This document shows, in pieces, positions 1-64,000 of a DNA stretch of 64,000 bases (its first letter is position 1; each line of letters opens with the position of its first letter). Source of the DNA: Candidatus Sulfopaludibacter sp. (GTDB lineage: Bacteria; Acidobacteriota; Terriglobia; Bryobacterales; Bryobacteraceae); NCBI GenBank assembly GCA_031292755.1, contig JARLGM010000012.1:1-64000 (forward strand), in the 5' to 3' direction. The notes under the pieces are model-generated. The model was not told the origin of the DNA, ran no database searches, and saw only the letters and a list, made by a program, of their open reading frames with translations. A program made the position numbers and the translations under genes.

Positions 1-2
1 GC

Positions 3-1277
3 TTCGATCTGCCGGTGGCGCTCGGCATTCTGGGTGCGATGGGCGTGATTGAAAAGCTCGATCAGCACCTGGCGATCGGGGAGCTCTCGCTGGACGGCGC
101 CATTCGTCCGGTTCGCGGCGCTCTTTCGGTGGCCATCTGCGCGCGCGATCATGGCATCCCCAGGATCATCGTTCCCTTCGAGAATGCGGCGGAGGCGGCG
201 GTGGTGGAGGACGTTCAGGTTTACGGCCCGCGCTGCCTGGCGGAAGCGGTGGCCATGATCGCCCGCCCGGCCGATTTCGAACCGGCCGCGCCGCGCGCCA
301 ACGGGCATCCGGCGCAGGCGCCGGCCCAGTTGGATTTTCGCGACGTGCGCGGCCAGGGCACCGCCAAGCGGGCTCTGGAAGTTGCGGCCGCGGGCGCGCA
401 CAACGTCCTGATGGTTGGCCCTCCGGGGTCCGGCAAGACCATGCTCTCGAAACGATTCGCCGGCATTCTGCCGCCGCTGACGTTCGATGAGGCAATTGAG
501 ACCACCAAGATTCACAGCATCGCCGGCCTGTTGCGCGGCGGCGAAGGGCTCATGACGGAGCGTCCGTTCCGCGCCCCGCATCACACCATTTCCGACGCCG
601 GGCTGATCGGCGGAGGAACGGGCATGCCGCGCCCCGGCGAGGTCAGCCTGGCCCACAACGGCGTGCTGTTCCTGGACGAATTCCCGGAATTTCCCCGCGA
701 TGTGCTGGAACTGCTCCGGCAGCCGCTGGAGGACGGTTCGGTCACCATCGCGCGCGCCAACATGACGCTGCGCTTCCCCTCGACGCTGATTCTGGTAGCG
801 GCCCTGAATCCCTGCCGCTGCGGATTCCTGGGAGATGCCACCCGGGAATGCCGCTGCACGCCCGGACAGATTCAGCAGTACCTGGGCAAGATCAGCGGCC
901 CGCTGCTGGACCGCATAGACATCCACGTGGAGGTGCCGGCGGTGCCCTACCAGGAACTGCGCGGCCATACGACCAGCGAGTCCTCGGTCGAGATCCGTGC
1001 GCGCGTGGCGGCAGCCCGGGCCGTGCAGCAGGCCCGCGGGTATTACAATTCGCGCATCCCCGCCCGCGCCATCCGCAAAATCTGCGCGCTGGACGACGCC
1101 GGCGAACGGACCCTGGAGATGGCAGTCCGGCGGCTGGGTCTTTCGGCCCGGGCGCACGACCGGATCCTGAAGGTGGCCCGCACCATCGCGGACATTGGAG
1201 GATCGGAGGCCGTGCTGGCGAAGCACGTGGCGGAAGCGGTGCAATACCGCAGCATGGACCGGAATTACTGGAATTGA
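3..1277 (+). CDS. comM: YifB/ComM-family Mg-chelatase-like AAA+ ATPase (5' end outside window)
   Basis: This is the C-terminal part of a ComM/YifB AAA+ ATPase. ComM is a hexameric helicase that helps integrate transformed DNA by branch migration; many other bacteria carry the protein without a proven role. The frame is open from the first bases ([12 protein letters not shown], typical of the Lon-like N-terminal domain), so the start lies upstream. About 425 of the usual 500 or so residues are visible. The Walker A motif GPPGSGKTM is near nt 417-443, and the Walker B stretch VLFLDE is near nt 664. The cysteine cluster NPCRCGF...CRC follows, then the Mg-chelatase C-terminal helical domain ending in [10 protein letters not shown]. 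The next gene is convergent and starts its 3' end 30 bp downstream. The family assignment is firm; a role in DNA uptake here is inference. Confidence 0.95.
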
Positions 1278-1306
1278 GAAAGCCGGCTTCGGGTCCCGGC
1301 TGCGAC

Positions 1307-2974
1307 CTATCGCGCTTCGACCGGCGCGGGCATGTTGTCTTTGGTGAATCGCGGGACCATCTGCTCGCGATTGGCCACCTGCCACACGGCCGCCGCCACT
1401 TCCGCCGCGGCCTTCTTCACATCGTCCGGTATGATGCGCTCGTAGGTGTCGAGATTGGTGTGGTGGGTGAGGCTGTTGTATTCGATGGGGTCCTGCTGAA
1501 AGCCCACGCCCGGCAGTCCGGCATTGTTGAACGACGTGCTGTCCGTGCCGCCGGTGGCGCGGCTGCTGGTTGTATTGGCGCCGAAGAGGCCCCAGTCGGC
1601 GAACTGCGCCAGAACGGGGCGCAGGACGGCGGCGGCCTCGGGCGGTCCGAAGATACCCGCGCCGCGCAGCCGGCCCGTGCCCGTATCCACGTTGAAATAG
1701 CAATCCAATTTGGCGAACTCGGGTTTGGGATTCTCGAACGTGCCGAAGTGCTGCTTCACGTAAGCCAGCGATCCCAGCAGTCCTTCCTCTTCGCCGGACC
1801 ACAAGCCGACGCGGATGGTTCTCCTCGGTTTGAGTCCCATCTGCTGAATCAGGCGGGCTGCTTCCAACATGATGGAAGAGCCGATGGCGTTGTCGGTCGC
1901 GCCGGTTCCGCTGTGCCAGGAGTCCAGGTGCCCGCCCAGCATGACGATCTCATCGGCCTTGTCGCTGCCGGGAATTTCGCCCACTACGTTGTAGCTGGTT
2001 TTGCCCTCGGGATAGACGTGATTGGCGATGGTGAATTCCAGCCTCACGTCTTCGCCATCGGCCAGCAGGCGCTCGATACGGCCATAGTCGTCATTGCGCA
2101 GGATCACTGTGGGGATGGTCTTGGCGGGGTCGTAGGCGCGATGCTGCTGCGCCACGATGATGCCGTCGGCACGCGCGCCATCGTTGACGCGCACCAGGGC
2201 GCCGCCGGAAATCAGCATGGCATCCACGGCTTCCGCCACCTGGTTCGCCGTCAAGCGGTTCGGGTCCTGATTCCCGCGACCCCGGCCGCCTGCGCCGAAG
2301 CCGCCGCGTCCGCGTCCGCCGCCGGGATTGGCCGGATCGTACTGCGCCTTCACCTGCTCGTCGTCCCGGCGCTTCTGCGGAGGGTCGAAGTTGACGGGAA
2401 TCACCGCCGCTTTTCCGATCAACACCATCTTGCCGCCGATCTTGCCTTTGGTGGCGGCGACCCATTGATCCATCTCTTCTTTGGTGGGACCGAGCAGCGC
2501 GGGAGAGCCCCCACGCCCGCCGCGGCCTCCGCGAGCTGCCGCCGGGGCATCCGGATTCACTGGCGCAGGCGGCCCCTGCGGCAACTCCAGTTGAATCGCC
2601 GAACCGGCTGCCGTGCCGTTCGTGGAGGGAGTCCACGCCAGCACTTCGAACTTCAGATTTTCACGCACGGGTGCATCGATGAATCCGTAGGCGCGCTCGT
2701 TGGTCCAGCCGGGATGCCCGAAATCCCAAGCTTCCAGATGCGCGTTTTTCATGCCCCAAGAGGTCATCTCCGCCACCGCCCACTTGGCGGCTGCCTCGTG
2801 GTTCGGCGTGCCGGTGACGCGCGGGCCGTAACGATCGGTGAGCATATGCAGGGTGTGCAGGATCTGGGAATGCTCCATTTCTTCACTACGGAATTTCGCG
2901 GTGGCGGCCTCGTCAACCTTGTCCTGCGCCATCAGGAGACAGGCAACCGCGGTGGCAAGCAACAGCTTTTTCAT
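1307..2974 (-). CDS. Secreted M28-family zinc peptidase (carboxypeptidase Q-like)
   Basis: A 555-residue exported metallopeptidase of family M28. Residues 1-17 form a signal peptide (MKKLLLATAVACLLMAQ). The two-zinc site is complete: the His-x-Asp in GGHLDSW near residue 346, Asp in TDNAIG near 360, Glu-Glu in SGEEEG near 393, Asp in NVDTG near 427 and His in THHTN near 501. The stretch before the catalytic core would hold a protease-associated (PA) domain and carries two unusual Arg/Gly-rich loops (RGGRGGRGG and GGGRGRGGFGAGGRGRG). The start at 2974 is chosen because the signal peptide begins there; the frame is open 66 bases further up. No Shine-Dalgarno precedes it, but TATCCT lies 8 bases upstream, suggesting a leaderless transcript. 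Likely a periplasmic aminopeptidase or dipeptidase; the substrate cannot be told. Confidence 0.92.
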   Translation of the reverse strand: MKKLLLATAVACLLMAQDKVDEAATAKFRSEEMEHSQILHTLHMLTDRYGPRVTGTPNHEAAAKWAVAEMTSWGMKNAHLEAWDFGHPGWTNERAYGFIDAPVRENLKFEVLAWTPSTNGTAAGSAIQLELPQGPPAPVNPDAPAAARGGRGGRGGSPALLGPTKEEMDQWVAATKGKIGGKMVLIGKAAVIPVNFDPPQKRRDDEQVKAQYDPANPGGGRGRGGFGAGGRGRGNQDPNRLTANQVAEAVDAMLISGGALVRVNDGARADGIIVAQQHRAYDPAKTIPTVILRNDDYGRIERLLADGEDVRLEFTIANHVYPEGKTSYNVVGEIPGSDKADEIVMLGGHLDSWHSGTGATDNAIGSSIMLEAARLIQQMGLKPRRTIRVGLWSGEEEGLLGSLAYVKQHFGTFENPKPEFAKLDCYFNVDTGTGRLRGAGIFGPPEAAAVLRPVLAQFADWGLFGANTTSSRATGGTDSTSFNNAGLPGVGFQQDPIEYNSLTHHTNLDTYERIIPDDVKKAAAEVAAAVWQVANREQMVPRFTKDNMPAPVEAR

Positions 2975-2982
2975 ATCGGACC

Positions 2983-2988
2983 AGGATA
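2983..2988 (-). promoter_or_regulatory. Candidate -10 element for leaderless M28 peptidase transcript
   Basis: On the minus strand TATCCT lies 8 bases before the ATG at 2974, with no purine-rich ribosome binding site between them. That spacing would put the transcription start at or next to the start codon. This is inference from spacing and sequence only. Confidence 0.35.
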
Positions 2989-3021
2989 TCTCATCCCGCG
3001 GGGTGGCCGTTTCAATTAACA

Positions 3022-3027
3022 TATAAC
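3022..3027 (+). promoter_or_regulatory. Candidate -10 element for the winged-helix/TPR regulator
   Basis: TATAAC lies 5 bases before the GTG start at 3033, without a ribosome binding site. It points away from the M28 promoter element some 35 bp to the left, so this gap would hold two divergent leaderless promoters. Inference from spacing. Confidence 0.35.
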
Positions 3028-3032
3028 GACAA

Positions 3033-4856
3033 GTGGCCACCGGGGATCCAGTCCGCCTGCAACTCGAACGAATCCTTGCCAGCCCTCAGTTTGTGGCGGC
3101 GCAGCGCCGTTCCCGTTTGCTGCGCTTCCTGGTGGAGCATAGCCTGGCCGGTGAAGCGGACGATTTGAAAGAGTCCGTCATCGCCTGCGAGGTCTTCGAC
3201 CGCTCCGCCGGCCACGACCCCAAAGTCGATTCGCTGGTGCGCGTCGAGATGGGACGCCTGCGATCGCGACTGATCGAATACTACGCCGATGCCGGTAAGA
3301 ACGACGCCGTCCGCATTGAGATTCCGGTCGGCAGCTACGCTCCGGTCGTCACTTTCAGCGATATTGCTCCCGTCGCGCCGTCTCCGCAAAGGCATTCAGC
3401 CAGACCCCGTATCTGGGCCGTTGCGTACGCCCTGCTGCTGTGCGGTGTGGCTGCGGCCCTCAGTGCGTGGCTGTGGCGAAGCCACGACGCCGGACAGCCT
3501 TCCATCGCGGTATTGCCGTTTCTTAACTTCACCGGGGATCCGGACAAGGATTTCCTGGGGGACAGCATTACCGATGAACTCACGGGAACTCTGGCGGAGT
3601 CCGGAAACTTACGCGTCGTGGCCAGGACGTCGTCGTTTGTGTTCAAGGGCAGGAACGTGGATGTCCGCGAGATCGGGCGCGCGCTGCGGGCCAACTCCGT
3701 GCTGGAGGGAAGCATCAGCCGCAAGGCGGATCAACTGGGCATTGTGGCGCAATTGATTCGAACCGGGGACGGGTACCACCTCTGGTCGCAATCCTACGCC
3801 TTTCCGGCGGACGATCTGCAAAAGACGGAAGGCGAGATTGTCCGCTCGGTCGCCAAGGCCCTGCGAGCGAATCGATCCGGGTTTGTCGACGCCAGCCAGT
3901 TGATGGCCACGCGGAACTCCGAGGCTCACGACCTTTACCTGCGCGCCCGCTACACGTTCAATCGCGGAACCCTGGAAGGCACCCGGACCGGACTCAAGCT
4001 GGCGCGCGAGGCCATCGAGATAGACCCTGGGTACGCCTTGCCCTACTGGCTTGCGGCCAACGCGGAATACACGCTGAATTCGTACGGCGCGGCGTCCCCG
4101 AGCGCCGTCTGGGACCGTCCGATGAAAGAGTTGGAGGAGGCGCTCCGGCTGGACCCGCGCTTCGGGGACGCTCATGCCAGTCATGCGCTCGGCGTCTATT
4201 CCGTCTATCACGATTGGCCGCGAGCCGAAGAAGAGTTCCGGCTGGCAATTCGCCAGGGTTCTGTCACCGCTCCCAGCCTTTACGGGTGGGGTTTAACCAC
4301 CCGGGGGCGTTTCGGTGAGGCGCATCGCGAGTTAGCCGCGGCTATCGAGAAAGACCCGCTGGGACCGGGTCCGCGGCTGCACCGGCTGATCGTTTATTAT
4401 TTCGAAGGCAACCGGTCGCAGGCCGCCGCCGAATTGGAAAGCGTTCTGGAGCTGAACCCGGAAAACATCACGGCGCTGGTCCAGTTGGCTTTCGGCGATG
4501 CTCTGGTGAAAAACTGCGGGGCCGAACAGGCGGAACTCGCCAAGCTCAGGACGATCGGACCCCGGCTGGCGGCGACTCAGTTTATCGCGGCCAGCACCAG
4601 CATCACGTGCGGTCACCCGGCAGAGGCGCGCAGGATCCTGGCCGGGATGGAAGCGCCGGACTATCCCGGTCGCAGCTTCTTCCAAATGGCACTGCTGGAC
4701 CAGACTCTCGGCGACACCGGCCGCATGTTCGATCACTTGAAGAAGGCCGCGGACAACTTCGAGAATGCGGTTCTGTATCTCAAAGTGCATCCGATCTTTA
4801 AGCCATACCGCAGCGACCCCCGCTTTATCGCCTTAGTCGGCCAGCTCGGCCTCTAA
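3033..4856 (+). CDS. Membrane-anchored winged-helix regulator with TolB/FlgO-like domain and TPR repeats
   Basis: A 607-residue, one-component-style protein. Residues 1-110 match a winged-helix-like N-terminal module common in Acidobacteria (LERILASPQF, KESVIACEVFDR, DSLVRVEMGRLRSRL, GSYAPV). One transmembrane helix follows near 127-148. Next is a FlgO/TolB-N-like domain (SIAVLPFLNFTGDPDKDFLGD, about 155-275), then TPR-type helical pairs to the end. The order DNA-binding head, membrane anchor and periplasmic sensor tail resembles CadC-like regulators. The start is GTG at 3033. The gene diverges from the M28 peptidase with only 58 bp between starts, so control of that peptidase is possible but unproven. 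The target genes and signal are unknown. Confidence 0.85.
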   Translation: MATGDPVRLQLERILASPQFVAAQRRSRLLRFLVEHSLAGEADDLKESVIACEVFDRSAGHDPKVDSLVRVEMGRLRSRLIEYYADAGKNDAVRIEIPVGSYAPVVTFSDIAPVAPSPQRHSARPRIWAVAYALLLCGVAAALSAWLWRSHDAGQPSIAVLPFLNFTGDPDKDFLGDSITDELTGTLAESGNLRVVARTSSFVFKGRNVDVREIGRALRANSVLEGSISRKADQLGIVAQLIRTGDGYHLWSQSYAFPADDLQKTEGEIVRSVAKALRANRSGFVDASQLMATRNSEAHDLYLRARYTFNRGTLEGTRTGLKLAREAIEIDPGYALPYWLAANAEYTLNSYGAASPSAVWDRPMKELEEALRLDPRFGDAHASHALGVYSVYHDWPRAEEEFRLAIRQGSVTAPSLYGWGLTTRGRFGEAHRELAAAIEKDPLGPGPRLHRLIVYYFEGNRSQAAAELESVLELNPENITALVQLAFGDALVKNCGAEQAELAKLRTIGPRLAATQFIAASTSITCGHPAEARRILAGMEAPDYPGRSFFQMALLDQTLGDTGRMFDHLKKAADNFENAVLYLKVHPIFKPYRSDPRFIALVGQLGL

Positions 4857-4946
4857 CCGCCGGCCCTTTGTTTTCAAGGTGACATTGACGTTACTAACGG
4901 CATGAGACTGGTATCCCCGGCGGAGCCGGACCATACTGGCCGAGAA

Positions 4947-5594
4947 ATGACGCGCCTTCTGCTCCGTCTGCTGGCATTTCCGGCCTTCTGCGTTTGCGCT
5001 TCAGCCGCGACAGTCACGGTCTCTGGTGTGATGAACATTTTTTTCGGGACAGCGACGTTGTACTCGGGTGGAAACCCGGTGTCGCAGACCACGGGGGTTA
5101 CCGCCGAAACCGAGATTGGCTCCGAGATTCCCTCTGACGTACTCGGCACGGCCCTCACGGACCTCGGTCCTGGCATTGTGAGCCAAGTGCTGGCTGACCC
5201 AACGGTCACGAACGATTCACCGTTTCCGCCCTTCCCTGCCTTTGTTCTGGCGGCACTCCCTGGCCTGGAAAACGCCAACGGTCTGGGATCGGGCGTCCCC
5301 GGCTTGTCCCTTCCCGCCCTGTTGAACCTCCTGGAAACCCAAAGTACGCCTTTCGCGGTGGCATCCGATACGGGACCGGTTTATTTCCCGGACCCGTCGC
5401 TGATCTATACGTACGCGCAGGATTTCACCTTCCCTCAGTATCCGGGAACCACATACGAGGTGGATGTCAACGTGAATTTTTATCAGGACAACCTGCGGCT
5501 GGACGCCACGCCTGAGCCTTCATCGTTCGTGCTGGCCGGAAGTTTGCTCCTGGTTCTTCTATGCCAGGGCAGGAGTCAACGGAGGAAATTGTGA
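4947..5594 (+). CDS. PEP-CTERM sorting-domain protein
   Basis: A 215-residue exported protein. A signal peptide lies at residues 1-20 (MTRLLLRLLAFPAFCVCASA). The C-terminus is a PEP-CTERM tail: TPEPSS, a hydrophobic helix (FVLAGSLLLVLL) and basic residues RSQRRKL. Such tails are cut by an exosortase, and the protein is then displayed or released with exopolysaccharide. The start at 4947 is chosen for the signal peptide; the frame is open another 45 bases. The stop overlaps the GTG start of the next gene, so the two are coupled. The middle has no domain I recognise, but it resembles the next protein (shared DTG and FY/FERD-LRL stretches before the PEP motif). No exosortase is encoded in this window. 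Confidence 0.85.
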   Translation: MTRLLLRLLAFPAFCVCASAATVTVSGVMNIFFGTATLYSGGNPVSQTTGVTAETEIGSEIPSDVLGTALTDLGPGIVSQVLADPTVTNDSPFPPFPAFVLAALPGLENANGLGSGVPGLSLPALLNLLETQSTPFAVASDTGPVYFPDPSLIYTYAQDFTFPQYPGTTYEVDVNVNFYQDNLRLDATPEPSSFVLAGSLLLVLLCQGRSQRRKL

Positions 5595-6322
5595 TTCGAA
5601 TAGCGCTGCTTCTTTTCGCTTCCACGGCCTTGGCTTGGACGGCCCGGGCAGGCCAGTTCATCATCGACAGCTTCTCGACGGTCGGCATCTACTACGGCTC
5701 GGCGGAACTGTTTTCTCCGGCCGGCGTGCTGCTTTCCACCACGCAGGCAATAACCATGGAGGGGACCCCAGTGATCGACTTTTGCCCCGCCCCGCAAGCG
5801 GACCAGGTGGCTTGCGCGACGGCTGTGGGACAATCGGCTCTGCAGGGGATTCCCAACCCGCCGTTCGGCGACCCGGCACTCCCACCGGTATTCGCTGCCA
5901 ACTTTCTGAGTCAACTGCCCGCTTTTGTAAACACCATCAACGGAATCGGCAATGCGTCGCCGTCGGATTTCGTGAGTTACGATCCGAACAACACGCCCAC
6001 TCCCACGTCGGACCAACTGTACCGGAAGTTGACTGCCGGGGCCGGCAATTTTATCGTCACGTCAGACACCGGATTCGTGCCGTACTTCGGTCCGGCCGAT
6101 TTCGCGCTCGTCTGGCAGATCACTCTACCCGTACCGGTTGACGTCATTCTCACAGCGGGCGGGCAGCCGACCTGCTGCGCTACATCCGAAGTTGGTTCAT
6201 TCGCAGTGGAATTCTTCGAACGCGATCTTCGGTTGACGGAGGTCGCCGCGCCGGAGCCCGGCGGGACCGGTCTGGCGGGGATTGCGCTCCTGCTGGTATT
6301 GCTCGCGCGGCGCCGCGCTTGA
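5591..6322 (+). CDS. PEP-CTERM sorting-domain protein, distant paralogue of the preceding one
   Basis: A 243-residue exported protein. The start is GTG at 5591, preceded by GGAGGA and overlapping the previous stop (GTGA), which indicates translational coupling. Signal peptide IRIALLLFASTALAWTARA. The C-terminus reads AAPEPGG, then a hydrophobic helix (LAGIALLLVLLA) and RRRA, a PEP-CTERM tail. The body shares the layout of the upstream protein: an early FG/YGSAELFS segment, a TSDTG segment and an F-x-RDLRL stretch just before the tail. It also has a CC pair (PTCCAT) near residue 195. A duplication of one ancestral gene is likely. The function is unknown beyond expected surface display. Confidence 0.85.
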   Translation: MIRIALLLFASTALAWTARAGQFIIDSFSTVGIYYGSAELFSPAGVLLSTTQAITMEGTPVIDFCPAPQADQVACATAVGQSALQGIPNPPFGDPALPPVFAANFLSQLPAFVNTINGIGNASPSDFVSYDPNNTPTPTSDQLYRKLTAGAGNFIVTSDTGFVPYFGPADFALVWQITLPVPVDVILTAGGQPTCCATSEVGSFAVEFFERDLRLTEVAAPEPGGTGLAGIALLLVLLARRRA

Positions 6323-6401
6323 CGCCGGAAGCGCGGCGACCATTAGCTGCCGGTTGACGCGGGCGGGGAAACGGAAGATACTCTTTGTCGAAGGGGTCCA
6401 T

Positions 6402-7499
6402 ATGCTCTCTCCCCGCTCGTGGTTTTCCGCACTGTCGGTTTTGCTCTGGGTAGCTCTGCCGGTTGCCGGTCAATCCGTACTTTCGACCCGTGCCGGACTG
6501 ATCCACTATTTTGAAGGCGTGGTCGCGATTAACGGCGAGCCATTGCAGGAGCAGTTCGGCCGCTTCCCCGAAGTCGGCGAAGGCGCCGAACTCCGTACCG
6601 GCCAGGGACACGTCGAGGTGCTGCTTGGTCCCGGCGTGATCATGCGCGTAGCGGACGATAGCGCCGTCAAAATGCTCGCCACAAGCCTGGCGAACGTGCG
6701 TCTGCAACTGCTGGCCGGCTCCGCCATCGTGGAAGCGAAAGATGCCCTGCCGGGCAACTCCGTGACACTGTTGTACAAGGACTGGCAGGTGCGGATTCCC
6801 AGTCAGGGCGTGTACCGCATCGATGCCGATCCGGCGCAGCTTCGCATCTACAACGGCGAAGTGGAAGTGCGCGCCGGAGGGGGTACGCCGGTGACCGGCA
6901 AGGCTGGGCAGACGCTGCCCTTGGGGCCGGTCCTGATGCCGGACGAGACCCTGGGCGCTCCCGGCGACAGCTTCAATGAGTGGGCGTTCCAGCGAAGCGA
7001 AGCCATTGCCGCGGACAATGCCACGGCTTCGCAGATCGTCGACGATCCGGCGCTCTACCCGAACCTGATCGACGCCTCCGGGCTAGCCATGGCGGGCTAC
7101 ACCTATTTCCCGCCGATGGTCAACAATCCGTACCTGGGCTATGGCGGCATCTATAGCATTTATGGCCCGGGCGGGTACGCCGGTTATCTCGGAAGCTACG
7201 GAGTCTACGGTTACCCTTATGCGATGGGATCGGGGTACGGCCCGCGATCCCCCTATCCAGGAGTGCCCGGCAGGATCGGCTTACCGGGTGGGCCGAACCG
7301 CCTTCCCAGTGGCGGAGTGGGGGGATATCGTCCCGGCGGCTACACCGGTGTAGGCGGCAATCGCCCGGGCGGTTTGGGCGGATATGGCGCGGGAGGCTAC
7401 CATCCCGGCGCGGGATATTCGACGCGTCCGGGCCTGGGCGGCACCTCCATGCCGCATCCGGCGGGCGGAGGACCGGCCATACACGGCGGGCGTCACTGA
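6402..7499 (+). CDS. Secreted FecR-domain protein with Gly/Tyr/Pro-rich tail
   Basis: A 365-residue exported protein. A signal peptide (MLSPRSWFSALSVLLWVALPVAGQ) is preceded by AAGGGG at 6391. Residues 30-170 hold a FecR-like fold: a YFEGVVAINGE start, VGEGAELRTGQGHVEVLLGPG and repeated short beta segments ending in YNGEVEVRAGG. In classical FecR this domain is a periplasmic signal relay, but here there is no membrane helix and no sigma factor next door, so a surface role is as likely. The last 140 residues are low-complexity Gly, Tyr, Pro and Arg (YGGIYSIYGPGGYAGYLGSY and similar), suggesting a disordered or cell-wall-sticking tail. Its stop overlaps the convergent VWFA gene by 7 bp. Confidence 0.8.
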   Translation: MLSPRSWFSALSVLLWVALPVAGQSVLSTRAGLIHYFEGVVAINGEPLQEQFGRFPEVGEGAELRTGQGHVEVLLGPGVIMRVADDSAVKMLATSLANVRLQLLAGSAIVEAKDALPGNSVTLLYKDWQVRIPSQGVYRIDADPAQLRIYNGEVEVRAGGGTPVTGKAGQTLPLGPVLMPDETLGAPGDSFNEWAFQRSEAIAADNATASQIVDDPALYPNLIDASGLAMAGYTYFPPMVNNPYLGYGGIYSIYGPGGYAGYLGSYGVYGYPYAMGSGYGPRSPYPGVPGRIGLPGGPNRLPSGGVGGYRPGGYTGVGGNRPGGLGGYGAGGYHPGAGYSTRPGLGGTSMPHPAGGGPAIHGGRH

Positions 7500-8395
7500 G
7501 GCGCGTAGTAGCCGAGTCTCCAATGCGCCTTTAGCGGCGGCAATCCCGGCTGGGGATTGACGCGCACTTCCACGCGGCGGTATTTTCCATCCTTCTGCTG
7601 GTTGATCGGCTGGTAGGCCAGCACATATTGATTGCGCAGTTCGATTCCGATGCGCGTCGCCACGCCGGGCAGGTCGCCGGCCTCCGTGGCGGAGAAAGCG
7701 CGCCCTCCGGTCTGCTCGGCGATCTCGGCGAGGAGTCGCGGGCCGCTGACCTCCTCGTTGCTCAGGCCCAAACTGAGAGAGGGCTCGAACACACCCATGG
7801 CGTAGATCTGCACATCCGCCTCGCGCACCAGCTCCTGAATCTCTTTGGCGGTGTATTGACTGTGATTGTCCCCGCCATCGGAAACGATCAGAAGCGCTTT
7901 GCGCGGATTCCGGGAGCTCTTCATCTCACGCAGGCCCAGGTGAACGGCATCCAGCAGGGCGGTGAGGCCGCCGGGTTGGAGGAAGGCCAGCTTGAGATCG
8001 AGTTCCTCGGTGCGGGTAGTGAAGCCCTGGGCTACTTCCGCATCGTCGGCGAAGTCCACCAGGAACGCCTCATCGGGGGTGTTCATGGTTTTGAGAAACT
8101 GCGTTACGGCCTGGCGCGCGGTTTGGCGCTTGTCGCCCATGCTGCCGCTGCGGTCGTAAAGCAGGCCCACCGAGAGCGGCGTATCTTCACCGGAAAGGCT
8201 GGCGATTTTTTGCGCCACGCCGTCTTCCAGAATCTGGAAATCCTGCGGGCGCAAGCCGAGGATGAAACGGTTGGAATGGTCGGTGACGCTGACCGGGATG
8301 AGTACCAGGTCGGAGTCCGCCTTGAATTTAGGCAGATCCTGCCCGGTGAATACGACCGTACCCAGTAACAGAAACACGAGACAGCGGTGCGGCAC
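7493..8395 (-). CDS. Acidobacterial VWFA-domain protein
   Basis: A 300-residue exported protein of the acidobacterial VWFA-related family (TIGR03436 type). After the signal peptide (PHRCLVFLLLGTVVFTGQ) come the family's lead-in (LVLIPVSVTDHSNRFILGLRPQDFQILEDG) and a von Willebrand A domain. The MIDAS metal site is complete in outline: DRSGSMG for Asp-x-Ser-x-Ser, a Thr in GGLTALLDA, and SDGGDNHS for the later Asp. The start is set at GTG 8395 because GGAGCC precedes it; the frame is open to an ATG at 8428. VWFA domains bind protein partners through a metal ion. The partner here is unknown. Confidence 0.88.
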   Translation of the reverse strand: MPHRCLVFLLLGTVVFTGQDLPKFKADSDLVLIPVSVTDHSNRFILGLRPQDFQILEDGVAQKIASLSGEDTPLSVGLLYDRSGSMGDKRQTARQAVTQFLKTMNTPDEAFLVDFADDAEVAQGFTTRTEELDLKLAFLQPGGLTALLDAVHLGLREMKSSRNPRKALLIVSDGGDNHSQYTAKEIQELVREADVQIYAMGVFEPSLSLGLSNEEVSGPRLLAEIAEQTGGRAFSATEAGDLPGVATRIGIELRNQYVLAYQPINQQKDGKYRRVEVRVNPQPGLPPLKAHWRLGYYAPQ

Positions 8396-8426
8396 ATTGG
8401 CTCCTGCTGGATACAGTGTACCAGCC

Positions 8427-9368
8427 ATGCTGCGCTATGATACCAGTGCCTTGCTTCGCATCTCCATTCCCGACGATTCCCCGCCCGTGCTGGCTTCAAG
8501 CGCCGTCTGGCGCGACCTTGCGGCGCGCGCGCAGCTGGATTATTACGACACGCTTCCCGGTTCGGAAGACCGCCTGATCGAGCGCATCGGGCCGGCCGAA
8601 GCGGTGCTCAATATCCGCGCCAGTTCGCGGTTCAGCGATGCGGTTATAGCGGCGTGTCCGCGCCTGCGGCTGCTCTCGGTATGGGGCACCGGCACGGATC
8701 ATGTCGATCTGGCGGCGGCCGCGCGCCGGGGCATCCGGGTGGCCACGACGCCCGGCGTATCCGCCGTTTCCATCGCCGAACATACACTGGCGCTGCTGTT
8801 GGCGGTGGCACGCCGCATTCCAGTTGCCGACGCGGCCACGCGGCGCGGCGAATGGCCGCGCGGCCAGTCCGTGGAACTGAACGGCAAGACGTGCGGAGTC
8901 CTGGGGCTGGGTGCGATCGGCCGGCAATTCGCCCGGCTAGCGGCGGGACTGGGCATGCGCGTCGTCGCGTGGACCCTCCATCCCCGGCCCGTCGAGGGTG
9001 TGGAACTGGTGGAACTGGACGAACTGTATCGCGCCAGCGACGTAGTCAGCGTCCATCTGCGGCTGTCGCCGCTGACTGAAAACTTCATCGGGGCGGCGCA
9101 ATTCGCGCTCATGAAACCGGGCGCGATTCTGATCAACACCGCGCGCGGCGCCATTGTGAACGAAGACGCGCTGGTGGAGGCGCTGGCGGCGAACCGGATT
9201 GCGGGAGCGGGCCTGGACGTGTTCGCGCGCGAGCCACTACCGCCGGGCCACGCATTGACGGCGCTCCCCAATACGGTGCTGACGCCGCACTGTGCCGGCA
9301 TCACGCCGGAGGCGCTGGAGGCGGGCCTGCGTATGGCGGTCGAGAATATCTGGCGATTCCTGGGATGA
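8427..9368 (+). CDS. D-2-hydroxyacid dehydrogenase (phosphoglycerate dehydrogenase-like)
   Basis: A 313-residue NAD-dependent D-2-hydroxyacid dehydrogenase. The split catalytic domain surrounds a Rossmann fold with GLGAIGR near residue 160. The active-site residues are visible: Arg in NTARGAIVNEDAL, Glu in DVFAREPLP and His in LTPHCAG. It is about 100 residues shorter than SerA enzymes with an ACT domain, so the substrate may be a small 2-keto acid and not phosphoglycerate. The start at 8427 is about 30 bp from the divergent VWFA gene; TACAGT lies 9 bp upstream and there is no clear ribosome binding site. The stop overlaps the start of the Hsp70-like gene (ATGA), so the two are coupled. Confidence 0.92.
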   Translation: MLRYDTSALLRISIPDDSPPVLASSAVWRDLAARAQLDYYDTLPGSEDRLIERIGPAEAVLNIRASSRFSDAVIAACPRLRLLSVWGTGTDHVDLAAAARRGIRVATTPGVSAVSIAEHTLALLLAVARRIPVADAATRRGEWPRGQSVELNGKTCGVLGLGAIGRQFARLAAGLGMRVVAWTLHPRPVEGVELVELDELYRASDVVSVHLRLSPLTENFIGAAQFALMKPGAILINTARGAIVNEDALVEALAANRIAGAGLDVFAREPLPPGHALTALPNTVLTPHCAGITPEALEAGLRMAVENIWRFLG

Positions 9369-10657
9369 AGGGAGACGGGGCCGCGGTTGGCATCGATTTT
9401 GGGACTACCAACAGCTCCGTGGGGCTCGCCACCGGCGGACCGGACGTGCGCCTGGTGCAATTCGCGCACGCCGGTGGAATCACGGAAGCGTACCGGTCGC
9501 TGTTGTACCTGGAAGAGCTCAAGGAGCGCGGACGAGTCACCCTGAAGAGCTGGACCGGGCCGCAGGGCATCGAACAGTATCTCGCCGCGGAGACGAAGGG
9601 GCGGCTGATCCAGTCGCTGAAGTCTTACCTGACCAGCCGGACCCTCACCAGCACGGAAGTGTTCGGGCGGAAGCTGAAGCTAGAAGAACTGATCGCGCGG
9701 ATTCTGGGCGATCTCCGGGTGCGGGCGGAGCACTACTTCGGCGCGCCGGTGCGTCACGCCATCTCGGGCCGTCCAGTGCGATTCGTGGGCGCGGAAACGG
9801 CAGCGGACGATGAGTATGCCGTATCGCGGCTACGCGCGGCATACCAGATCGCCGGGTATGAGTCGGTAGAGTTCGAGATGGAGCCTGTGGCGGCGGCCTA
9901 CTTCTACGAATCGACGCTGGACCACGACGAGCTGATCCTGATCGGCGATTTCGGCGGCGGCACCAGCGATTTCTCGCTCCTGCGCGTGGGGCCGGGCGTC
10001 CGCGGGCGGGGAAGGTCGCCGCGGGATTTCCTGGGGAACAGCGGCGTGGGGATTGCGGGCGACGCGTTCGATGCCCGGATTGTGCGCAACCTGGTGTCGC
10101 CGGAGTTGGGCGCGGGGTCGCAAGCCCGCTCCATGAACAAGATCCTGCCCGCGGTGCCGAACTGGGTGTACGCCAAGCTGGAGCGCTGGCATCACCTCTC
10201 GTTCCTGCGCACGCGGAAAGTGCTCAACATGCTGCACAGCTCTAAGGCGGAGGCGTTCGAGCCGGAGAAGATCGAGGCGCTGATTCATTTGATCCAGGAG
10301 GATCTGGGATACCATTTGCACGCGGCGGTGCAGCGGGTGAAATGCCGGCTTTCGGAAGTGGACGAGGCGGAGTTCCAATTTACCGATGGAGGGCTGGAGA
10401 TTCGCGCGGCGGTGAACCGCCGGGAGTTCGAGAGCTGGATTCAGGAAGAACTGGAGGCGATCGATCGCTGTGTGGGTTCGCTGCTGGAGACATCCGGAGC
10501 CGCTCCGGACGATGTGGATGTGGTGTTTCTGACGGGCGGGTCTTCGTTTGTTCCGGCCGTGCGCGCCATCTTCGAACGTCGCTTCGGGAAGCGCGTCCGC
10601 ACGGGCACGGAGTTCACGTCAGTAGCGCGGGGGTTGGCGCTTTCGACGTTGGACTAG
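9365..10657 (+). CDS. Hsp70-family ATPase lacking the substrate-binding domain (YegD-like)
   Basis: A 430-residue actin/Hsp70-fold ATPase. The nucleotide motifs are in order: phosphate 1 (GIDFGTTNSSVGLA, residues 9-22), phosphate 2 (IGDFGGGTSDFSLL, near 195) and the adenosine motif (VFLTGGSSFVPAV, near 385). There is no C-terminal peptide-binding domain, as in E. coli YegD, so it is probably not a classical chaperone. The start ATG overlaps the stop of the hydroxyacid dehydrogenase gene, which implies co-translation. The true DnaK partners GrpE and DnaJ are 50 kb away in this window. The role is unknown; the family assignment is secure. Confidence 0.92.
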   Translation: MKGDGAAVGIDFGTTNSSVGLATGGPDVRLVQFAHAGGITEAYRSLLYLEELKERGRVTLKSWTGPQGIEQYLAAETKGRLIQSLKSYLTSRTLTSTEVFGRKLKLEELIARILGDLRVRAEHYFGAPVRHAISGRPVRFVGAETAADDEYAVSRLRAAYQIAGYESVEFEMEPVAAAYFYESTLDHDELILIGDFGGGTSDFSLLRVGPGVRGRGRSPRDFLGNSGVGIAGDAFDARIVRNLVSPELGAGSQARSMNKILPAVPNWVYAKLERWHHLSFLRTRKVLNMLHSSKAEAFEPEKIEALIHLIQEDLGYHLHAAVQRVKCRLSEVDEAEFQFTDGGLEIRAAVNRREFESWIQEELEAIDRCVGSLLETSGAAPDDVDVVFLTGGSSFVPAVRAIFERRFGKRVRTGTEFTSVARGLALSTLD

Positions 10658-10767
10658 AACCAATGCTGTTCAGTTAAGCGTAGAGTCCAGACCTGAGCCA
10701 CACCGAACCCGTCATTTTGGGACTCCCGATCAGGCGTGCGAGGATCTTGAAGTGGTATTTTTCTCTT

Positions 10768-11130
10768 GTGGATGAAGCGCAACGGCTCCGCAGAGTAGTT
10801 CTGGAATCGCTCGACCGGGAGCAGGATGGCAAGGGCCTCGCCCGCCACGCTTATCGCAGCCGCACCCAGTTTTATCGATTGTTCCGGGCGATGATCGAGG
10901 AGACGCCGGTTGCCATGCGGCGCAGACTGCTTTTGGAAAGAGCGGCGTGGCAGTTGTCTCGCACACAACTCCCGGTGACCGAAATCAGTCTTAATGCCAA
11001 TTAAGGATCACTCGAAGCGTTCACGAGGGCGTTTCGCAAGGCGTTCCGCGTTTCGCCAAGCCTATATCGCCGTATCGGGGCGACGTACACTCATCTGCAC
11101 GCGACCAACGGAATTCACCACCATTCAGGT
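10768..11130 (+). pseudogene. AraC-family HTH regulator interrupted by an in-frame TAA
   Basis: The frame encodes an AraC/XylS DNA-binding domain: DEAQRLRRVVLESLD, the first helix-turn-helix (SRTQFYRLFRAMIEETP, RRRLLLERAAWQL), then the start of the second (VTEISLNAN). It stops at TAA 11002-11004. After the stop the same frame continues as GSLEAFTRAFRKAFRVSPSLYRR, the missing second helix of an AraC protein. The TAA sits where the family has an aromatic or glycine residue (usually GY-x-S), so one substitution from TAT or TAC explains it. The same frame then runs without another stop into the DinB domain at 11158. The likely start is GTG at 10768. Either the regulator is dead, or the base is an error and the gene is an intact AraC-DinB fusion. 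Confidence 0.7.
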
Positions 11131-11157
11131 AATGACACAAAAGGAGCCGGTCAATCG

Positions 11158-11685
11158 ATGGATCTCTTCGACATTTTCTCCGGCCAGGAGTCCTGGCACA
11201 CCCGGCGTCTTCCTGAGCTAGCGAAGACGCTAAACGATGAACAGCTTGACTGTCCGCTGGAAAACCAGGTGAAAGTCTTTCCGTGGGATGACCCGGATCG
11301 GAGTCTCCGCCAGATTCTGGAGCGGATGGTGCAAACCAAGGAAGTCTGGGCTGCAGCGCTTACCGGCGGTAGCATGCCCCCCCTGGACAATACTCCGCCT
11401 GCGGACCGAACTCCTTCCGCCATGCTGGCGCGTCTCGACCGAGCGGACGCCGGGTTCCATGGCGTGCTTACCGAAGTGCGCAATCGCAGTGCTTGGGACG
11501 ACACGTTTGTCGATGCGCTGTGCGAACCTCCGGAGACCTTCACCTTTGGCGGCATGTTCGCTCACGTGATTACGTTCAATGCCCACAGGCGGATGCTCGC
11601 AATGGACGCCCTGCGAGGCCTGGGAGTGAAGGTGGAAGGTTTTGGCTGTCCCAGCGAGTATGTCGCAAGCCTGGTAAAAGCGTAA
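11158..11685 (+). CDS. DinB-family protein (probable C-terminal half of an AraC-DinB fusion)
   Basis: A 175-residue DinB/YfiT-like four-helix-bundle protein (MDLFDIFSGQESWHTRRLPELAKTL, the ILERMVQTKEVW helix, then a helix with FAHVITFNAHRRMLAMDAL). Many members bind a metal through three histidines; here the clearest candidates are H in ESWHTRR, H in FAHVIT and H in NAHRRM. AAGGAG lies at 11141-11146, 11 bases before the ATG, so the domain could be made alone. It is in the same frame as the broken AraC domain upstream, and the linker HLHATNGIHHHS resembles linkers I know from AraC-DinB fusions. The function of such fusions is not established. Confidence 0.8.
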   Translation: MDLFDIFSGQESWHTRRLPELAKTLNDEQLDCPLENQVKVFPWDDPDRSLRQILERMVQTKEVWAAALTGGSMPPLDNTPPADRTPSAMLARLDRADAGFHGVLTEVRNRSAWDDTFVDALCEPPETFTFGGMFAHVITFNAHRRMLAMDALRGLGVKVEGFGCPSEYVASLVKA

Positions 11686-11740
11686 GAACAGTTACGGCAA
11701 CCACGCTTCCTCGTGAATAGTCGCCCGTCTTATGTAATGC

Positions 11741-12265
11741 TTACCGCTGGAACAGTTCCAGCGTGTCTCCGGGGTAGGTCACCCGGGCGTCCTCCACGTG
11801 GGCGAAGGCGGTCATTTTGTGCGGCGTCTTCGTCTGGATGCTCATAATGTGCTCGACGGGAATGCCGCGAGCGGTGAGTGCATCGGCAATCAGGGAGCGA
11901 TGGCACCGCCAGGGAACTGCTTCGGCGCACATGATGGCGACTCTGCCCGGCAGGGCGATCAGGGAGTCGAGACTGGAGGCGAACTCCGGCGTCTGCATGT
12001 AGTCGGCATAGCCGCGGAAGCTGGCGTTGCGCCAGCCCAGATTCGTGGAATCCTTGCGGGGATGGCGCAGGCCGCCCAGTCCGGGCATGTGCAGGTAGTC
12101 GATGCCGGCCGTCTGCAACGGGACCGGCAAGGCGTCGCGGTTGAATTGCGGATTGTGGCGTGACTTGGGGACGGTGCGCACATCCACCAGGGTCTCGACG
12201 CCATGCGCCCGCAGGATGGCGATGAAGTCCGCCGCGGACCGGTTGGAATGGCCCGCCGTCATCAT
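11741..12265 (-). CDS. DUF488 domain-containing protein
   Basis: A 174-residue DUF488 protein. The hallmarks are TAGHSNRSAADFIAIL at the start, VDVRTVPKSRHNPQFN, and the cysteine-rich segment IMCAEAVPWRCHRSLIADAL near residues 110-130. The biochemical role of DUF488 is not established. The start ATG overlaps the stop of the ClC gene (ATGA), making it the last gene of the marR-ClC-DUF488 operon. The coupling suggests it acts under the same signal as the channel. Confidence 0.9.
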   Translation of the reverse strand: MMTAGHSNRSAADFIAILRAHGVETLVDVRTVPKSRHNPQFNRDALPVPLQTAGIDYLHMPGLGGLRHPRKDSTNLGWRNASFRGYADYMQTPEFASSLDSLIALPGRVAIMCAEAVPWRCHRSLIADALTARGIPVEHIMSIQTKTPHKMTAFAHVEDARVTYPGDTLELFQR

Positions 12266-14082
12266 GCGGGGCGGGTTTCGCCGACCGTCTTCCGCGAGCT
12301 AAAAGGAAGGTGGATGCGCAGCACCCGTTCGCGCAAGCCTTCGTCTTCCAGCGCCCGGGTACGCGCGTGGAGCAGGTCGTGTAAAGCCACCATACCCACC
12401 AGTTTGCCACCGCCTTCACGGTCCACCACGGGGAACCGCGTGTAGCCGGATTCGGCCATGCGGTTTACCACCAGCCGTAATGGCTCGTCGGCATAGGCTA
12501 CCACGGGCTCTCCGGTGGCCACTTCCGACAGCGGGGTATTGCGAAACCGCCCGCCGGTCAACAGGGAATCTAGCCTGTTGCGCGTGATGGTGCCGCGCAG
12601 TTTGCCTTCCTGGTCTATTAAGGGATACAGTAACTGGCTCTTACGTTCGTTGCCGGCGTGCAGCGAATCGGCGAGGCTGGCCAGGGGCGTCTGGGCCGGT
12701 AGCGCGACAATGTTGGTGCGCATCACTTCCCGCACGGAGAGAATCTCCAGCGGGTCTACGGCATATTCACAACTCAGGTGATAGCCGCGGCGGGCCACCT
12801 TTTCGGTGAGGATGGAGCGGCGCAGCGTAAGCACGGTAAATCCATACGAGATGGTGACGGCCAGCAGCAGGGGCACCAGCATATTCATATCGTGCGTCAG
12901 TTCGAGGGCGAAAATGACGCCGGTGAACGGAGCACGCATGGTTCCGCCCAGCACGGCACCCATGCTGACCAGGGGCCAGAAGCCGGCGCCTTCGTGCGGC
13001 AGAAACATGGCGTCCATGCCTCCCAGCGCTCCGCCCATCATCAGTAGCGGAGCCAGCACCCCGCCGGAAGTTCCGGAGCCCAGGGAAACCGCCCATATCA
13101 CGGACTTTACCAGCAGGATCCCCAGTATCAGGCGGCGTGGAACATCGCCCTGCAAAAGAGCGCCGATCGTATCGTAGCCTACGCCCAGGGCCTGCGGAAA
13201 GATCAGCCCACCAAGGCCGATAACCAGGCCGCCGAGCGCGGGCCACCACATCCAGTGGATGGGCAGTTTCCGGAACAGGTCTTCGGAACCATAGACGGCC
13301 ATAGTCAGGATGGCCGAAAGTGCTCCCGCCAGGACGCCGGCTACGGCGCAGCCCAACAGACCCTGCGGCCCGATGAAGACCGGGTGCGCCGGTGTGGGAA
13401 ACAGGGGGCCGACCCCCAAAAGGTAACAGCGGGCGGCGGCCGCGGTGACGCTGGCCAGGGCCACCGGAATGAGACTGCGCGGCTTCCATTCGAATAGCAG
13501 TAGTTCCACGGCGAGGAGCACGGCGGCCACCGGCGCCGCGAATGTGGCCGACATGCCGGCGGCGGCGCCGGCTACCAGAAGCGTCTTCCGCTCCGAGGCA
13601 GTCAGCCGGAAGAGCTGGGCAATCATGGACCCGAATGCGCCGCCGGTCATAATGATCGGGCCTTCGGCCCCAAACGGCCCGCCGGACCCGATGGAGATGG
13701 CGCTGGAGAGCGGCTTGAGAATGGCTACTTTGGGCTCCAGCTTACTGCCGTTCATCAGGATAGCTTCGATGGCCTCGGGAATGCCGTGGCCGCGAATGCG
13801 ATCCGAACCATACCGGGCCATGAGTCCAATAACCAGCGCGCCGGCCACCGGCACCGCGACCTCCCAAAGGCCCAGATGGTTGGCGGCGGGCGATGACAGC
13901 GAACTGCTCCATCGTTGAAAAAAGAACAGGTTCGTGAAAATTCCGATCAGTTTGAGCAGCGCCAGAGCGATATAGGCGCTGGCGAAGCCAATGACGATGG
14001 CGAGCCCGGAAATGGTGAGCGCGCGAGGCGTCATGGTGAAATCGCCGAGTTCGTGTCTGATAACTTTCCGATGCATTTCCAA
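12262..14082 (-). CDS. ClC-type chloride channel/antiporter with C-terminal CBS pair
   Basis: A 606-residue membrane protein of the ClC family. Ten or more hydrophobic helices carry the anion-filter motifs GHGIPEAI (near residue 94), GSGGPFGAEGPI (near 128, the GxExP site with the gating glutamate) and the downstream GSGTSGGVLAPLL. After the membrane part, two CBS domains (about 445-590) would bind adenine nucleotides and gate transport. The first is SVREVMRTNIVALPAQTPLA; the second has ATGEPVVAYADEPLRLVVNRM and FPVVDREGGGKLVGMV. The gene lies 9 bp after the marR gene and shares its promoter. Whether it is a channel or a Cl-/H+ exchanger cannot be settled by eye. Confidence 0.93.
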   Translation of the reverse strand: MEMHRKVIRHELGDFTMTPRALTISGLAIVIGFASAYIALALLKLIGIFTNLFFFQRWSSSLSSPAANHLGLWEVAVPVAGALVIGLMARYGSDRIRGHGIPEAIEAILMNGSKLEPKVAILKPLSSAISIGSGGPFGAEGPIIMTGGAFGSMIAQLFRLTASERKTLLVAGAAAGMSATFAAPVAAVLLAVELLLFEWKPRSLIPVALASVTAAAARCYLLGVGPLFPTPAHPVFIGPQGLLGCAVAGVLAGALSAILTMAVYGSEDLFRKLPIHWMWWPALGGLVIGLGGLIFPQALGVGYDTIGALLQGDVPRRLILGILLVKSVIWAVSLGSGTSGGVLAPLLMMGGALGGMDAMFLPHEGAGFWPLVSMGAVLGGTMRAPFTGVIFALELTHDMNMLVPLLLAVTISYGFTVLTLRRSILTEKVARRGYHLSCEYAVDPLEILSVREVMRTNIVALPAQTPLASLADSLHAGNERKSQLLYPLIDQEGKLRGTITRNRLDSLLTGGRFRNTPLSEVATGEPVVAYADEPLRLVVNRMAESGYTRFPVVDREGGGKLVGMVALHDLLHARTRALEDEGLRERVLRIHLPFSSRKTVGETRPA

Positions 14083-14091
14083 CCTTTCGTG

Positions 14092-14538
14092 TTATCTGGC
14101 CGGCGCGTTGGCGGCCCACCCGTGAAGCAGGGAGCTCAGCGCGCTGACCAGGACGGGACCCGAGGCGCGCAGTTCCTGAAGGTGGACGTTGGACAGGCGC
14201 TTCAGCTTCTCGATACCTTCCGGCGTAAGGCGAACGCGCACCTGGCGCCGATCGCTCCCCGCGCGGATGCGCTGCACCAGGCCTCGCTCTGTCAAGCGAT
14301 CCACCAACCCCACCGCGCTGTGATGCTTGAGGAGCAGGTGCTCGGCCAGGTCGCCGATGGTCGGATCGGCGGGTCCAGTGTGGGGAGTGCGCCAGGCACG
14401 AATGGCCAGCATCATCTGATGTTGCTGCGGCTCCAGGCCCTCCGCGCGGGCGGCGTCTTCGCTGAAATGGAGAAATCGCCGGATCTGGTAACGAAACTGG
14501 CCAAGAGCGTGGTAATCGGAGAGGTGTAGATCTTCCAT
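14092..14538 (-). CDS. MarR-family transcriptional regulator
   Basis: A 148-residue winged-helix protein of the MarR family. The recognition region is TIGDLAEHLLLKHHSAVGLVDRLTERGLVQR, followed by the wing AGSDRRQVRVRLTPEGIEKL. It is the first gene of an operon with ClC and DUF488. A perfect 17-bp palindrome of MarR type lies 22 bp before its start, so it probably represses its own operon until a ligand releases it. I see no obvious redox cysteine, so a small-molecule ligand (possibly an organic acid or phenol) is more likely than peroxide sensing. Confidence 0.93.
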   Translation of the reverse strand: MEDLHLSDYHALGQFRYQIRRFLHFSEDAARAEGLEPQQHQMMLAIRAWRTPHTGPADPTIGDLAEHLLLKHHSAVGLVDRLTERGLVQRIRAGSDRRQVRVRLTPEGIEKLKRLSNVHLQELRASGPVLVSALSSLLHGWAANAPAR

Positions 14539-14559
14539 GAGGTGTTTAACTGCTTTATT

Positions 14560-14576
14560 ATATCGTATTACGATAT
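14560..14576. promoter_or_regulatory. Perfect palindromic MarR operator
   Basis: ATATCGTATTACGATAT is an 8-1-8 perfect inverted repeat, 22 bp upstream of the marR start and within its likely promoter. Its length and symmetry match known MarR operators such as TATCGTAATACGATA. This is the best-supported regulatory site in the window. Confidence 0.8.
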
Positions 14577-14608
14577 TTATTTGCAGGGAAAATGTACGCG
14601 GTATTGGT

Positions 14609-14617
14609 AAGTACTCC
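14609..14617. promoter_or_regulatory. AAGTACTCC motif, one of three in nearby intergenic regions
   Basis: AAGTACTCC lies between marR and the small gene at 14735. Its complement GGAGTACTT recurs at 16800-16808, and GGAGTACTC is at 17386-17394, each shortly before a small gene. A shared regulator site is possible. Confidence 0.25.
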
Positions 14618-14734
14618 TACTGATAAAGGAAAAATCCTGGAACGTACCAGATTTCCCTTGATTCCGGACGAAAAAGTGTTTATCCTGACATTTCGCTCGG
14701 AAACACCTTAATACTGACTAGGAAACTCCTGATC

Positions 14735-14944
14735 ATGACTCCCATTCCGCTTCCTGCTGCCGATGCTTCTGAACGTAGCCGCCTGCTTGTTGTGGATGTG
14801 ATTCGCCGTCGCGCTTTACAGCGTCTGTATGAGCGACGCGAGGCCGTCGATCTCCTGATTCAGTCCCTGGAGGACTACCAGCGGACGCACGGATCTGGTA
14901 CTAGAAGGCCTGTGAGTTTTAGCGCCGCACGGAAGTGCTCGTAA
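14735..14944 (+). CDS. Small helical protein of unknown function
   Basis: A 69-residue protein, rich in Arg, Leu and Glu, with a predicted helix SRLLVVDVIRRRALQRLYERREAVDLLIQSLEDYQ (residues 14-48). AGGAAA precedes the ATG by about 10 bases. Its 3' end overlaps the convergent response regulator by 26 bp. The helix plus charged ends is reminiscent of the small proteins encoded nearby at 16847 and 17455, but I cannot name a family. It may be real because the reading frame has coding-like third-position bias and its own intergenic promoter region; translation is not proven. Confidence 0.5.
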   Translation: MTPIPLPAADASERSRLLVVDVIRRRALQRLYERREAVDLLIQSLEDYQRTHGSGTRRPVSFSAARKCS

Positions 14945-15581
14945 GGTTCCGTTCGATCGCAAACTTCACCAGTCCGACCAAGTCGTGGACATTGAGCTTG
15001 CGCATGAGGCTGGCGCGGTAGGTGTCTACGGTCTTGGGGCTGATATCCAGAAGTTCGGCGATATCTTTCGCGCGCAGTCCGTTCACCAGGTAAGAGAAAA
15101 CTTCCATCTCCCGGGGGCTCAGCAACGCCAGCGGGTCTTCCGAAGGACCCCGGTCGGCGCGGGTAAAGAGTCCGGCGCCGCGGAGTTGGGGGGCGACGTA
15201 AACGCCTCCGTCGCGAACGAAGCTGATAGCGGCTATCAAATGGCGGGCCTCACCGTCCTTCAGCAGGTAAGCATCGGCGCCGGCGCGCAAGGCGTCGAGC
15301 ACGGTAGACTCGTCACGGCTGATCGACAGAATCATGAGTTTGGCGGTACAACCCTTGGCGCGCAGGCGGCGAATGACCTCCACCCCGGTCATCATCGGCA
15401 TATCCAGGTCCAGGATGGCGAAATCCGGCTTCAGGTTGAGAACCATGTCGATAGCCGAGGGACCGTCGGCGCATTGACCCAAAACATTCATGCCGTTGGC
15501 CGCGCACAGGGCCACAAAGCCCTCGCGTACGATCGCATGATCGTCGGCCAGAACTACCGTGATTGGCTGCAATTCCTGCAT
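14919..15581 (-). CDS. NarL/FixJ-type response regulator
   Basis: A 220-residue response regulator. The receiver domain (residues 7-125) has the acidic pair DD in VLADDHAIV, the phosphoacceptor Asp in AILDLDMPMMTG and the Lys in YLLKDGEA. The C-terminal LuxR-type HTH reads LSPREMEVFSYLVNGLRAKDIAELLDISPKTVDTYRASLMRKL. The start at 15581 is chosen because AAGGAG precedes it by 5 bases and the receiver begins there. It is followed upstream by its probable cognate kinase, 86 bp away in the same direction. Targets are unknown. Confidence 0.93.
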   Translation of the reverse strand: MQELQPITVVLADDHAIVREGFVALCAANGMNVLGQCADGPSAIDMVLNLKPDFAILDLDMPMMTGVEVIRRLRAKGCTAKLMILSISRDESTVLDALRAGADAYLLKDGEARHLIAAISFVRDGGVYVAPQLRGAGLFTRADRGPSEDPLALLSPREMEVFSYLVNGLRAKDIAELLDISPKTVDTYRASLMRKLNVHDLVGLVKFAIERNLTSTSVRR

Positions 15582-15667
15582 GTTACTCCTTCGGTCGCGG
15601 TGGGCAGGGAAAGCTCGAAGCGGCAGGCAAGTCGGATTCCCGGCGAATGGCCCCGTTTCCTGTCCGT

Positions 15668-16648
15668 TCAAGCATCGGCCGGCAAATAGGGCGCGGTAAC
15701 TTCCAGTTTAGTACCACTCGGTCCGCTTGCGATCTCCAATTTTCCGCCTACGGCAAGCGCCTGGTCGCGAATGGAACGTAAGCCGATCCCGGCGGCGATA
15801 CTGGCGGGCGCGGCGAGCAAGGCCGCGAAGTCGAAGCCCACCCCGTCATCACGAACCACCAGCGCGACTCCCAACTCGCCCGGTTCCAAGGTAATGGTGA
15901 CGCGGGTTGCCTGGGCGTGTCGCATTAAATTCGAAAGTGCTTCCTGCGCCGCGCGGTACAGGAGAACCTTCACCTCGAGCGCCGGCTCCTGCGCCAGGGG
16001 GAGCAACTCCAGGGTGGCCTCGAAGCGCTGGGGAACGCCGCTGGCTTCCCATAGCTGGCGGAGCGCTGCTTCCAGCGTCAGCCTTTGCCATTCCGGTGGA
16101 TGTAGGCGTTTGGAGACAGTTCGGACCTGTTCCAGCGCGTCGGCAGCCAGGTTGGAAATATGCACCAGGGCCTGCTGCACCAGGGGCGACGGTCCGGGAA
16201 GTTGGGCGGCAATAACTTCCAGTTGCATCCGAATCGCGGCCAATAGCTGGCCGACTCCGGTGTGCAATTCCCGGCCCAGGCGCTGCCGCTCCAATTCCAG
16301 TTGCCGGATGGTGGCCGCCCCTCCCGAACGGCGGAGCTTCCGGGTTCGCGTCGAAAGGCTGCGCTCCACACGTTGGAGCTCGAAATAATGGCGAAGAAAA
16401 TCGCTTTGCACCCGGAGCAGGGCAGCGCCCCCGGCATCCGGCTCGGTCTCGGAGACCTGCCCGCTCAGCAGAAGCCGGTCGTGAGCCGTCCAGACGCGGG
16501 TGAAGTGAAACGTCGCGTAGGAATAGTCCGGAAAGGCTGCGATGGCCGCAGAGAGGCTTCCGGCCTCACCTATGGCGGTACGCGTCTGGTCGCTCATCCA
16601 GACGATCTGGCCATTCAGGTCGCATTCCAGCAGCAAGGGAGCACTCAC
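15668..16648 (-). CDS. Soluble histidine kinase (HisKA_3 type) with PAS-like sensor
   Basis: A 326-residue histidine kinase without membrane helices. Residues 1-90 look like a PAS domain (LLLECDLNGQIVWMSDQTRTAIG). The dimerisation box has the phospho-His in LELERQRLGRELHTGVGQLL near residue 130, as in NarX/LiaS kinases. The ATP domain has the N box AAQEALSNLMRHA and the G box DDGVGFDF with GIGLRSIRDQA. It sits upstream of its NarL-type regulator in the same orientation. A cytoplasmic signal is expected since there is no membrane part. Confidence 0.92.
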   Translation of the reverse strand: MSAPLLLECDLNGQIVWMSDQTRTAIGEAGSLSAAIAAFPDYSYATFHFTRVWTAHDRLLLSGQVSETEPDAGGAALLRVQSDFLRHYFELQRVERSLSTRTRKLRRSGGAATIRQLELERQRLGRELHTGVGQLLAAIRMQLEVIAAQLPGPSPLVQQALVHISNLAADALEQVRTVSKRLHPPEWQRLTLEAALRQLWEASGVPQRFEATLELLPLAQEPALEVKVLLYRAAQEALSNLMRHAQATRVTITLEPGELGVALVVRDDGVGFDFAALLAAPASIAAGIGLRSIRDQALAVGGKLEIASGPSGTKLEVTAPYLPADA

Positions 16649-16776
16649 GAGGGTATCTTTTATCTTGAGAATTGGACCCGGCTCAACGAGCCGCGGCTAA
16701 CCGGAAATCTCCTGGTTTAGCGGATCTTTCCTAGTTAGAATGCCAGCATCGCTAACCTCCTGCAATCGCGGTACGT

Positions 16777-16799
16777 ACTTAGTACTGTTATAACTAAGT
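16777..16799. promoter_or_regulatory. Inverted repeat ACTTAGT-N9-ACTAAGT
   Basis: Two perfect 7-bp arms flank nine bases, in the gap between the histidine kinase and the small coiled-coil gene at 16847. A GGAGTACTT motif follows immediately (16800-16808). This could be an operator for either divergent gene. Confidence 0.35.
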
Positions 16800-16846
16800 G
16801 GAGTACTTGCAAGGAGTTCTGCATCCGTATTATAAGTGAATCACCG

Positions 16847-17317
16847 ATGTCACGAGCTCTTAACTTTGTACCCCGAATGGCAATCTTCCTCGCGGGAGTT
16901 GCCGCGGGAGCCATTGGCAATACTCGCAGGGAGCGGACCACCGGCGAATCGACGGTGACGCACGAGATCAAGAAGTCGATTGCCGGATTGGAAGAGCGCC
17001 TGGCGGCGCAGGATTCCGCTGCCGCGGGTCGCTTTACGCAAATCGAGTCCCGATTGGACGAGCACGCGGCGAAACTGGCGGAAATGCCTTCCACATCCCA
17101 GATTGTTTCCGCCATGGAGCAGTTGTTGTCCAAGACGATGGCGTCGCTGGACGACCGGCTCACTACTCAGGCGCATTCCATTGAAGTATTAAAGACAACG
17201 GTGTCGCAAACAGACAGCCTCCTGGAGCGCGTCCTGGAATCTCTGGATTCGTTGCAGGCTTATACGGATCCGGCGGAGCTCGCGGATGATCCGCTCCTCT
17301 CTCGTCCCGCAGTATAA
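16847..17317 (+). CDS. Coiled-coil protein with N-terminal hydrophobic segment, unknown function
   Basis: A 156-residue protein. Residues 9-24 (PRMAIFLAGVAAGAIG) form a short hydrophobic segment that may anchor it. The rest is strongly helical with heptad-like repeats (IKKSIAGLEERLAAQ, FTQIESRLDEHAAKL, MASLDDRLTTQAHSIEVL, TDSLLERVLESLDSL), so a long coiled coil is expected. I do not recognise the family. It follows an inverted repeat and a GGAGTACTT motif and is followed by another small helical gene. A structural or scaffold role is possible. Confidence 0.7.
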   Translation: MSRALNFVPRMAIFLAGVAAGAIGNTRRERTTGESTVTHEIKKSIAGLEERLAAQDSAAAGRFTQIESRLDEHAAKLAEMPSTSQIVSAMEQLLSKTMASLDDRLTTQAHSIEVLKTTVSQTDSLLERVLESLDSLQAYTDPAELADDPLLSRPAV

Positions 17318-17385
17318 AGACCGTAGTAGTACGATTACGAAACCACCCACTAGCTCGGTTTTACGGGACTGCTGTTTCTTCCTTC

Positions 17386-17394
17386 GGAGTACTC
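17386..17394. promoter_or_regulatory. GGAGTACTC motif before small helical gene
   Basis: An 8-of-9 match to the GGAGTACTT motif at 16800, about 60 bp before the small gene at 17455. See the related sites at 14609 and 16800. Confidence 0.2.
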
Positions 17395-17454
17395 TTAAGC
17401 CATTTGATCCATTTGTTTTTTCGGCGGAACGTTCTATTCTCATGGGCGGCGCTC

Positions 17455-17661
17455 ATGGATCTGACCAAAGTACTGGCGCAACTACGCGCTGAACTGGCTA
17501 ATCTCGACGCGGCGATTATCAGCCTCGAAAGGTTGCAGCAGGAGGGGGTGCGTCGCGGGCGGCCGCCGAAACTGCTGTCTGGAATCAAGGAGACCGTACG
17601 CGCCAAACGGCGCGCCACCGGCGGCGAAGCTGAAGACGGAAAAGGCAACGGACAGGCTTAA
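17455..17661 (+). CDS. Small conserved helical protein
   Basis: A 68-residue protein beginning MDLTKVLAQLRAELANLDAA, a single amphipathic helix, followed by a basic tail with an RGRPPK segment that resembles an AT-hook core. Proteins of this form (helix of the type DL-KVL-QLR-EL--LDAAI-SLERL plus RGRPPK) occur in other Acidobacteria as I recall them, without known function. The start is set at 17455 where the conserved part begins; the frame is open 51 bases upstream. The RGRPP motif hints at minor-groove DNA contact, which is inference. Confidence 0.6.
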   Translation: MDLTKVLAQLRAELANLDAAIISLERLQQEGVRRGRPPKLLSGIKETVRAKRRATGGEAEDGKGNGQA

Positions 17662-17671
17662 TCGCCTGTGT

Positions 17672-20038
17672 TTACACCTGTTTCAGCGAGCCCAGCGGGT
17701 GGAGATTGGCGGCGCGCCGCGCGGGAATTGCGACTGCGGCCAAAGCCACCGCTGTCAACACGGCGGCAACCCCTGTCAGCGCCACCGCCCACCCGCCAGG
17801 ATCGAAGCCGAACAACATCGTAGTCACCAGTTTGGACCCCGCATAGATCGCCGGCACGCTCAGAGTGAATCCGCCGATCAAAAGAATAAGGGATTCCCCT
17901 ATAAACATACGTAAAATCATGATCCGGCGCGCGCCGAGGGCCATGCGAATGGCGATTTCGACGGACCGGCGCGTGACTGCGTAGGCCATCAAGCCATAGA
18001 TTCCGACCGCCGCAAGTAACAGAGCCGCCAAGCCCAGAGCCGCCGCCAACGAGGCCAGCATCCGTTCCTTCACCAGAACCCGATCAATCGCACGTTCGGT
18101 GGTCTGGATACGAAGGGGATACTCCCGGCCCATGGCTTCGACTTGGCGGCGCAGCTCGCGGATCACCGCGGCATCGGGTGTCCCGGCGGTCCGGACCAGC
18201 ACGAGCGGCTGGCGAGCCGAGTCCTCCTGGTATACGGAAGTGAACAACTGCATGGGGTTGTGACCCTGGAGACTGCCAATCTCAGAATCCCGGACAACGC
18301 CGGCGATGACCAGATCCTTCCCCTCGGAGGCAATGCGCCTGCCGATGGCCGAAGCTTCGGGGAACAGACGGCGCGCCAGGCTTTCGCTCACTATGGCGAC
18401 CCGTGGTGCGTCAGGGCGATCCTGAAATGTGAATTCACGGCCATCTACAACTGGAATTCCCAGCGTCCGAAAATAGTCCGGACCCACCCGGAAAGCCTGC
18501 ACCCGTACGGTCACTTCGTCCCCCGTAGCGGGTTGATCCGGAAGGAACGGCGGGATAATCGGACCGAAGCCTGCGCCGGCAACCGAACGGACTCCCGGCA
18601 CGCGCGAAAGCCGCCGGTACAACTCCGGGTAATAAACATTGGGATCCATCCCCGTGTAGCCTCCGGGCCGGTTCATCAACTGCATTTCGAGCAGGTTGGC
18701 GGAGTGGAAGCCGAGAGGAACGGTCTGGAGATTCCGGCGGGATTGGCCGAAAAGGGCCGCCGCCAGAACCAGGAGCACGGACAGTGCCACCTGCAATACG
18801 ATCAACAGCTTTCCCATGCGAGCGGAGCCAGTGCTGCCGCGGCCGGCGCGCTGGAGCGCCACCGAGGGATCGGCGCGCAGGGTGCGCCAGGCCGGGATCA
18901 GGCCGAAGAGCAGCGCGCTCACTATGGTGACGGCTGCCGTGAAGGTCAGGACGCGGGTATCCACCGAGAAATCGTGAGCGCGATCGATGTTGCCGGCCCA
19001 TACGAATTGCGCGAGGAAACTGGCGGCCCACGGCGCACACAACACCCCGGCCGCCGATCCGGCCAGGGCAAGCATCATGCTCTCGGCGAGATACTGGCGC
19101 AGAATCCGGCCGCGGCCCGCGCCGAGCGCCAGGCGAATGCCGGTTTCGCGCTGCCGGGCTTCGGCGCGGGCCAGGAGCAGAGTCGCCAGGTTTAGCGATG
19201 CGAGCAGCAGCAGCACGCCGACCATACCCAACAGGAGTTTCAGTGGGTAGCCAAAGCGCATGCGCGCGAAGTTGAAGCCGGCTCCGCTAGCGGCCGATTC
19301 CACCACGAGGAGTTCGGCGGCATCCGGCCTGACTTGTGGCCAAAGCGCCTCCAGTTCAGCGCGGGCGCGGTCCAGGGTGACGCCGGGGCGCAGACGGCCC
19401 GTCACTTCCCACGTGGGATTGCGCGATTCCCGCTGGCGATCCAGGGAAGTAAAAGCGGCCAAAGGCACGACCGCATCCACCGCGCCCGCGCCTTCCATGT
19501 CGGTAAAACTCTCCGGGGCTACACCGATGACGGTGAACGGCTTTCCTTGAATGCGAATCAGTTTGCCGAGCGCGGCTGGGCTGGCGTGGAAGGAACTGCG
19601 CCAGCGGGCATAGCCGAGCACGGCAACCGCGCCATCGTCCGGTGCGATTCCGCGGCCCAGCACGGGGCGTATGGGCATGGTCGCGGTGAACCCCTCGCCG
19701 GCAAGAAGTGCGCTACCGGGGAACAGCGAGCCCCCGGCTTCGAGAGTGAAGACGGAGGCGTCTGTCCAGGCAAAGAGAGCGGAGAACGCACGCTGATGCG
19801 CACGGATTTTCTCATACGTCGAGTAGGAAAAACCGTGGCGCTGCGCCCGCGCGTCGATGCTGGCGAGCCCCACCAACCGGTCCGGCTGGACAGTGGCCAG
19901 GGGGCGCAGCGACACGGCATTCAGGAGGCTGAAGATCGCGGTGTTGGCGCCGATACCCAACGCCAGGGAGAACACGGCGATCAAGGCGAAGCCGGGCGAC
20001 TTGAGAAGCACGCGAAGGGCATACCGCAGGTCGGGCAT
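17672..20038 (-). CDS. MacB-like orphan ABC permease (acidobacterial duplicated permease family)
   Basis: A 788-residue membrane protein of the type named acidobacterial duplicated orphan permease (TIGR03434). It has the typical start MPDLRYALRVLLKSPGFALIAVFSLALGIGANTAIFSLLNAV, then a MacB-type periplasmic domain, three helices with the FtsX-like segment (ETGIRLALGAGRGRILRQYLAES), a second periplasmic domain and a second FtsX block (SVEIAIRMALGARRIMIL). The ATPase is not encoded nearby. It lies 41 bp after a membrane fusion protein and a TolC gene, all in one direction, so they may form a MacAB-TolC-like exporter. The substrate is unknown. Confidence 0.93.
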   Translation of the reverse strand: MPDLRYALRVLLKSPGFALIAVFSLALGIGANTAIFSLLNAVSLRPLATVQPDRLVGLASIDARAQRHGFSYSTYEKIRAHQRAFSALFAWTDASVFTLEAGGSLFPGSALLAGEGFTATMPIRPVLGRGIAPDDGAVAVLGYARWRSSFHASPAALGKLIRIQGKPFTVIGVAPESFTDMEGAGAVDAVVPLAAFTSLDRQRESRNPTWEVTGRLRPGVTLDRARAELEALWPQVRPDAAELLVVESAASGAGFNFARMRFGYPLKLLLGMVGVLLLLASLNLATLLLARAEARQRETGIRLALGAGRGRILRQYLAESMMLALAGSAAGVLCAPWAASFLAQFVWAGNIDRAHDFSVDTRVLTFTAAVTIVSALLFGLIPAWRTLRADPSVALQRAGRGSTGSARMGKLLIVLQVALSVLLVLAAALFGQSRRNLQTVPLGFHSANLLEMQLMNRPGGYTGMDPNVYYPELYRRLSRVPGVRSVAGAGFGPIIPPFLPDQPATGDEVTVRVQAFRVGPDYFRTLGIPVVDGREFTFQDRPDAPRVAIVSESLARRLFPEASAIGRRIASEGKDLVIAGVVRDSEIGSLQGHNPMQLFTSVYQEDSARQPLVLVRTAGTPDAAVIRELRRQVEAMGREYPLRIQTTERAIDRVLVKERMLASLAAALGLAALLLAAVGIYGLMAYAVTRRSVEIAIRMALGARRIMILRMFIGESLILLIGGFTLSVPAIYAGSKLVTTMLFGFDPGGWAVALTGVAAVLTAVALAAVAIPARRAANLHPLGSLKQV

Positions 20039-20079
20039 GACCCTATTGTCCGGCAGTAGTCGATGAGCCCGCGAATCCT

Positions 20080-21234
20080 CTACTGCTCCGCCGTATTCTG
20101 GAGCACCAGCGCGTTGGCCACCACGCGATCTCCCGGATTGATCCCTGCCACTTCCTGCAGATTCGGGGGGACCATGATGCCGCCCACCACGCCCACGCGC
20201 CGGAAGGTGTTATCGCCGTTCGGCATATAGACCCAATCCCGATCGTGCAGATGAAGCACCGCCGATGCCGGGACCACTGCGCGGACCTGCTTGTTCTGGC
20301 CGTGGAAGGTGGCGGTGACGAACATCCCCAGCCGCATGACCCCGGGATTCGGCACTTGCAGCCGCACCTTGGCGGTGCGGATATTCGGGTCGAGGATGGG
20401 GCCGATATTGTCAATCAGGCCGCGGAATAAGCGGTCGGGATAAGCATTCAGGCGGATGTCGGCCTGTTCTCCCACGTGCACATTGGCCAGATCGTTTTCA
20501 TAAACGTCGCACATGATCCATACGCTGGAAAGATCGGCGATCGTGAACAGGTTGGGCGAATTGTCCAGCGTCTTGACGCCCCCCGCATTGGTCACATTCT
20601 GTTCCACGATCACGCCGGAGATGGGCGCGTTGATATCCACGATGGCCGTGGGCCGGTTCATGTCCGCCCCCAGAACGCGCAGGTGTTCCTGGGCGGTTTC
20701 CACGTCGACTTTGGCTTTGGCTTCGGCGTCCTGCGCCACTTCCACCTCCTTCTGGGCGATGGCGCCTTTGTCGAAGAGCAGTTGGGCGCGGTCCAGTTGC
20801 GCGTGCGCCAACACTTCATCCGCCACGGCGTGCCGGTAATCGGCAAATGCGCCGGAGATATCGGAACTCTGCACGCGCATCAGAAGCTGGCCCTTAGTGA
20901 CCGTGTCGCCCAGTTTGGCGCGAATCTCGACGACACGGCCCGAGGCCAGTGAGATCACGGGCACATTGCGCGAGACATCCACGTTCACCACGCCGGTGAC
21001 TTTCAACTCTGGCGCCACCGATCGGGCGGCGGCGGTGACGATGGCAAACTGGTCCGGGCGATCCACCTTCACCAGGTCGGAGCTGGGCTCCTGTTCCACC
21101 TGGGCGGGCGGGGGCGCCCCGGCCTTGGGATCCGGCTCGCCGCCCTTGGCCCCGCACCCCGCCAGGATCAGAACCAGGCCGGCAACCGGGCACACAAAGA
21201 TGCAACCCCAGTGAGACAGACGTTTCTTTTTCAT
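20080..21234 (-). CDS. Efflux periplasmic adaptor (HlyD/CzcB-type membrane fusion protein)
   Basis: A 384-residue lipoprotein adaptor. A signal peptide ends in the lipobox LILAGC, giving a membrane-anchored mature protein. The order is a barrel-sandwich half (VISLASGRVVEIRAKLGDTV), an alpha-helical hairpin (YRHAVADEVLAHAQLDRAQ to AKAKVDVETAQEHLRVLG), the second lipoyl half (INAPISGVIVEQNV), and a beta-barrel plus membrane-proximal domain. Its start overlaps the stop of the TolC-family gene (ATGA). The sequence is nearest the CzcB/HlyD adaptors that usually serve RND pumps, yet the next gene is an ABC permease. Confidence 0.92.
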   Translation of the reverse strand: MKKKRLSHWGCIFVCPVAGLVLILAGCGAKGGEPDPKAGAPPPAQVEQEPSSDLVKVDRPDQFAIVTAAARSVAPELKVTGVVNVDVSRNVPVISLASGRVVEIRAKLGDTVTKGQLLMRVQSSDISGAFADYRHAVADEVLAHAQLDRAQLLFDKGAIAQKEVEVAQDAEAKAKVDVETAQEHLRVLGADMNRPTAIVDINAPISGVIVEQNVTNAGGVKTLDNSPNLFTIADLSSVWIMCDVYENDLANVHVGEQADIRLNAYPDRLFRGLIDNIGPILDPNIRTAKVRLQVPNPGVMRLGMFVTATFHGQNKQVRAVVPASAVLHLHDRDWVYMPNGDNTFRRVGVVGGIMVPPNLQEVAGINPGDRVVANALVLQNTAEQ

Positions 21235-22502
21235 GGAATGACCTCGCGGCCTACCGCCAGATTCAACTGTCCCGCGGCGGTCAAATACGAACCAACCAGG
21301 TTCACATAGGCAACCTGGGTGGCCCGGAAGTCCCGCTGTGCGTCCAGGTAATCCACCAGTGCCGCCTGGCCGTGCTGGAAGGAAAACGAAATGATCTCGC
21401 GAATACGCGTCGCGGTCTCCAGGTACCCGTCGCTGCCTTTGTACGAGCGAAGCTGGTTCAGGGCGCTCACCACGGTGAAGTATGCCGAATCCACGTCGCT
21501 GAACACCTGGGCTTCGGCCGCATCTTTTTGCCGCTCGGCGTGGACGATGTCGATCTCGGTACGCGCCTTCTCGCCCTGATTGCGGTCGAAGATGCGCAAC
21601 GGGATATTGACGCTGACGCCCATGTAGACCGGGATGGGCGGATTGCGTCCGAAGTCCGCTCCAAAGGTGGGATCGGTGGAGCCATTGGCGACTGCGAGCT
21701 TGTGGTCGGTCTGCGCTTTCTGCACGGCCAGGATGGCCGCCTTCAGGTCCGGACGCGCGGCCAGCGCATCGGTGTGGAACTGTTCCAGGGGCGGCAGATC
21801 GCCGGTGAAATCGAACCGGCCCGAAATGTCGAAGCGATCCACCGGTGTGCGGTCGTTGAGCAGCATGAGGAGCATGATCTTGGCGGTCCGCAGATTCACC
21901 TGCGCGGTCTGAAAGTCCGATTCGTACTGCACGCGCTGCAGGACCACGCGGTCCAGGTCCACGCGGGCGATGTCGCCGGCTTTGTAGCGGTCCTGGTTGA
22001 TCGCCAACTGTTTTTGAAAATAGTCCAGGTTCTCTTTGGCGTTCTCCAGGAGCGCCTTGGCCTGAAGCGCCTGGACGAAAGCGCTGCGCAGGCTGAACAA
22101 AAGAGTTCGTTCCAGGTCCTGCTGCTGCGCCGCGCTGATGGCCGTGTTGTTCTGGGCGCTCTCCAGGCGCAGTTCGCGTTTGTGCTGGCGCTCGTGCAGA
22201 TAACTGAAGGATATCAGGGGCAAAGCATACTGAAACGGGCGGTACGGATTCCCGGAGAAAAAGTCGATCTGGTCCATGGTTAAGGTGACATCCGGATTGG
22301 GCCGCAGATATGCCGTGATCTCCTGCGCCTTGGATTCCTGGATGTTCAACTGGCCGGCCTTCAGCTCGGGGTTCGCGGCAACGAATCGCGCCTTGACCTG
22401 TTCCCACGTAAGCGGCGAGCCGCCTGTTTGGGCGAAAGCAGTGCCACACAAACCAATCACCGCCAGAATTCCGCTCCAAACACGCCAGGAATGGCGGTGC
22501 AT
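21231..22502 (-). CDS. TolC-family outer membrane efflux protein
   Basis: A 423-residue outer membrane factor. A signal peptide (MHRHSWRVWSGILAVIGLCGTAFA) is preceded by AGGAGAG. Two repeated helical-barrel halves are visible: LTWEQVKARFVAANPELKAGQLNIQESKAQE and later LEQFHTDALAARPDLKAAILAVQKAQTDHKL. The class is CzcC/TolC (metal or drug efflux). It is the first gene of a run with the adaptor and the orphan permease. The start at 22502 is chosen over the upstream in-frame start for signal peptide and ribosome binding site. Confidence 0.92.
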   Translation of the reverse strand: MHRHSWRVWSGILAVIGLCGTAFAQTGGSPLTWEQVKARFVAANPELKAGQLNIQESKAQEITAYLRPNPDVTLTMDQIDFFSGNPYRPFQYALPLISFSYLHERQHKRELRLESAQNNTAISAAQQQDLERTLLFSLRSAFVQALQAKALLENAKENLDYFQKQLAINQDRYKAGDIARVDLDRVVLQRVQYESDFQTAQVNLRTAKIMLLMLLNDRTPVDRFDISGRFDFTGDLPPLEQFHTDALAARPDLKAAILAVQKAQTDHKLAVANGSTDPTFGADFGRNPPIPVYMGVSVNIPLRIFDRNQGEKARTEIDIVHAERQKDAAEAQVFSDVDSAYFTVVSALNQLRSYKGSDGYLETATRIREIISFSFQHGQAALVDYLDAQRDFRATQVAYVNLVGSYLTAAGQLNLAVGREVIP

Positions 22503-22642
22503 CTCTCCTCCAAAGAAAAAATGGGTATTCCGGATCGCAAACGCCGCGAGAACAAGGGACATCGGTCTCTCCGGTTGGGAGATGGCTGCTGACTGGAATG
22601 TCCTGCTATTCTGAATGTAGCGAGACTCGGGCTCCGGCCTCC

Positions 22643-22675
22643 ACCTATCTTTCAGGTTAAGTCAACCTATCTTTC
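22643..22675. repeat. Two direct copies of ACCTATCTTTC, 22 bp apart
   Basis: Identical 11-mers occupy 22643-22653 and 22665-22675, exactly two helical turns apart. They lie in the gap between the divergent tolC-type operon and the histidine kinase gene at 22697. Similar, inverted copies (GAAAGATAGG at 24978 and a weaker one at 24991) lie beyond the same kinase-regulator pair. They look like tandem sites for a dimeric regulator. Confidence 0.5.
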
Positions 22676-22696
22676 GGACAAGAGCCTTGGTGACAA

Positions 22697-24172
22697 ATGC
22701 CTTTTTTCCTAAGATTTAACCAGGGACTGCGGAGCATGACATCTCGATATTCCGACGGGACCTCGCGGGTCTGGCTGGCCCTCGTCCTGATTGTGATTAC
22801 CGCGGTGATTGACTGGCGGGTGGATGCGCCCATCGCGTTCGGGTTCCTGTACCTGTTTCCGGTGCTGCTGGTGGGAAGCGTGCGGCCTCGCGGGCATGTG
22901 CTGGTTACGGCTCTGCTTTGCACGCTGCTGGCCGACCTGTTCGACCCCTTCCGCTTTTCGCTGTCCGTCTCTCTGCCGCAGGACATTCTGGTGTTCACGT
23001 CGCTGGCCGGGACGGGACTGTTCGCGTTCGAAGTGATGCGCAGCCGGCGGCGTGAGCTGGAGACCCTCCACCGGGTGGAAAGCGAAGCCGCCGCGCGCCG
23101 GGAAGCCGAAGAGCAGCTCGAGTTTCTGATCGACAGCAGCCCGGTGGCGATTCTCACCATGACGGCGGATTCCCTGATCAGCCGGGCCAATCTGGCGGCT
23201 CACCGGCTGTTCGCGGTGGAGCCGGGGACCTTGCCCGGAAGCAACATCCGGCGCTATGTGCCGGCCTTGGGACGTGTGCCTTTTATCGGCGAAACGCCGC
23301 AAGCGTTTCGCACGGAGATGCAATGCCGCGGAGAACGGGCGCACGGCGACGTCTTTCTGGCTAATGTCTTTTTTTCCACGTACCAGACGGCTACCGGACC
23401 CCGCCTGGCCGCGCTGGTGGTGGACGCTTCAGAGGAATTGCGCGAGCGCGAAGAGGCCAGCCTGGAACAACTTATGGCCGGCTCCCGCATCCTGGTGAGT
23501 GCTGTTTCGCACGAGGTTCGCAACGTGTGCGGCGCCATCGGAATCATTCACGAAAATCTGGTGCGCCACGGCACGCTGAACGGCAACAAGGATTTCGAAG
23601 CGCTCGGCTCGCTGGTGGAAACCCTCAACAAGATTGCGTCATTGGAGCTCAAACAGAGTACCAGCCAATCGCAAGTGGACGGTATTGACCTGACCGAAAC
23701 ACTGGACGATCTGCGAATCGTGCTGGACCCGGTCTGCCAGGAGGCCGATATCGCCGTACACTGGTACGTTCCGGACGATTTGCCGCCGGTATGGGCAGAT
23801 CGCCATACCTTGCTGCAGACGCTGCTCAACCTGACCAAGAACAGCCGGCGCGCGCTGGAGAGCGTGGAGGTGAAGAAGATCGATATCACGGTAGCAATGA
23901 AGGGTCCCCTGGTTTCCATCCGGATCACCGATTCCGGCCCCGGTATCCGCTCGTCCGAAAAGTTGTTCCAGCCTTTCCAGAAGGGCGCCGAATCTACTGG
24001 CTTGGGACTGTTTCTCTCGCGGGCGTTTGTCCGGTCGTTTCACGGCGACCTGAGGCACGATCCTTCTCTTCCGGGCTGCTCCTTTATCATTGAACTGGCA
24101 GTGGCCGGACCGGCTGAACCCTCTATCGGGCAGGCAGGCGCGTATGGAACGCATAAGACTCTTATTGCTTGA
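22697..24172 (+). CDS. Membrane histidine kinase with PAS domain
   Basis: A 491-residue sensor kinase. Four hydrophobic helices occupy about residues 20-115 (VWLALVLIVITAVIDW, FGFLYLFPVLLVGSV, HVLVTALLCTLLADL, DILVFTSLAGTGLFAF). A PAS domain spans about 140-250 (LEFLIDSSPVAILTMTADSLISRAN). The H box is ILVSAVSHEVRNVCGAI with the phospho-His near residue 276, and the ATPase domain has LLNLTKNSRRAL, ITDSGPGI and STGLGLFLSR. The GHKL motifs are intact, so it should be active. Its 3' end overlaps the response regulator gene by about 29 bp. The ATG at 22697 is used; another at 22736 is possible. Confidence 0.9.
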   Translation: MPFFLRFNQGLRSMTSRYSDGTSRVWLALVLIVITAVIDWRVDAPIAFGFLYLFPVLLVGSVRPRGHVLVTALLCTLLADLFDPFRFSLSVSLPQDILVFTSLAGTGLFAFEVMRSRRRELETLHRVESEAAARREAEEQLEFLIDSSPVAILTMTADSLISRANLAAHRLFAVEPGTLPGSNIRRYVPALGRVPFIGETPQAFRTEMQCRGERAHGDVFLANVFFSTYQTATGPRLAALVVDASEELREREEASLEQLMAGSRILVSAVSHEVRNVCGAIGIIHENLVRHGTLNGNKDFEALGSLVETLNKIASLELKQSTSQSQVDGIDLTETLDDLRIVLDPVCQEADIAVHWYVPDDLPPVWADRHTLLQTLLNLTKNSRRALESVEVKKIDITVAMKGPLVSIRITDSGPGIRSSEKLFQPFQKGAESTGLGLFLSRAFVRSFHGDLRHDPSLPGCSFIIELAVAGPAEPSIGQAGAYGTHKTLIA

Positions 24173-24794
24173 CGATCACGTTCTGTTTCGCGAAAGCCTG
24201 AGCCGCCTGCTCACTTCCGAAACCGACTTCGAAATGGCCGGGCACTGCGGCACCACCGCGGAGGCTCTGGAGATCATGAATTTGAAACCAGTGGACGTGG
24301 TGCTGCTGGATTTCGACTTGGGCGAAGACCAGAGCGGTCAGTTCATCTCCCGGGCGCGGGAGGCCGGGTACACAGGCAAGATCCTGATGGTAACCGCGGG
24401 CATGAGCGCCGCGGAATCCTCCTCCGCCCTCCGCATGGGCGCGTCCGGGATCTTTCTCAAGCACAATTCCCCGGGTAGCCTGGCGCAGGCGATCCGGCTA
24501 GTAGCGAGCGGTGAAATGTGGGTGGACCAGCGCGTGATCCAAATGCTGGCGAACCTGGTTCCGCAGCGGCAGGAGCCCGGCTTCCGCAAGCTGTTAACGG
24601 AGAGGGAGCAGGAGGTCCTGCGGGGACTTTTTGAGGGGCTGACGAATAAGGAGATTGCGGCGCAACTGGAGGTGTCGGAAAGCGCCATCAAAGCCACACT
24701 GCAACAGTTGTTTCAAAAAACCAGAGTGCGTACGCGAAGCCAGTTGGTACGAATTGCGCTGGAAAGTTCTCTGGCTACCTCGCGAAGGAGTTGA
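24144..24794 (+). CDS. NarL/FixJ-type response regulator
   Basis: A 216-residue regulator. The receiver has DD in LLLDDHVLF, the phosphoacceptor Asp in VVLLDFDLGED (near residue 55) and Lys in IFLKHNS. The HTH is LTEREQEVLRGLFEGLTNKEIAAQLEVSESAIKATLQQL. It starts inside the 3' end of the kinase gene. The start at 24144 is chosen because the receiver begins there. It probably controls the nearby ACCTATCTTTC-flanked genes, including itself, but this is inference. Confidence 0.93.
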   Translation: MERIRLLLLDDHVLFRESLSRLLTSETDFEMAGHCGTTAEALEIMNLKPVDVVLLDFDLGEDQSGQFISRAREAGYTGKILMVTAGMSAAESSSALRMGASGIFLKHNSPGSLAQAIRLVASGEMWVDQRVIQMLANLVPQRQEPGFRKLLTEREQEVLRGLFEGLTNKEIAAQLEVSESAIKATLQQLFQKTRVRTRSQLVRIALESSLATSRRS

Positions 24795-24805
24795 GAGGTA
24801 AATCG

Positions 24806-24916
24806 TCAGCGGCGTGGGCTGCCATAGTACGGATGCGTCCAATTGTAGATCGCCCAGACGATTCCGGCTGCGATCCCTAGCAGGATCAATACTTCTGGAA
24901 TGTCCAACGTAGACAT
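24806..24916 (-). CDS. 36-residue single-pass membrane microprotein
   Basis: A short gene on the minus strand, ATG at 24916 and TGA at 24806. The product begins MSTLDIPEVLILLGIAAG, continues through one hydrophobic helix (LILLGIAAGIVWAIY, residues 10-24) and ends in a short hydrophilic tail (NWTHPYYGSPRR). The start codon is preceded by GGGGAGAG at a 5-base spacing, a strong ribosome binding site. I do not recognise a family. It lies convergent to the response regulator, in a 360-bp gap otherwise without genes. Confidence 0.6.
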   Translation of the reverse strand: MSTLDIPEVLILLGIAAGIVWAIYNWTHPYYGSPRR

Positions 24917-24959
24917 ACAGGCTCTCCCCAACATGATTATAAACGGATTTTCATGCTTG

Positions 24960-24979
24960 TCGATCAAAAGATTGATCGA
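24960..24979. promoter_or_regulatory. Inverted repeat with 8-bp arms
   Basis: TCGATCAA, four bases, then TTGATCGA: a perfect hairpin or operator in the gap between the microprotein gene and the DUF3300 gene. It directly abuts a GAAAGATAGG copy (24978-24987) of the ACCTATCTTTC family. Confidence 0.4.
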
Positions 24980-25001
24980 AAGATAGGGCCATAAGATAGG
25001 T
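24978..25001. promoter_or_regulatory. Inverted copies of the ACCTATCTTTC element
   Basis: GAAAGATAGG (24978-24987) is the complement of the conserved 10 bases of the 22643/22665 repeats. A second, weaker copy (ATAAGATAGGT) is at 24991-25001, sharing 9 of 11. Both lie upstream of the DUF3300-DUF2950 operon and may tie it to the kinase-regulator pair. Confidence 0.35.
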
Positions 25002-25154
25002 ACTCGCCGGGCGGAGCCGCGCGCGATACCCTGAACGCTTGGAGATTAAGCATTTTCAATGATATAGCTCCTACGGGCCGGAAACGTGCGTGAAAATCCG
25101 GACGTATAATGTAGTGGATTTGGAAGTAGTGGCAGCAGGTTGAGGAGGTTCAAC

Positions 25155-26381
25155 ATGCGACACAATTTGTTTTCAGCGGGGACGCGGCCGGTGGTAGCCG
25201 TTCTTATTGGCGCGATGCTGTTCGGAGCAGGAGCTCTTCTGGCTCAGGACGCACCCCCGGCTCCGCCACCCCCCGATCAGATGCTCAGTCCGGACCAATT
25301 GAACGATCTGGTAGCGCCCGTGGCGCTTTATCCGGATCCCCTGTTGAGCCAGGTTCTGGTGGCCTCCACTTACCCGCTCGAAGTGGTGCAGGCGTATCAG
25401 TGGGAGCAAAAAAATCCCGGTATAACAGGACCGGCTCTGACCCAGGCGGCGCAGGAGCAGAACTGGGATGCCAGCGTGCAGGCACTGGTGATTTACCCGG
25501 ACGTCTTGAAGCGCCTGAATGACGACGTGGCCTGGACGACGAACCTGGGAAATGCCTTTCTGGCCCAGCAGCAGGATGTGATGGCGGCCGTACAGCGGAT
25601 GCGCCAGTCGGCGCAACAGGCCGGCAAACTGCAGTCCACGCCGCAGGAGACGGTGGCGACCAACACCGATGCGGGTGCCCCTTATATTGAAATCCAGCCT
25701 GCCAGCCCGGATGTAATCTACGTGCCGGTGTACGATCCCAGTTGGATCTGGGGACCGCCGATGTGGTATCCCTATCCGCACTGGTGGTGGCCGCCGCGCT
25801 CGTTCCTGACCGGCGGCATGTACTTTGGGTTCGGTGGACCGATCAACGTGGGCTTCTACTTCGGCGCCGGTTGGCACGGCTGGGGCGGATGGGGTTGGCA
25901 TCCCGGATGGGGTAACCGGACGGTGATCGTGAACAATACGTTCATCCACCGGTACAACTTCAACACCACGAACATCACTAATGTCCGCGGAAACAGCGTA
26001 TGGTCGCACGACGTGGCTCACCGCGAAGGCGTGCCGTACGCGAACCAGGGGCTGCGCAACCAGTACCAGTCGAATGTGCGGCAGAATCTTTCGCGGCCTA
26101 CCGCGGAACAGGTCCGCCCGCAGATGCAGCAGGGTGGGGAGCGGTTCGGAAATCGCCAGGTTCCCCAGAACACGGCTCCGGCGCAGAATCGCGGCGTTTT
26201 CGGAGGGATGAACAGCGGCTCCGCCGCACGGCAGAATGCCGATCATGGCTATTCCAGTATGGGGCCGGCTCGTTCCGCTCCGTCCGGCCGGACGTTCGGC
26301 GGCGGCGGTGGTGGCGGACGTCCCTCCGGCGGTGGTGGCGGCGGACGGCCTTCAGGCGGCGGCGGAAGAGGGGGCAGGTAA
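25155..26381 (+). CDS. DUF3300 domain-containing secreted protein
   Basis: A 408-residue exported protein. A signal peptide (residues 1-33) is followed by proline-rich sequence and the DUF3300 domain: LDDLVAPVALYPDPLLSQVL-like (here LNDLVAPVALYPDPLLSQVL), STYPLEVVQAYQW, NWDASVQALVIYPDVL and VIYVPVYDPSWIWG. Trp/Tyr/Gly-rich stretches follow (about 200-265), and the tail is almost all Gly, Arg and Ser. The start at 25155 follows GAGGAGG at 25142-25148. The stop overlaps the DUF2950 start by one base, a common arrangement. The role of DUF3300 is unknown; a periplasmic or outer-membrane location is expected. Confidence 0.9.
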   Translation: MRHNLFSAGTRPVVAVLIGAMLFGAGALLAQDAPPAPPPPDQMLSPDQLNDLVAPVALYPDPLLSQVLVASTYPLEVVQAYQWEQKNPGITGPALTQAAQEQNWDASVQALVIYPDVLKRLNDDVAWTTNLGNAFLAQQQDVMAAVQRMRQSAQQAGKLQSTPQETVATNTDAGAPYIEIQPASPDVIYVPVYDPSWIWGPPMWYPYPHWWWPPRSFLTGGMYFGFGGPINVGFYFGAGWHGWGGWGWHPGWGNRTVIVNNTFIHRYNFNTTNITNVRGNSVWSHDVAHREGVPYANQGLRNQYQSNVRQNLSRPTAEQVRPQMQQGGERFGNRQVPQNTAPAQNRGVFGGMNSGSAARQNADHGYSSMGPARSAPSGRTFGGGGGGGRPSGGGGGGRPSGGGGRGGR

Positions 26382-27289
26382 TGATCGATCGAGCTTCCAT
26401 CGCCTTTGCGGCACTGCTGGGGATGGCGCTGATCCCCGCCCTGGCGCAAACCGGCCAGAAGACATTCGACTCACCGCAGCAAGCGGCCCAGGCACTGATC
26501 GACGCTGCCGGCGCCAACAATACGGTGGCCATGCTTCAAATTCTCGGCCCCGGCGGCAAGGACATCGTCGCATCCGGCGACGCCGCCGCCGATAAAGAAA
26601 GCCGCGCGCAGTTTGCGGAGCTGGCCCGGCAGAAAATGAACGTGGAAGTGGATGCGGACAAGGACCGTGCCACGCTCGTGGTGGGTCCGGACGATTGGCC
26701 CATGCCGGTACCGATCGTGCTGGAAAAAGGGAAGTGGCACTTCGACTCGGTAACGGGCCGGGTGGAAGTTCTGGCCCGGCGCATCGGGCGCAACGAACTC
26801 ACCTCGCTGGAGGTCTGCCGGGCTTACGTGGAGGCGCAGATGGACTATGCTTCGCGCGACCGCACCGCAACCGGCGTCCTGCAATACGCTCAGAAAATCA
26901 TCGGCACGCCTGGGAAAAAGGACGGCCTGTATTGGGAAGGCGAGCCGGAAAACCTGGTGCCCAAAGCCTTCGCCGATGCCTCCGCCGCAATTTCCGCCGA
27001 AGGCAAGAGGCCCGAATCGTACCACGGCTACTACTTCCGCATCTTGAAGGCGCAAGGTCCGGACGCCGAAGGCGGCGCGCTGGATTATGTGGTGAAAGGC
27101 AAGATGATCGGCGGGTTCGCGCTGATTGCCTACCCCGCGGAATACGGAGTCTCCGGCATCAAGACCTTCCTTGTGAACCACACGGGCAAGGTATATCAGA
27201 AGGACCTCGGCGCGGCCACCGGCACGCTGGCCCGCCAGGTCACGCGCTACAATCCCGACAAGAGCTGGAAGCAGGTGACGGAGGAGTGA
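26381..27289 (+). CDS. DUF2950 domain-containing secreted protein
   Basis: A 302-residue exported protein of family DUF2950. The signal peptide is MIDRASIAFAALLGMALIPALAQ. Recognisable family stretches are FDSPQQAAQALIDAA, KGKWHFDSVTGRVEVLARRIGRNEL, EGEPENLVPKAFADAS, PESYHGYYFRILKAQG and YGVSGIKTFLVNHTGKVYQKDLG. The ATG shares one base with the preceding stop (TAATG), so it is coupled with the DUF3300 gene. This DUF3300-DUF2950 pair recurs in many genomes, but its function is unknown. Confidence 0.93.
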   Translation: MIDRASIAFAALLGMALIPALAQTGQKTFDSPQQAAQALIDAAGANNTVAMLQILGPGGKDIVASGDAAADKESRAQFAELARQKMNVEVDADKDRATLVVGPDDWPMPVPIVLEKGKWHFDSVTGRVEVLARRIGRNELTSLEVCRAYVEAQMDYASRDRTATGVLQYAQKIIGTPGKKDGLYWEGEPENLVPKAFADASAAISAEGKRPESYHGYYFRILKAQGPDAEGGALDYVVKGKMIGGFALIAYPAEYGVSGIKTFLVNHTGKVYQKDLGAATGTLARQVTRYNPDKSWKQVTEE

Positions 27290-27291
27290 CG

Positions 27292-28386
27292 CTACTGTAG
27301 TTTTCCCCGCCCGTCTACCGGCCACACGGTTTCGACGGTATCGCCACGCAGGCCGTAGACCTTCTCGTGAAGGTTGACCGCCACGCAGATGTGATTGGGG
27401 ATCACGTGGACCCGGTCGCCCACCTGAAACCCGCGTTCCGCGTGAGCGAGGTCCACATAGCCGTGCTCTTCATTCATCTTGTGAAACTTCGCTCCGGGAG
27501 CTTCCACGATATGGCCGAAGGTCACCTCGCTCGAGTTGGCCAGCCGGTCCGAGGAGAACGTCTTGGATCCGCCATCGATGATCATATGGCCGGGGCGCGC
27601 GGTGGAAACCACGGTAGTCAGAATGGACGCCGCGCAATCCTCCAGGGTGCAGCCGCCGCTGCGAATGGTGTTGATGTCGTTGAACACGTAGGTGCCGGGC
27701 CGGATCTCGGTCAGTCCCTGGACTTCATGGGAGTGGAACAGCGTAGGAGTGGACCCGCCGCTGACAATGCGCGTGTCGATGCCGGCCTTGCGGAAGTCTG
27801 CCAGGATGCCGGCCAGCAACTCCGAGAGCTGCGCCAGCGCGGCCAGTCCGCCGGCGTCCAGGTCCTTGATATGGCCGGGATAGAAGGTGATGCCTTCCAG
27901 GGTGAGGTGCGGCAATTTATCAATGCACCGCGCCAGTTCGAGCAGCAGTGCGCCAGGCGCCACTCCCACACGTCCCAGGCCCACATCCACTTCGGCAAGG
28001 ACTCCCAGTTCGACCGCCGCCGCGCCCGCCGCATCGCTCAGTTGCCGGGCCGCGACCAGGCTATCGAGCGCCACCGTGACGCGCGTCCGGCGGGCGACAT
28101 CCATCAGGCGCTCCAGCTTGGTGTGGCCGATGATGGGATAGGCCAACAGCATGTCCGCGGGTTCCGCTCCCAGCATTACTTCAGCTTCCGAGACTTTCGC
28201 CACCGTCAGTCCGGCGGCGCCGGAATCGAGTTGCAGCTTGCCGATGCGCACGCTCTTGTGCGTCTTGGTGTGGGGCCGCAGGCGCAGTCCGTGTTGGGCA
28301 GCGTAGTCCGCTACGCGGCGCAGATTGCGGTCCATGATGTCGAGGTCTACTACCAGGCGGGGCGTATCGATTTCGGAAACGTGCAT
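27292..28386 (-). CDS. D-threonine aldolase/alanine-racemase-fold PLP enzyme (D-TA family)
   Basis: A 364-residue PLP enzyme with the alanine-racemase N-terminal barrel. The PLP lysine is in LRPHTKTHKSV (Lys near residue 41). The C-terminal domain carries the metal-binding PNHICVAVN (His near 331 and Cys two residues on), the signature of D-threonine aldolase, 3-hydroxy-D-aspartate aldolase and D-serine dehydratase relatives. The reaction is therefore probably cleavage or dehydration of a D-3-hydroxyamino acid; which one is not clear. It is convergent with the DUF2950 gene (2 bp gap) and divergent from the VOC gene, with AGGATATCCT between the starts. Confidence 0.9.
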   Translation of the reverse strand: MHVSEIDTPRLVVDLDIMDRNLRRVADYAAQHGLRLRPHTKTHKSVRIGKLQLDSGAAGLTVAKVSEAEVMLGAEPADMLLAYPIIGHTKLERLMDVARRTRVTVALDSLVAARQLSDAAGAAAVELGVLAEVDVGLGRVGVAPGALLLELARCIDKLPHLTLEGITFYPGHIKDLDAGGLAALAQLSELLAGILADFRKAGIDTRIVSGGSTPTLFHSHEVQGLTEIRPGTYVFNDINTIRSGGCTLEDCAASILTTVVSTARPGHMIIDGGSKTFSSDRLANSSEVTFGHIVEAPGAKFHKMNEEHGYVDLAHAERGFQVGDRVHVIPNHICVAVNLHEKVYGLRGDTVETVWPVDGRGKLQ

Positions 28387-28392
28387 GTATTC

Positions 28393-28402
28393 AGGATATC
28401 CT
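28393..28402. promoter_or_regulatory. Palindromic AGGATATCCT, possible bidirectional -10
   Basis: The 10-bp palindrome contains TATCCT on each strand. The plus copy ends 6 bases before the VOC ATG (28409); the minus copy ends 6 bases before the D-TA ATG (28386). Each spacing fits a leaderless transcript, and neither gene has a convincing Shine-Dalgarno. See the same palindrome at 41806. Confidence 0.45.
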
Positions 28403-28408
28403 CCTGGT

Positions 28409-29335
28409 ATGAGATGTCTGCTCGGACTTATGATCTGCCTGCCGCTTGCCGTCCAGACGCAGCCCGCCCGGCCGAAGGTCCTGGGCGTGGCGCATTATTC
28501 CATTTTCGTCAGCGATCTGGCCAAGGCGCGGGCGTTTTATGAGGATTTTCTCGGGTACGAAGAGGCGTTCACTCTGCCCAAACCGGACGGCACGGTGCAG
28601 ATGGCCTTTGTGAAGATCAACGACCATCAGTATTTGGAACTGGTCAACACGCCGAATAAAGGAGAGGGCCAGTTGAACCATCTGGGCCTCTATACCGACG
28701 ACGTGGAGCGGATGCGGCAGTATCTGGGTTCGCGCGGCGTCCAAGTGCCGGAGCAGGTAAGTACGAACCGCATCGGGAATCATAAGATCTCAGTGACGGA
28801 TCCCGACGGGCACACCGTGGAGATCGTGCAATACATGCCCGATAGCTGGACCGGCAAAGACACGGGCAAGCACATGCCCGCCACGCGCATCTCAGACAGC
28901 ATGATGCACGCCGGAATCCTGGTGGGCAACCTGGAAGCGGCGGCGCGATTCTACGGCGGAATCCTCGGCTGCCACGAGACCTGGCGCGGCAACAGCCTCA
29001 CCAGCACGACCTTGAACTGGGTCAACATGCGCGTGCCGGATGGCGACAACCACGTGGAGTTCATGCTCTATAAGGGCCTTCCGGCGCCGGACCGGCGCGG
29101 CAGCGCGCATCACGTGTGCCTGGTAGTGCCCGATATTCAAAAGGCCGTGGCTACACTGGAAGCGCGCCCGGCGCGCAAGAACTACGCTCGCGAAATGAAG
29201 ATCAACCTGGGCGTGGACAACAAGCGACAGGTGGGCCTGTTCGATCCCGACGGGACGCGCGTGGAGATGATGGAGATCAATCCCGTGGATGGCAAGGCCG
29301 CGCCATCGTCCACGCTGCCGCCGCCGCGGGAGTAG
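28409..29335 (+). CDS. Secreted double VOC-domain protein
   Basis: A 308-residue protein with two glyoxalase/dioxygenase-fold (VOC) domains. A signal peptide (MRCLLGLMICLPLAVQ) is followed by domain 1 (LGVAHYSIFVSDLAKARAFYEDFLGYEE to DPDGHTVEIVQYMP) and domain 2 (MMHAGILVGNLEAAARFYGGILG to FDPDGTRVEMMEI). Possible metal ligands are H in VAHYSI with E in VEIVQY, and H in MHAGIL with E in VEMMEI. Export of a VOC enzyme is uncommon outside this phylum. The substrate is not apparent. Confidence 0.88.
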   Translation: MRCLLGLMICLPLAVQTQPARPKVLGVAHYSIFVSDLAKARAFYEDFLGYEEAFTLPKPDGTVQMAFVKINDHQYLELVNTPNKGEGQLNHLGLYTDDVERMRQYLGSRGVQVPEQVSTNRIGNHKISVTDPDGHTVEIVQYMPDSWTGKDTGKHMPATRISDSMMHAGILVGNLEAAARFYGGILGCHETWRGNSLTSTTLNWVNMRVPDGDNHVEFMLYKGLPAPDRRGSAHHVCLVVPDIQKAVATLEARPARKNYAREMKINLGVDNKRQVGLFDPDGTRVEMMEINPVDGKAAPSSTLPPPRE

Positions 29336-29352
29336 AGTCTGGAGCTTCCTTC

Positions 29353-29392
29353 AACGCGGAGGTGCGGAGGCGCCGAGGAAGACGCGGAGAAG
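29353..29392. repeat. Degenerate GCGGAGG tandem repeat
   Basis: Runs of ACGCGGAGG, TGCGGAGG, CGCCGAGG and ACGCGGAG follow each other in the gap after the VOC gene. The sequence resembles the intergenic ACGCGGAGG-type repeats that recur in various bacterial genomes. It explains part of the 89-bp gap before the next convergent gene. Confidence 0.4.
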
Positions 29393-29424
29393 ACCGATAG
29401 GAAAATTAGATTTTCCGATTTAGG

Positions 29425-31839
29425 CTAGTATGTGACTCCGGTTTTTCGGCCTTCCGATTCTCCGCGCAGCCAGACGTAGAGGGGGGCGTGGGGAGCGGGG
29501 GCGGGCCAGGGCATGGAGATTCGGAGAGTCTGTTTGCCGGGCTCGCCGGGTACGGGCGTGGGAATGGCATCGATGGGCAGACCCTGCTGCGCGTCCCAGC
29601 CGGCTTTCTCCACCAGGTCCAGGTCGGTGCCCTTCAAAATGCCGGCGAAGGCGGAGGGGCCGGCGGGTTCGCTGGTGAGCGTGAATTGATCCAGGCGCGG
29701 GATGCGTACCACGCGTCCCAGTTTCATTTCGTCGGAACGGCCTTCCGGTTCGGTGATCACCGCTGCGGAGATGGCGCAGCCGGGATAACCGATGGCGCCC
29801 GGGTCGAACGAAAGATACAATTCGCCGGGTCCGGCAAAGCTCATGGCGGCGCCCCCGGCAGGTTCGTCTGGGGAGAGTTTCAGCGGACGGCGCAAGCCTC
29901 CGCCGGCACATCCGAGTTCTACCCGCGGCCGGCCGCTGAGATTTTGGACCTGTAGCACCAGCCCCAGGGTGAAGCCGGCCGGCAATTCGTCTTCGCGCAA
30001 ATCCACGCCCAGATTGCCGGGCATGGACTTCCGCACCGCGGTGATGTGGGGTCTGGGCCCCACCACTTCGATGGCATCCGGCAAAATCAGCGGCTGCTCC
30101 AGCCCTTTTACCTGGAGCGCGAGGGGAAAACGCTGCCCGGGTTTGGCCCCGTTCTTCAGTTGGATTTCGCCGGTCCATTCCTGTTTTGTTCCGCTGCCGG
30201 TAAGCGGACCGGCAGCGGTTGCGATGGCCTGAATTCGATCCAATCCGGTACCGTCCAGCCGGACACTCTGACGATCTGCGCCCACGTTCACGCGCACGGG
30301 CAGACTGGAGACTGTGGGGTTAGGCGGCAGGATGGTGACCGGCACTTCCTGGGCCTTGCCGTCGGATTGCGACAGCAGCAACGCATACGATCCTGGCGCG
30401 GCGGTATCGATGTCCACATCCATGGTGCTCTGCGGCCCCGAGCCTTTGCCGGACGGCAGATCGAACTGCAGGCCGGAAACTTTAACGGTCTTGCTGCCTT
30501 GCTTCTTCCACTGGACTTTATCGACAAACTCGAAATCCGCTCCGGTCAACTTCACCGTAGCGATGCCGCTACCCTCCACGAGCTTGCCACTGGAACCGGG
30601 GACCAGCCTGACCCGCGAAAAGTCGGCATACGGGTGAAGCCAGACAGTGCCCAAACTGATCGGGTCCCAGTCCCACCCGGCAGCCAGGCGGTACTCGCCG
30701 GCCGGGGCCTTGGACTTGGAGAGGTCGACTTCGAGGGAATCGGGCGAGGCCACACTCACGCGGACGGCTGCCTGCGCGCCTTGCACTGTGGGAATCAACC
30801 GCCAGTCGTGGGCGCGCGCCAGATCTTTTGCGCTGGAACCCTCGGCCAGTCTCAGCTTCACGGTGGATTTGGAGCCAATGGCCAGATGGGCCGCTCCGGC
30901 GAGGGCCACCACCGGCGGTGTGAGATCCGGCACGCGGTACGCCCACAGATAGGCGAGGTGCGTCCGGGATTTCATGGCTGCGTTCCTGGTACACAACGCC
31001 AGGGCATCGCCGGCGTTGGCCTGAGCGAAGGCCGAGCGGAATTCCGTGCCGGGAAACATCACGTCCTTGAGATTGGCAAATAAGGCTGTGCCCCCTGCCG
31101 CAAGGGCCACCCCATTGCCGAAGAACATCCCGGCGACTGCCGCGGCCAAGCCCACCGACTGCTGCATCTGCGTGGCAGTGGAAGCCAGCGGATCATAATT
31201 GTTGGCGGCGGGAAGCACAGTTTGCAGCAGCAGGGACGCCTGTTGGCTGGGATTCGCGGTAGAGTCCAGTTTCGGTACGGCTACGCCGAATTGGGAAGAG
31301 AAGCCTTTCAGTGCCGCACCGGTTCCGCCGCCGGAGGTTTCCGCATCGGCCAATTCCTGAACCAGCGTTTCCACTTCGGAGGTCTGCTCGGCATAATCCG
31401 CCAGTTGCAGCAGCAGGTCCTCGTTATGCGCCACCAGCGATTTCACCTTGCCCATGCTCAGCCCGCTGGGTCCTACGATCAAGGCGATTACCTGCGGAAT
31501 CTGCGGAAGATCCCATTCGGCATGGCTGCCGGCTTTACGCGCGCCCAAAGCAATGACGGCGCTGCCCCCCTGCGGCACAAGCAGTGCCACGACCTCTTCC
31601 TTTTCGGAAGCTTGGGGGGGAATGTGGACGGGATCCCAGACCAGACGCGATCCGGCGGGAATCAGCGAAACGGATTTCAAAGGAAGGGTGGGAGCCTTGG
31701 CGGAGGGGCGTATGGCAATCCTGAAGCTACCCAGGGAAACGCTGCCGGTGCAGCCGCGCGGCACTGGAACCGCGGATCCTTCAGGATTCCCCAGTGCCGG
31801 CGCGGCCACCAGAATGACCACCCATGCTAGCTTGCGCAT
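29425..31839 (-). CDS. Large secreted protein with IPT/TIG-like repeats, unknown function
   Basis: An 804-residue exported protein with no family I recognise. Residues 1-17 form a signal peptide (MRKLAWVVILVAAPALG). The first 260 residues are alpha/beta with a helical stretch (LLLQLADYAEQTSEVETLVQEL) and an Ala/Gly-rich, possibly membrane-inserting segment (VGLAAAVAGMFFGNGVALAAGG, near 228-250). The C-terminal 450 residues look like repeated beta-sandwiches with TIG-like openings: VKLTGADFEFVDKVQW, VRLDGTGLDRIQAIA, and FAGILKGTDLDLVEKAGW, each followed by PP/VP-type strands. IPT/TIG domains are usually found in surface adhesins and enzymes. It is flanked by a VOC gene and Pal, both independent. 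Confidence 0.7.
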   Translation of the reverse strand: MRKLAWVVILVAAPALGNPEGSAVPVPRGCTGSVSLGSFRIAIRPSAKAPTLPLKSVSLIPAGSRLVWDPVHIPPQASEKEEVVALLVPQGGSAVIALGARKAGSHAEWDLPQIPQVIALIVGPSGLSMGKVKSLVAHNEDLLLQLADYAEQTSEVETLVQELADAETSGGGTGAALKGFSSQFGVAVPKLDSTANPSQQASLLLQTVLPAANNYDPLASTATQMQQSVGLAAAVAGMFFGNGVALAAGGTALFANLKDVMFPGTEFRSAFAQANAGDALALCTRNAAMKSRTHLAYLWAYRVPDLTPPVVALAGAAHLAIGSKSTVKLRLAEGSSAKDLARAHDWRLIPTVQGAQAAVRVSVASPDSLEVDLSKSKAPAGEYRLAAGWDWDPISLGTVWLHPYADFSRVRLVPGSSGKLVEGSGIATVKLTGADFEFVDKVQWKKQGSKTVKVSGLQFDLPSGKGSGPQSTMDVDIDTAAPGSYALLLSQSDGKAQEVPVTILPPNPTVSSLPVRVNVGADRQSVRLDGTGLDRIQAIATAAGPLTGSGTKQEWTGEIQLKNGAKPGQRFPLALQVKGLEQPLILPDAIEVVGPRPHITAVRKSMPGNLGVDLREDELPAGFTLGLVLQVQNLSGRPRVELGCAGGGLRRPLKLSPDEPAGGAAMSFAGPGELYLSFDPGAIGYPGCAISAAVITEPEGRSDEMKLGRVVRIPRLDQFTLTSEPAGPSAFAGILKGTDLDLVEKAGWDAQQGLPIDAIPTPVPGEPGKQTLRISMPWPAPAPHAPLYVWLRGESEGRKTGVTY

Positions 31840-31886
31840 TACTCTAATGAGATGCGCGTGCGGCCGTAAAAGTCGGCCGCAAACAC

Positions 31887-32480
31887 TTACTTGGTCGCCA
31901 CGATGTGAATGCGGCGGTTCTTCTGCCAGCAGGCTTCGTCGTGGTCTTCGCAGACGGGCTTGTCTTTCCCATAGCTGACCACATTGAGCTGCGCGGACGA
32001 GATGCCTACGCCGACCAGATAATCCTTGGCGGACTTGGCGCGGGCATCGCCGAGCGCCATATTGTAGGCTTCCGAACCACGCTCATCGCAGTGGCCTTCG
32101 ATGGCCAACTTATAGTCGGGATACTGCGAGATGATGTCGCGCAGTTCGGTGGAATCGGCCTGGAGAGCCTTGATGGCATCGGGCCGCAGAGTGTGCTGGT
32201 TATAGTCGAAATAGGCGTCCTCAATCCGAGCCAGCAATGTCTCAATGCGGGCCTTTTCAGCCGCGGTGGGCATGCGCTGCGAGGGCGGAGTTGACGCTCT
32301 CTCAGCGGGCGGCGGAGTACGCCGTTCGGGCGTCGAACTGGACTGCTGCCGCGCGGGCGCCGAAGCGGTCTGCTGGGGAGCGGGCGGTGTGGCGGCAGCC
32401 ACTTTTTTCTTGGCGCAACCTGCACCGATCAAGCCGAACGCTGCGATGGCAACCAAGGTCAGTCTAGCGGAATTCTTCAT
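31887..32480 (-). CDS. pal: Peptidoglycan-associated lipoprotein (Pal, OmpA-family C-terminus)
   Basis: A 197-residue lipoprotein. The lipobox LIGAGC directs lipid attachment at Cys 22; a Pro/Ala/Ser/Thr-rich linker (24-75) crosses the periplasm. The OmpA-like domain has FDYNQHTLRPDAIKAL, the peptidoglycan-binding IEGHCDERGSEAYNMALGDARA, LVGVGISSAQLNVVSYGKDKP and KNRRIHIV. It tethers the outer membrane to the wall and usually works with TolB and TolA, which are not in the window. GGAGG lies just before the ATG. A single extra CEDHDEACW segment near the end has two cysteines that could form a disulfide. Confidence 0.95.
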   Translation of the reverse strand: MKNSARLTLVAIAAFGLIGAGCAKKKVAAATPPAPQQTASAPARQQSSSTPERRTPPPAERASTPPSQRMPTAAEKARIETLLARIEDAYFDYNQHTLRPDAIKALQADSTELRDIISQYPDYKLAIEGHCDERGSEAYNMALGDARAKSAKDYLVGVGISSAQLNVVSYGKDKPVCEDHDEACWQKNRRIHIVATK

Positions 32481-32638
32481 CTACTTGCCTCCATAGTTCT
32501 TTTTTATCTCCTGGTGCGTTTCAGCGCAATCCTGTGCAGACAGGATTCTGCCGGTGTGTCGTTTTGTCTACACTGGAACCTGGAGGCACTTTGCGCGAAC
32601 TGTTGCGCTCCGGTAGTCTTGCGGGGAATACGGCTGCC

Positions 32639-34012
32639 ATGCGCCGGCGAGCGCCGTGGCTGGTGCTGTGGCTGGGATTCGGAGGGCTGCTGATGGGCAT
32701 CATCGGCGCTGCCGTGGGAACTCTCCGCACGCTGGACCGTGTGCGTCTGGACGAAAGCCGCTTCCGTAAGAGCTTTCTGGCCCGGCTGAGCGCGCTGGAC
32801 CAGATTCGCTCGCAGATCTACCTTTCGGGCACCTATGTGCGGGATTTTCTGCTTTCGCCGGATCCGTCCGGCGCCGCCGCCCAATCGGATCGCCTGGTCA
32901 GTCTCAAGAAGGACACGCAGACGGCGATCCAAGCCTATTCGCGCGGCCTGGAACCGGAGGAGCGCGAGCCGTTTCTGGCCCTGCAATCGGAGATCGAAGA
33001 GTACTGGCGCGTGCTGGACCAGACCATCGCCTGGACAGCCAACGAGCGCAACCAGAAGCGCGATTCCTTTTTCTATGACGAACTGGTGCCGCGCCGCACG
33101 GCGATGTTGCAGATTGCCGACCGCATCGCCCTGGTGAACGAACACGGCCTCAACCGGTCCGAACAGCAACTGGCGGCCTCTTCCGGCAGCCTGCGCGGAA
33201 GCCTGATGGTGACTTTCGGAATCACTCTAGCCGGCGGCCTTGTGCTGGCGCTGCTGACTATCGGCTACACATTGCGGCTGGAGCGGGAACTGGAGCGGCG
33301 ACTGGAAGAGAACGCGCACGCCCGCGCGGATTTGCAGGAACTCTCCGCCCGCCTGGTACGCGCGCAGGAAAACGAGCGGCGCACGCTGGCCCGGGAACTG
33401 CACGACGAGGTGGGCCAATCGCTCTCGGCGATCCTCATGGAAACCGAGAACGCCGAATTCGCCGAGGAACTGGGGGAAATTCGGGAACACCTGGCTAGCG
33501 TCCGCACACTCGCCGAGAAGACCGTGAACGAAGTCCGCGACCTGGCGTTGCTGCTGCGCCCTTCCATGTTGGACGATTTCGGCCTGGTCCCGGCCTTGAA
33601 CTGGCATGCCCGCGAGATGACCAAGCGCACCGGCCTTAACGTGGTGGTGACTGCCGATGACGATGCTGACGATCTGCCGGACGAGCACAAGACGTGCATC
33701 TATCGCCTGGTGCAGGAGGCCGTCAATAATTCGGCACGGCACGCCAACGCCCGCACGGTAGAGGTGGTGGTGAAACACGAAGGCTCTCGCGTGCAGTTTT
33801 CGGTGCGCGACGATGGCGCGGGCTTCGACACGCGCTTTGTCCGCGGCTTGGGCCTGCTGGGCATGGAAGAACGCGTCCGCCGGCTGGGAGGAAAACTGCA
33901 ACTCGATTCGCAACTGGGGCGCGGCACGCTGATTTCCGCCCAATTGCCGCTAGTCGAACTGGATCGCAAGATGGGAAACGGGAATGGCATCCATACGCAT
34001 TTTGCTGGCTGA
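32639..34012 (+). CDS. Membrane histidine kinase (HisKA_3) with four-helix-type periplasmic sensor
   Basis: A 457-residue sensor kinase. TM1 lies at residues 7-28 (WLVLWLGFGGLLMGIIGAAVG), then a helical periplasmic domain (about 30-190), TM2 near 190-215 (LMVTFGITLAGGLVLALLTIGY), and a linker coiled coil. The H box is QENERRTLARELHDEVGQSLSAIL, followed by the HATPase motifs LVQEAVNNSARHA, DDGAGFDT and GLLGMEERV. The start at 32639 is where the membrane part begins; an in-frame GTG at 32534 is also possible. Its 3' end overlaps the regulator by 29 bp. Confidence 0.9.
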   Translation: MRRRAPWLVLWLGFGGLLMGIIGAAVGTLRTLDRVRLDESRFRKSFLARLSALDQIRSQIYLSGTYVRDFLLSPDPSGAAAQSDRLVSLKKDTQTAIQAYSRGLEPEEREPFLALQSEIEEYWRVLDQTIAWTANERNQKRDSFFYDELVPRRTAMLQIADRIALVNEHGLNRSEQQLAASSGSLRGSLMVTFGITLAGGLVLALLTIGYTLRLERELERRLEENAHARADLQELSARLVRAQENERRTLARELHDEVGQSLSAILMETENAEFAEELGEIREHLASVRTLAEKTVNEVRDLALLLRPSMLDDFGLVPALNWHAREMTKRTGLNVVVTADDDADDLPDEHKTCIYRLVQEAVNNSARHANARTVEVVVKHEGSRVQFSVRDDGAGFDTRFVRGLGLLGMEERVRRLGGKLQLDSQLGRGTLISAQLPLVELDRKMGNGNGIHTHFAG

Positions 34013-34634
34013 CGATCACACGATAGTGCGGGATGGACTGCGCGCCTTGTTGGAAAAGCAGTCTGACATGACCGTGGTGGGCGAAGCCGCCGACGGCCGC
34101 GATAGCGTGCGACTGGCCGAAGAGCAATCGCCCGATGTGGTGGTGATGGACATCGCCATGCCGAACATGAACGGCATTGAAGCCACGCGGCGCATTCTGG
34201 CGGCCAACCCGCGAACCAACGTGGTGATGCTGAGCATGCACCAGGATGAAAGCTACGTGTTGCGGTCGCTCAAGGCCGGCGCCAAGGGGTATCTGCTGAA
34301 AGATTCCCTGCGCGCCGACGTGATTGAAGCCATCCGCACGGTGTCGCAGGGCCGGTCTTTCCTGACCCGCAAGGTGAGCCGCCTGTTGCAGGAGGATTAC
34401 ATCCGGCAGATGGAGCGCCGCGGCCTGGAAGACAGCTACGACCTGTTGACCGATCGCGAGCGCGAGATCCTGCAACTGGTGGCGGAAGGGAAGACCAACA
34501 AAGAGGCCGCGACTCTGTTGAACATCAGCCTCACCACGGTGGAGACTCATCGCACCCACATCCTGCAAAAGCTGGGCTTGCACAGCATACCGGAATTGAT
34601 CCTTTACGCGGTGCGGAAGGGGATTATTTCGTAG
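33984..34634 (+). CDS. NarL/FixJ-type response regulator
   Basis: A 216-residue regulator coupled to the upstream kinase. The receiver has DD in LLADDHTIVRDGL, the Asp in VVVMDIAMPNMNGIEA, the Thr/Ser in VVMLSMHQDE and Lys in GYLLKDSL. The LuxR HTH is LTDREREILQLVAEGKTNKEAATLLNISLTTVETHRTHILQKL. The ATG lies within the 3' end of the kinase gene. The target is unknown; the downstream desaturase gene is separated by a hairpin and may have its own promoter. Confidence 0.95.
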   Translation: MASIRILLADDHTIVRDGLRALLEKQSDMTVVGEAADGRDSVRLAEEQSPDVVVMDIAMPNMNGIEATRRILAANPRTNVVMLSMHQDESYVLRSLKAGAKGYLLKDSLRADVIEAIRTVSQGRSFLTRKVSRLLQEDYIRQMERRGLEDSYDLLTDREREILQLVAEGKTNKEAATLLNISLTTVETHRTHILQKLGLHSIPELILYAVRKGIIS

Positions 34635-34644
34635 GATGCCCAGC

Positions 34645-34688
34645 GGGTTATCCATGGTTAACGAAAATATTCTTTCGTGGATAATCCC
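34645..34688 (+). terminator. Hairpin after the kinase-regulator pair (no U tract)
   Basis: GGGTTATCCA (34645-34654) pairs with TGGATAATCCC (34678-34688) around an inner CGAAA-ATATTC-TTTCG stem. It follows the regulator stop by 10 bases. Without a T run it is not a classic intrinsic terminator, but it may mark the 3' end or act as an RNA stabiliser. Confidence 0.3.
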
Positions 34689-34739
34689 GGTCCACATATT
34701 CCTGCTACACTAAAAGGGACTTTCCCTCCCGGAGATTGA

Positions 34740-35597
34740 GTGACCACCGATATTATTAGCCTTTCTAACCGCCAGAAGCTGAATTGGCCGACCACCCTGA
34801 TCCTAGCTTTGCTCCACGTTGGGGCTATTGCGGCTTTCTTTATGTTTAGCTGGCGGAACCTGGCTATCACGGTCCTGCTCTACTGGCTCGCCACGGGCCT
34901 GGGTATCAGCATGGGATACCATCGCCTGCATACGCACCGGTCCTACCAGGTGCCGCGGTGGCTCGAGTACGCCTTTGCCGTGTGCGGGACTCTGACGTTG
35001 GAAGGCGGTCCCATGTTCTGGGTGGCCACTCATCGCATCCACCATCAGAATTCGGATCAGCCCGGCGATCCCCATTCGCCGCGGGATGGCGCCTGGTGGT
35101 CCCACGTGGGCTGGATTCTTTTCGGCGAAACCAACCACAACAACACGCGCGCCATGGCGAAATACACGCCGGACCTGGCCAAGCACAAGTTTTATCTCTG
35201 GCTGAACAACTATCATTGGGTGCCGCTGGTCGCGCTGACCGCACTCATGTTCGCGCTGGGAGGCTGGTCGCTGGTGATGTGGGCGATCTGCTTCCGGGTG
35301 GTCTTCGGACTGCACGCCACCTGGCTGGTGAATTCCGCCACTCACATGTGGGGCGCGCGCCGTTTCCCCACGCGCGACGATTCGCGCAACACGTGGTGGG
35401 TCGCCTTGATCACCTTCGGCGAGGGCTGGCACAACAACCACCACGCCCATCCCACTTCGGCGCGGCACGGCCTGGCTTGGTATGAGTTCGATCCTTCGTG
35501 GCTGCAGATCAAGCTGCTGAAGTTCATCGGCATTGCCAAGCGCATTCACGTGGCATCGGTAAACACGCGGCTGGCGTCAGAAGAAAAAGCAGCCTGA
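34740..35597 (+). CDS. Membrane fatty acid desaturase (acyl-lipid/acyl-CoA delta-9 type)
   Basis: A 285-residue membrane di-iron desaturase. The three histidine boxes are present: HRLHTH (near residue 61), HRIHHQN (near 98) and HNNHHAH (near 229). Two pairs of hydrophobic helices flank them. It inserts a cis double bond into membrane acyl chains, probably to keep membranes fluid, and needs an electron donor not encoded here. The start is GTG at 34740 with GGAGATTGA before it. The TAG-ended regulator lies upstream, and a phosphodiesterase-like gene begins 13 bp after the stop. Confidence 0.92.
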   Translation: MTTDIISLSNRQKLNWPTTLILALLHVGAIAAFFMFSWRNLAITVLLYWLATGLGISMGYHRLHTHRSYQVPRWLEYAFAVCGTLTLEGGPMFWVATHRIHHQNSDQPGDPHSPRDGAWWSHVGWILFGETNHNNTRAMAKYTPDLAKHKFYLWLNNYHWVPLVALTALMFALGGWSLVMWAICFRVVFGLHATWLVNSATHMWGARRFPTRDDSRNTWWVALITFGEGWHNNHHAHPTSARHGLAWYEFDPSWLQIKLLKFIGIAKRIHVASVNTRLASEEKAA

Positions 35598-35602
35598 TAT
35601 CC
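35597..35602 (+). promoter_or_regulatory. Candidate -10 element TATCCT
   Basis: TATCCT lies 8 bases before the ATG at 35611 with no clear ribosome binding site. It belongs to the set of TATCCT elements at near-leaderless spacing in this window. Confidence 0.3.
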
Positions 35603-35610
35603 TGCTGGGT

Positions 35611-36600
35611 ATGAAGTTTGCCCTGAGCCTTGCGCTCTTTCTGGTACCCGCGTACGCCCAACCCGCTCCACTCGATTTCCTGAATCACAACCGTCCCGTC
35701 TTGGACGCCCACAATTGCTACCCGTACGATGGCAAATGGTCTGACCGCGTGGATCGCGCTTTGAAGACCGGCTTCCCGGTGGGCATCGAGCAGGATCTGG
35801 CGTGGTATGTGGACCCTGCCACGGGCAAAGGGCGCGTAGTAGTCACGCACACCCCGAAAACCAACGGCAGCGAGCCCACCTTGCGCGATTACTTCTTCGA
35901 AAAGGTGCGGCCCATCGTTGAAAAAGCGCTGGCGGAAAACGATCGCGCACACTGGCCGCTGATCGTCCTGCATTTCGATTTCAAGGACAACCAGGAACCG
36001 CTGCTGCGCGCGGTGTGGGAACTCCTGGGGCAATACCAGGGTTGGATCACGACGGCGATCAAATCGGCCGACCGGCATGAGCTCACGCCGTTCGATGCCA
36101 AACCGCTGCTGGTTCTCACTGAGATACCCGATGAGCAGGAGCGCGTGTTCTACACCGACGTGCCCGTGGGAGCCAAACTGCGGCTCTTCGGCTCCGCCCA
36201 CACCGCGCCGGTCACCACCGCAACCAAGAAGGAAGAGAACCACCTGCTGGCGACGCTGCCACCGGAGAAACTGCTGGTGGACCCGCCGACCACCTATCGC
36301 CGCTGGTGGAACAACTCCTGGTTCGAAGTGGAAGAGGGCGGACAGCATGAAGCCGGCGCGTGGACCGCGGCCGACGAGGCCCGCTTAAAAGCGCTGGTCG
36401 ATCACGCTCATAAGCTGGGGTACTGGATTCGGTTTTACACGCTGGATGGCTTCGGCGCGGGTCAGGATCAGGGCTGGGGGAACTCCTACAATTTCGGATC
36501 GCGCGAAGCCGTCATGCTCCGGTGGCAGGCGGCCCAGCGCGCCGGCGTCAATCTGATTGCGTCGGATCAGTACGAGGACCTGCGCGCGGCCATGAAATAG
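35611..36600 (+). CDS. Secreted PI-PLC/glycerophosphodiesterase-like protein
   Basis: A 329-residue exported protein with a TIM-barrel phosphodiesterase look. The signal peptide is MKFALSLALFLVPAYAQ. Barrel signatures are RPVLDAHNCYPYDGKW, FPVGIEQDLAWYVD, VVTHTPKTNGSEPTLRDYF, LIVLHFDFKDNQ and LIASDQYEDLR. Compared with a typical glycerophosphodiester phosphodiesterase, the early His (AHN) and the acidic E-x-D (IEQDL) are kept, so catalysis on a phosphodiester is plausible. It resembles the AIM6-type subgroup more than classical GlpQ. It follows the desaturase by 13 bp; a link to lipid turnover is inference. Confidence 0.7.
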   Translation: MKFALSLALFLVPAYAQPAPLDFLNHNRPVLDAHNCYPYDGKWSDRVDRALKTGFPVGIEQDLAWYVDPATGKGRVVVTHTPKTNGSEPTLRDYFFEKVRPIVEKALAENDRAHWPLIVLHFDFKDNQEPLLRAVWELLGQYQGWITTAIKSADRHELTPFDAKPLLVLTEIPDEQERVFYTDVPVGAKLRLFGSAHTAPVTTATKKEENHLLATLPPEKLLVDPPTTYRRWWNNSWFEVEEGGQHEAGAWTAADEARLKALVDHAHKLGYWIRFYTLDGFGAGQDQGWGNSYNFGSREAVMLRWQAAQRAGVNLIASDQYEDLRAAMK

Positions 36601-36765
36601 CTAATCGAGAGGCGCTTCGGCGCCGGCACTCCGCCCCGGCAACCGGGGCTTCTTCGGGGCGCCTACCAGGGCATAAGGATCGTCCGGGGGTTCCGGCTCG
36701 CTCTTGAAGAATCGCCTGATCCTCTCCACGGCCTCACGGAAGTGTTTGCGCGGGGAATGCGTCAT
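36601..36765 (-). CDS. Small conserved protein (DPYALVGAPKKPR motif)
   Basis: A 54-residue basic protein, ATG at 36765, with AGGAGGGG about 10 bases upstream. The N-terminus is an amphipathic basic helix (SPRKHFREAVERIRRFF). The second half carries DDPYALVGAPKKPR followed by LPGRSAGAEA, a motif I recall from small proteins in other Acidobacteria and some other phyla; no function is known. It is convergent with the phosphodiesterase-like gene and divergent from the membrane protein at 36827. Confidence 0.7.
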   Translation of the reverse strand: MTHSPRKHFREAVERIRRFFKSEPEPPDDPYALVGAPKKPRLPGRSAGAEAPLD

Positions 36766-36826
36766 CCTGCTACCCCTCCTCCGGACCATTTTATCGCGGG
36801 CCGCGGGGGAGTAGAATGACGGCAGG

Positions 36827-37159
36827 ATGGGAACGCGGCTCACGGCGTTATCGTTCGGGCTGGCGATCGCGGCAGCCATCGTGCTGCTGGTCCTGCCGGT
36901 CTATTCGAACCGTACTACCTTGCCGGAAGAAAACGGGGCCTGGGCGATCGTTCCGGTCATGTTTCCGGTGGTCATGGCGCTGTTGCCAGTGCTGTTCCGG
37001 AAGCAAGCGGTGCGGATGGCGGCCGCCTTTCTGATGGGCGCGTTCGCGCTAATTGGCAGCTTCTCGATCGGGCTCCTTTATTTGCCCGCCGCCATCGTGA
37101 TGTTTTTGGCTGCCGGGAGCCATGCCTGCCCTTCCGGTAGCAGCGAGAAACACGCCTGA
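36827..37159 (+). CDS. Small multi-pass membrane protein, unknown function
   Basis: A 110-residue protein with about four hydrophobic helices (LTALSFGLAIAAAIVLLVL, WAIVPVMFPVVMALLPVLF, MAAAFLMGAFALIGSFSIG, LLYLPAAIVMFLAAG). I recognise no family. TAGAAT lies 9 bases before the ATG, with AGG close by. It lies between the small DPYALVGAP gene and the antitoxin relic. Confidence 0.65.
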   Translation: MGTRLTALSFGLAIAAAIVLLVLPVYSNRTTLPEENGAWAIVPVMFPVVMALLPVLFRKQAVRMAAAFLMGAFALIGSFSIGLLYLPAAIVMFLAAGSHACPSGSSEKHA

Positions 37160-37174
37160 GCAGTACCCGCCGCT

Positions 37175-37492
37175 CTATTCCCCGGCAATCTGCAATACCT
37201 TCTCGATGAGCGGGGCTGAAAGGAAGAATCGAGCTCGCGTGCGCAACGCGTCAAGCTCCGGCTTCAACAATTCGATCTGGCCTTCGTTCTTCGCCGCAAC
37301 AGAATCCCAAGGACTCCGGTGACCATAGGAGACGTCTTGGGCCAACTCGGCGTCACCGTAGTGCCGTGGAATCGCTCGCTGCCCCACAATCTCGCCGAAG
37401 AGCATGCGATTCATTTCGGCGAGTTCAGCAGCGTTACCTAGCGACAATGCGCCCTGAGCGTAGAGTGCGATGGCGAGTTCGGTCCGGAGTCG
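37175..37492 (-). pseudogene. Relic of a UPF0175 antitoxin fused to the tail of a DUF3368 toxin
   Basis: On the minus strand the frame runs from after a TGA at 37493 to 37175. The first half reads RTELAIALYAQGALSLGNAA, then ELAEMNRMLFGEIVGQRAIP and RHYGDAELAQDV: the body of a UPF0175 antitoxin (typical AELAGMSRWEF-ELLG-R-IP-HY). It then passes into KNEGQIELLKPELDALRTRA and RFFLSAPLIEKVLQIAGE, the C-terminus of a DUF3368 PIN-like toxin. UPF0175 and DUF3368 are normally adjacent separate genes, so an internal deletion probably joined them. The antitoxin start and most of the toxin, with its PIN acidic residues, are gone. A TTG at 37447 could still start a 90-residue product. Confidence 0.6.
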
Positions 37493-37529
37493 TCATCCCC
37501 ATGCCCCTACAATACCGCGTTGACCGCAC

Positions 37530-40500
37530 CTACTGCCCTTCGCTGGCGCCCGGGGCGGGCAGCGGCTTCATTCCCGGTGGCAGGATGGGGCGGGCGCGCT
37601 CGATGCGCCACTGCACTCCGCCGGCCGCATCGCGTTCGGTTCGCGTGACGCGCAGGTCGCCTTCCGCGAGATACCGGAGGTGCACATAGTCAAACGCCAG
37701 ACCGGCCGACGCCATCAGCTTCATGTAATCGCCGTGAGCCGTCTCGTCGGGCGCCTCGGTATACGCGGCGTCCCAGGTGACATCGGCGGAAAGTCCTCCC
37801 ACGCCGCCGCTTCCCGGCGTGCCCGCGCCACCCGCCCCGGCATCGCCGCCGGCGCCTCCCGCTCCGCCGCGTCCGCCTCCCCCCGATCCTTTCAGCGACA
37901 TGTAAATGCGAATGCCGTCCACAATGGGCTGGTACATGTCCTTCGGCTGCCACCTTTGGCCAAAGCGCTGATAGCGCGAATTCATGCGCTCTTCCAGTGG
38001 CAGCAGGCCGGGCACGTCACGTTCCGCCTTTACGATCCGGTCTTGAATGGCATACGCCACCACTTTGCTGTAGGGATGCGTTTCGTCGCGCAGATAGCCC
38101 ATGCTGGTGAACCAGCCGCGCGGAATCCACCACGCCCGCCCGCTATTGGCGCCCTGCCGGCTTTGCACCCAGCCGGTGTATTCGGAGAATGGCTGCACCC
38201 ATTCGTGCGAAGGGTAGCCGTGCGGATTCAGGAACGCATCCGGCAGCCACGCGTCAATCAACTGTTTGCGCGTGCGCGATTCCGGGTAGATGGGGTCGGT
38301 TTCGGTCTGTCCCGCCGAAACGTCCGCGGCCAGCGAGCCGTGATAGCCCGGATGCAGCATGTTGTCGGGCGTAATTTTGGCCAGGTCCACCGCTAGCTGC
38401 GCGCCATCGGGATTGGTGATGGGATGAATCACCACGTTGACCTTCTTCAACAGGTCGTGTTTGTCGCTTTCGGTGAGGAGTTGCTCGGCCAGTTTCAGAA
38501 TGTGGCTGGTGCTGGAAACTTCATTGGCGTGCTGGCGTCCGGAGTAGACGATCGCCGCCTTGGTGGTGCTCTCCTTGGGCCATGAGCGGAGCAGCGCCGG
38601 GGAAGGCAGGGTCACATCGGCGGCCCAGATGTTTTCACCCAGATAGCTGCGGCCCATCCAGTAAACCGAAACGCCGGGGAACGCCGCGAGGCGCGCCAGA
38701 ATGGACGCATTCTCCGCCGGCGAGATGGGTTCGTCCCATTGCACGATCGGCTCGGCCGCGATCCTGGTCACATCGCCGATCTGCGGCCGCTGCGTCGACG
38801 GCTTGGGCACCTGCCAGTTCACGAACACGCGTTTGGCCGGACCATCCAGCTTGTCGCCAGGCTCCAGCGGCAGGTCGAACTCCACGCCCATGGAACTGAG
38901 CCGCGGATAGGCGAGGTCGTCGCGATACAAACCGGCGCCATGCATCTGCTCGAGCCAGTGCACCGCGCCGCTCGCCTTCTCCACGCTGAAGATGCCGCGA
39001 TCCACCTGGTCCTGTCCTTCCAGCTTGAGCCAGTCGTCGTACTTGTCGTCCGCGAAATCGGCGGGCAGCGACCACACCAGGCGCTCCACACCTGCTTCAC
39101 CGGCTTTGGCGCGGACCTGAATCAGGCGCGGCTGGAATTCACCGGTGAGCGCGGGGATGTTGCGCTCCTGCTTGTGCCGTTCGCCTTTGGCGTCCGTCCA
39201 CGCCAGCCGCACCAGCGGATTGGCCGCCTGCTTCCCGTAAAACTCGATATGCACGCGACCGTCTTTGCCGTCTTCAGAGCCATGCACGATCGGGATGATG
39301 CGGCCGGTATACGCGATGGGCCGGCCCGTTTCCAGGTCGCCCATCATGCTCAGGAAGGTTTCGGTGGAGTAGAAGGTGTCTTCCTGCACCGCTTCCAGCG
39401 AGGAGATGCGCTCCTTGTCCAGATCCAGGCTGTAGTCCGGCTCGCTCATGTGAATGTCCAGTTTGATGGTGTCGAAGGGCGGCGAGAATTCCGAACGCAG
39501 CTCGCCATGCGCCTGCGACATGACGAACTGGAATACCTTGGGCAGCGTCTGGTTTTGGTAGTGGTCCCAGAACTCCTCCAGGTCGGTGCGGATGCGTTCG
39601 TTCAGAATCGCTTTGCCGGCGGCTTCCAGTTTCACCCACCCGGTGTCCACTTGCACCTGTTCGTAGCGCGGAATGACGCCATTGTACGGCTGCATGTGGG
39701 TGGTGACGGTGAATTCGCGGGTGAGCATTTCTTTGCCCGCGGCGTCCCACGCATGCACGCGATAGGTGGCGCCGCCGGCGGGCGGCTCGATTTCATTGAG
39801 GGTGATTTTCTCCAGCGGCAGATTGAGTTTGCGCGCCAGCATCTCGTCTACCGGATACAACTCCTGCACCCAGCGCGCTTCCGACTGCATGGAGCGGACG
39901 CCGGTGGGGTCCACGTTTTTCGCGAAGTCGATCCGGATGCTCGCCACGTTTTTGCCGGACAGGGCCGGCGCGATCTCGTCCATCAGCCAGCTATAGCCCG
40001 GCTTATAGGCGCACAGCACTTCTACGTTGAGGCGCCTGGCATCCGCGCCGGCCTTGCTGAGGATGTCCTTGATTTCGGCCGTCAGTTTGCGCCGCTCTTC
40101 AGGCCCTTCGCTCACTCGGGCCACGAGGTTCACGTCCTCGCCGGGTTTGATCTTCGCCGCCGCGCGCCGCACTGCATCGGTGAGGCGCCGCCCTTCCCAC
40201 GGCACCACGATGTCTTCGCTGAAGGTGGGTGCGGCCTGATGAAAGGGCACATTCGGGCCGCGATAGTGCAGCAGCGGGTCCTTGTCGCAGCATTGCGTGC
40301 CGGCGTGCAGGCTGCCGATTTTGAAAGCGGCCGTTTTCCACTGGCGCCGCGCGAAATCGGCCAGGGCCGGATCGGCCACATCCACATACAACTCGGCGCT
40401 CATGTCCCTGGCGCCTTCGCCAATGCCCTTCATCCAGCGATCCAATTGATACAACCCGGCGGCAGCCTGTCCCACACTGGAGCGCTGAGAGAAGAAGCGA

Positions 40501-41804
40501 TGCAGGTCGTAGCGGATCTCTTCCAGGGACAGGTGCTGCTTGCCCTGCTCCCACAGGTTCGGAAAGCGATCGGCCAGAAGCCCCAGCGCGGAAGCCTGCC
40601 CCGCCTCGTCGCCGCTCGCGAGCACGGCCGCGCGCCGGCCGAAGGCATCATCCACAATGCGCAATTCGCCTTCGCCCGCCGCCAACGGCGTTTCCGATTG
40701 CGCCGCCGCGGTGTCCTGCGCGCGCAGTTTCCGTTCGGCCTCCTGCGAGAGTGCGGCACTGCCGGCCAACACCGCTTGCAAGCGCACGTCGCGCGCCGTG
40801 GCTCCGTCCACTGGGCTCGCGAGCGGCAGATTGATGCCGGTGGATTCCATTCCCATGCGCGCCGCCAGGTTGGCCATGGCGGTGCCGGCGGCCCCGGCGG
40901 GCACGTAGAGGCGCCCGTTCAGCGAGGCCGGCAGCGGGATTCGGCCGGCTGCGCCAAACAGGCCGCGGCTGGTAAAGAGCGTTGCCAGGTCGAGCCGCGT
41001 GGGGGCGCCCGCAGCAGCGCCTGCCACGCCATCCGCCGCCGGTGCGCCGGGCCCGGGAGCGGTGCCGCCGCTCGCCTGGGGAGGAATCGCCGGCTCGGCC
41101 TTGGCGCTCACGGCGGTCGCGCCGCCCAGGATCGCCAGCGAGTGTACGGCGGTCAAAAGCGGGGAAGCCAGCGCCTTTTCCAGGGCCGCGGCGTCGATGG
41201 TCCCGCTACTCCGCAGGAACGCGCGGTGCACGCCGGCCTTCCCTTTCAGATAAGTGACTCCCACCAATTCCACTGGCGTGCCGGGCGCTGCGGCGCGAAC
41301 GGCATCGGCAATGGCGGCCAACTTCCCGGCGGGCACGCGCCACTGGTAGGGTGCGCGGGCGGAGTATGCCTCCGCCGCGGCCTGCAAGCCGGCGTCGTCC
41401 GCCGAGGCGACCGACAGCGCACCTCCGTCAAAGAACACGCCGCCTTCTTCTTTCTCCAGAGCCACGGGAGCCGTTGCCTCTCGTCCCACCCGAATGCGCG
41501 GACCGCTGCCGCTATCGCCGGCGATCACCACCGGCGGCGTCATGCCCGTGGCAGCGAAACCCACGCGCGCCGCCAGATTGGCCGCGGCCGCATTCTCCGC
41601 CGCGCTGGCGTGCGCGGGCACGACGATCTTTCCCGCGATGAAATCGGCGATGCCGTCGCCGTTGGTATCGGTCACCATCCAACCGGTGGCGAACGGGTCC
41701 GCCACCCGGTCGACCGGCGCCGGTGGGGACGGCGCTTGAAACGCAAAGGCGCACGCCAGGGCGAGTGCGATGGCAGCTAGGGCGACGATCGATTTGCGCG
41801 GCAT
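37530..41804 (-). CDS. Giant secreted M14-family zinc carboxypeptidase
   Basis: A 1424-residue exported protein. A signal peptide (MPRKSIVALAAIALALACAFA) is followed by a long N-terminal region. This contains an EF-hand-like loop (DTNGDGIADF) and two similar segments: AAANLAARVGFAATGMTPP and AMANLAARMGMESTGINLP, indicating internal duplication. The catalytic M14 domain is in the last third: YSGRQHANEVSSTSHILKL supplies the first His and Glu, VVIHPITNPDGAQLAVDL is family-typical, and NPHGYPSHEW may supply the later zinc His. A Gly-rich loop (GSGGGGRGGAGGAGGDAG) sits near residue 1320. Typical M14 proteins have 300-500 residues, so most of this one is of unknown role. Divergent from DUF1028 across 18 bp. 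Confidence 0.88.
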   Translation of the reverse strand: MPRKSIVALAAIALALACAFAFQAPSPPAPVDRVADPFATGWMVTDTNGDGIADFIAGKIVVPAHASAAENAAAANLAARVGFAATGMTPPVVIAGDSGSGPRIRVGREATAPVALEKEEGGVFFDGGALSVASADDAGLQAAAEAYSARAPYQWRVPAGKLAAIADAVRAAAPGTPVELVGVTYLKGKAGVHRAFLRSSGTIDAAALEKALASPLLTAVHSLAILGGATAVSAKAEPAIPPQASGGTAPGPGAPAADGVAGAAAGAPTRLDLATLFTSRGLFGAAGRIPLPASLNGRLYVPAGAAGTAMANLAARMGMESTGINLPLASPVDGATARDVRLQAVLAGSAALSQEAERKLRAQDTAAAQSETPLAAGEGELRIVDDAFGRRAAVLASGDEAGQASALGLLADRFPNLWEQGKQHLSLEEIRYDLHRFFSQRSSVGQAAAGLYQLDRWMKGIGEGARDMSAELYVDVADPALADFARRQWKTAAFKIGSLHAGTQCCDKDPLLHYRGPNVPFHQAAPTFSEDIVVPWEGRRLTDAVRRAAAKIKPGEDVNLVARVSEGPEERRKLTAEIKDILSKAGADARRLNVEVLCAYKPGYSWLMDEIAPALSGKNVASIRIDFAKNVDPTGVRSMQSEARWVQELYPVDEMLARKLNLPLEKITLNEIEPPAGGATYRVHAWDAAGKEMLTREFTVTTHMQPYNGVIPRYEQVQVDTGWVKLEAAGKAILNERIRTDLEEFWDHYQNQTLPKVFQFVMSQAHGELRSEFSPPFDTIKLDIHMSEPDYSLDLDKERISSLEAVQEDTFYSTETFLSMMGDLETGRPIAYTGRIIPIVHGSEDGKDGRVHIEFYGKQAANPLVRLAWTDAKGERHKQERNIPALTGEFQPRLIQVRAKAGEAGVERLVWSLPADFADDKYDDWLKLEGQDQVDRGIFSVEKASGAVHWLEQMHGAGLYRDDLAYPRLSSMGVEFDLPLEPGDKLDGPAKRVFVNWQVPKPSTQRPQIGDVTRIAAEPIVQWDEPISPAENASILARLAAFPGVSVYWMGRSYLGENIWAADVTLPSPALLRSWPKESTTKAAIVYSGRQHANEVSSTSHILKLAEQLLTESDKHDLLKKVNVVIHPITNPDGAQLAVDLAKITPDNMLHPGYHGSLAADVSAGQTETDPIYPESRTRKQLIDAWLPDAFLNPHGYPSHEWVQPFSEYTGWVQSRQGANSGRAWWIPRGWFTSMGYLRDETHPYSKVVAYAIQDRIVKAERDVPGLLPLEERMNSRYQRFGQRWQPKDMYQPIVDGIRIYMSLKGSGGGGRGGAGGAGGDAGAGGAGTPGSGGVGGLSADVTWDAAYTEAPDETAHGDYMKLMASAGLAFDYVHLRYLAEGDLRVTRTERDAAGGVQWRIERARPILPPGMKPLPAPGASEGQ

Positions 41805-41805
41805 G

Positions 41806-41815
41806 AGGATATCCT
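41806..41815. promoter_or_regulatory. Palindromic AGGATATCCT between divergent genes
   Basis: The palindrome fills most of the 18-bp gap between the M14 gene (ATG at 41804) and the DUF1028 gene (ATG at 41823). On the plus strand TATCCT ends 7 bases before ATG, fitting a leaderless start. On the minus strand AGGA is 7 bases before the M14 ATG and could serve as its Shine-Dalgarno instead. Confidence 0.45.
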
Positions 41816-41822
41816 AGCTTAT

Positions 41823-42800
41823 ATGAAATTCGCACTCTCTCTGCTGCTGGCTGCGTCCTCGGGCCTGATGGCCGCTGACGTGAACACGTTTTCCATCGTC
41901 GGTTACGATCCCGTGAATGGCGACTGGGGAGTCGCCGTGGCCTCGCGCTACTTTTCGGTCGGCGCCGTAGTGCCCTGGGCCGAAGCGGGTACTGGCGCCA
42001 TCGCCACCCAGGCGAACGTTAACGTGGGTTACGGCCCACGCGGTCTCGAACTGTTGCGCCAGGGACTCTCGGCGCGGCAGGTGATCGACAAACTGCTGGC
42101 GGAGGATACCTTCGCGGGGAAGGACGGGCGGCAGGTGGCAGTGGTGGACGGCAAGGGGAACATCGCGGCCTTCACCGGCCCGAACGCTCCCACCTGGGCC
42201 GGCGACCGCCAGGGAAAAACCTGGTCGGCGCAAGGAAACATTCTGGTAGGCCCCCAGGTTCCGGAAGCCATGGGGCGGGCCTTTGAAGCCACTCAGGGCG
42301 AATTGGCCGAAAAATTGTTTGCCGCACTCAAGGCTGGTGACGATGCCGGCGGCGATAAGCGCGGCAAACAATCCGCTTCTATGCTGGTGGTTCGCAAAGG
42401 AGGCGGACGCAACATTAATAATGATCGATACCTTTATCTGAATGTCGACGACAACCCACAACCGATTCCCGAACTCCGCCGCCTGCTCGACCTGCAATTG
42501 GGCATGCTGTATCAGGACAGGATGGGTAAGTTGCTGAGCGCAAACAAACCGAAAGAGGCGCGCGCCGCCGCCGCCGCGTATGCGAAGTACATGCCCTCGG
42601 CGAATGCGCTTATTTCCCTTGGGCTAATGGACTACAACCTGGGCGATAAGCCGGCGGCGCTGAGCGATTTTCGCAAGGCGCTCGAGATGGATCCGGCTGC
42701 GAAACTCCGTTTTACCCCCAATGGGGGGCAAGGCGCCGGACGCATGCAGGCAGTGCTCCAGGATACAGAATTTTTGAAGCTGTTATTCCCAAATAACTAA
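41823..42800 (+). CDS. DUF1028 family Ntn-hydrolase-like protein with C-terminal TPR
   Basis: A 325-residue exported protein. A signal peptide (MKFALSLLLAASSGLMAA) is followed by the DUF1028 domain: NTFSIVGYDPVNGDWGVAVASRYFSVGAVVPWAEAGTGAIATQANVN to GPQVPEAMGRAF, and HxQSASML-like GKQSASMLVV. DUF1028 proteins have an Ntn-hydrolase fold, with uncertain substrate. The C-terminal part (RAAAAAYAKYMPSANALISLGLMDYNLGDKPAALSDFRKALEMDP) is TPR-like and may add a binding surface. The start lies 7 bases after TATCCT. Confidence 0.88.
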   Translation: MKFALSLLLAASSGLMAADVNTFSIVGYDPVNGDWGVAVASRYFSVGAVVPWAEAGTGAIATQANVNVGYGPRGLELLRQGLSARQVIDKLLAEDTFAGKDGRQVAVVDGKGNIAAFTGPNAPTWAGDRQGKTWSAQGNILVGPQVPEAMGRAFEATQGELAEKLFAALKAGDDAGGDKRGKQSASMLVVRKGGGRNINNDRYLYLNVDDNPQPIPELRRLLDLQLGMLYQDRMGKLLSANKPKEARAAAAAYAKYMPSANALISLGLMDYNLGDKPAALSDFRKALEMDPAAKLRFTPNGGQGAGRMQAVLQDTEFLKLLFPNN

Positions 42801-43160
42801 TGCGGCGGCCGTTCCCCGGCCTCTGTGGTGTCTTCCAGTCCACTGTGAAAATCCGTATAGTGACGTTCCCAAAAATGGAAGGTTATTCTTTGAAAATAAA
42901 GGACTTTCACATGATGAATTCCCTTGTTTTCAACAGTGCCATGGAATATGATTTAAACGAATCAACACTGGAGAATCGCGTCTGAACACCTAAAACATCC
43001 TGCAAGGTGAAGCTGCGTTGCAAGATAAGTGCGGCGCCCACTCAGCGAGTGTGGACGAAATCGAACCCGGGGCTAGCCGGGTGCAGGTGGAAGGAAGCAA
43101 TCGCTTCAGGATATAGAGGTTGGCTCGTTTGAGGAGTCGGGAATTTGAAAAGGGAGACAT
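42801..43160. other. 360-bp intergenic leader region before the TonB receptor gene
   Basis: This stretch holds no gene I can support. The first half is AT-richer than the surroundings and includes a short open frame (42800-42985) with no ribosome binding site. The second half (43037-43107) has three adjacent hairpins, listed separately, followed by GGGAGACAT directly before the TonB receptor ATG. It is probably promoter plus a structured 5' leader. Confidence 0.5.
43037..43107 (+). other. Structured leader with three hairpins upstream of TonB receptor
   Basis: Three stems are visible: CCCACTC with GAGTGTGG (43037-43054), ACCCGG with CCGGGT around GGCTAG (43065-43082) and GAAGC-AATC-GCTTC (43094-43107). 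They lie 54-124 bases before the receptor ATG. No known riboswitch core is recognised. It could regulate translation or be a mere 5' structure. Confidence 0.35.
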
Positions 43161-46100
43161 ATGAAGATTAGAAGTATCCTTGTTGTGCTTCTGTTTTGCG
43201 CGTTCGGTCTTTTCGCGCAAGACCGGGCCACGTTAACCGGGACAGTCACGGACCCGAGCGGAGCGTCAGTTCCGGATGCGACCGTGAAGGCCACGAACAC
43301 GGCCACCAATACCGCCAGCGAGACCAAGACCACCGCGGATGGGCTCTACACCATTCCATATCTGATTCCGGGCGTATATACCGTCGAAGTGACGGCGCCG
43401 GGATTTCAGGGCCTGAAACGCGCGGATATCACGCTCGCGGTCGGAGCCAGGCTGAATCTGCCCCTGCAATTGATCGTGGGACAGGCGACTACCGAAGTCA
43501 CCGTCACCGGCCAGCAGGAACTGATTAACACGGCGGATGCCAATCGCGGACTGACATTCGACCCGGTGAAAACCCAGGAGTATCCGCTGAACGGCCGCCA
43601 GAGCTACATGCTGCTTGCGCTGACTCCCGGTGTGATTTTCACGCAGGAGCAGTTTGGCGCATCCGGCTTTTCCGGCACCCGTGGCTGGGACGTGAACTCC
43701 AGTTACAAGTTTAACGGCGCACGTGCAGGCAACGGCAACAATGCCTTCCTGCTGAACGGCACGCTGATCAGCGACAACGGCAGCCAGTGGGATTTTGCTC
43801 CCAGCGTGGACGCCATTCAGGAATTCAGCGCCATGACCACAATTTATGACGCTCAGTACGGCCACGAAGCCGGCGGCGTAGTGAATACCGTGATCAAGAG
43901 CGGCTCCAACAACTGGCACGGCACGGCGTTCGACTACCTTCGCAATCGCGTGCTGGATGCCAACACATTCGGCAATAACCTGGTGGGCGCGGCCAAAGGC
44001 CGGCACAATGTGAATCAGTTCGGCGGCACCTTCGGCGGCCCGATCCGCAAGGACAAAGATTTTCTGTTCGCCAGTTTTGAAGGATGGCAGGAAGTGATTC
44101 CGTTCCCGGGCTCCGGCGTGACCGCGGTGCCGCTGGACCTGCGTAACGGCCAGCATTTCTCGAATTACAACATCACTGTTTTTGATCCGCTCACCACGCA
44201 TCTTTGCGGTGCGGCAACAGAACCTTGCAGCGGCAGCACCGGATCTACGTACTGGCGCAGTCCATTTCCGGGCGATGTGATTCCGCAGAACCGCATCAGC
44301 CCCGTCGCTACCAAGATCCTCTCCTACCTGCCTGCGCCGAATACTTCCGGGCAGGGCGGCGTGAACGGCTTCCCCGGCATCACCAACAACTTCATTAACC
44401 CCACCAATGAGGGACGCTACTGGTACAATTCGCCGATCATCAAGTGGGACCACAATTTCAGCGATCGCGACAAGTTCAACATGTCGTTCAGCGAAAACCA
44501 TGGGTTTGAGTATCGTTCCACCAACACCTTTGCTCCTCCGGTGGCTACCGGCAACACGTATAACAACCGTACCTTCACCGGCATCAATCTGGATGAAACG
44601 CACGTGCTCTCGCCGACCGCGGTTCTGGATCTGCGCGCCGGCTGGTTCCGGTTCGTGCAGTTCAGCCCCGGGTACACCACCGAAGCGCTGGCCATCACGC
44701 CGGCATCTCTCGGCATGACCGGCATGGTTCACGCGCCGTCGGTTACCCAGTCCGCCATCCCGAACATCAATATCGGCGGGTTCACGGGCTCGCTGTTCGG
44801 TTCGGGCAGCTATAGCTGGTCGCCCTACAACTCGTGGGACGTGACCCCCAATGTGACCTGGACCAAGAACAACCACACCTTCCATTTCGGCTTCGAAGCG
44901 CACTACGAGGCCAAGGGCAACGTGGCTCCCGGCAACGCGTACGGCGCACTCACTTTCGGAAGCGGTCTCACCCAGCAGGCGGTCAGCTACGCCGCAACCA
45001 ATAACGGCGGCACCGACGGTTTCATGGGCATCGCATCCCTGCTTCTGGGCATGCCTACGAGCGGCAACATCGACAACAACACCACCTACTACGCTACTCG
45101 CAGCTACTATGCCTGGTACGCGCAGGATACCTGGAGAGCTACCAGCCGCCTGACCGTGGACATCGGACTTCGCTATGAATTCCAATTGCCCTATCTGGAA
45201 CGTTATAACCGCATGAACTCGCGATTCGATATCAACCAGGTGAACCCGGAGAGTCCCCTCGTCCTGGCACAATGGAACGCCAATGCGGCCGCCTACAACG
45301 CTACCAATCCCAAGCTTCCATATCCCACGGCGCCTGCGGCCATTCTGGGAGTGTGGCAATTTGCCGGACTCAACGGGTTGCCGCGCCGCAAGAATTATAC
45401 CGATTACACCAATGGTGCGCCGCGCATCGGTTTAGCCTACCGGTTAGACGATAAGACGGTGATTCGCACCGGTTTCGGCACCTATTACCAGTCCGACACC
45501 AACAACATCAACGGCCAGAACGGCTTTAGCATTCAGACTCCGTACCTGGCCAACGTCAACAGCCCTTACCTGCCCTCGGCATGCGACAACGGCGGCTGCG
45601 GCAATGGCGTTCCGACCGGACCGTACTCTCTGGTGAACCCGTTCCCGAGCGGACTTTTGACTCCACAGGGCACGTCCCTGGGGGCTCTCGCCAATATCGG
45701 GCAGGGGCAGAACGGCAACATCCTCACCTACAAGATTCCGCGTACCTATCAGTACTCGTTTGGCATCCAGCGGCAACTGCCGTCGAATATGGTTCTGGAT
45801 GTCTCCTACGCCGGCAACAACAACCGCTTCAACACCACCGGCTCCGGGCACGATTTATTCCACCCGCAGGACCTGACCGGCATTCAGAACCAGCAGATGG
45901 CGATGAATGACAGCAGCAGCACCACAGGTATCTTTGCCCGCTCTTTGGCGAATCCGTTCTACGGCATTCCGGGCATTCCTACGAATACCGGCGTGGGGTC
46001 CAGCCCGAATATTTCCTCCGGCACGCTGATCAACCAGAATGCCATGGCAATGTGGGGCGGCTACAGCGACGGCAACATTTCGGCGCGCATTTTCCGTTCG

Positions 46101-46901
46101 GACGCTCTTCAGGTGCGCTTTGAAAAACGCACATTCGGCGATGCCAACAGCGCAGCCGGCACTCTCACCTGGGTGTTCTCTTACACCTTCAGCAAGCAGA
46201 TGTTCTGGGATTGCTGCATCGGCCAATCGTGGTCCAATACCGTGGGCGCGAACCTGGTACTGAGCCCCGATGGCAAAACCGGGACCTTGGCTCCCACGCA
46301 GATCACGAGCCCCAAGAGCCTGTTCTACTGGCAGCCTGACTCCGCCAACAAGCCGCAGGAATTCGCTTTCAGCGGCGTTTGGGATCTGCCCCTCGGCAAA
46401 GGCCGCCGGTTCTTTAGCGGCGTCGGCGGCGTTGGCGACAAGATCGTCAGCGGCTGGACGATTCCGTGGACCCTCTCCTACATTTCGGGCAGCTTCGTGG
46501 GCCTGCCGAACGCAGAGAACTTCTGCGGCGACTATACCCACTACAAGGACCCGGTCACCGGCCAATTTACAGGCCAAACGCCGCAGCACTGGTTCAACAA
46601 CAATGCTTCGTGCTACGCTAACTTCCCGAGCAACTCGATCAATACCGCGCTTCCGCCGCGCTTCTCCGGTAACGTGGAGAACCCGGCCAAACCGCAGTTG
46701 AATATCGCCGCCGAAAAGAACGTTCGCTTTAAGGAACGGTACACCGTGACGTTCCGCGGCGAAGCATTCAACATCAGCAATTCGGCGATTCGTCCAGGTC
46801 CGGGAAGCACCAGCTTCACCAGTTCGACCTTCGGAATCATTCCCAACGTTCAGAACAACTTCCCGCGCCTGGTACAACTCGCGCTGAGGTTAGGCTTCTG
46901 A
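43161..46901 (+). CDS. Oar-like TonB-dependent receptor with carboxypeptidase-regulatory N-terminus
   Basis: A 1246-residue outer membrane protein. After the signal peptide (MKIRSILVVLLFCAFGLFAQ) comes a beta-sandwich carboxypeptidase-regulatory domain (ATLTGTVTDPSGASVPDATV, ADGLYTIPYLIPGVYTVEV). A plug domain (PLNGRQSYMLLALTPGV, KFNGARAGNGNNAFLLNG, VDAIQEFSAMTTIYDAQYG, GGVVNTVIKSGSN) and a long barrel follow, ending in an aromatic residue, RLGF. Such receptors take up large substrates, commonly glycans or peptides, in Acidobacteria; the substrate is not deducible. The plug lacks a clear TonB box in what I can see. It is followed 52 bp later by a small barrel gene, in the same direction. Confidence 0.93.
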   Translation: MKIRSILVVLLFCAFGLFAQDRATLTGTVTDPSGASVPDATVKATNTATNTASETKTTADGLYTIPYLIPGVYTVEVTAPGFQGLKRADITLAVGARLNLPLQLIVGQATTEVTVTGQQELINTADANRGLTFDPVKTQEYPLNGRQSYMLLALTPGVIFTQEQFGASGFSGTRGWDVNSSYKFNGARAGNGNNAFLLNGTLISDNGSQWDFAPSVDAIQEFSAMTTIYDAQYGHEAGGVVNTVIKSGSNNWHGTAFDYLRNRVLDANTFGNNLVGAAKGRHNVNQFGGTFGGPIRKDKDFLFASFEGWQEVIPFPGSGVTAVPLDLRNGQHFSNYNITVFDPLTTHLCGAATEPCSGSTGSTYWRSPFPGDVIPQNRISPVATKILSYLPAPNTSGQGGVNGFPGITNNFINPTNEGRYWYNSPIIKWDHNFSDRDKFNMSFSENHGFEYRSTNTFAPPVATGNTYNNRTFTGINLDETHVLSPTAVLDLRAGWFRFVQFSPGYTTEALAITPASLGMTGMVHAPSVTQSAIPNINIGGFTGSLFGSGSYSWSPYNSWDVTPNVTWTKNNHTFHFGFEAHYEAKGNVAPGNAYGALTFGSGLTQQAVSYAATNNGGTDGFMGIASLLLGMPTSGNIDNNTTYYATRSYYAWYAQDTWRATSRLTVDIGLRYEFQLPYLERYNRMNSRFDINQVNPESPLVLAQWNANAAAYNATNPKLPYPTAPAAILGVWQFAGLNGLPRRKNYTDYTNGAPRIGLAYRLDDKTVIRTGFGTYYQSDTNNINGQNGFSIQTPYLANVNSPYLPSACDNGGCGNGVPTGPYSLVNPFPSGLLTPQGTSLGALANIGQGQNGNILTYKIPRTYQYSFGIQRQLPSNMVLDVSYAGNNNRFNTTGSGHDLFHPQDLTGIQNQQMAMNDSSSTTGIFARSLANPFYGIPGIPTNTGVGSSPNISSGTLINQNAMAMWGGYSDGNISARIFRSDALQVRFEKRTFGDANSAAGTLTWVFSYTFSKQMFWDCCIGQSWSNTVGANLVLSPDGKTGTLAPTQITSPKSLFYWQPDSANKPQEFAFSGVWDLPLGKGRRFFSGVGGVGDKIVSGWTIPWTLSYISGSFVGLPNAENFCGDYTHYKDPVTGQFTGQTPQHWFNNNASCYANFPSNSINTALPPRFSGNVENPAKPQLNIAAEKNVRFKERYTVTFRGEAFNISNSAIRPGPGSTSFTSSTFGIIPNVQNNFPRLVQLALRLGF

Positions 46902-46907
46902 TCTGGC

Positions 46908-46929
46908 GGACAGGCCTTCGGGCCTGTCC
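46908..46929 (+). other. UUCG hairpin between receptor and barrel gene
   Basis: GGACAGGCC, TTCG, GGCCTGTCC form a 9-bp perfect stem with a UUCG tetraloop, 6 bases after the receptor stop. On the plus strand it is followed by an A run, not T, so it is not a standard terminator. It may stabilise the receptor mRNA or weaken read-through into the next gene. Confidence 0.5.
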
Positions 46930-46953
46930 ACAAAAAAACCAAGGAGATTCTGA

Positions 46954-47565
46954 ATGAATAATCGAAATCGACTCGTACTTACTGGATTTTGTTTCCTCTT
47001 CGTGGCTGCCATGCGCCTTCCGGCCCAGGGCAACACCGCCGAAGTGTTCGGAGGTTATTCTTACACTAAGGCGAATCCCGAATATCCCCTGCCGAAACAG
47101 AACATGAACGGATGGATGGGCGGAGCGACCGGCTATCTCAACAAGTGGGTCGGCGCTTCGGTGGAGATCGCGGCCGGGTTCGGCACTTCACCGGCGCCAT
47201 CGTCCATCGGCGGCACCGCGCTGAACTTCAAAGAGTACAGCTACATGGCCGGTCCGCAGTTCCGGTTCTACGACACCAAGAAAATCCAGGCCAGCGCGAA
47301 GTGGCTGCTTGGGGGCGCTTTTGGGCAGGCTAATCTCGCCGCGGGCATCTCTCCGAGCCAGATTCAGGCACTCGCAGCGGCCGGCTATTCGAGCTTCAAC
47401 CAGACCAAGTTCGCCATGATGGTAAGCTTTCCGGTGGATATATCGGTCAGCAAACTAGTGGCGTTTCGTTTTGAGCCGGGCTTGTACATGACGGACTATA
47501 GCAAGACCAAGCAGAGCAATTTCCGAATGAGCTTTGGGCCGGTTTTCCGCTTCGGCGGGAAGTAG
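46954..47565 (+). CDS. Outer membrane beta-barrel protein
   Basis: A 203-residue exported protein of the small porin-like beta-barrel class. The signal peptide is MNNRNRLVLTGFCFLFVAAMRLPAQ. Alternating strands are visible (AEVFGGYSYTKAN, GWMGGATGYLNKWVGASVEIAAGFG, YSYMAGPQFRFYDTKKIQASAKWLLGGAF), and the C-terminus ends in a strand RMSFGPVFRFGGK. It follows the TonB receptor and has AAGGAG before its ATG. A role next to the receptor is possible. Confidence 0.8.
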   Translation: MNNRNRLVLTGFCFLFVAAMRLPAQGNTAEVFGGYSYTKANPEYPLPKQNMNGWMGGATGYLNKWVGASVEIAAGFGTSPAPSSIGGTALNFKEYSYMAGPQFRFYDTKKIQASAKWLLGGAFGQANLAAGISPSQIQALAAAGYSSFNQTKFAMMVSFPVDISVSKLVAFRFEPGLYMTDYSKTKQSNFRMSFGPVFRFGGK

Positions 47566-47578
47566 ACCTCTTTCCTCA

Positions 47579-47626
47579 GGCCGCGAGTGCGCTCCGCAAG
47601 GGTGCATTCGCGGCCTTTGTTATTTT
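47579..47626 (+). terminator. Rho-independent terminator after the barrel gene
   Basis: A GC-rich stem (GGCCGCGAGTGC pairing with GTGCATTCGCGGCC, one G-T pair) is followed by TTTGTTATTTT. It lies 14 bp after the barrel gene stop and ends the TonB-barrel transcription unit. Confidence 0.75.
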
Positions 47627-47658
47627 GGTGGTGTGTTCGGTCCGGCTGAAAAAGGACG

Positions 47659-49779
47659 ATGAAGAAACGGGAAGCCGGAAAGCCGGCGCCGCCGGGAGAC
47701 TGGCGGAACATCCGGGTGGTAGCGGCCCTGCTGGCGGCGTCTCTACTGGTCTATTCGAATTCTATTACCGGTGGATTCGTTTTCGATAACAAGGGGATCC
47801 TCCTCCAGGATCCCCGTATTCAGGCCGCCACATCGCAAAACATTTCCGACATCTTCGGTCACACCTACTGGTGGCCCACCGGGGAAAGCGGCTTGTACCG
47901 TCCCTTCACCACCCTCACTTACCTGTTCAACTACTCGATTCTGGGCGACCGCGATCAGCCCGCGGACTATCACTGGCTCAACCTGCTGCTGCACGCCGCC
48001 AATGCGGCTCTCCTGTATTTTCTGCTGCTCCGTCTCACCGGTAACTTCCGGATCGCGTTTTTCAGCGCCATGCTTTGGAGCGTTCACCCCGTGCTGACCG
48101 AATCGGTGACTAACATCGTAGGGCGCGCGGACCTGCTCGCCGCCATGGCTCTGCTGGGCGGTCTGCTGGTCTACCTGAAGGCGTCCGAAACCTCCGGGTG
48201 GGTGCGCATCGCGGGTCTGGCGGGCCTTGCGGCGATCGCGGCGGCCGGCATATTCAGCAAGGAAAGCGCCGTCATGATTGTCGGCCTGATCGGTCTTTAC
48301 GAACTGGCGTGGTGGCAGGAGCGAAAGAAATATCGTGCGCAAATGCTGGCGGTCGCGGCTGTGCTCTTCGTTCCGATCGGGCTGTTTCTGTATCGCCGCG
48401 CGTTCGTGCTGGCGTCGTCCCCGCCCGCGGATTTCCCGTATTTCGATAATCCCATCACAGAAGCCGGCTTCTGGACGGGCCGGCTCTCGGCGGTGAAGGT
48501 GCTGGCCCACTATCTGGGCCTGATGGTGTGGCCGGCGAATCTTTCCGCCGACCATTCCTACAACCAGATTCCCCTGGCTTACGGCAGCATGGGAGACTGG
48601 TCCGCGTGGATTGTCATGGCGCTCGCAGCCGCCGGAGTGGCTTGGAGTTTTCGCCGCAACCGGAACGTCTTTTTCCTGGCATGTTTCGCCTTCCTGACCA
48701 TTCTCCCGGCATCGAATCTGCTGTTCGCCACCGGTACCATGATGGCCGAGCGGCTGGCGTATCTTCCCGCGGCGGGTGTACTGGCCTGCTTCGCGATCGG
48801 CGTGTATGCAGCCGCCCGGCGATTGCAGTGGGAGCGCGCGGTGCCCGTCGTTTTCTGCGTGATCGCCTGTGGATTCGCGGCGCGCACGTGGGCGCGCAAT
48901 CAGGATTGGCAGGACGAGATGAGCCTGGCCCGCGCCACCGTGTCGGCGAGTCCCGGCAGCTTCAAAGCTCACCTGATGATGGCGGAGGCGATTTATCTGG
49001 GCGACCCGGAGCATCGCGATCTGGATGGCGTACTCGCTGAGGCGGAGCGCGGGCTCGCCATTCTCAATCCCTTACCCGACTCGCGGAACAGCCCCGAAAC
49101 GTACCGTCTGGCCGGCGCCTGCTACCTGCTGAAGGGCGACCGTCTGCGGCCGCAGGATCCGAGCAGTCCGCTGCCCGCCGCATCCATCGAGCAATACCGG
49201 AAGGCCCTGCCGGTTCTGCAGCGCGGCGCGGGCATCGTCAAGGCGATCCGCGCGGAGCGCCGTGACAAACTCAAAGCCCTGGGGAAGCCGGACCTGGCAT
49301 TTGCTCCCAATTCGAATGACGATGTGTTCCGCCTGCTTTCGGTGGCCTATCTCCGGTTGGGCCACGGCGATGAGGCTTTCGAAGCCGCCGCCGAGGGCCG
49401 CAAACAGGATCCGCTGAATCCCGACGATTATGCGCAAATGGCCGAGGTGCTGGAGAACGGGGGCGACACAGGCCAGGCGGCCTCCGTGCTGATGCAGGGG
49501 ATGCTGGTGACTTCCGATATGGGACTCCGCAAACTGCTCATCGATCTCTATGGGAGAGGGCTCGACCAGAAACACTGCGCGGTCGTGAACGGTCCCAACG
49601 GGCCTGGCATCAACCCAGGGTGTGAACTGGTTCGCCAGCAGTTGTGCGACGTCTCGGCCGATGCGGTGAGCATCAGTCTCCACGCGGGCAGAACCAATAC
49701 CGCGCGCTCGCTCAAGAACAGCTTCCTGCATGACTACGGCTGTCCTGCCGGACCGATAGAACGCGTGCTGCCAAACTGA
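47659..49779 (+). CDS. TMTC-like multi-spanning membrane protein with TPR domain
   Basis: A 706-residue protein. About ten membrane helices occupy residues 20-420, with the hallmark segments of the GT-C/TMTC type: FVFDNKGILLQDPRI, GLYRPFTTLTYLFNY, YHWLNLLLHAANAALLY, HPVLTESVTNIVGRADLL, GIFSKESAVM and MAERLAYLPAAGV. In eukaryotes TMTC proteins are O-mannosyltransferases that take sugar from a lipid carrier; the acidic pair DN near residue 37 would sit at the active site. The C-terminus holds helical repeats with TPR character (MLAEAIYLGDPEHRDLDG-like, LSVAYLRLGHGDEAFEAAAEG). A protein glycosyltransferase is the best guess. Confidence 0.75.
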   Translation: MKKREAGKPAPPGDWRNIRVVAALLAASLLVYSNSITGGFVFDNKGILLQDPRIQAATSQNISDIFGHTYWWPTGESGLYRPFTTLTYLFNYSILGDRDQPADYHWLNLLLHAANAALLYFLLLRLTGNFRIAFFSAMLWSVHPVLTESVTNIVGRADLLAAMALLGGLLVYLKASETSGWVRIAGLAGLAAIAAAGIFSKESAVMIVGLIGLYELAWWQERKKYRAQMLAVAAVLFVPIGLFLYRRAFVLASSPPADFPYFDNPITEAGFWTGRLSAVKVLAHYLGLMVWPANLSADHSYNQIPLAYGSMGDWSAWIVMALAAAGVAWSFRRNRNVFFLACFAFLTILPASNLLFATGTMMAERLAYLPAAGVLACFAIGVYAAARRLQWERAVPVVFCVIACGFAARTWARNQDWQDEMSLARATVSASPGSFKAHLMMAEAIYLGDPEHRDLDGVLAEAERGLAILNPLPDSRNSPETYRLAGACYLLKGDRLRPQDPSSPLPAASIEQYRKALPVLQRGAGIVKAIRAERRDKLKALGKPDLAFAPNSNDDVFRLLSVAYLRLGHGDEAFEAAAEGRKQDPLNPDDYAQMAEVLENGGDTGQAASVLMQGMLVTSDMGLRKLLIDLYGRGLDQKHCAVVNGPNGPGINPGCELVRQQLCDVSADAVSISLHAGRTNTARSLKNSFLHDYGCPAGPIERVLPN

Positions 49780-49862
49780 TTTTTCCGGGGGGGGGATGAA
49801 AAAGGAAGGACGGGATGCTGTACTCTGACAGCCAGCACCCCTACACCTGAGGAAGGAGTGTG

Positions 49863-49976
49863 CTACTTCTTCTTGCTTTTAGGAGCGGCCTTTTTTGCCG
49901 CGGGCTTGGCGGCGGCCTTCTTAGCGGGCGCCTTCTTTGCTACTGCTTTCTTGGTTGGTGCTTTTTTAGTTGCCAT
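49863..49976 (-). CDS. Lys/Ala-rich histone-H1-like microprotein, 37 residues
   Basis: A short minus-strand gene with ATG at 49976 and TAG at 49863. The product is MATKKAPTKKAVAKKAPAKK followed by AAAKPAAKKAAPKSKKK, almost all Lys, Ala and Pro in repeated KKA and PAKK units. This is the composition of histone-H1 C-terminal tails and of bacterial H1-like proteins, which bind and condense DNA. GGAG precedes the ATG by a few bases. It has no acidic residue at all. It lies between the TMTC-like gene and the metal island. Confidence 0.7.
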   Translation of the reverse strand: MATKKAPTKKAVAKKAPAKKAAAKPAAKKAAPKSKKK

Positions 49977-50052
49977 TTCTCCATTTGATAACACTTGGCG
50001 CAATAAATCAATTTACCTGTCAAATGTTTCGGCGTGAATTGGTTGGGAATGC

Positions 50053-50370
50053 CTACTTTGCTTCCGCGATCTTCACTACTTGAATGCTGTTTCCGCTCGC
50101 CTGGCCCGTGATGGTCACTTTCCGGCCGGCGAACTTGGCGGGCATCTGCTGGTCGCTGAGCTGGTAGACGCTCTTGCCGTCGAACAGCACAAACTTCACC
50201 GAGCGGCTGGCCTTCACGCATTCGAGGATGCACTTGGAGTCGGGAGAGATGTGCATCATTTTGTGATTGGCGATGCACATGGAATCGGTGATGACTCCCG
50301 TGAAACTGCGGGAGGGGCCTCCGGCGAAGAGCGTCGCGGCGGCAATGAGAAGAATGGGTGGTTTCGTCAT
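50053..50370 (-). CDS. Small secreted Cys/His/Met protein (FTGVITD family), left copy
   Basis: A 105-residue exported protein, start ATG 50370 overlapping the stop of the upstream gene (ATGA). After a signal peptide (PILLIAAATLFAGGPS) comes RSFTGVITDSMCIANHKMM, then SPDSKCILECVK, FVLFDGKSVYQLSDQQMPAKF and a beta-rich end. Three cysteines, a histidine and two adjacent methionines (C-x4-H-x-MM ... C-x3-C) are conserved in the paralogue at 58711. They are plausible metal ligands. I think it belongs to the DUF5818-type proteins, but I am not certain. It is the last gene of the CusCBA operon. Confidence 0.75.
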   Translation of the reverse strand: MTKPPILLIAAATLFAGGPSRSFTGVITDSMCIANHKMMHISPDSKCILECVKASRSVKFVLFDGKSVYQLSDQQMPAKFAGRKVTITGQASGNSIQVVKIAEAK

Positions 50371-50987
50371 TGGAGAATCTCTAATCCCTGGGCGCGATTG
50401 ACGGCGCGCCATAATTCCTGGTAGCGGGGCTCGGGGAGCGCCTGCTTAAGGTCGAAGCGGAATTCCTTTTCCCGCGTGGTCACGGTCAGGTCGAAGCGTC
50501 CCGCGCTGGCGACCGACTCGATATCGCCGATCCGCCAGGTACGCGATTCGCCTTCCGGCGTGGCGCGGAACACCACGCGACCGGCACTCACCAGAAGCAC
50601 GCCCTGCACCTTGCTGCGGAGTTTGACCGGCAACTGCCACTCGGCGGGAGCGCGCTCGTCGGCCAGCGCCGCCACGAACCGCTGGTCCCGTTGGGTGCTG
50701 AATACGGGATACCACTTTTCGGCCAGCGCCCTGGGCACCGGATCGAATACGTATTTCCGATTGCGTCCCTCGTAGGTCTGCACACGCAGGAACGTGCTCC
50801 CGAGGGTCAGTTGGCGGATGTCGTCGAGCTTCCATTGCCGGGAGCGCTCCTGGTGCTTCGCCGCCGCCTCAAACGCAATGGAATCGCCGCTGACGCGCAG
50901 CAAGCCTCCGCGTACGGCATACTCCTGCGCCACCGACGGAACCGCCATCAGGAATGCGAGAGCCGCGGCTTCAATTCGAAATGCCAT
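50367..50987 (-). CDS. Secreted protein with two similar beta repeats (PH-like), in the Cus operon
   Basis: A 206-residue exported protein of no family I know. The signal peptide is MAFRIEAAALAFLMAVPSVAQ. Two similar beta units follow: VSGDSIAFEAAAKHQERSRQ-WKLDDIRQL-...-VQTYEGRNRKYVFDP (about 33-80) and VSAGRVVFRATPEGESRT-WRIGDIESV-...-VTTREKEFRFDL (about 133-185). The W-(K/R)-(L/I)-x-D-I turn and the following long strand recall the bacterial PH/GRAM fold. GAGGTG precedes the ATG. It begins within the 3' end of cusA (overlap about 40 bp) and overlaps the next gene, so it is translated as part of the operon. Confidence 0.7.
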   Translation of the reverse strand: MAFRIEAAALAFLMAVPSVAQEYAVRGGLLRVSGDSIAFEAAAKHQERSRQWKLDDIRQLTLGSTFLRVQTYEGRNRKYVFDPVPRALAEKWYPVFSTQRDQRFVAALADERAPAEWQLPVKLRSKVQGVLLVSAGRVVFRATPEGESRTWRIGDIESVASAGRFDLTVTTREKEFRFDLKQALPEPRYQELWRAVNRAQGLEILQ

Positions 50988-53900
50988 TTCCACACCTCAT
51001 AAATTGCCGGATAAACTACCAGTTCCAGAAGGAACGAAGTGAAGATGCCGCCGATCATCGGCGCGGCGATGCGCTTCATCACGTCCGCGCCCGTGCCCAC
51101 GCTCCACATGATGGGCACCAGCCCGAGGAACATCGCGGCCACCGTCATGAACTTCGGGCGGATGCGTTTCACCGCGCCTTCCAGAATGGCCTCCTGCAGT
51201 TCGCGCAGGTTGCGCAAGCGTCCCTGCGCGGCGGCACGCTGGTAAGCGATGTCCAGATACAGCAGCATGAACACGCCGGTCTCGGCATCCACACCCATCA
51301 GGGCGATCAACCCGACCCATACTCCGATGCTCATGTTGTATCCCAACAGGTGCAGCAGCCAGATCGCGCCCACAGCGGAAAAAGGCACGGCCAGCACCAC
51401 GATCAGGGTCTTCACCATGGAGCGAGTATTCAAATACAGCAGCCCCATCACCAGGAACAGCGTGAGCGGAAGAACCAGCGTCAGGCGTTGCCGTACGCGG
51501 GCCATGGCTTCGTACTGCCCGCTCCAGGCCAGGGTGTAACCCGCCGGCAGGTGCAGGCCGCGACTCACTACCCGCCGGGCTTCTTCCACGTAAGATCCCA
51601 GGTCGCGGCCCGCCACGTCCACGTACACATAGCCGCTCAACATGCCGTTTTCGTCGCGATACATGGCCGGTCCACTAGCGAGTTTCACCGTGCCGAGTTC
51701 CTGTATGGGAATCTGCTGCCGGCCGTCTCCCACCGGCACCAGGACGTGCTCCAGCGCGCTGGTACTGCTGCGAAAGGCCCGCTGGTAGCGCACGTTGACG
51801 GGGTAGCGCTCGCGGCCTTCCACGGTGGTGGTCACGTTCTCGCCGCCGATGGCGTTCATCACCACGGCCTGCGCGTCGTCCACGGTCAGGCCGTAGCGGG
51901 CCAGGCGCTTGCGGTCCCAGGCCACGTCCAGGAAATAGCCGCCGCCGGTGCGCTCGGCAAACACGCTGCGGGTGCCGCGCACGCCCGCCAGCAGCGTTTC
52001 GATCTGTTTGCCGAGCTGCTCGATGGTCTGGATGTCCGGGCCGAACACCTTCACGCCCACCGGCGTCCGGATACCCGTGGTGAGCATGTCGATGCGATTC
52101 TTGATAGGCATGGTCCAGGCGTTCGAGACGCCGGGGATTTGCAGCGCTTCGTTCATCTGGTCCACCAGGTCTTCCTGCGAGATGTGGTCTGGGGTGATAT
52201 GGCGGAAGGCGGGCCGGATCCAGTCCGGCGCCCAGGCGGAATACCAGGTATCTATTTTGCGCCACTGGTCCACCGGCTTCAGTGTGATGGTGGTTTCAGC
52301 CATGGAGAGCGGCGCGGGATCGGTGGATGTTTCGGCGCGGCCTGCTTTGCCGAGCACCTGGTCCACCTCCGGAAAGCGCGCCAGGATGCGCCCCTGCGCC
52401 TGCAAGAGGTGCTGCGCTTCGTCCGCCGAAATGCCGGGGACCGTGGTGGGCATGTAGAGCAGCGCGCCCTCATCCAGCGGCGGCATGAACTCTGAGCCGA
52501 GCTTGCGGTAAGTAGGAATGGTGGCGGCCACCAGCAGGATTGCGCCGGCGATCACCGCCCATTTCCAGCGCAAGCTCCACTCCGCCACGGGATGGTACAG
52601 ACGGATCAGGACGCGGCTGATGGGGTGATTCTCCTCGGAGTGAATCTTGCCCACCAGCACGGCGCTGGTGACGCGCGCCAGCCAGCGCGGCCGGAACTCG
52701 AAATTGCGCATGTGGGTGAAGAGCAACCGCAGGGCCGGGTCCAGCGAGATGGCCAGTACAGCGGCGATGATCATGGAGAAATTCTTGGTGTAGGCCAACG
52801 GCTTGAACAGGCGCCCCTCCTGCGCCTCCAGGGTCAGCACCGGCAGGAAGGAAACGGCAATCACCAGGAGGGCGAAAAAGCTGGTGCCGCCGACCTCTTT
52901 CACCGCTTCGATCACCACGCGGTGGTAATCTTCTTTGCGGCCGGTGCGTTCCCACTCTTCCAGTTTCTTGTGCGTCTGCTCCACGACTACGATGGCCGCG
53001 TCCACCATGGCGCCCACCGCGATGGCGATTCCGCCCAGGGACATGATGTTCGCGCTCACGCCCATCAGCCGCATGGGAATAAACGAAATCATGATGGCCA
53101 CGGGAATGGTAAGCACCGGGATGAGGGCGCTGGGCACGTGCCAGAGGAAAATCAAAATCACCAGCGAGACGATGATCAGTTCTTCGACGAGCGTGTGCTT
53201 CAGGTTGTCGATGGACCGCAGGATCAGTTCCGAGCGGTCATAAATGGGAACCACTTTCACGCCCGGCGGCAGACCTGGCGCGAGCTCTTTGAGCTTGCCC
53301 TTCACGCGATCGATCACGGCGAGGGCATTCTCGCCCTGCCGCATGATCACGATTCCCGAAACTGCATCGCCGGTGCCGTTGAGGTCGGCCACGCCACGCC
53401 GGATGTCGGGACCGAGTTCCACCAGCCCTACGTCTTTCACGCGCACCGGGACGCCGCCGGCGGAGGCCAAGAGCGCAATGTTTCCGAGATCGCCAATCGA
53501 CTGCGCATAGCCGCGGCCGCGCACCATGTATTCGGCGCCGCTGAATTCCACCAGGCGCCCGCCCACGTCGTTGTTGCCGGCGCGCACCGCTTCCACCACG
53601 CGCTGGATGGGGATGCCATACTCCTGCAGTTTTTGGGGATCGACATTCACCTGGTACTGCCGCACGAACCCGCCGAGCGGCGCCACCTCCGCCACGCCGG
53701 GCACGGACTGCAATTGGTAGCGCAGGAACCAATCCTGCACGGAGCGCAATTGCGCCAGATCGTGCTTGCCGCTGGTATCCGCCAGCACGTACTGAAACAC
53801 CCAACCCACGCCGGTGGCGTCCGGTCCGAGTTCGGTGCGCACGCCCTGGGGCAGGCGCGGCATCACCGCGGAGAGATACTCCAGGGTGCGGGAGCGCGCC

Positions 53901-54211
53901 CAGTAAATGTCCGTGCCTTCGTCGAAGATGATGTAGACGTAGGAGTATCCGAAGTCCGAGAAGCCGCGCACGGTGCGCACGCCGGGCGCTGACAGCATGG
54001 CGCTGGTGATGGGGTAGGTTACCTGGTCCTCCATGATGTCAGGGCTGCGATCCCAGCGGGAATAGACAATCACCTGCGTGTCGCTCAGGTCGGGGATGGC
54101 GTCCAGCGGAATGGTGCGCACGCTCCACCAGCCCCACACCGTCGCCGCGCCGATCAGTACGAATACTGCGAACCGGTTGCGCCCGGAGAATTCGATGATG
54201 CGATTGATCAC
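50948..54211 (-). CDS. cusA: Heavy-metal RND efflux pump, CusA/CzcA type
   Basis: A 1087-residue inner membrane RND pump with twelve membrane helices in two halves. The N-terminus (FSGRNRFAVFVLIGAATVWGWWSVRTIPLDAIPDLSDTQV) and the GGIAIAVGAMVDAAIVVVEQ segment of TM4 are typical of the heavy-metal group. In Cu/Ag pumps three methionines form the site; matching segments are LLYMPTTVPG, SMAETTITLK and NRIDMLTTGIRTPVGVKV. All three Met are kept, which favours Cu(I)/Ag(I) over Zn/Co. It exports periplasmic or cytosolic metal through CusB and CusC. The ATG overlaps the stop of the cusB gene. Confidence 0.92.
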   Translation of the reverse strand: MINRIIEFSGRNRFAVFVLIGAATVWGWWSVRTIPLDAIPDLSDTQVIVYSRWDRSPDIMEDQVTYPITSAMLSAPGVRTVRGFSDFGYSYVYIIFDEGTDIYWARSRTLEYLSAVMPRLPQGVRTELGPDATGVGWVFQYVLADTSGKHDLAQLRSVQDWFLRYQLQSVPGVAEVAPLGGFVRQYQVNVDPQKLQEYGIPIQRVVEAVRAGNNDVGGRLVEFSGAEYMVRGRGYAQSIGDLGNIALLASAGGVPVRVKDVGLVELGPDIRRGVADLNGTGDAVSGIVIMRQGENALAVIDRVKGKLKELAPGLPPGVKVVPIYDRSELILRSIDNLKHTLVEELIIVSLVILIFLWHVPSALIPVLTIPVAIMISFIPMRLMGVSANIMSLGGIAIAVGAMVDAAIVVVEQTHKKLEEWERTGRKEDYHRVVIEAVKEVGGTSFFALLVIAVSFLPVLTLEAQEGRLFKPLAYTKNFSMIIAAVLAISLDPALRLLFTHMRNFEFRPRWLARVTSAVLVGKIHSEENHPISRVLIRLYHPVAEWSLRWKWAVIAGAILLVAATIPTYRKLGSEFMPPLDEGALLYMPTTVPGISADEAQHLLQAQGRILARFPEVDQVLGKAGRAETSTDPAPLSMAETTITLKPVDQWRKIDTWYSAWAPDWIRPAFRHITPDHISQEDLVDQMNEALQIPGVSNAWTMPIKNRIDMLTTGIRTPVGVKVFGPDIQTIEQLGKQIETLLAGVRGTRSVFAERTGGGYFLDVAWDRKRLARYGLTVDDAQAVVMNAIGGENVTTTVEGRERYPVNVRYQRAFRSSTSALEHVLVPVGDGRQQIPIQELGTVKLASGPAMYRDENGMLSGYVYVDVAGRDLGSYVEEARRVVSRGLHLPAGYTLAWSGQYEAMARVRQRLTLVLPLTLFLVMGLLYLNTRSMVKTLIVVLAVPFSAVGAIWLLHLLGYNMSIGVWVGLIALMGVDAETGVFMLLYLDIAYQRAAAQGRLRNLRELQEAILEGAVKRIRPKFMTVAAMFLGLVPIMWSVGTGADVMKRIAAPMIGGIFTSFLLELVVYPAIYEVWKWHFELKPRLSHS

Positions 54212-55464
54212 GGCCGCACTTCCGCCGCGCCGGCAGGTTTGAGCTGGCTTTCCGAGTTCAGCAGGAACGCCCCGCTGGTGACGATGCGCTCGCCGGGGGC
54301 CAGACCTTTGACAATCTCCACGCGGTCGTCAATGCGCTGGCCGGTCTCCACCTGCCGCGGCTCGAAGTAGCCGTTGCCGCGGTCCAGGAAAATGGTTTTC
54401 GCGGTGCCGGAATCCAGCACGGCATCGGCCGGAACCATGAGACGGCGCGCGCCGCCCAATTGCATTTCTACATCCACGAACATCTCGGGCCTCAGCCGCA
54501 TCCCCGGATTGGCCACATCCAGCCGCACTTTGAGGGTGCGGGTGGTGGGATCGATCTGCGGCTGGAGATAGCTGACCCGCGCCGAAAGCGCGCCGCCGCC
54601 CGGCAGCACGATGCGCGCTCCCTGACCCATGCGCACCTGCGTCGCGTCGGATTCGAAGACGTCCGCCATCACCCACACGCGGCGCAGGTCCGTGATCGCG
54701 TACAACTCGGTCTCGGGCATGATCTTCTGGCCGGGAAAGGCGTTTCGCGCGGTCAGGTAGCCTGTGGCGGGCGCGTAGAGCGTGATGGATTTGATGGGCT
54801 TGCCGGTGCGCTCCACCTCGGCCAGTTGTTCGCCGGTGAGGTCCCACAGTTCGAGGCGCCGGCGCGCGGCCTCCACCAGCGATTCGCTGTTGCCGACCGA
54901 TTCGGCCATCGAGCTGTGCCGCATCACGTCGCGCGCCTTCAGCGCCAGCAGCAGCTCCTGCTGGCTGGCCAGCATCTCGGGGCTGTAGAGCGTGAGCAGC
55001 GGCTGGCCTTTCTGAATCAACTGTCCGGTAAAATCGGCCGACACATGATCGATCCAGCCTTCCACCTTGGAGTGGACGCGCGAGATCTGTGTTTCATCGG
55101 CGGCCACCCGCCCGGCGGCGCGGATGGTCTGGCCTTCGGTGACCCACTCTGCTTCGCCGTAGCGCAGGCCGATCAGTTGTTGCTTGTCCTGGCCCACCAG
55201 CATCGTGTTGGGCGGCGGCCCTTCGCCATTGGCGGCGGGAGGAGCTTCCCCGGCGTACACCGGCTCCAGCGTCATGCCGCAATCCGGCGCGATGCCGGGC
55301 TTATCGGACTTGTACCAGGGGTGCATGGCATCCACGTAGTACAGGATTTTGCGCGTGTTCTTCGCCGCCGCCGGCCGCGTGCTGTACCAGCGGCCATAGC
55401 CGAAGCCGAAGATGAACACCAGCGCCACGGCGACCAGCGCCAGTAGGAATTTGACGGCCTTCAT
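54208..55464 (-). CDS. cusB: Metal efflux periplasmic adaptor, CusB type
   Basis: A 418-residue adaptor. One N-terminal membrane helix (FLLALVAVALVFIFGFGYG) is followed by a heavy-metal-binding segment YYVDAMHPWYKSDKPGIAPDCGMTLEPVY (His and Cys plus Met). The usual CPMHP start has lost its Cys here. The helical hairpin (EMLASQQELLLALKARDVMRH), lipoyl halves and beta-barrel (RVWVMADVFESDATQVRMGQGA) follow. It bridges CusA and CusC. The start overlaps the cusC stop, and its stop overlaps the cusA start. Confidence 0.92.
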   Translation of the reverse strand: MKAVKFLLALVAVALVFIFGFGYGRWYSTRPAAAKNTRKILYYVDAMHPWYKSDKPGIAPDCGMTLEPVYAGEAPPAANGEGPPPNTMLVGQDKQQLIGLRYGEAEWVTEGQTIRAAGRVAADETQISRVHSKVEGWIDHVSADFTGQLIQKGQPLLTLYSPEMLASQQELLLALKARDVMRHSSMAESVGNSESLVEAARRRLELWDLTGEQLAEVERTGKPIKSITLYAPATGYLTARNAFPGQKIMPETELYAITDLRRVWVMADVFESDATQVRMGQGARIVLPGGGALSARVSYLQPQIDPTTRTLKVRLDVANPGMRLRPEMFVDVEMQLGGARRLMVPADAVLDSGTAKTIFLDRGNGYFEPRQVETGQRIDDRVEIVKGLAPGERIVTSGAFLLNSESQLKPAGAAEVRP

Positions 55465-56696
55465 GGCTTTGTCTCCAGCGCCACGCCGGTGAGTTCTTCC
55501 AGTTTCGCCACCGCCAGCGCATAGTTCAGTTCCTGTTCGTGCGACTGTTGCTCCACATCGATCCGGGACATGATGTTGGTGAGGACCGAGAGAAAATCCG
55601 TCGCGCCCGTCTCATAGGAAGCCAGGGACGATTCGATGGTGAGCGAGCTCTGCGGCAGAATCGTATCGCCGTACAGCTTCATCAGCCGGAATGCCGTCTC
55701 CGCCGCGGCATACGAATCGCGCACGTGGAATTGCAGGGTCTGCTGAGCGGCTTCGAAGTTGTGGCGAGCCTCGCTCAGAAGCTGCACCTGCTCGTTGAGC
55801 GCCGGCTTCTGGCGGCCGGCGGCATGAATCCGCAAGGGGATTTCCACATGCGCTTCGTACATCGACGGCATAGCGCCCATGTTGTAATAGCCCGCGGAGA
55901 CGGTGTAATCAGGGTGAAACTCTTTGCGCGCCAGGTTGACCGCCAGCTCTCCGCGTTCGATCATCTTCTGGTCGCGGCCCAGGTCGGGTGCGGTCTGTGC
56001 GGCGCGGGCCAGCAGTTCTTCGAGGGTGAGCGCGAGCGGTTGCGGGCCGGAATCTTCGGGCATGCCCACGGCGCTGCCCGGCGGGCGATTGAGGAGCGCG
56101 TTCAGTTCCGCTTCGGCGCTGCGGCGCTCCTGCAGCATTTGAATGATGCGCGTCTCCAGAATGGAGAGCTGGGTCTGCGCTTTGAGGATGTCCTGCTGTG
56201 CCGCTTTGCCCGCGGAGTAGCGCACCTCGGAGACGCGAATGGCGCGGGTCAACTGCTCTTTGCCGTCGCTCAGGATCTCCACCATGGCGTAGCTGTGGTG
56301 GAGCATGTGGTAGGCCTGGATGACGCGCGAGCGCACACTCAACTGCACTGCCAGGTACTGCTGGAACTCCGCGGAGGCTTCCTTGGCGGCAATCTCGCCG
56401 CGCAGTTTGAGCTTGCCGGGATACGGAATTTCCTGCGAGATGGTGAGCCCGATATTGCTGGTGGGCTGGGCGCCGAGTCCCTGGCCGGGCAACGGCCCAC
56501 CGCTGCTGGCGTACCCGAACGAAAGGCGCGGGTCAGGCAGGCTCCGTTCCTGCGACGGGCGCTGGAGCGCGGCCTCGTAGCGCTTCTGGGCGGCCAGAAT
56601 CTCGGGGTTTTGAGCCAACGCCGTGGCGATGAATTGTTTCAGCGGTGCAGCTTGGGCAGCACTGGTAAGAACAGCAAATATATAAATGAAACGCAT
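55461..56696 (-). CDS. cusC: Outer membrane factor, CusC/TolC type
   Basis: A 411-residue outer membrane channel. The signal peptide is MRFIYIFAVLTSAAQAA. The repeated helix pairs are typical: LKQFIATALAQNPEILAAQKRYEAALQ in the first half and LEELLARAAQTAPDLGRDQKMIERGELAVNLAR in the second. It forms the exit duct of the Cus pump. The gene is preceded by a small Cys/His-rich gene 54 bp upstream and overlaps cusB by 4 bp. I see no lipobox. Confidence 0.92.
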   Translation of the reverse strand: MRFIYIFAVLTSAAQAAPLKQFIATALAQNPEILAAQKRYEAALQRPSQERSLPDPRLSFGYASSGGPLPGQGLGAQPTSNIGLTISQEIPYPGKLKLRGEIAAKEASAEFQQYLAVQLSVRSRVIQAYHMLHHSYAMVEILSDGKEQLTRAIRVSEVRYSAGKAAQQDILKAQTQLSILETRIIQMLQERRSAEAELNALLNRPPGSAVGMPEDSGPQPLALTLEELLARAAQTAPDLGRDQKMIERGELAVNLARKEFHPDYTVSAGYYNMGAMPSMYEAHVEIPLRIHAAGRQKPALNEQVQLLSEARHNFEAAQQTLQFHVRDSYAAAETAFRLMKLYGDTILPQSSLTIESSLASYETGATDFLSVLTNIMSRIDVEQQSHEQELNYALAVAKLEELTGVALETKP

Positions 56697-56750
56697 ACTC
56701 CATGCCTCTTGGGATTTTGAGCGAGCTTCAGGCGGTTACGCTCGCCAAAA

Positions 56751-57050
56751 TCAGATGCGAAGCAGGGAATAGAGTAGGCAGAGGTCCGGCGGGAGATGGT
56801 GCGCGAGAGCAACGACTGGCGGGAACGAATTCCGTTGCGGGGCAACCACCGTCTCAACGGACCAGGCCACGTGAATCGCGGGTGCCGGGGAGTTCAGCAT
56901 CGCGACGGGATGACCATCGCAGCTCTTGGAAACCTTCTGGCAATGCCCGGCGCGATCGCAGCAGCCACCCGCCTTCAAAGGGGCACAGGCGAGACACAGG
57001 CTGGCAAGCAGCAGCAGCACGAGTCCGAGATGGGCAATTGCGCGTAACAC
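56751..57050 (-). CDS. Small secreted Cys/His-rich protein, first gene of the left arm
   Basis: A 99-residue protein with one hydrophobic signal/anchor segment (LGLVLLLLASLCLACAPL), then GGCCDRAGHCQKVSKSCDGH and a His-containing tail. The pattern C-x4-H-C-x4-K-S-C resembles the C-x4-C-H-x5-K-P-C of the divergent protein at 57164. Cys and His in this density point to Cu or Zn binding in the periplasm. The start is GTG at 57050, chosen where the hydrophobic segment begins; the frame is open further and there is no clear ribosome binding site, so the start is uncertain. It leads the CusCBA operon. Confidence 0.6.
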   Translation of the reverse strand: MLRAIAHLGLVLLLLASLCLACAPLKAGGCCDRAGHCQKVSKSCDGHPVAMLNSPAPAIHVAWSVETVVAPQRNSFPPVVALAHHLPPDLCLLYSLLRI

Positions 57051-57163
57051 GATATCGAGGAGGACGGTGCAATCCGTCTGCCAACCTACATGCCCTAATT
57101 TACAACGTTTGGTACGGTCCGCGTGGGTGAAATCGCGCAATTCTGGGTTATTCTTGAGTCAGG
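57051..57163. promoter_or_regulatory. Shared divergent promoter region of the metal island
   Basis: 113 bp separate the two Cys/His-rich genes. The centre is AT-richer (CCCTAATTTACAACGTTTGG). No CueR-type dyad or clear operator is found by eye. Any metal-responsive control of both arms should act here. Confidence 0.45.
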
Positions 57164-57478
57164 ATGGCGCGTGGCAAATTCCAGATCGTCTTGCTGGCTG
57201 TGGCGCTGTTGTTTGCCAACGCCTGGTGCGTGGCGCAATGCTCCGTGACACCTACACCGTGCCACGTCCCGCCGTGCCACCGCCATCAGACTGCCAAGCC
57301 GTGTGCCTCGTCGGTCGTTGTTGAGGCTGGGAACGCAGTACCGCACTCTCCGCTGGCCGTGGTAGCGGCCTTGCCGTCAGGGGAGTTTCGTCCGGACGCG
57401 CCATCGCGGGTTACCGCGCCGCCGGCCAAAGCCGTCTCCCCGCCGCCCCCCCTCGTATCCACGCCCATCCGCGCCTGA
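57164..57478 (+). CDS. Small secreted Cys/His-rich protein, first gene of the right arm
   Basis: A 104-residue exported protein. A signal peptide (MARGKFQIVLLAVALLFANAW) leads to CSVTPTPCHVPPCHRHQTAK followed by PC: four Cys and four His in 22 residues. The remainder is Ala/Val/Pro-rich and probably disordered. It resembles the left-arm peptide at 56751 in size, placement and cluster spacing. A metal-binding or sensor role is inferred from composition. The ATG has only a weak AGG nearby. The outer-membrane-like gene follows 33 bp later. Confidence 0.65.
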   Translation: MARGKFQIVLLAVALLFANAWCVAQCSVTPTPCHVPPCHRHQTAKPCASSVVVEAGNAVPHSPLAVVAALPSGEFRPDAPSRVTAPPAKAVSPPPPLVSTPIRA

Positions 57479-57511
57479 TCCATACGCTCGCCTGTCGTCG
57501 AAGGAGACCGT

Positions 57512-58708
57512 ATGAAGCAGACCCTCACTCTATTTGTTTTTTCCGCCTGCGCATTGGCGCAGATGAACGATGCGGGCATGTATCTGATGGACACGGCATC
57601 CGGCACCAGCCGCAATCCGGCGTCGTGGCAGATGCCCATGCTGATGACGCGCGCCGGGGCTTGGAGCCTGATGTTCATGGGGCAGGCATTTATCGTGGAC
57701 ACGCAGCAGTCCCATCCGCGCGGGGGCGACAAGCTGTATTCGCCGAATTACGGCATGGCCGCCGCCGGGCACTCTCTGTGGGGAGGCAGCCTGATGTTCG
57801 AAACCATGATCAGCCTGGAGCCGGCCACCATCACCAACCGCAGCTATCCGCTGCTTTTCCAGACCGGGGAGACCGCCTATGGGCGGCCGCTGGTGGACGC
57901 CCAGCATCCCCACAACTTCATCATGGCCGTGGGTGCGCATTATGCTCACAGCCTGGCGGGCGGTAACATGCTGGAGCTTTACTATGCGCCGGTGGGCGAT
58001 CCGGCGCTGGGCCCGGTGGCGTTTCCGCACCGCGCGTCGGCCGCCGAACTGCCGGAGGCGCCGCTTGGCCACCACTGGCAGGATGCGACGCACATCGCCG
58101 ACAACGTGGCGACGGTAGCCGTTCAGCACTCCTGGCTGCGACTGGAGGCGAGCGGTTTCTACGGCACCGAGCCCGACGAAAATCGCTGGCACATCGATTG
58201 GGGCTCCATGAATTCGTACTCCGGCCGGGTGAGCGTGACGCCTTCGAAGAACTGGGTGTTCCAGGTATCCGCCGGCCGGTTGACCAAGCCCGAGCGGCAG
58301 CAGGCGGGCGACGTGATCCGCGCCACTTCTTCGGTCTCCTACAACCGGCCCATGGATTCGGGCAGTTCCTGGTCCACCAGCGTCATTTGGGGACGCAACC
58401 ACGACACCTTCACGCAGCACAACCTCAATTCTTATCTCGCCGAGACGGTGTATCCGGTGAGCCGGCGCAACTTTCTGACGGGCCGGTGGGAGTTGGTCGA
58501 TAAGGACGAACTTTCCGTGGAGGGCATCTACCGCATTGGCGCCTACACGGCCGGCTATACTCGCGACATCGGCAATCTGAAGTACCTGGAAACGGGCATC
58601 GGGGCCAATCTGACGGCCTACACGCTGCCCGCCAGCTTAAAGCCGTATTATGGCGACCGCCCCTGGGGTGTGAACGTCTACCTGCGGTTGCGATTGAGAA
58701 AGGAGTAA
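57512..58708 (+). CDS. His/Met-rich outer-membrane-like protein
   Basis: A 398-residue exported protein, signal peptide MKQTLTLFVFSACALAQ, preceded by AAGGAG. The N-terminal third is unusually rich in Met and His (MNDAGMYLMDTASG, QMPMLMTRAGAWSLMFMGQ, QHPHNFIMAVGAHYAHSLAG, HHWQDATHIADN). The C-terminal half is alternating beta-strand (WVFQVSAGRLTKPERQ, SSWSTSVIWGRNHDTF, WGVNVYLRLRLRKE), as in an outer membrane barrel. Similar proteins occur beside copper genes in other bacteria as I recall. Cu(I) prefers Met and His ligands, so a copper-handling barrel is plausible. It sits between the Cys/His-rich peptide and the FTGVITD paralogue. Confidence 0.7.
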   Translation: MKQTLTLFVFSACALAQMNDAGMYLMDTASGTSRNPASWQMPMLMTRAGAWSLMFMGQAFIVDTQQSHPRGGDKLYSPNYGMAAAGHSLWGGSLMFETMISLEPATITNRSYPLLFQTGETAYGRPLVDAQHPHNFIMAVGAHYAHSLAGGNMLELYYAPVGDPALGPVAFPHRASAAELPEAPLGHHWQDATHIADNVATVAVQHSWLRLEASGFYGTEPDENRWHIDWGSMNSYSGRVSVTPSKNWVFQVSAGRLTKPERQQAGDVIRATSSVSYNRPMDSGSSWSTSVIWGRNHDTFTQHNLNSYLAETVYPVSRRNFLTGRWELVDKDELSVEGIYRIGAYTAGYTRDIGNLKYLETGIGANLTAYTLPASLKPYYGDRPWGVNVYLRLRLRKE

Positions 58709-58710
58709 CT

Positions 58711-59025
58711 ATGAAAAGAACGATCTTACTGGGGCTGACGTACGCCGGGATGCTGGCCGCGGCCGAGCAGACTTTCACCGGTGTCATTACCGATACCATG
58801 TGCGGCAAATCGCATGACATGATGGCGGGCCAGCCCGATGAAAAGTGCGTGGCCGCGTGCGTCAAGGGCTCCAGCCGATATGCGCTGTACGACGGCAAGA
58901 CGGTGCTCCAGTTGAGCGATCAAAAGACGCCCGCCCGGTTTGCCGCCAAGCGGGTGAAGGTAACCGGCACATTGAACGAGAAAACGCAGACGATCAAAGT
59001 CGTTTCCATGGAAGCAGGGAACTGA
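58711..59025 (+). CDS. Small secreted Cys/His/Met protein (FTGVITD family), right copy
   Basis: A 104-residue exported protein. The signal peptide is MKRTILLGLTYAGMLAAA. The core reads QTFTGVITDTMCGKSHDMM, then QPDEKCVAACVK, YDGKTVLQLSDQKTPARFA and a beta-rich end. It is about 40 percent identical to the left copy at 50053 and keeps every Cys, the His and both Met. AAGGAG precedes the ATG, which comes 2 bases after the stop of the barrel gene. It closes the right arm as its paralogue closes the left. Confidence 0.8.
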   Translation: MKRTILLGLTYAGMLAAAEQTFTGVITDTMCGKSHDMMAGQPDEKCVAACVKGSSRYALYDGKTVLQLSDQKTPARFAAKRVKVTGTLNEKTQTIKVVSMEAGN

Positions 59026-59059
59026 CGGCTACTAACTTTAGGTGATATCCGGCTTCTGT

Positions 59060-59065
59060 TAAAAT
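59060..59065 (+). promoter_or_regulatory. Candidate -10 element for the grpE operon
   Basis: TAAAAT lies 7 bases before the GTG start of grpE; TTTAGG at 59037-59042 is a possible -35 at 17-bp spacing. There is no Shine-Dalgarno, so a leaderless transcript is likely. Confidence 0.4.
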
Positions 59066-59072
59066 CGAATTA

Positions 59073-59606
59073 GTGGACGCTCAAAACCCCGACTCGAATA
59101 CAACCAACGTGTCTCCCGGCCTGCCGGCGGAATCGCCGGAGGGGCAACTCGCGGCAACCGTTGCCGAGCGCGATCAGCTCCTTTCGGAGAAGGCGGAGCT
59201 GTACGATCGCCTGCTCCGCGCCCGTGCCGAATTCGATAACGCGCGGCGCCGCACCGAGCGGGAACGCGGTGAGTACCTGCAATTTGCGGCCATGGACCTG
59301 GTCCGCGAAATCCTGCCCGTGCTGGACGATTTTGAGCGCGCGCTGAAGGTGGAAACGGCGGACAAGGAATACGCCAAAGGCGTGGAACTGATCTACCAGC
59401 GCCTGGCCGAGACTCTGAAAAAAATGGGGTTGGAACCCATCGAAACCGGCGGCCAGAAGTTCGATCCGAACCTGCACCAGGCTGTAGAACGCGTGGAAAC
59501 CGAAGACGCCGGGGACCAGACGATTCTGGGTGAATTTCAGCGAGGATATAATTTCAGGGGAAGGCTCCTGCGGCCGGCGATGGTAAGGGTCGCGGTGAAA
59601 CCGTAA
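59073..59606 (+). CDS. grpE: GrpE nucleotide exchange factor
   Basis: A 177-residue co-chaperone for DnaK. The N-terminal half is a long coiled coil (LAATVAERDQLLSEKAELYDRLLRARAEFDNARRRTERER), followed by DLVREILPVLDDFERAL and the beta-domain (GLEPIETGGQKFDPNLHQAVERVETED, GYNFRGRLLRPAMVRVA). It releases ADP from DnaK. The start GTG at 59073 lacks a ribosome binding site and is 7 bases after TAAAAT. dnaJ follows by 6 bp in the same operon; dnaK itself is not here. Confidence 0.96.
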   Translation: MDAQNPDSNTTNVSPGLPAESPEGQLAATVAERDQLLSEKAELYDRLLRARAEFDNARRRTERERGEYLQFAAMDLVREILPVLDDFERALKVETADKEYAKGVELIYQRLAETLKKMGLEPIETGGQKFDPNLHQAVERVETEDAGDQTILGEFQRGYNFRGRLLRPAMVRVAVKP

Positions 59607-59612
59607 AACGTA

Positions 59613-60734
59613 GTGAATCCAGTGGCAAAACGAGATTATTACGAAATTCTAGGTATTGGTAAGGAATCCGGCGACCAGGAAATCAAGAGCGCGTACCGGA
59701 AGCTCGCTTTGGCGCACCATCCGGACCGTAATCCCGATGATCCTGGGGCGGAAGAGAAATTCAAAGAGGCGTCGGAGGCGTATAGCGTCCTGAGCGATCC
59801 GCAGAAGCGCGCCGCCTATGATCGCTTCGGGCACGCGGGATTGCAGGGCAGCGCCGGGGCCGGCAACCCGGGCGCTTTCACCGATTTCAGCGACATCCTG
59901 GGGAACTTCTTCGACTTGGGCGACCTGTTTGGTGGCGGCGGCCGGCGCCGCAGCCGGGCGGAACGCGGCGAAGATGTCCGCTACGACCTGGAAATCGCCT
60001 TCGAAGAGGCCATCTTCGGAATCAACGCGGAGATTCAGGTGCCGCGTATGGAACCTTGCGAACGGTGCAAGGGGTCGGGGTCGGAACCAGGTAGCGGTGC
60101 TACCGCCTGTCCCACCTGCCACGGGCGCGGCGAGGTGATCTACCAGCAGAGTTTCCTTTCCATTCGCCGCACGTGCAGTACCTGCGGCGGACAGGGACAA
60201 GTGATCCGCCATCCCTGCACGGAGTGCCGGGGACATGGATACAAGCAGGTCCAAAAGAAGCTGAAGATCAACATTCCGGCGGGCGTGGACGATGGCACGC
60301 GCCTGCGCCTGGCCAACGAAGGTCAACCCGGCGCGCACGGCGGCCCGCATGGCGACCTTTACGTTTTTCTGAAGGTCAAAGAGCACGCGTTCTTTGACCG
60401 CCAGGGCACGGACCTGCACTGCACCATTCCCATCAATATGGCGCAGGCCGCGCTCGGCGCCGAGATCGATGTCCCCACGCTGGAGCAACCGCACAAGCTG
60501 AAGATTCCGGAGAGCACGCAGAACGGGGCGCAGTTCCGCCTGCGGAATAAGGGTGCCCCCATGGTCAACGGTGGCGGGCGCGGCGACCTTTACGTGCATA
60601 TCGACGTCAAGATTCCCGCGCGACTCACGCGCGAACAGCGCAAGCTGATGGAACAACTGCGCGAGACCCTGCCGGTGGACAACGCTCCGTCCGAAAAAGG
60701 TCTGTTCGAAAAGGTCAAAGACTACTTCATGTGA
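59613..60734 (+). CDS. dnaJ: DnaJ chaperone (type I J-protein)
   Basis: A 373-residue DnaJ. The J domain (residues 5-70) has the essential HPD in AHHPDRNP. A Gly/Phe-rich linker (DLGDLFGGGGRRRS) precedes the zinc domain with four CxxCxGxG units: CERCKGSG, CPTCHGRG, CSTCGGQG and CTECRGHG. The C-terminal substrate domains follow (GVDDGTRLRLANEGQPG, GAEIDVPTLEQPHKLKIPE). It stimulates DnaK ATPase and delivers clients. The start GTG at 59613 is used; another GTG at 59622 (VAKRDYYEIL) is possible. Confidence 0.97.
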   Translation: MNPVAKRDYYEILGIGKESGDQEIKSAYRKLALAHHPDRNPDDPGAEEKFKEASEAYSVLSDPQKRAAYDRFGHAGLQGSAGAGNPGAFTDFSDILGNFFDLGDLFGGGGRRRSRAERGEDVRYDLEIAFEEAIFGINAEIQVPRMEPCERCKGSGSEPGSGATACPTCHGRGEVIYQQSFLSIRRTCSTCGGQGQVIRHPCTECRGHGYKQVQKKLKINIPAGVDDGTRLRLANEGQPGAHGGPHGDLYVFLKVKEHAFFDRQGTDLHCTIPINMAQAALGAEIDVPTLEQPHKLKIPESTQNGAQFRLRNKGAPMVNGGGRGDLYVHIDVKIPARLTREQRKLMEQLRETLPVDNAPSEKGLFEKVKDYFM

Positions 60735-61567
60735 GGTGCCTGTACGCCTTCCCGCTGCTGCTTGCAATATGGCTGGCTGCCGCGGTGGATCCGGGCTCGG
60801 TTCGCTTCGTGATTCTGGGCGACCGGACGGGAGAAGCGGTTCCCGGCGTGTATGAGCAGGTCTGGCGCGAAGCCGCGGCCGAAGATCCCGCGTTCGTCGT
60901 GACGGTGGGTGATACCATCCAGGGGTTGGACGATGCGCGCGCGCCGGTGGAATGGCAGCAGGCGGAGCAACTCCTCCAGCCCTACCGGCGCTTTCCCATC
61001 TACCTGGCCGCGGGAAATCATGACATCTGGTCCGCGGCGTCCGAGCGGCTGTTCCGGGAACATGCCGGGCATCCGCCGCATTACAGCTTCGATTCCGGAC
61101 CGGTCCATTGCACGGTCCTCGACAATAGCCGGTCGGACGAAATGCCTGCGGGCGAGATGGCCTTTCTGGAGGCGGACCTCAAGGCCCACGCGGCGCAACC
61201 GGTCAAGTTCATCGTCTCGCATCGCCCCTCGTGGCTGATCAATGTGGCGTTGCAGAATCCGGATTTCCCGCTCCAGAACCTGGCGCGGCAATACGGCGTG
61301 CAATACGTGGTGGCCGGCCACATCCACCAGATGCTGCACCTCAGTCTTCAGGGGGTGACGTACATCTCGATGCCCAGTGCCGGAGGGCACCTGCGCAACT
61401 CCGGGAAATATGAGGCTGGCTGGTTTTTTGGGCACTCCCTGGTGGAGGTGCAAGGGACACACATCCGGTTTCAAATCGAGGAATTGAAGCCGCCGCGCGG
61501 GCAGGGCAGGGACAGTAAGGTAGACGACTGGGGCATGGCCGGCCTCGTGGCGAAGCATAATGAATAG
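60731..61567 (+). CDS. Secreted calcineurin-like metallophosphoesterase
   Basis: A 278-residue exported phosphoesterase. The signal peptide is MRCLYAFPLLLAIWLAAA. The binuclear metal motifs are in order: ILGDRTG (a GDxHG-like site with His replaced by Arg), VVTVGDTIQGLDD, LAAGNHDIW (GNHD), VSHRPSW and VVAGHIHQ (GHxH). The change from GDxH to GDRT may alter one metal site, but Asp, Asn and the other His are intact. GTG at 60731 overlaps the dnaJ stop, so the gene is co-translated with dnaJ. The substrate is unknown. Confidence 0.88.
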   Translation: MRCLYAFPLLLAIWLAAAVDPGSVRFVILGDRTGEAVPGVYEQVWREAAAEDPAFVVTVGDTIQGLDDARAPVEWQQAEQLLQPYRRFPIYLAAGNHDIWSAASERLFREHAGHPPHYSFDSGPVHCTVLDNSRSDEMPAGEMAFLEADLKAHAAQPVKFIVSHRPSWLINVALQNPDFPLQNLARQYGVQYVVAGHIHQMLHLSLQGVTYISMPSAGGHLRNSGKYEAGWFFGHSLVEVQGTHIRFQIEELKPPRGQGRDSKVDDWGMAGLVAKHNE

Positions 61568-61686
61568 TTAGCCTCTTTCAGCGCGCGCCGGCCCGCTACC
61601 CCGGTGTGAAAACAGGTTATCGTAAACAGTCAGTTCGGGAACAAACCGGGCCTGGCGTACGTTGTCCTTGTTTCGAGGAGTGACCG

Positions 61687-64000
61687 TTGCATTTTTTCTG
61701 GCAGGACCTTCGCTACGGCCTCCGGACCCTGCTGCGGAATCCGGGATTTTGTGCAGTGGCCATTCTGGCACTCGCCCTGGGCATAGGACCCAACACCGCC
61801 ATCTTCACGATGGTCAACGCTGTGCTGCTCAAGCCGCTGCCGGTTCCCGAGCCCGACCGCGTGGTGATGATCTGGGGCACCATGCTCCAATCGGGATTCG
61901 ATCAACTACCAGTCAGCGGCGCCGACTACCTGGATTGGAAAAAGCAGGCCACATCTTTCGAGCAAATGGCGGCGGCTTTCGCCATTCCCGAATACGGCCT
62001 CAATGTGAGCGGCGCGGGTGAGCCGGAGCGCGTGCCAGCGGCCACGGCATCCAAGGAGTTTCTCCCGGCGCTCGGCATCACGCCGCTTGCGGGGCGGAAT
62101 TTCCTGCCCGAGGAGGATCGTCCCGGCGGCCGCGCCGCGGTGCTCATCAGCAACGCCTTCTGGCAGCGCCGTTTCCATTCCGACGCCTCGGCCGTGGGCC
62201 GTACACTGACCGTGGACGGCATCCCGCGTACGATCGTTGGGGTGGTGCCGCATGAGCTGAGCGATATGATTGCCGCGGACCTGTGGCTGCCCACCGCCGT
62301 CGATCCCAACAACCCCGAGCGCCGGAATCACAATTACGGCATCGTGGCGCGGCTCAAGCCGGGAGTCACCGCGGCGCAGGCGCGCGCCGAAATGACGGTG
62401 ATTGCGCAGCGCCTGGAGCGCGCCTATCCGGCCACCAATGCGGGCTGGGGGATCACGCTTTTTCCAATGGCCGAGATGTTTACCGGCCGTATCCGCCCGG
62501 TGCTGCTGATTCTGCTTGGCGCGGTCGGACTGCTGCTGCTGATTGCCTGTGCCAACCTGGCCAACCTGTTGCTCGCACGGGCCTCGGCTCGCGAAAAAGA
62601 AATCGCCGTGCGCGCCGCGCTGGGGGCCGGCCGCGGCCGCATCATCCGCCAACTGCTCACCGAAAGCCTGGTGCTTGGGGTGGCGGGCGGTCTGTTGGGC
62701 CTGTTGCTGGCGGTGTGGGGTGTGCGGGCGGTGCGCGGCGTGGTGCCGGATATGTTCCCGCTGCTGCAACACATGGGAGTGGATCTGCCGGTGCTGGTTT
62801 TCACCTTGGGGCTTTCGATTCTGACCGGCCTGCTGTTCGGACTGGTTCCCGCCTGGAAATCTTCGCGCACCGATCTCAACACGGCGCTTAAAGAATCCGG
62901 CGGCCGCTCGGAAAGCGCCGGCGGATCGCACCGTATCCGCGGCGTTCTGCTGGCCTTCGAAGTGGCGCTGGCGGTGCTGCTCTCGGTTAGCGCCGGCCTG
63001 CTGCTACGAAGCTTCGCGCGAGTGGTGGCGGTGAACCCCGGAGTTCGTGTGTCGCATGTTCTGACCATGGCTGTGAGCCTCCCCGACGTGAAGTACGATA
63101 CGCCGGTGAAGCGCGGCAATTTTTACAAGGACCTCACCGAACGGCTGGAAGCGCTGCCCGGCATCCGGTCCGCCGGCGCGGTGCTGTTTCTGCCGCTCCG
63201 GGTATCCATGCTTTCGTTCCGCATTGGCGTGAACCGCTTCCGGATTGAAGGCCGGCCGCCCGTTCCGGAGAGCCAGCAGCCGATGGCGGACTACCGCATG
63301 GCCACTCCCGGATACTTCAATACCATGGGCATCGCCCTCCGGCAAGGTCGTCTTTTCGACCCGCGTGACGACCTGGACGCGAAGCGCGTCGCGCTCATCA
63401 ACGACGCCATGGTCCGCAAGCACTTTTCCGGTGAGAATCCACTCGGGAAACGTATCAGCACAGGCGGGACGCTGATGGAAATTGTGGGCGTTGTGTCCGA
63501 CGCCAAACTGTACGGCCTGGATGCACCCATGGAGCCGGCCATCTACGTGCCGCACATGCAGCACCCCGGCGAATCCATGGGCCTGGCCGTCCAGACCGCG
63601 GGCGATCCGGCAGCCATGGCTACGGCAGTGCGCCGGGAGATCCTGAAGCTCGATCCGGAACAGCCCATCTCCAGCGTGCGGACCATGGAGAATGTGCTCT
63701 CCGATTCGCTGATGCTGCGGCGTGTCTCGATGCTCCTGCTCAGCGTTTTTGCCGCCCTGGCCCTGACTCTGGCCGCCGTGGGGATTTACGGTCTCACGGC
63801 GTACTCGGTGAGCCGCCGGACGCACGAAATCGGGCTGCGCGTGGCATTGGGCGCAAGTCAGGCGCAGGTTCTGCAACTGGTGGTAGTGCGCGGGCTGGTG
63901 ACCTCACTGATTGGCGCCGGTATCGGCCTCGCCGCGGCGTTTGCATTGACGCGCGCGCTGTCCGGAATGCTCTATGGCGTTACCGCCACAGACCCGCTGG
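61687..64000 (+). CDS. MacB-like orphan ABC permease (3' end outside window)
   Basis: The gene runs off the end of the window; 771 codons are visible. The start is TTG at 61687 with GAGGAG at 61675-61680. The product begins LHFFWQDLRYGLRTLLRNPG and has the duplicated-permease layout: first MacB-type periplasmic domain (GLNVSGAGEPERVPAATASKEF), FtsX block (EIAVRAALGAGRGRIIRQLLTESLVLG), second periplasmic domain and second FtsX block (HEIGLRVALGASQAQVLQL). It is a relative of the gene at 17672. No ATPase or adaptor is next to it here. It follows the phosphoesterase by 119 bp. Confidence 0.93.
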   Translation, partial: MHFFWQDLRYGLRTLLRNPGFCAVAILALALGIGPNTAIFTMVNAVLLKPLPVPEPDRVVMIWGTMLQSGFDQLPVSGADYLDWKKQATSFEQMAAAFAIPEYGLNVSGAGEPERVPAATASKEFLPALGITPLAGRNFLPEEDRPGGRAAVLISNAFWQRRFHSDASAVGRTLTVDGIPRTIVGVVPHELSDMIAADLWLPTAVDPNNPERRNHNYGIVARLKPGVTAAQARAEMTVIAQRLERAYPATNAGWGITLFPMAEMFTGRIRPVLLILLGAVGLLLLIACANLANLLLARASAREKEIAVRAALGAGRGRIIRQLLTESLVLGVAGGLLGLLLAVWGVRAVRGVVPDMFPLLQHMGVDLPVLVFTLGLSILTGLLFGLVPAWKSSRTDLNTALKESGGRSESAGGSHRIRGVLLAFEVALAVLLSVSAGLLLRSFARVVAVNPGVRVSHVLTMAVSLPDVKYDTPVKRGNFYKDLTERLEALPGIRSAGAVLFLPLRVSMLSFRIGVNRFRIEGRPPVPESQQPMADYRMATPGYFNTMGIALRQGRLFDPRDDLDAKRVALINDAMVRKHFSGENPLGKRISTGGTLMEIVGVVSDAKLYGLDAPMEPAIYVPHMQHPGESMGLAVQTAGDPAAMATAVRREILKLDPEQPISSVRTMENVLSDSLMLRRVSMLLLSVFAALALTLAAVGIYGLTAYSVSRRTHEIGLRVALGASQAQVLQLVVVRGLVTSLIGAGIGLAAAFALTRALSGMLYGVTATDPL

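Follow-up and report, generated by a model that had tools for sequence, protein, structure and literature searches.

Two short Cys/His-rich peptides, each encoded at the head of one of two divergent operons in an acidobacterial genome, are probably cis-acting sensor leader peptides (uORFs) that regulate the gene next to them. The DNA analysed here is a stretch of 64,000 nucleotides from Candidatus Sulfopaludibacter sp. (GenBank assembly GCA_031292755.1, contig JARLGM010000012.1, positions 1 to 64,000 of the forward strand), and this whole stretch is called the window in what follows. The two reading frames are under selection at the protein level, they hold a fixed place ahead of orthologous genes, and they carry a conserved Cys/His core as well as a conserved tail that is anchored to the stop codon. 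For the first of the two families, the SD of the next gene is hidden by a predicted RNA structure, from which it would be released, in silico, by a ribosome standing at the stop codon of the peptide.

The peptides and the genes behind them

The peptides, termed A and B, and the genes that follow them are as below (window positions and strand).

50948..54211, minus: CusA-like RND pump (TIGR00914 above the cut-off; alignment with E. coli CusA)
54208..55464, minus: CusB-like adaptor with a heavy-metal-binding domain (PF16576, PF19335)
55461..56696, minus: OEP, outer-membrane efflux protein, CusC/TolC-like (PF02321, E 6.3e-42)
56751..57050, minus: uORF of peptide A, 99 aa from GTG 57050, with a same-genus relative
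56754..56792, minus: tail of A, PPDLCLLYSLLRI-stop, a form that all 37 A-type ORFs share
56919..56996, minus: Cys/His core of A, C-x2-C ... CC-x4-HC ... KSC
57164..57478, plus: uORF of peptide B, 104 aa, with a same-genus relative
57227..57304, plus: Cys/His core of B, C-x3-C ... C-x4-CH ... KPC
57440..57475, plus: tail of B, PPPPLVSTPIRA-stop; the usual form in relatives is ...LRI-stop
57512..58708, plus: Met-rich outer-membrane porin-like protein, 398 aa, without Pfam match, predicted beta-barrel
58711..59025, plus: small DUF5818-like secreted protein (PF19135 at E 6e-4, under the Pfam cut-off), the probable third gene of the plus-strand operon

The initial annotation had described two ORFs with particular Cys/His spacings, each behind a hydrophobic leader and first in its operon, and all of these features were recovered. 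Peptide A includes CDRAGHCQKVSKSC, with the spacing C-x4-H-C-x4-K-S-C, and peptide B includes CHVPPCHRHQTAKPC, with the spacing C-x4-C-H-x5-K-P-C. Hydropathy gives a hydrophobic stretch ahead of the Cys/His core in both peptides, a property that was also one of the rules used for picking ORFs, and each peptide opens its own operon, A before the OEP, CusB-like and CusA-like genes and B before the porin-like gene. Peptide A has two candidate starts: an alternative in-frame TTG at 57140 lies upstream of the GTG and would extend the frame to 56751..57140 (minus), 129 aa. The sole promoter-like site found in 56600-57600 is located at 57150..57177 (minus) and shares positions with the start of B. 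About 10 nt separate the end of the site's second hexamer from TTG 57140, a spacing that would suit a leaderless A start. No intrinsic terminators were found in 56600-57600, and nothing in Rfam matched in the window.

In the alignment of the pump with E. coli CusA, the Met residues of LLYMP, PL-M-ETTI and NRIDM are kept, which we take to be the CusA metal triad, and so is the GAMVDAAI stretch, presumably a mark of the Cu/Ag-type pump. Judging from these residues, the pump is probably of the Cu(I)/Ag(I) type. The E. coli cusCFBA operon has the same type of pump as the window operon; however, no annotated uORF lies ahead of cusC, where divergent cusR and cusS are found instead. The porin-like protein, whose beta-barrel was predicted with a mean pLDDT of 72.5, has general porins as its nearest structures in a Foldseek search of the model (best E 3.1e-10, TM 0.55/0.64), and it is present in 75 of 200 genomes of the window's family.

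With E values up to 1 allowed, neither peptide matched a Pfam or NCBIfam family. The 26 A-type and 23 B-type relatives, that is, the aligned ones, gave just isolated weak single matches to Pfam with no DUF2946 among them, and the A-type relatives gave isolated matches only to NCBIfam. For PF11162 (DUF2946), the window peptides were searched at E up to 1 and these relatives at E up to 0.1, with no match in either case. A profile search with both peptides had been proposed as a check of the initial annotation. The peptides match no Pfam or NCBIfam family, yet relatives of both are located ahead of the orthologous genes in many genera.

Relatives, selection and the C-terminal tail

Both peptides are also present, in the same arrangement, in the second genome of the genus, with 60% identity for B and 49% for A. 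Against the same-genus relative, dN/dS is 0.26 for B and 0.19 for A, where dS is saturated at 2.0, and among 17 hand-picked pairs the ratio ranges from 0.13 to 0.51, being below 1 in all 17. At locus L060 of the same-genus genome, the spacer between the leader ORFs (2956..3811) is about 856 bp long, compared with 113 bp in the window, and contains an ORF at 3343..3897 (minus), which in our reading resembles an AbrB/MazE-type antitoxin. The divergent spacer therefore tolerates insertions.

For a wider view, 200 genomes of the window's family were searched with the porin and 200 with the OEP, and the best-scoring 50 porin and 70 OEP loci were used. Candidate uORFs were picked by length, hydrophobic stretch, Cys count and distance to the gene, while the end of the ORF was ignored. 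This rule gave a candidate in 38 of the 70 OEP loci and 28 of the 50 porin loci, all among the best-scoring ones. One of the 38 OEP picks, L150, was rejected as a DUF5818-like protein and no uORF, and was kept outside the alignments and RNA tests; four loci that run to a contig end (L111, L114, L149 and L094) are not assessable. Of the assessable loci, the uORF is present in 37 of 67 on the OEP side and 28 of 49 on the porin side, again among the best-scoring loci, which come from many genera. It is lacking in 51 of 116 assessable loci, and consequently the operons can manage without it. A relaxed look for tail-bearing ORFs in the remaining loci left L118 alone as credible; it is one more possible uORF locus, which carries an unread base and is uncounted here.

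The alignments omit 11 of the 37 A-type and 5 of the 28 B-type ORFs. Among the 26 aligned A-type relatives, Cys 22, 30, 31 and 44 (numbered from the GTG) are invariant, and among the 23 aligned B-type relatives the same is true of C22, C26, C38 and H39. The PCH part is absent from L078 and L147, two of the five B-type ORFs outside the alignment. The last core Cys lies 56-69 residues from the C-terminus in A-type and 39-66 in B-type ORFs, and the linker between core and tail drifts in sequence in both alignments.

The pattern [LFI]-[RL]-x-stop ends 65 of the 66 picked ORFs, the exception being L150, and RI-stop is found in 40. Of the 66, 51 have the narrower form [LFI]R[ILVA]-stop. The comparison set was 610 other proteins of 150 aa or more, taken from the same DNA by crude ORF calls after removal of those sharing their last 12 residues with a uORF, and it contained this ending once. 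All 28 B-type ORFs have Arg at -2 and Leu/Ile at -3, and the A-type picks have Ile as the last residue in 32 of 38, Pro at -13 in 30 and Pro at -12 also in 30. A Pro pair inside the last 15 residues is found in 56 of the 66 picked ORFs, at -13/-12 in A and as PPPP at -12 to -9 in B. The 20-residue tails of the picked ORFs contain no C-terminal RAPP or RGPP, and a poly-proline end like PEPEGPPPRL was not seen in the A-type and B-type tails, which finish in LRI-stop, FLI-stop, IRA-stop and similar.

Several synonymous codons and all three stop codons are in use in the tails, and synonymous recoding of the last 20 codons shifts SD accessibility little (A-type 0.087 vs. 0.107, p 0.05, lower in 21 of 28; B-type p 0.28). 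Therefore, the tail appears to be read, and to be selected, mainly as a peptide motif. Since the A-type recoding result is borderline, part of the tail may also serve RNA pairing. A codon bias is present as well, with TCC for Ser at -5 in 22 of 26 cases (20% background) and CGA for B-type Arg in 12 of 28 (6% background), which could be due to RNA pairing or slow decoding. Over the uORFs L068-L187, the tail bias for Ser TCC, Arg CGA and Leu CTT exceeds the usage in the downstream genes.

The mirrored placement and the similar Cys/His cluster of A and B had been read as signs of a duplication. The similarity holds only loosely: hhalign of the A and B families gives E 3.8e-6 and a probability of 87% over just 10 aligned columns, while BLASTP of A against B gives E = 0.37. 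On this short profile alignment, A and B may be distantly homologous. The duplication reading is not supported. A and B show no clear relationship, and each has a separate set of orthologues. The operons are back to back only in the two genomes of the window's genus; in the 34 other genomes listed with both downstream genes they lie apart, separated by 1.3 Mb in G064 and placed on different contigs in the other 33, a count limited by the draft state of the assemblies. A recent local duplication of the pair was rejected on the same grounds. Two weak matches of B, in contig C111 and in contig C499 of G053, were read as broken frames.

The RNA between the leader frame and the next gene

The gap between the uORF and the next gene is 54 nt for A and 33 nt for B in the window, and the A-type gaps range from 41 to 127 nt. 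Two folds are predicted there.

56694..56753, minus: stop codon of A, intergenic hairpin at about 56752-56713, SD AAGAGG at 56710-56705 and OEP start (predicted fold)
57481..57514, plus: hairpin CAUACG...CGUAUG that includes SD AAGGAG and the porin AUG (predicted fold)

For A in the window, the predicted SD accessibility is 0.00 alone and 0.49 when a ribosome footprint is masked at the stop codon, that is, when the RNA is covered to 12 nt beyond the stop, as by a ribosome there. For B, where the 5' arm of the hairpin starts two bases past the stop codon, the corresponding values are 0.21 and 0.78. Given z scores of -1.9 for A and -1.1 for B (not significant), neither hairpin is convincing alone. 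For A, a longer fold pairs the SD with the tail codons, and the short fold is the hairpin directly after the stop. The minimum-energy fold of 56680..56760 (minus) pairs the Arg-Ile codons of A (CGCAU) with the OEP start region AUGCG, and this outer pairing is also seen in some relatives.

The RNA tests required a recognisable SD and a gap of 30-130 nt; 28 of the 37 A-type loci qualified, as did 10 of the 20 B-type loci with such a gap. The mean unpaired probability of the A-type SD is predicted at 0.076 (n=28), compared with 0.394 in 73 control gene pairs (p 1e-10; this and the other p-values are optimistic, because the sequences are related). The median gain from the footprint is 0.27 for the A-type loci and 0.002 for the same 73 pairs (p 5e-8). 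These control pairs have the same mean G+C and were obtained from crude ORF calls, with removal of pairs whose first gene ends like a uORF; a first, smaller control of 13 pairs had included L215, a uORF pair. In addition, dinucleotide shuffles leave the SD more open than it is in the real A-type sequences (p 4e-4), and in 27 of 28 loci they give a smaller gain. In orthologous OEP genes without the uORF, whose start codons are less certain, the SD is unpaired at 0.42 (11 of 29 genes with a recognisable SD), compared with 0.10 in those with the uORF (28 of 37), p 2e-4.

The B-type loci (n=10) differ from the controls at p 0.05 for the free SD and p 0.02 for the gain, and show no difference from the shuffles (p 0.77 and 0.19, respectively); for this family the folding predictions give a weak indication of a hidden SD. 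The positions that pair with the SD at a mean above 0.05 are found only 6-13 nt (A-type) or 7-9 nt (B-type) after the first base of the stop codon. In the printed folds a common plan is formed from unrelated letters, for example, in the window and the same-genus relative. At one locus of the window's family, L187, footprint masking closes the SD.

Proposed mechanism, rival readings and distribution

From these features we infer export, metal binding, stalling, its position at the stop codon and the direction of the response, which could be connected as follows. The putative signal sequence would lead the nascent chain into the Sec channel. When the last codons are read, the core lies some 40-100 residues back (medians of about 60 residues from the last Cys and 70-80 from CC or PCH), and the lengths of the ribosome tunnel and the Sec channel would then put it near or past the far membrane side. 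The tail at the stop, PP ... L-R-I or F-L-I, would slow elongation or termination, with the ribosome sitting at or near the stop codon, and its footprint would mask the RNA near the stop, which in the absence of a ribosome pairs with the next SD or start region. A metal, most likely Cu(I) or Ag(I), on the core would hinder export and lengthen the pause, and a longer pause would free the SD, such that the efflux operon (A) or the porin (B) is translated. The weak B-type RNA result counts against this leader model. So does the yield of the simple SD rules, which recognised a site in no more than 28 of the 37 A-type loci and, on the B-type side, in 10 of the 20 with a gap of 30-130 nt.

The plan resembles that of CutF in the cutFOG operon of Rhodobacter capsulatus, which is a small exported Cys peptide, first in its operon, with a stem-loop hiding the next SD; translation, export, the Cys motif and the Pro-rich end are needed there to open the stem-loop with copper (PMC9973294). 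CutF shares CxxxC with the B-type and a Pro pair near the C-terminus with both types, and CutF-like genes most often have OEP genes as neighbours; A likewise precedes an OEP gene. Under the CutF-like filter of that paper, A (99 aa, or 129) and B (104 aa) both fall below 150 aa and have PP in the last 15 residues (PMC9973294). The SD-hiding intergenic structure of CutF proper has a predicted counterpart in the A-type group and, weakly, in the B-type. However, CutF ends in PEPEGPPPRL, whereas the A-type and B-type peptides mostly have PP 9-14 residues ahead of the C-terminus and keep LRI/FLI-stop as the constant part; unlike CutF, they also have CxxC or CxxxC at the leader end followed by a second cluster (CC or PCH ... 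C). They follow the CutF plan with another tail, LRI/FLI-stop replacing RAPP or poly-proline. It should be noted that the CutF tail alone gave no stalling in its authors' fusion tests, and this counts against a stalling tail (PMC9973294).

Metal buffers, sensors and leader peptides had all been offered as possible roles. A leader with a sensing core is the best-supported option, in view of the fixed place, the stop-anchored tail and the hidden A-type SD, and a free buffer would account for neither the tail nor the RNA. A secreted metal buffer or chaperone would bind periplasmic copper, its co-transcription with a pump being ordinary operon logic, and it would account for the hydrophobic leader, the conserved Cys/His core and the metal-efflux neighbour; we consider it very unlikely, because the stop-fixed motif in 65 of 66 ORFs, the A-type hidden SD and the drifting core-tail linker are all left unexplained. 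Bufferins are copper peptides modified by an MNIO enzyme whose gene is in the operon, and no MNIO-type domain was found in the 17 window proteins scanned, which argues against this form of buffer. Another reading takes the C-terminal motif as a post-export protein signal, such as a protease or sorting tag, and the hairpin as simple translational coupling. It would agree with a tail conserved mainly at the protein level and with the quick degradation of CutF after export (PMC9973294). However, other proteins seldom carry this tail, which is found together with an SD that could be freed by a ribosome standing at the stop, and plain coupling needs no conserved tail, so this reading is also highly improbable in our judgement.

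Control of transcription in the manner of CruR is unlikely as well. Here a stalled ribosome would shield a Rho site, and metal would release the ribosome and turn the operon down. The anatomy is shared (an exported Cys peptide with a C-terminal motif, first in the operon), and CruR of Bordetella pertussis (bp2923, DUF2946) is a copper-sensing exported uORF with CxxC, a C-terminal arrest motif and limited core-tail spacing. Its RAPP arrest is released by copper with Rho-dependent down-regulation (PMC9426467), and the arrest was later demonstrated in vitro (PMC12992588). However, the A-type gaps of 41-127 nt are to be compared with 162 nt in cruR-bfrG, and they hold SD-hiding structure, whereas for CruR its authors found unstructured RNA to matter (PMC9426467). 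Moreover, an efflux operon silenced by its own metal would make little sense. CruR differs further in its RAPP motif, its Rho-dependent down-regulation and its dispensable signal sequence, and the A-type and B-type peptides are without a PF11162 match.

Leader peptides that pause at the stop codon itself, as proposed here for A and B, have precedents. TnaC, which is linked to tryptophan, pauses with the stop codon in the A site, and we know of no metal core in arrest peptides of this kind, be they Sec-related or TnaC. Sec-related arrest peptides are described with the same pause in PMC10987492. All of these differ from A and B in their link to Sec genes or tryptophan and in their tails.

Among copper-sensing nascent-chain regulators, detailed studies were found for two, CutF and CruR, both from Pseudomonadota. 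In the literature search, no title on acidobacterial metal leader peptides or on the LRI-stop tail was found; 'Acidobacter' is absent from the main text of both CutF papers, and part of the class may sit unremarked in their supplementary clusters. A RAPP/RGPP survey of the kind given in PMC12992588 would miss LRI/FLI-stop tails. We lean somewhat towards the view that Acidobacteriota have a phylum-wide class of metal-sensing arrest peptides acting at termination, which carry (L/F)-(R/L)-I-stop about 10 residues after a Pro pair and comprise two dissimilar leader families ahead of different outer-membrane systems. If so, this common soil phylum would have a class with a different tail that is associated with Cus-type efflux. 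Such a class would provide many natural variants of an arrest sequence and would allow a clear test of whether a ribosome can be held at its stop codon by metal captured outside the membrane. It would also supply a simple finding rule, that is, a stop-fixed tail plus a nearby RNA-hidden SD.

The A-type profile gave 20 matches in 19 of 396 genomes of the phylum, and [LF]-[RLK]-[IV]-stop ends 18 of the 20; these tails are not independent evidence, because the profile contains the tail. Two of the matches (L210 and L211) are unlike leader peptides. The B-type profile matched in 2 of 297 genomes of the phylum, both in the window's family, and a plasmid search with one A-type relative gave no match. 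By eye, some of the A-type profile matches precede a small lipoprotein, presumably YtkA-like, and others precede an unassigned envelope protein or other OEPs. Among the 15 tail-bearing loci outside the family, the SD is unpaired at no more than 0.25 in 11, and the footprint raises this by more than 0.2 in 7. L204, L209, L212 and L213 fit the hidden-SD plan poorly, and in L209 the SD is closed by footprint masking.

One family, f22 (L199, L202, L204, L206, L212 and L213), has ...SFLI-stop ORFs that precede a small HMPAMGTM-type lipoprotein gene with a gap of 112-132 nt. In this family, hiding of the SD is not clear in L204, L212 and L213, and in L199, L202 and L206 the SD is predicted at 0.04-0.09 free and 0.41-0.44 with the footprint. 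When the closest A-type subset was compared with named genomes, 17 loci were found, all of them recorded as acidobacterial (Solibacteraceae, Bryobacterales, Terriglobia and Acidobacteria).
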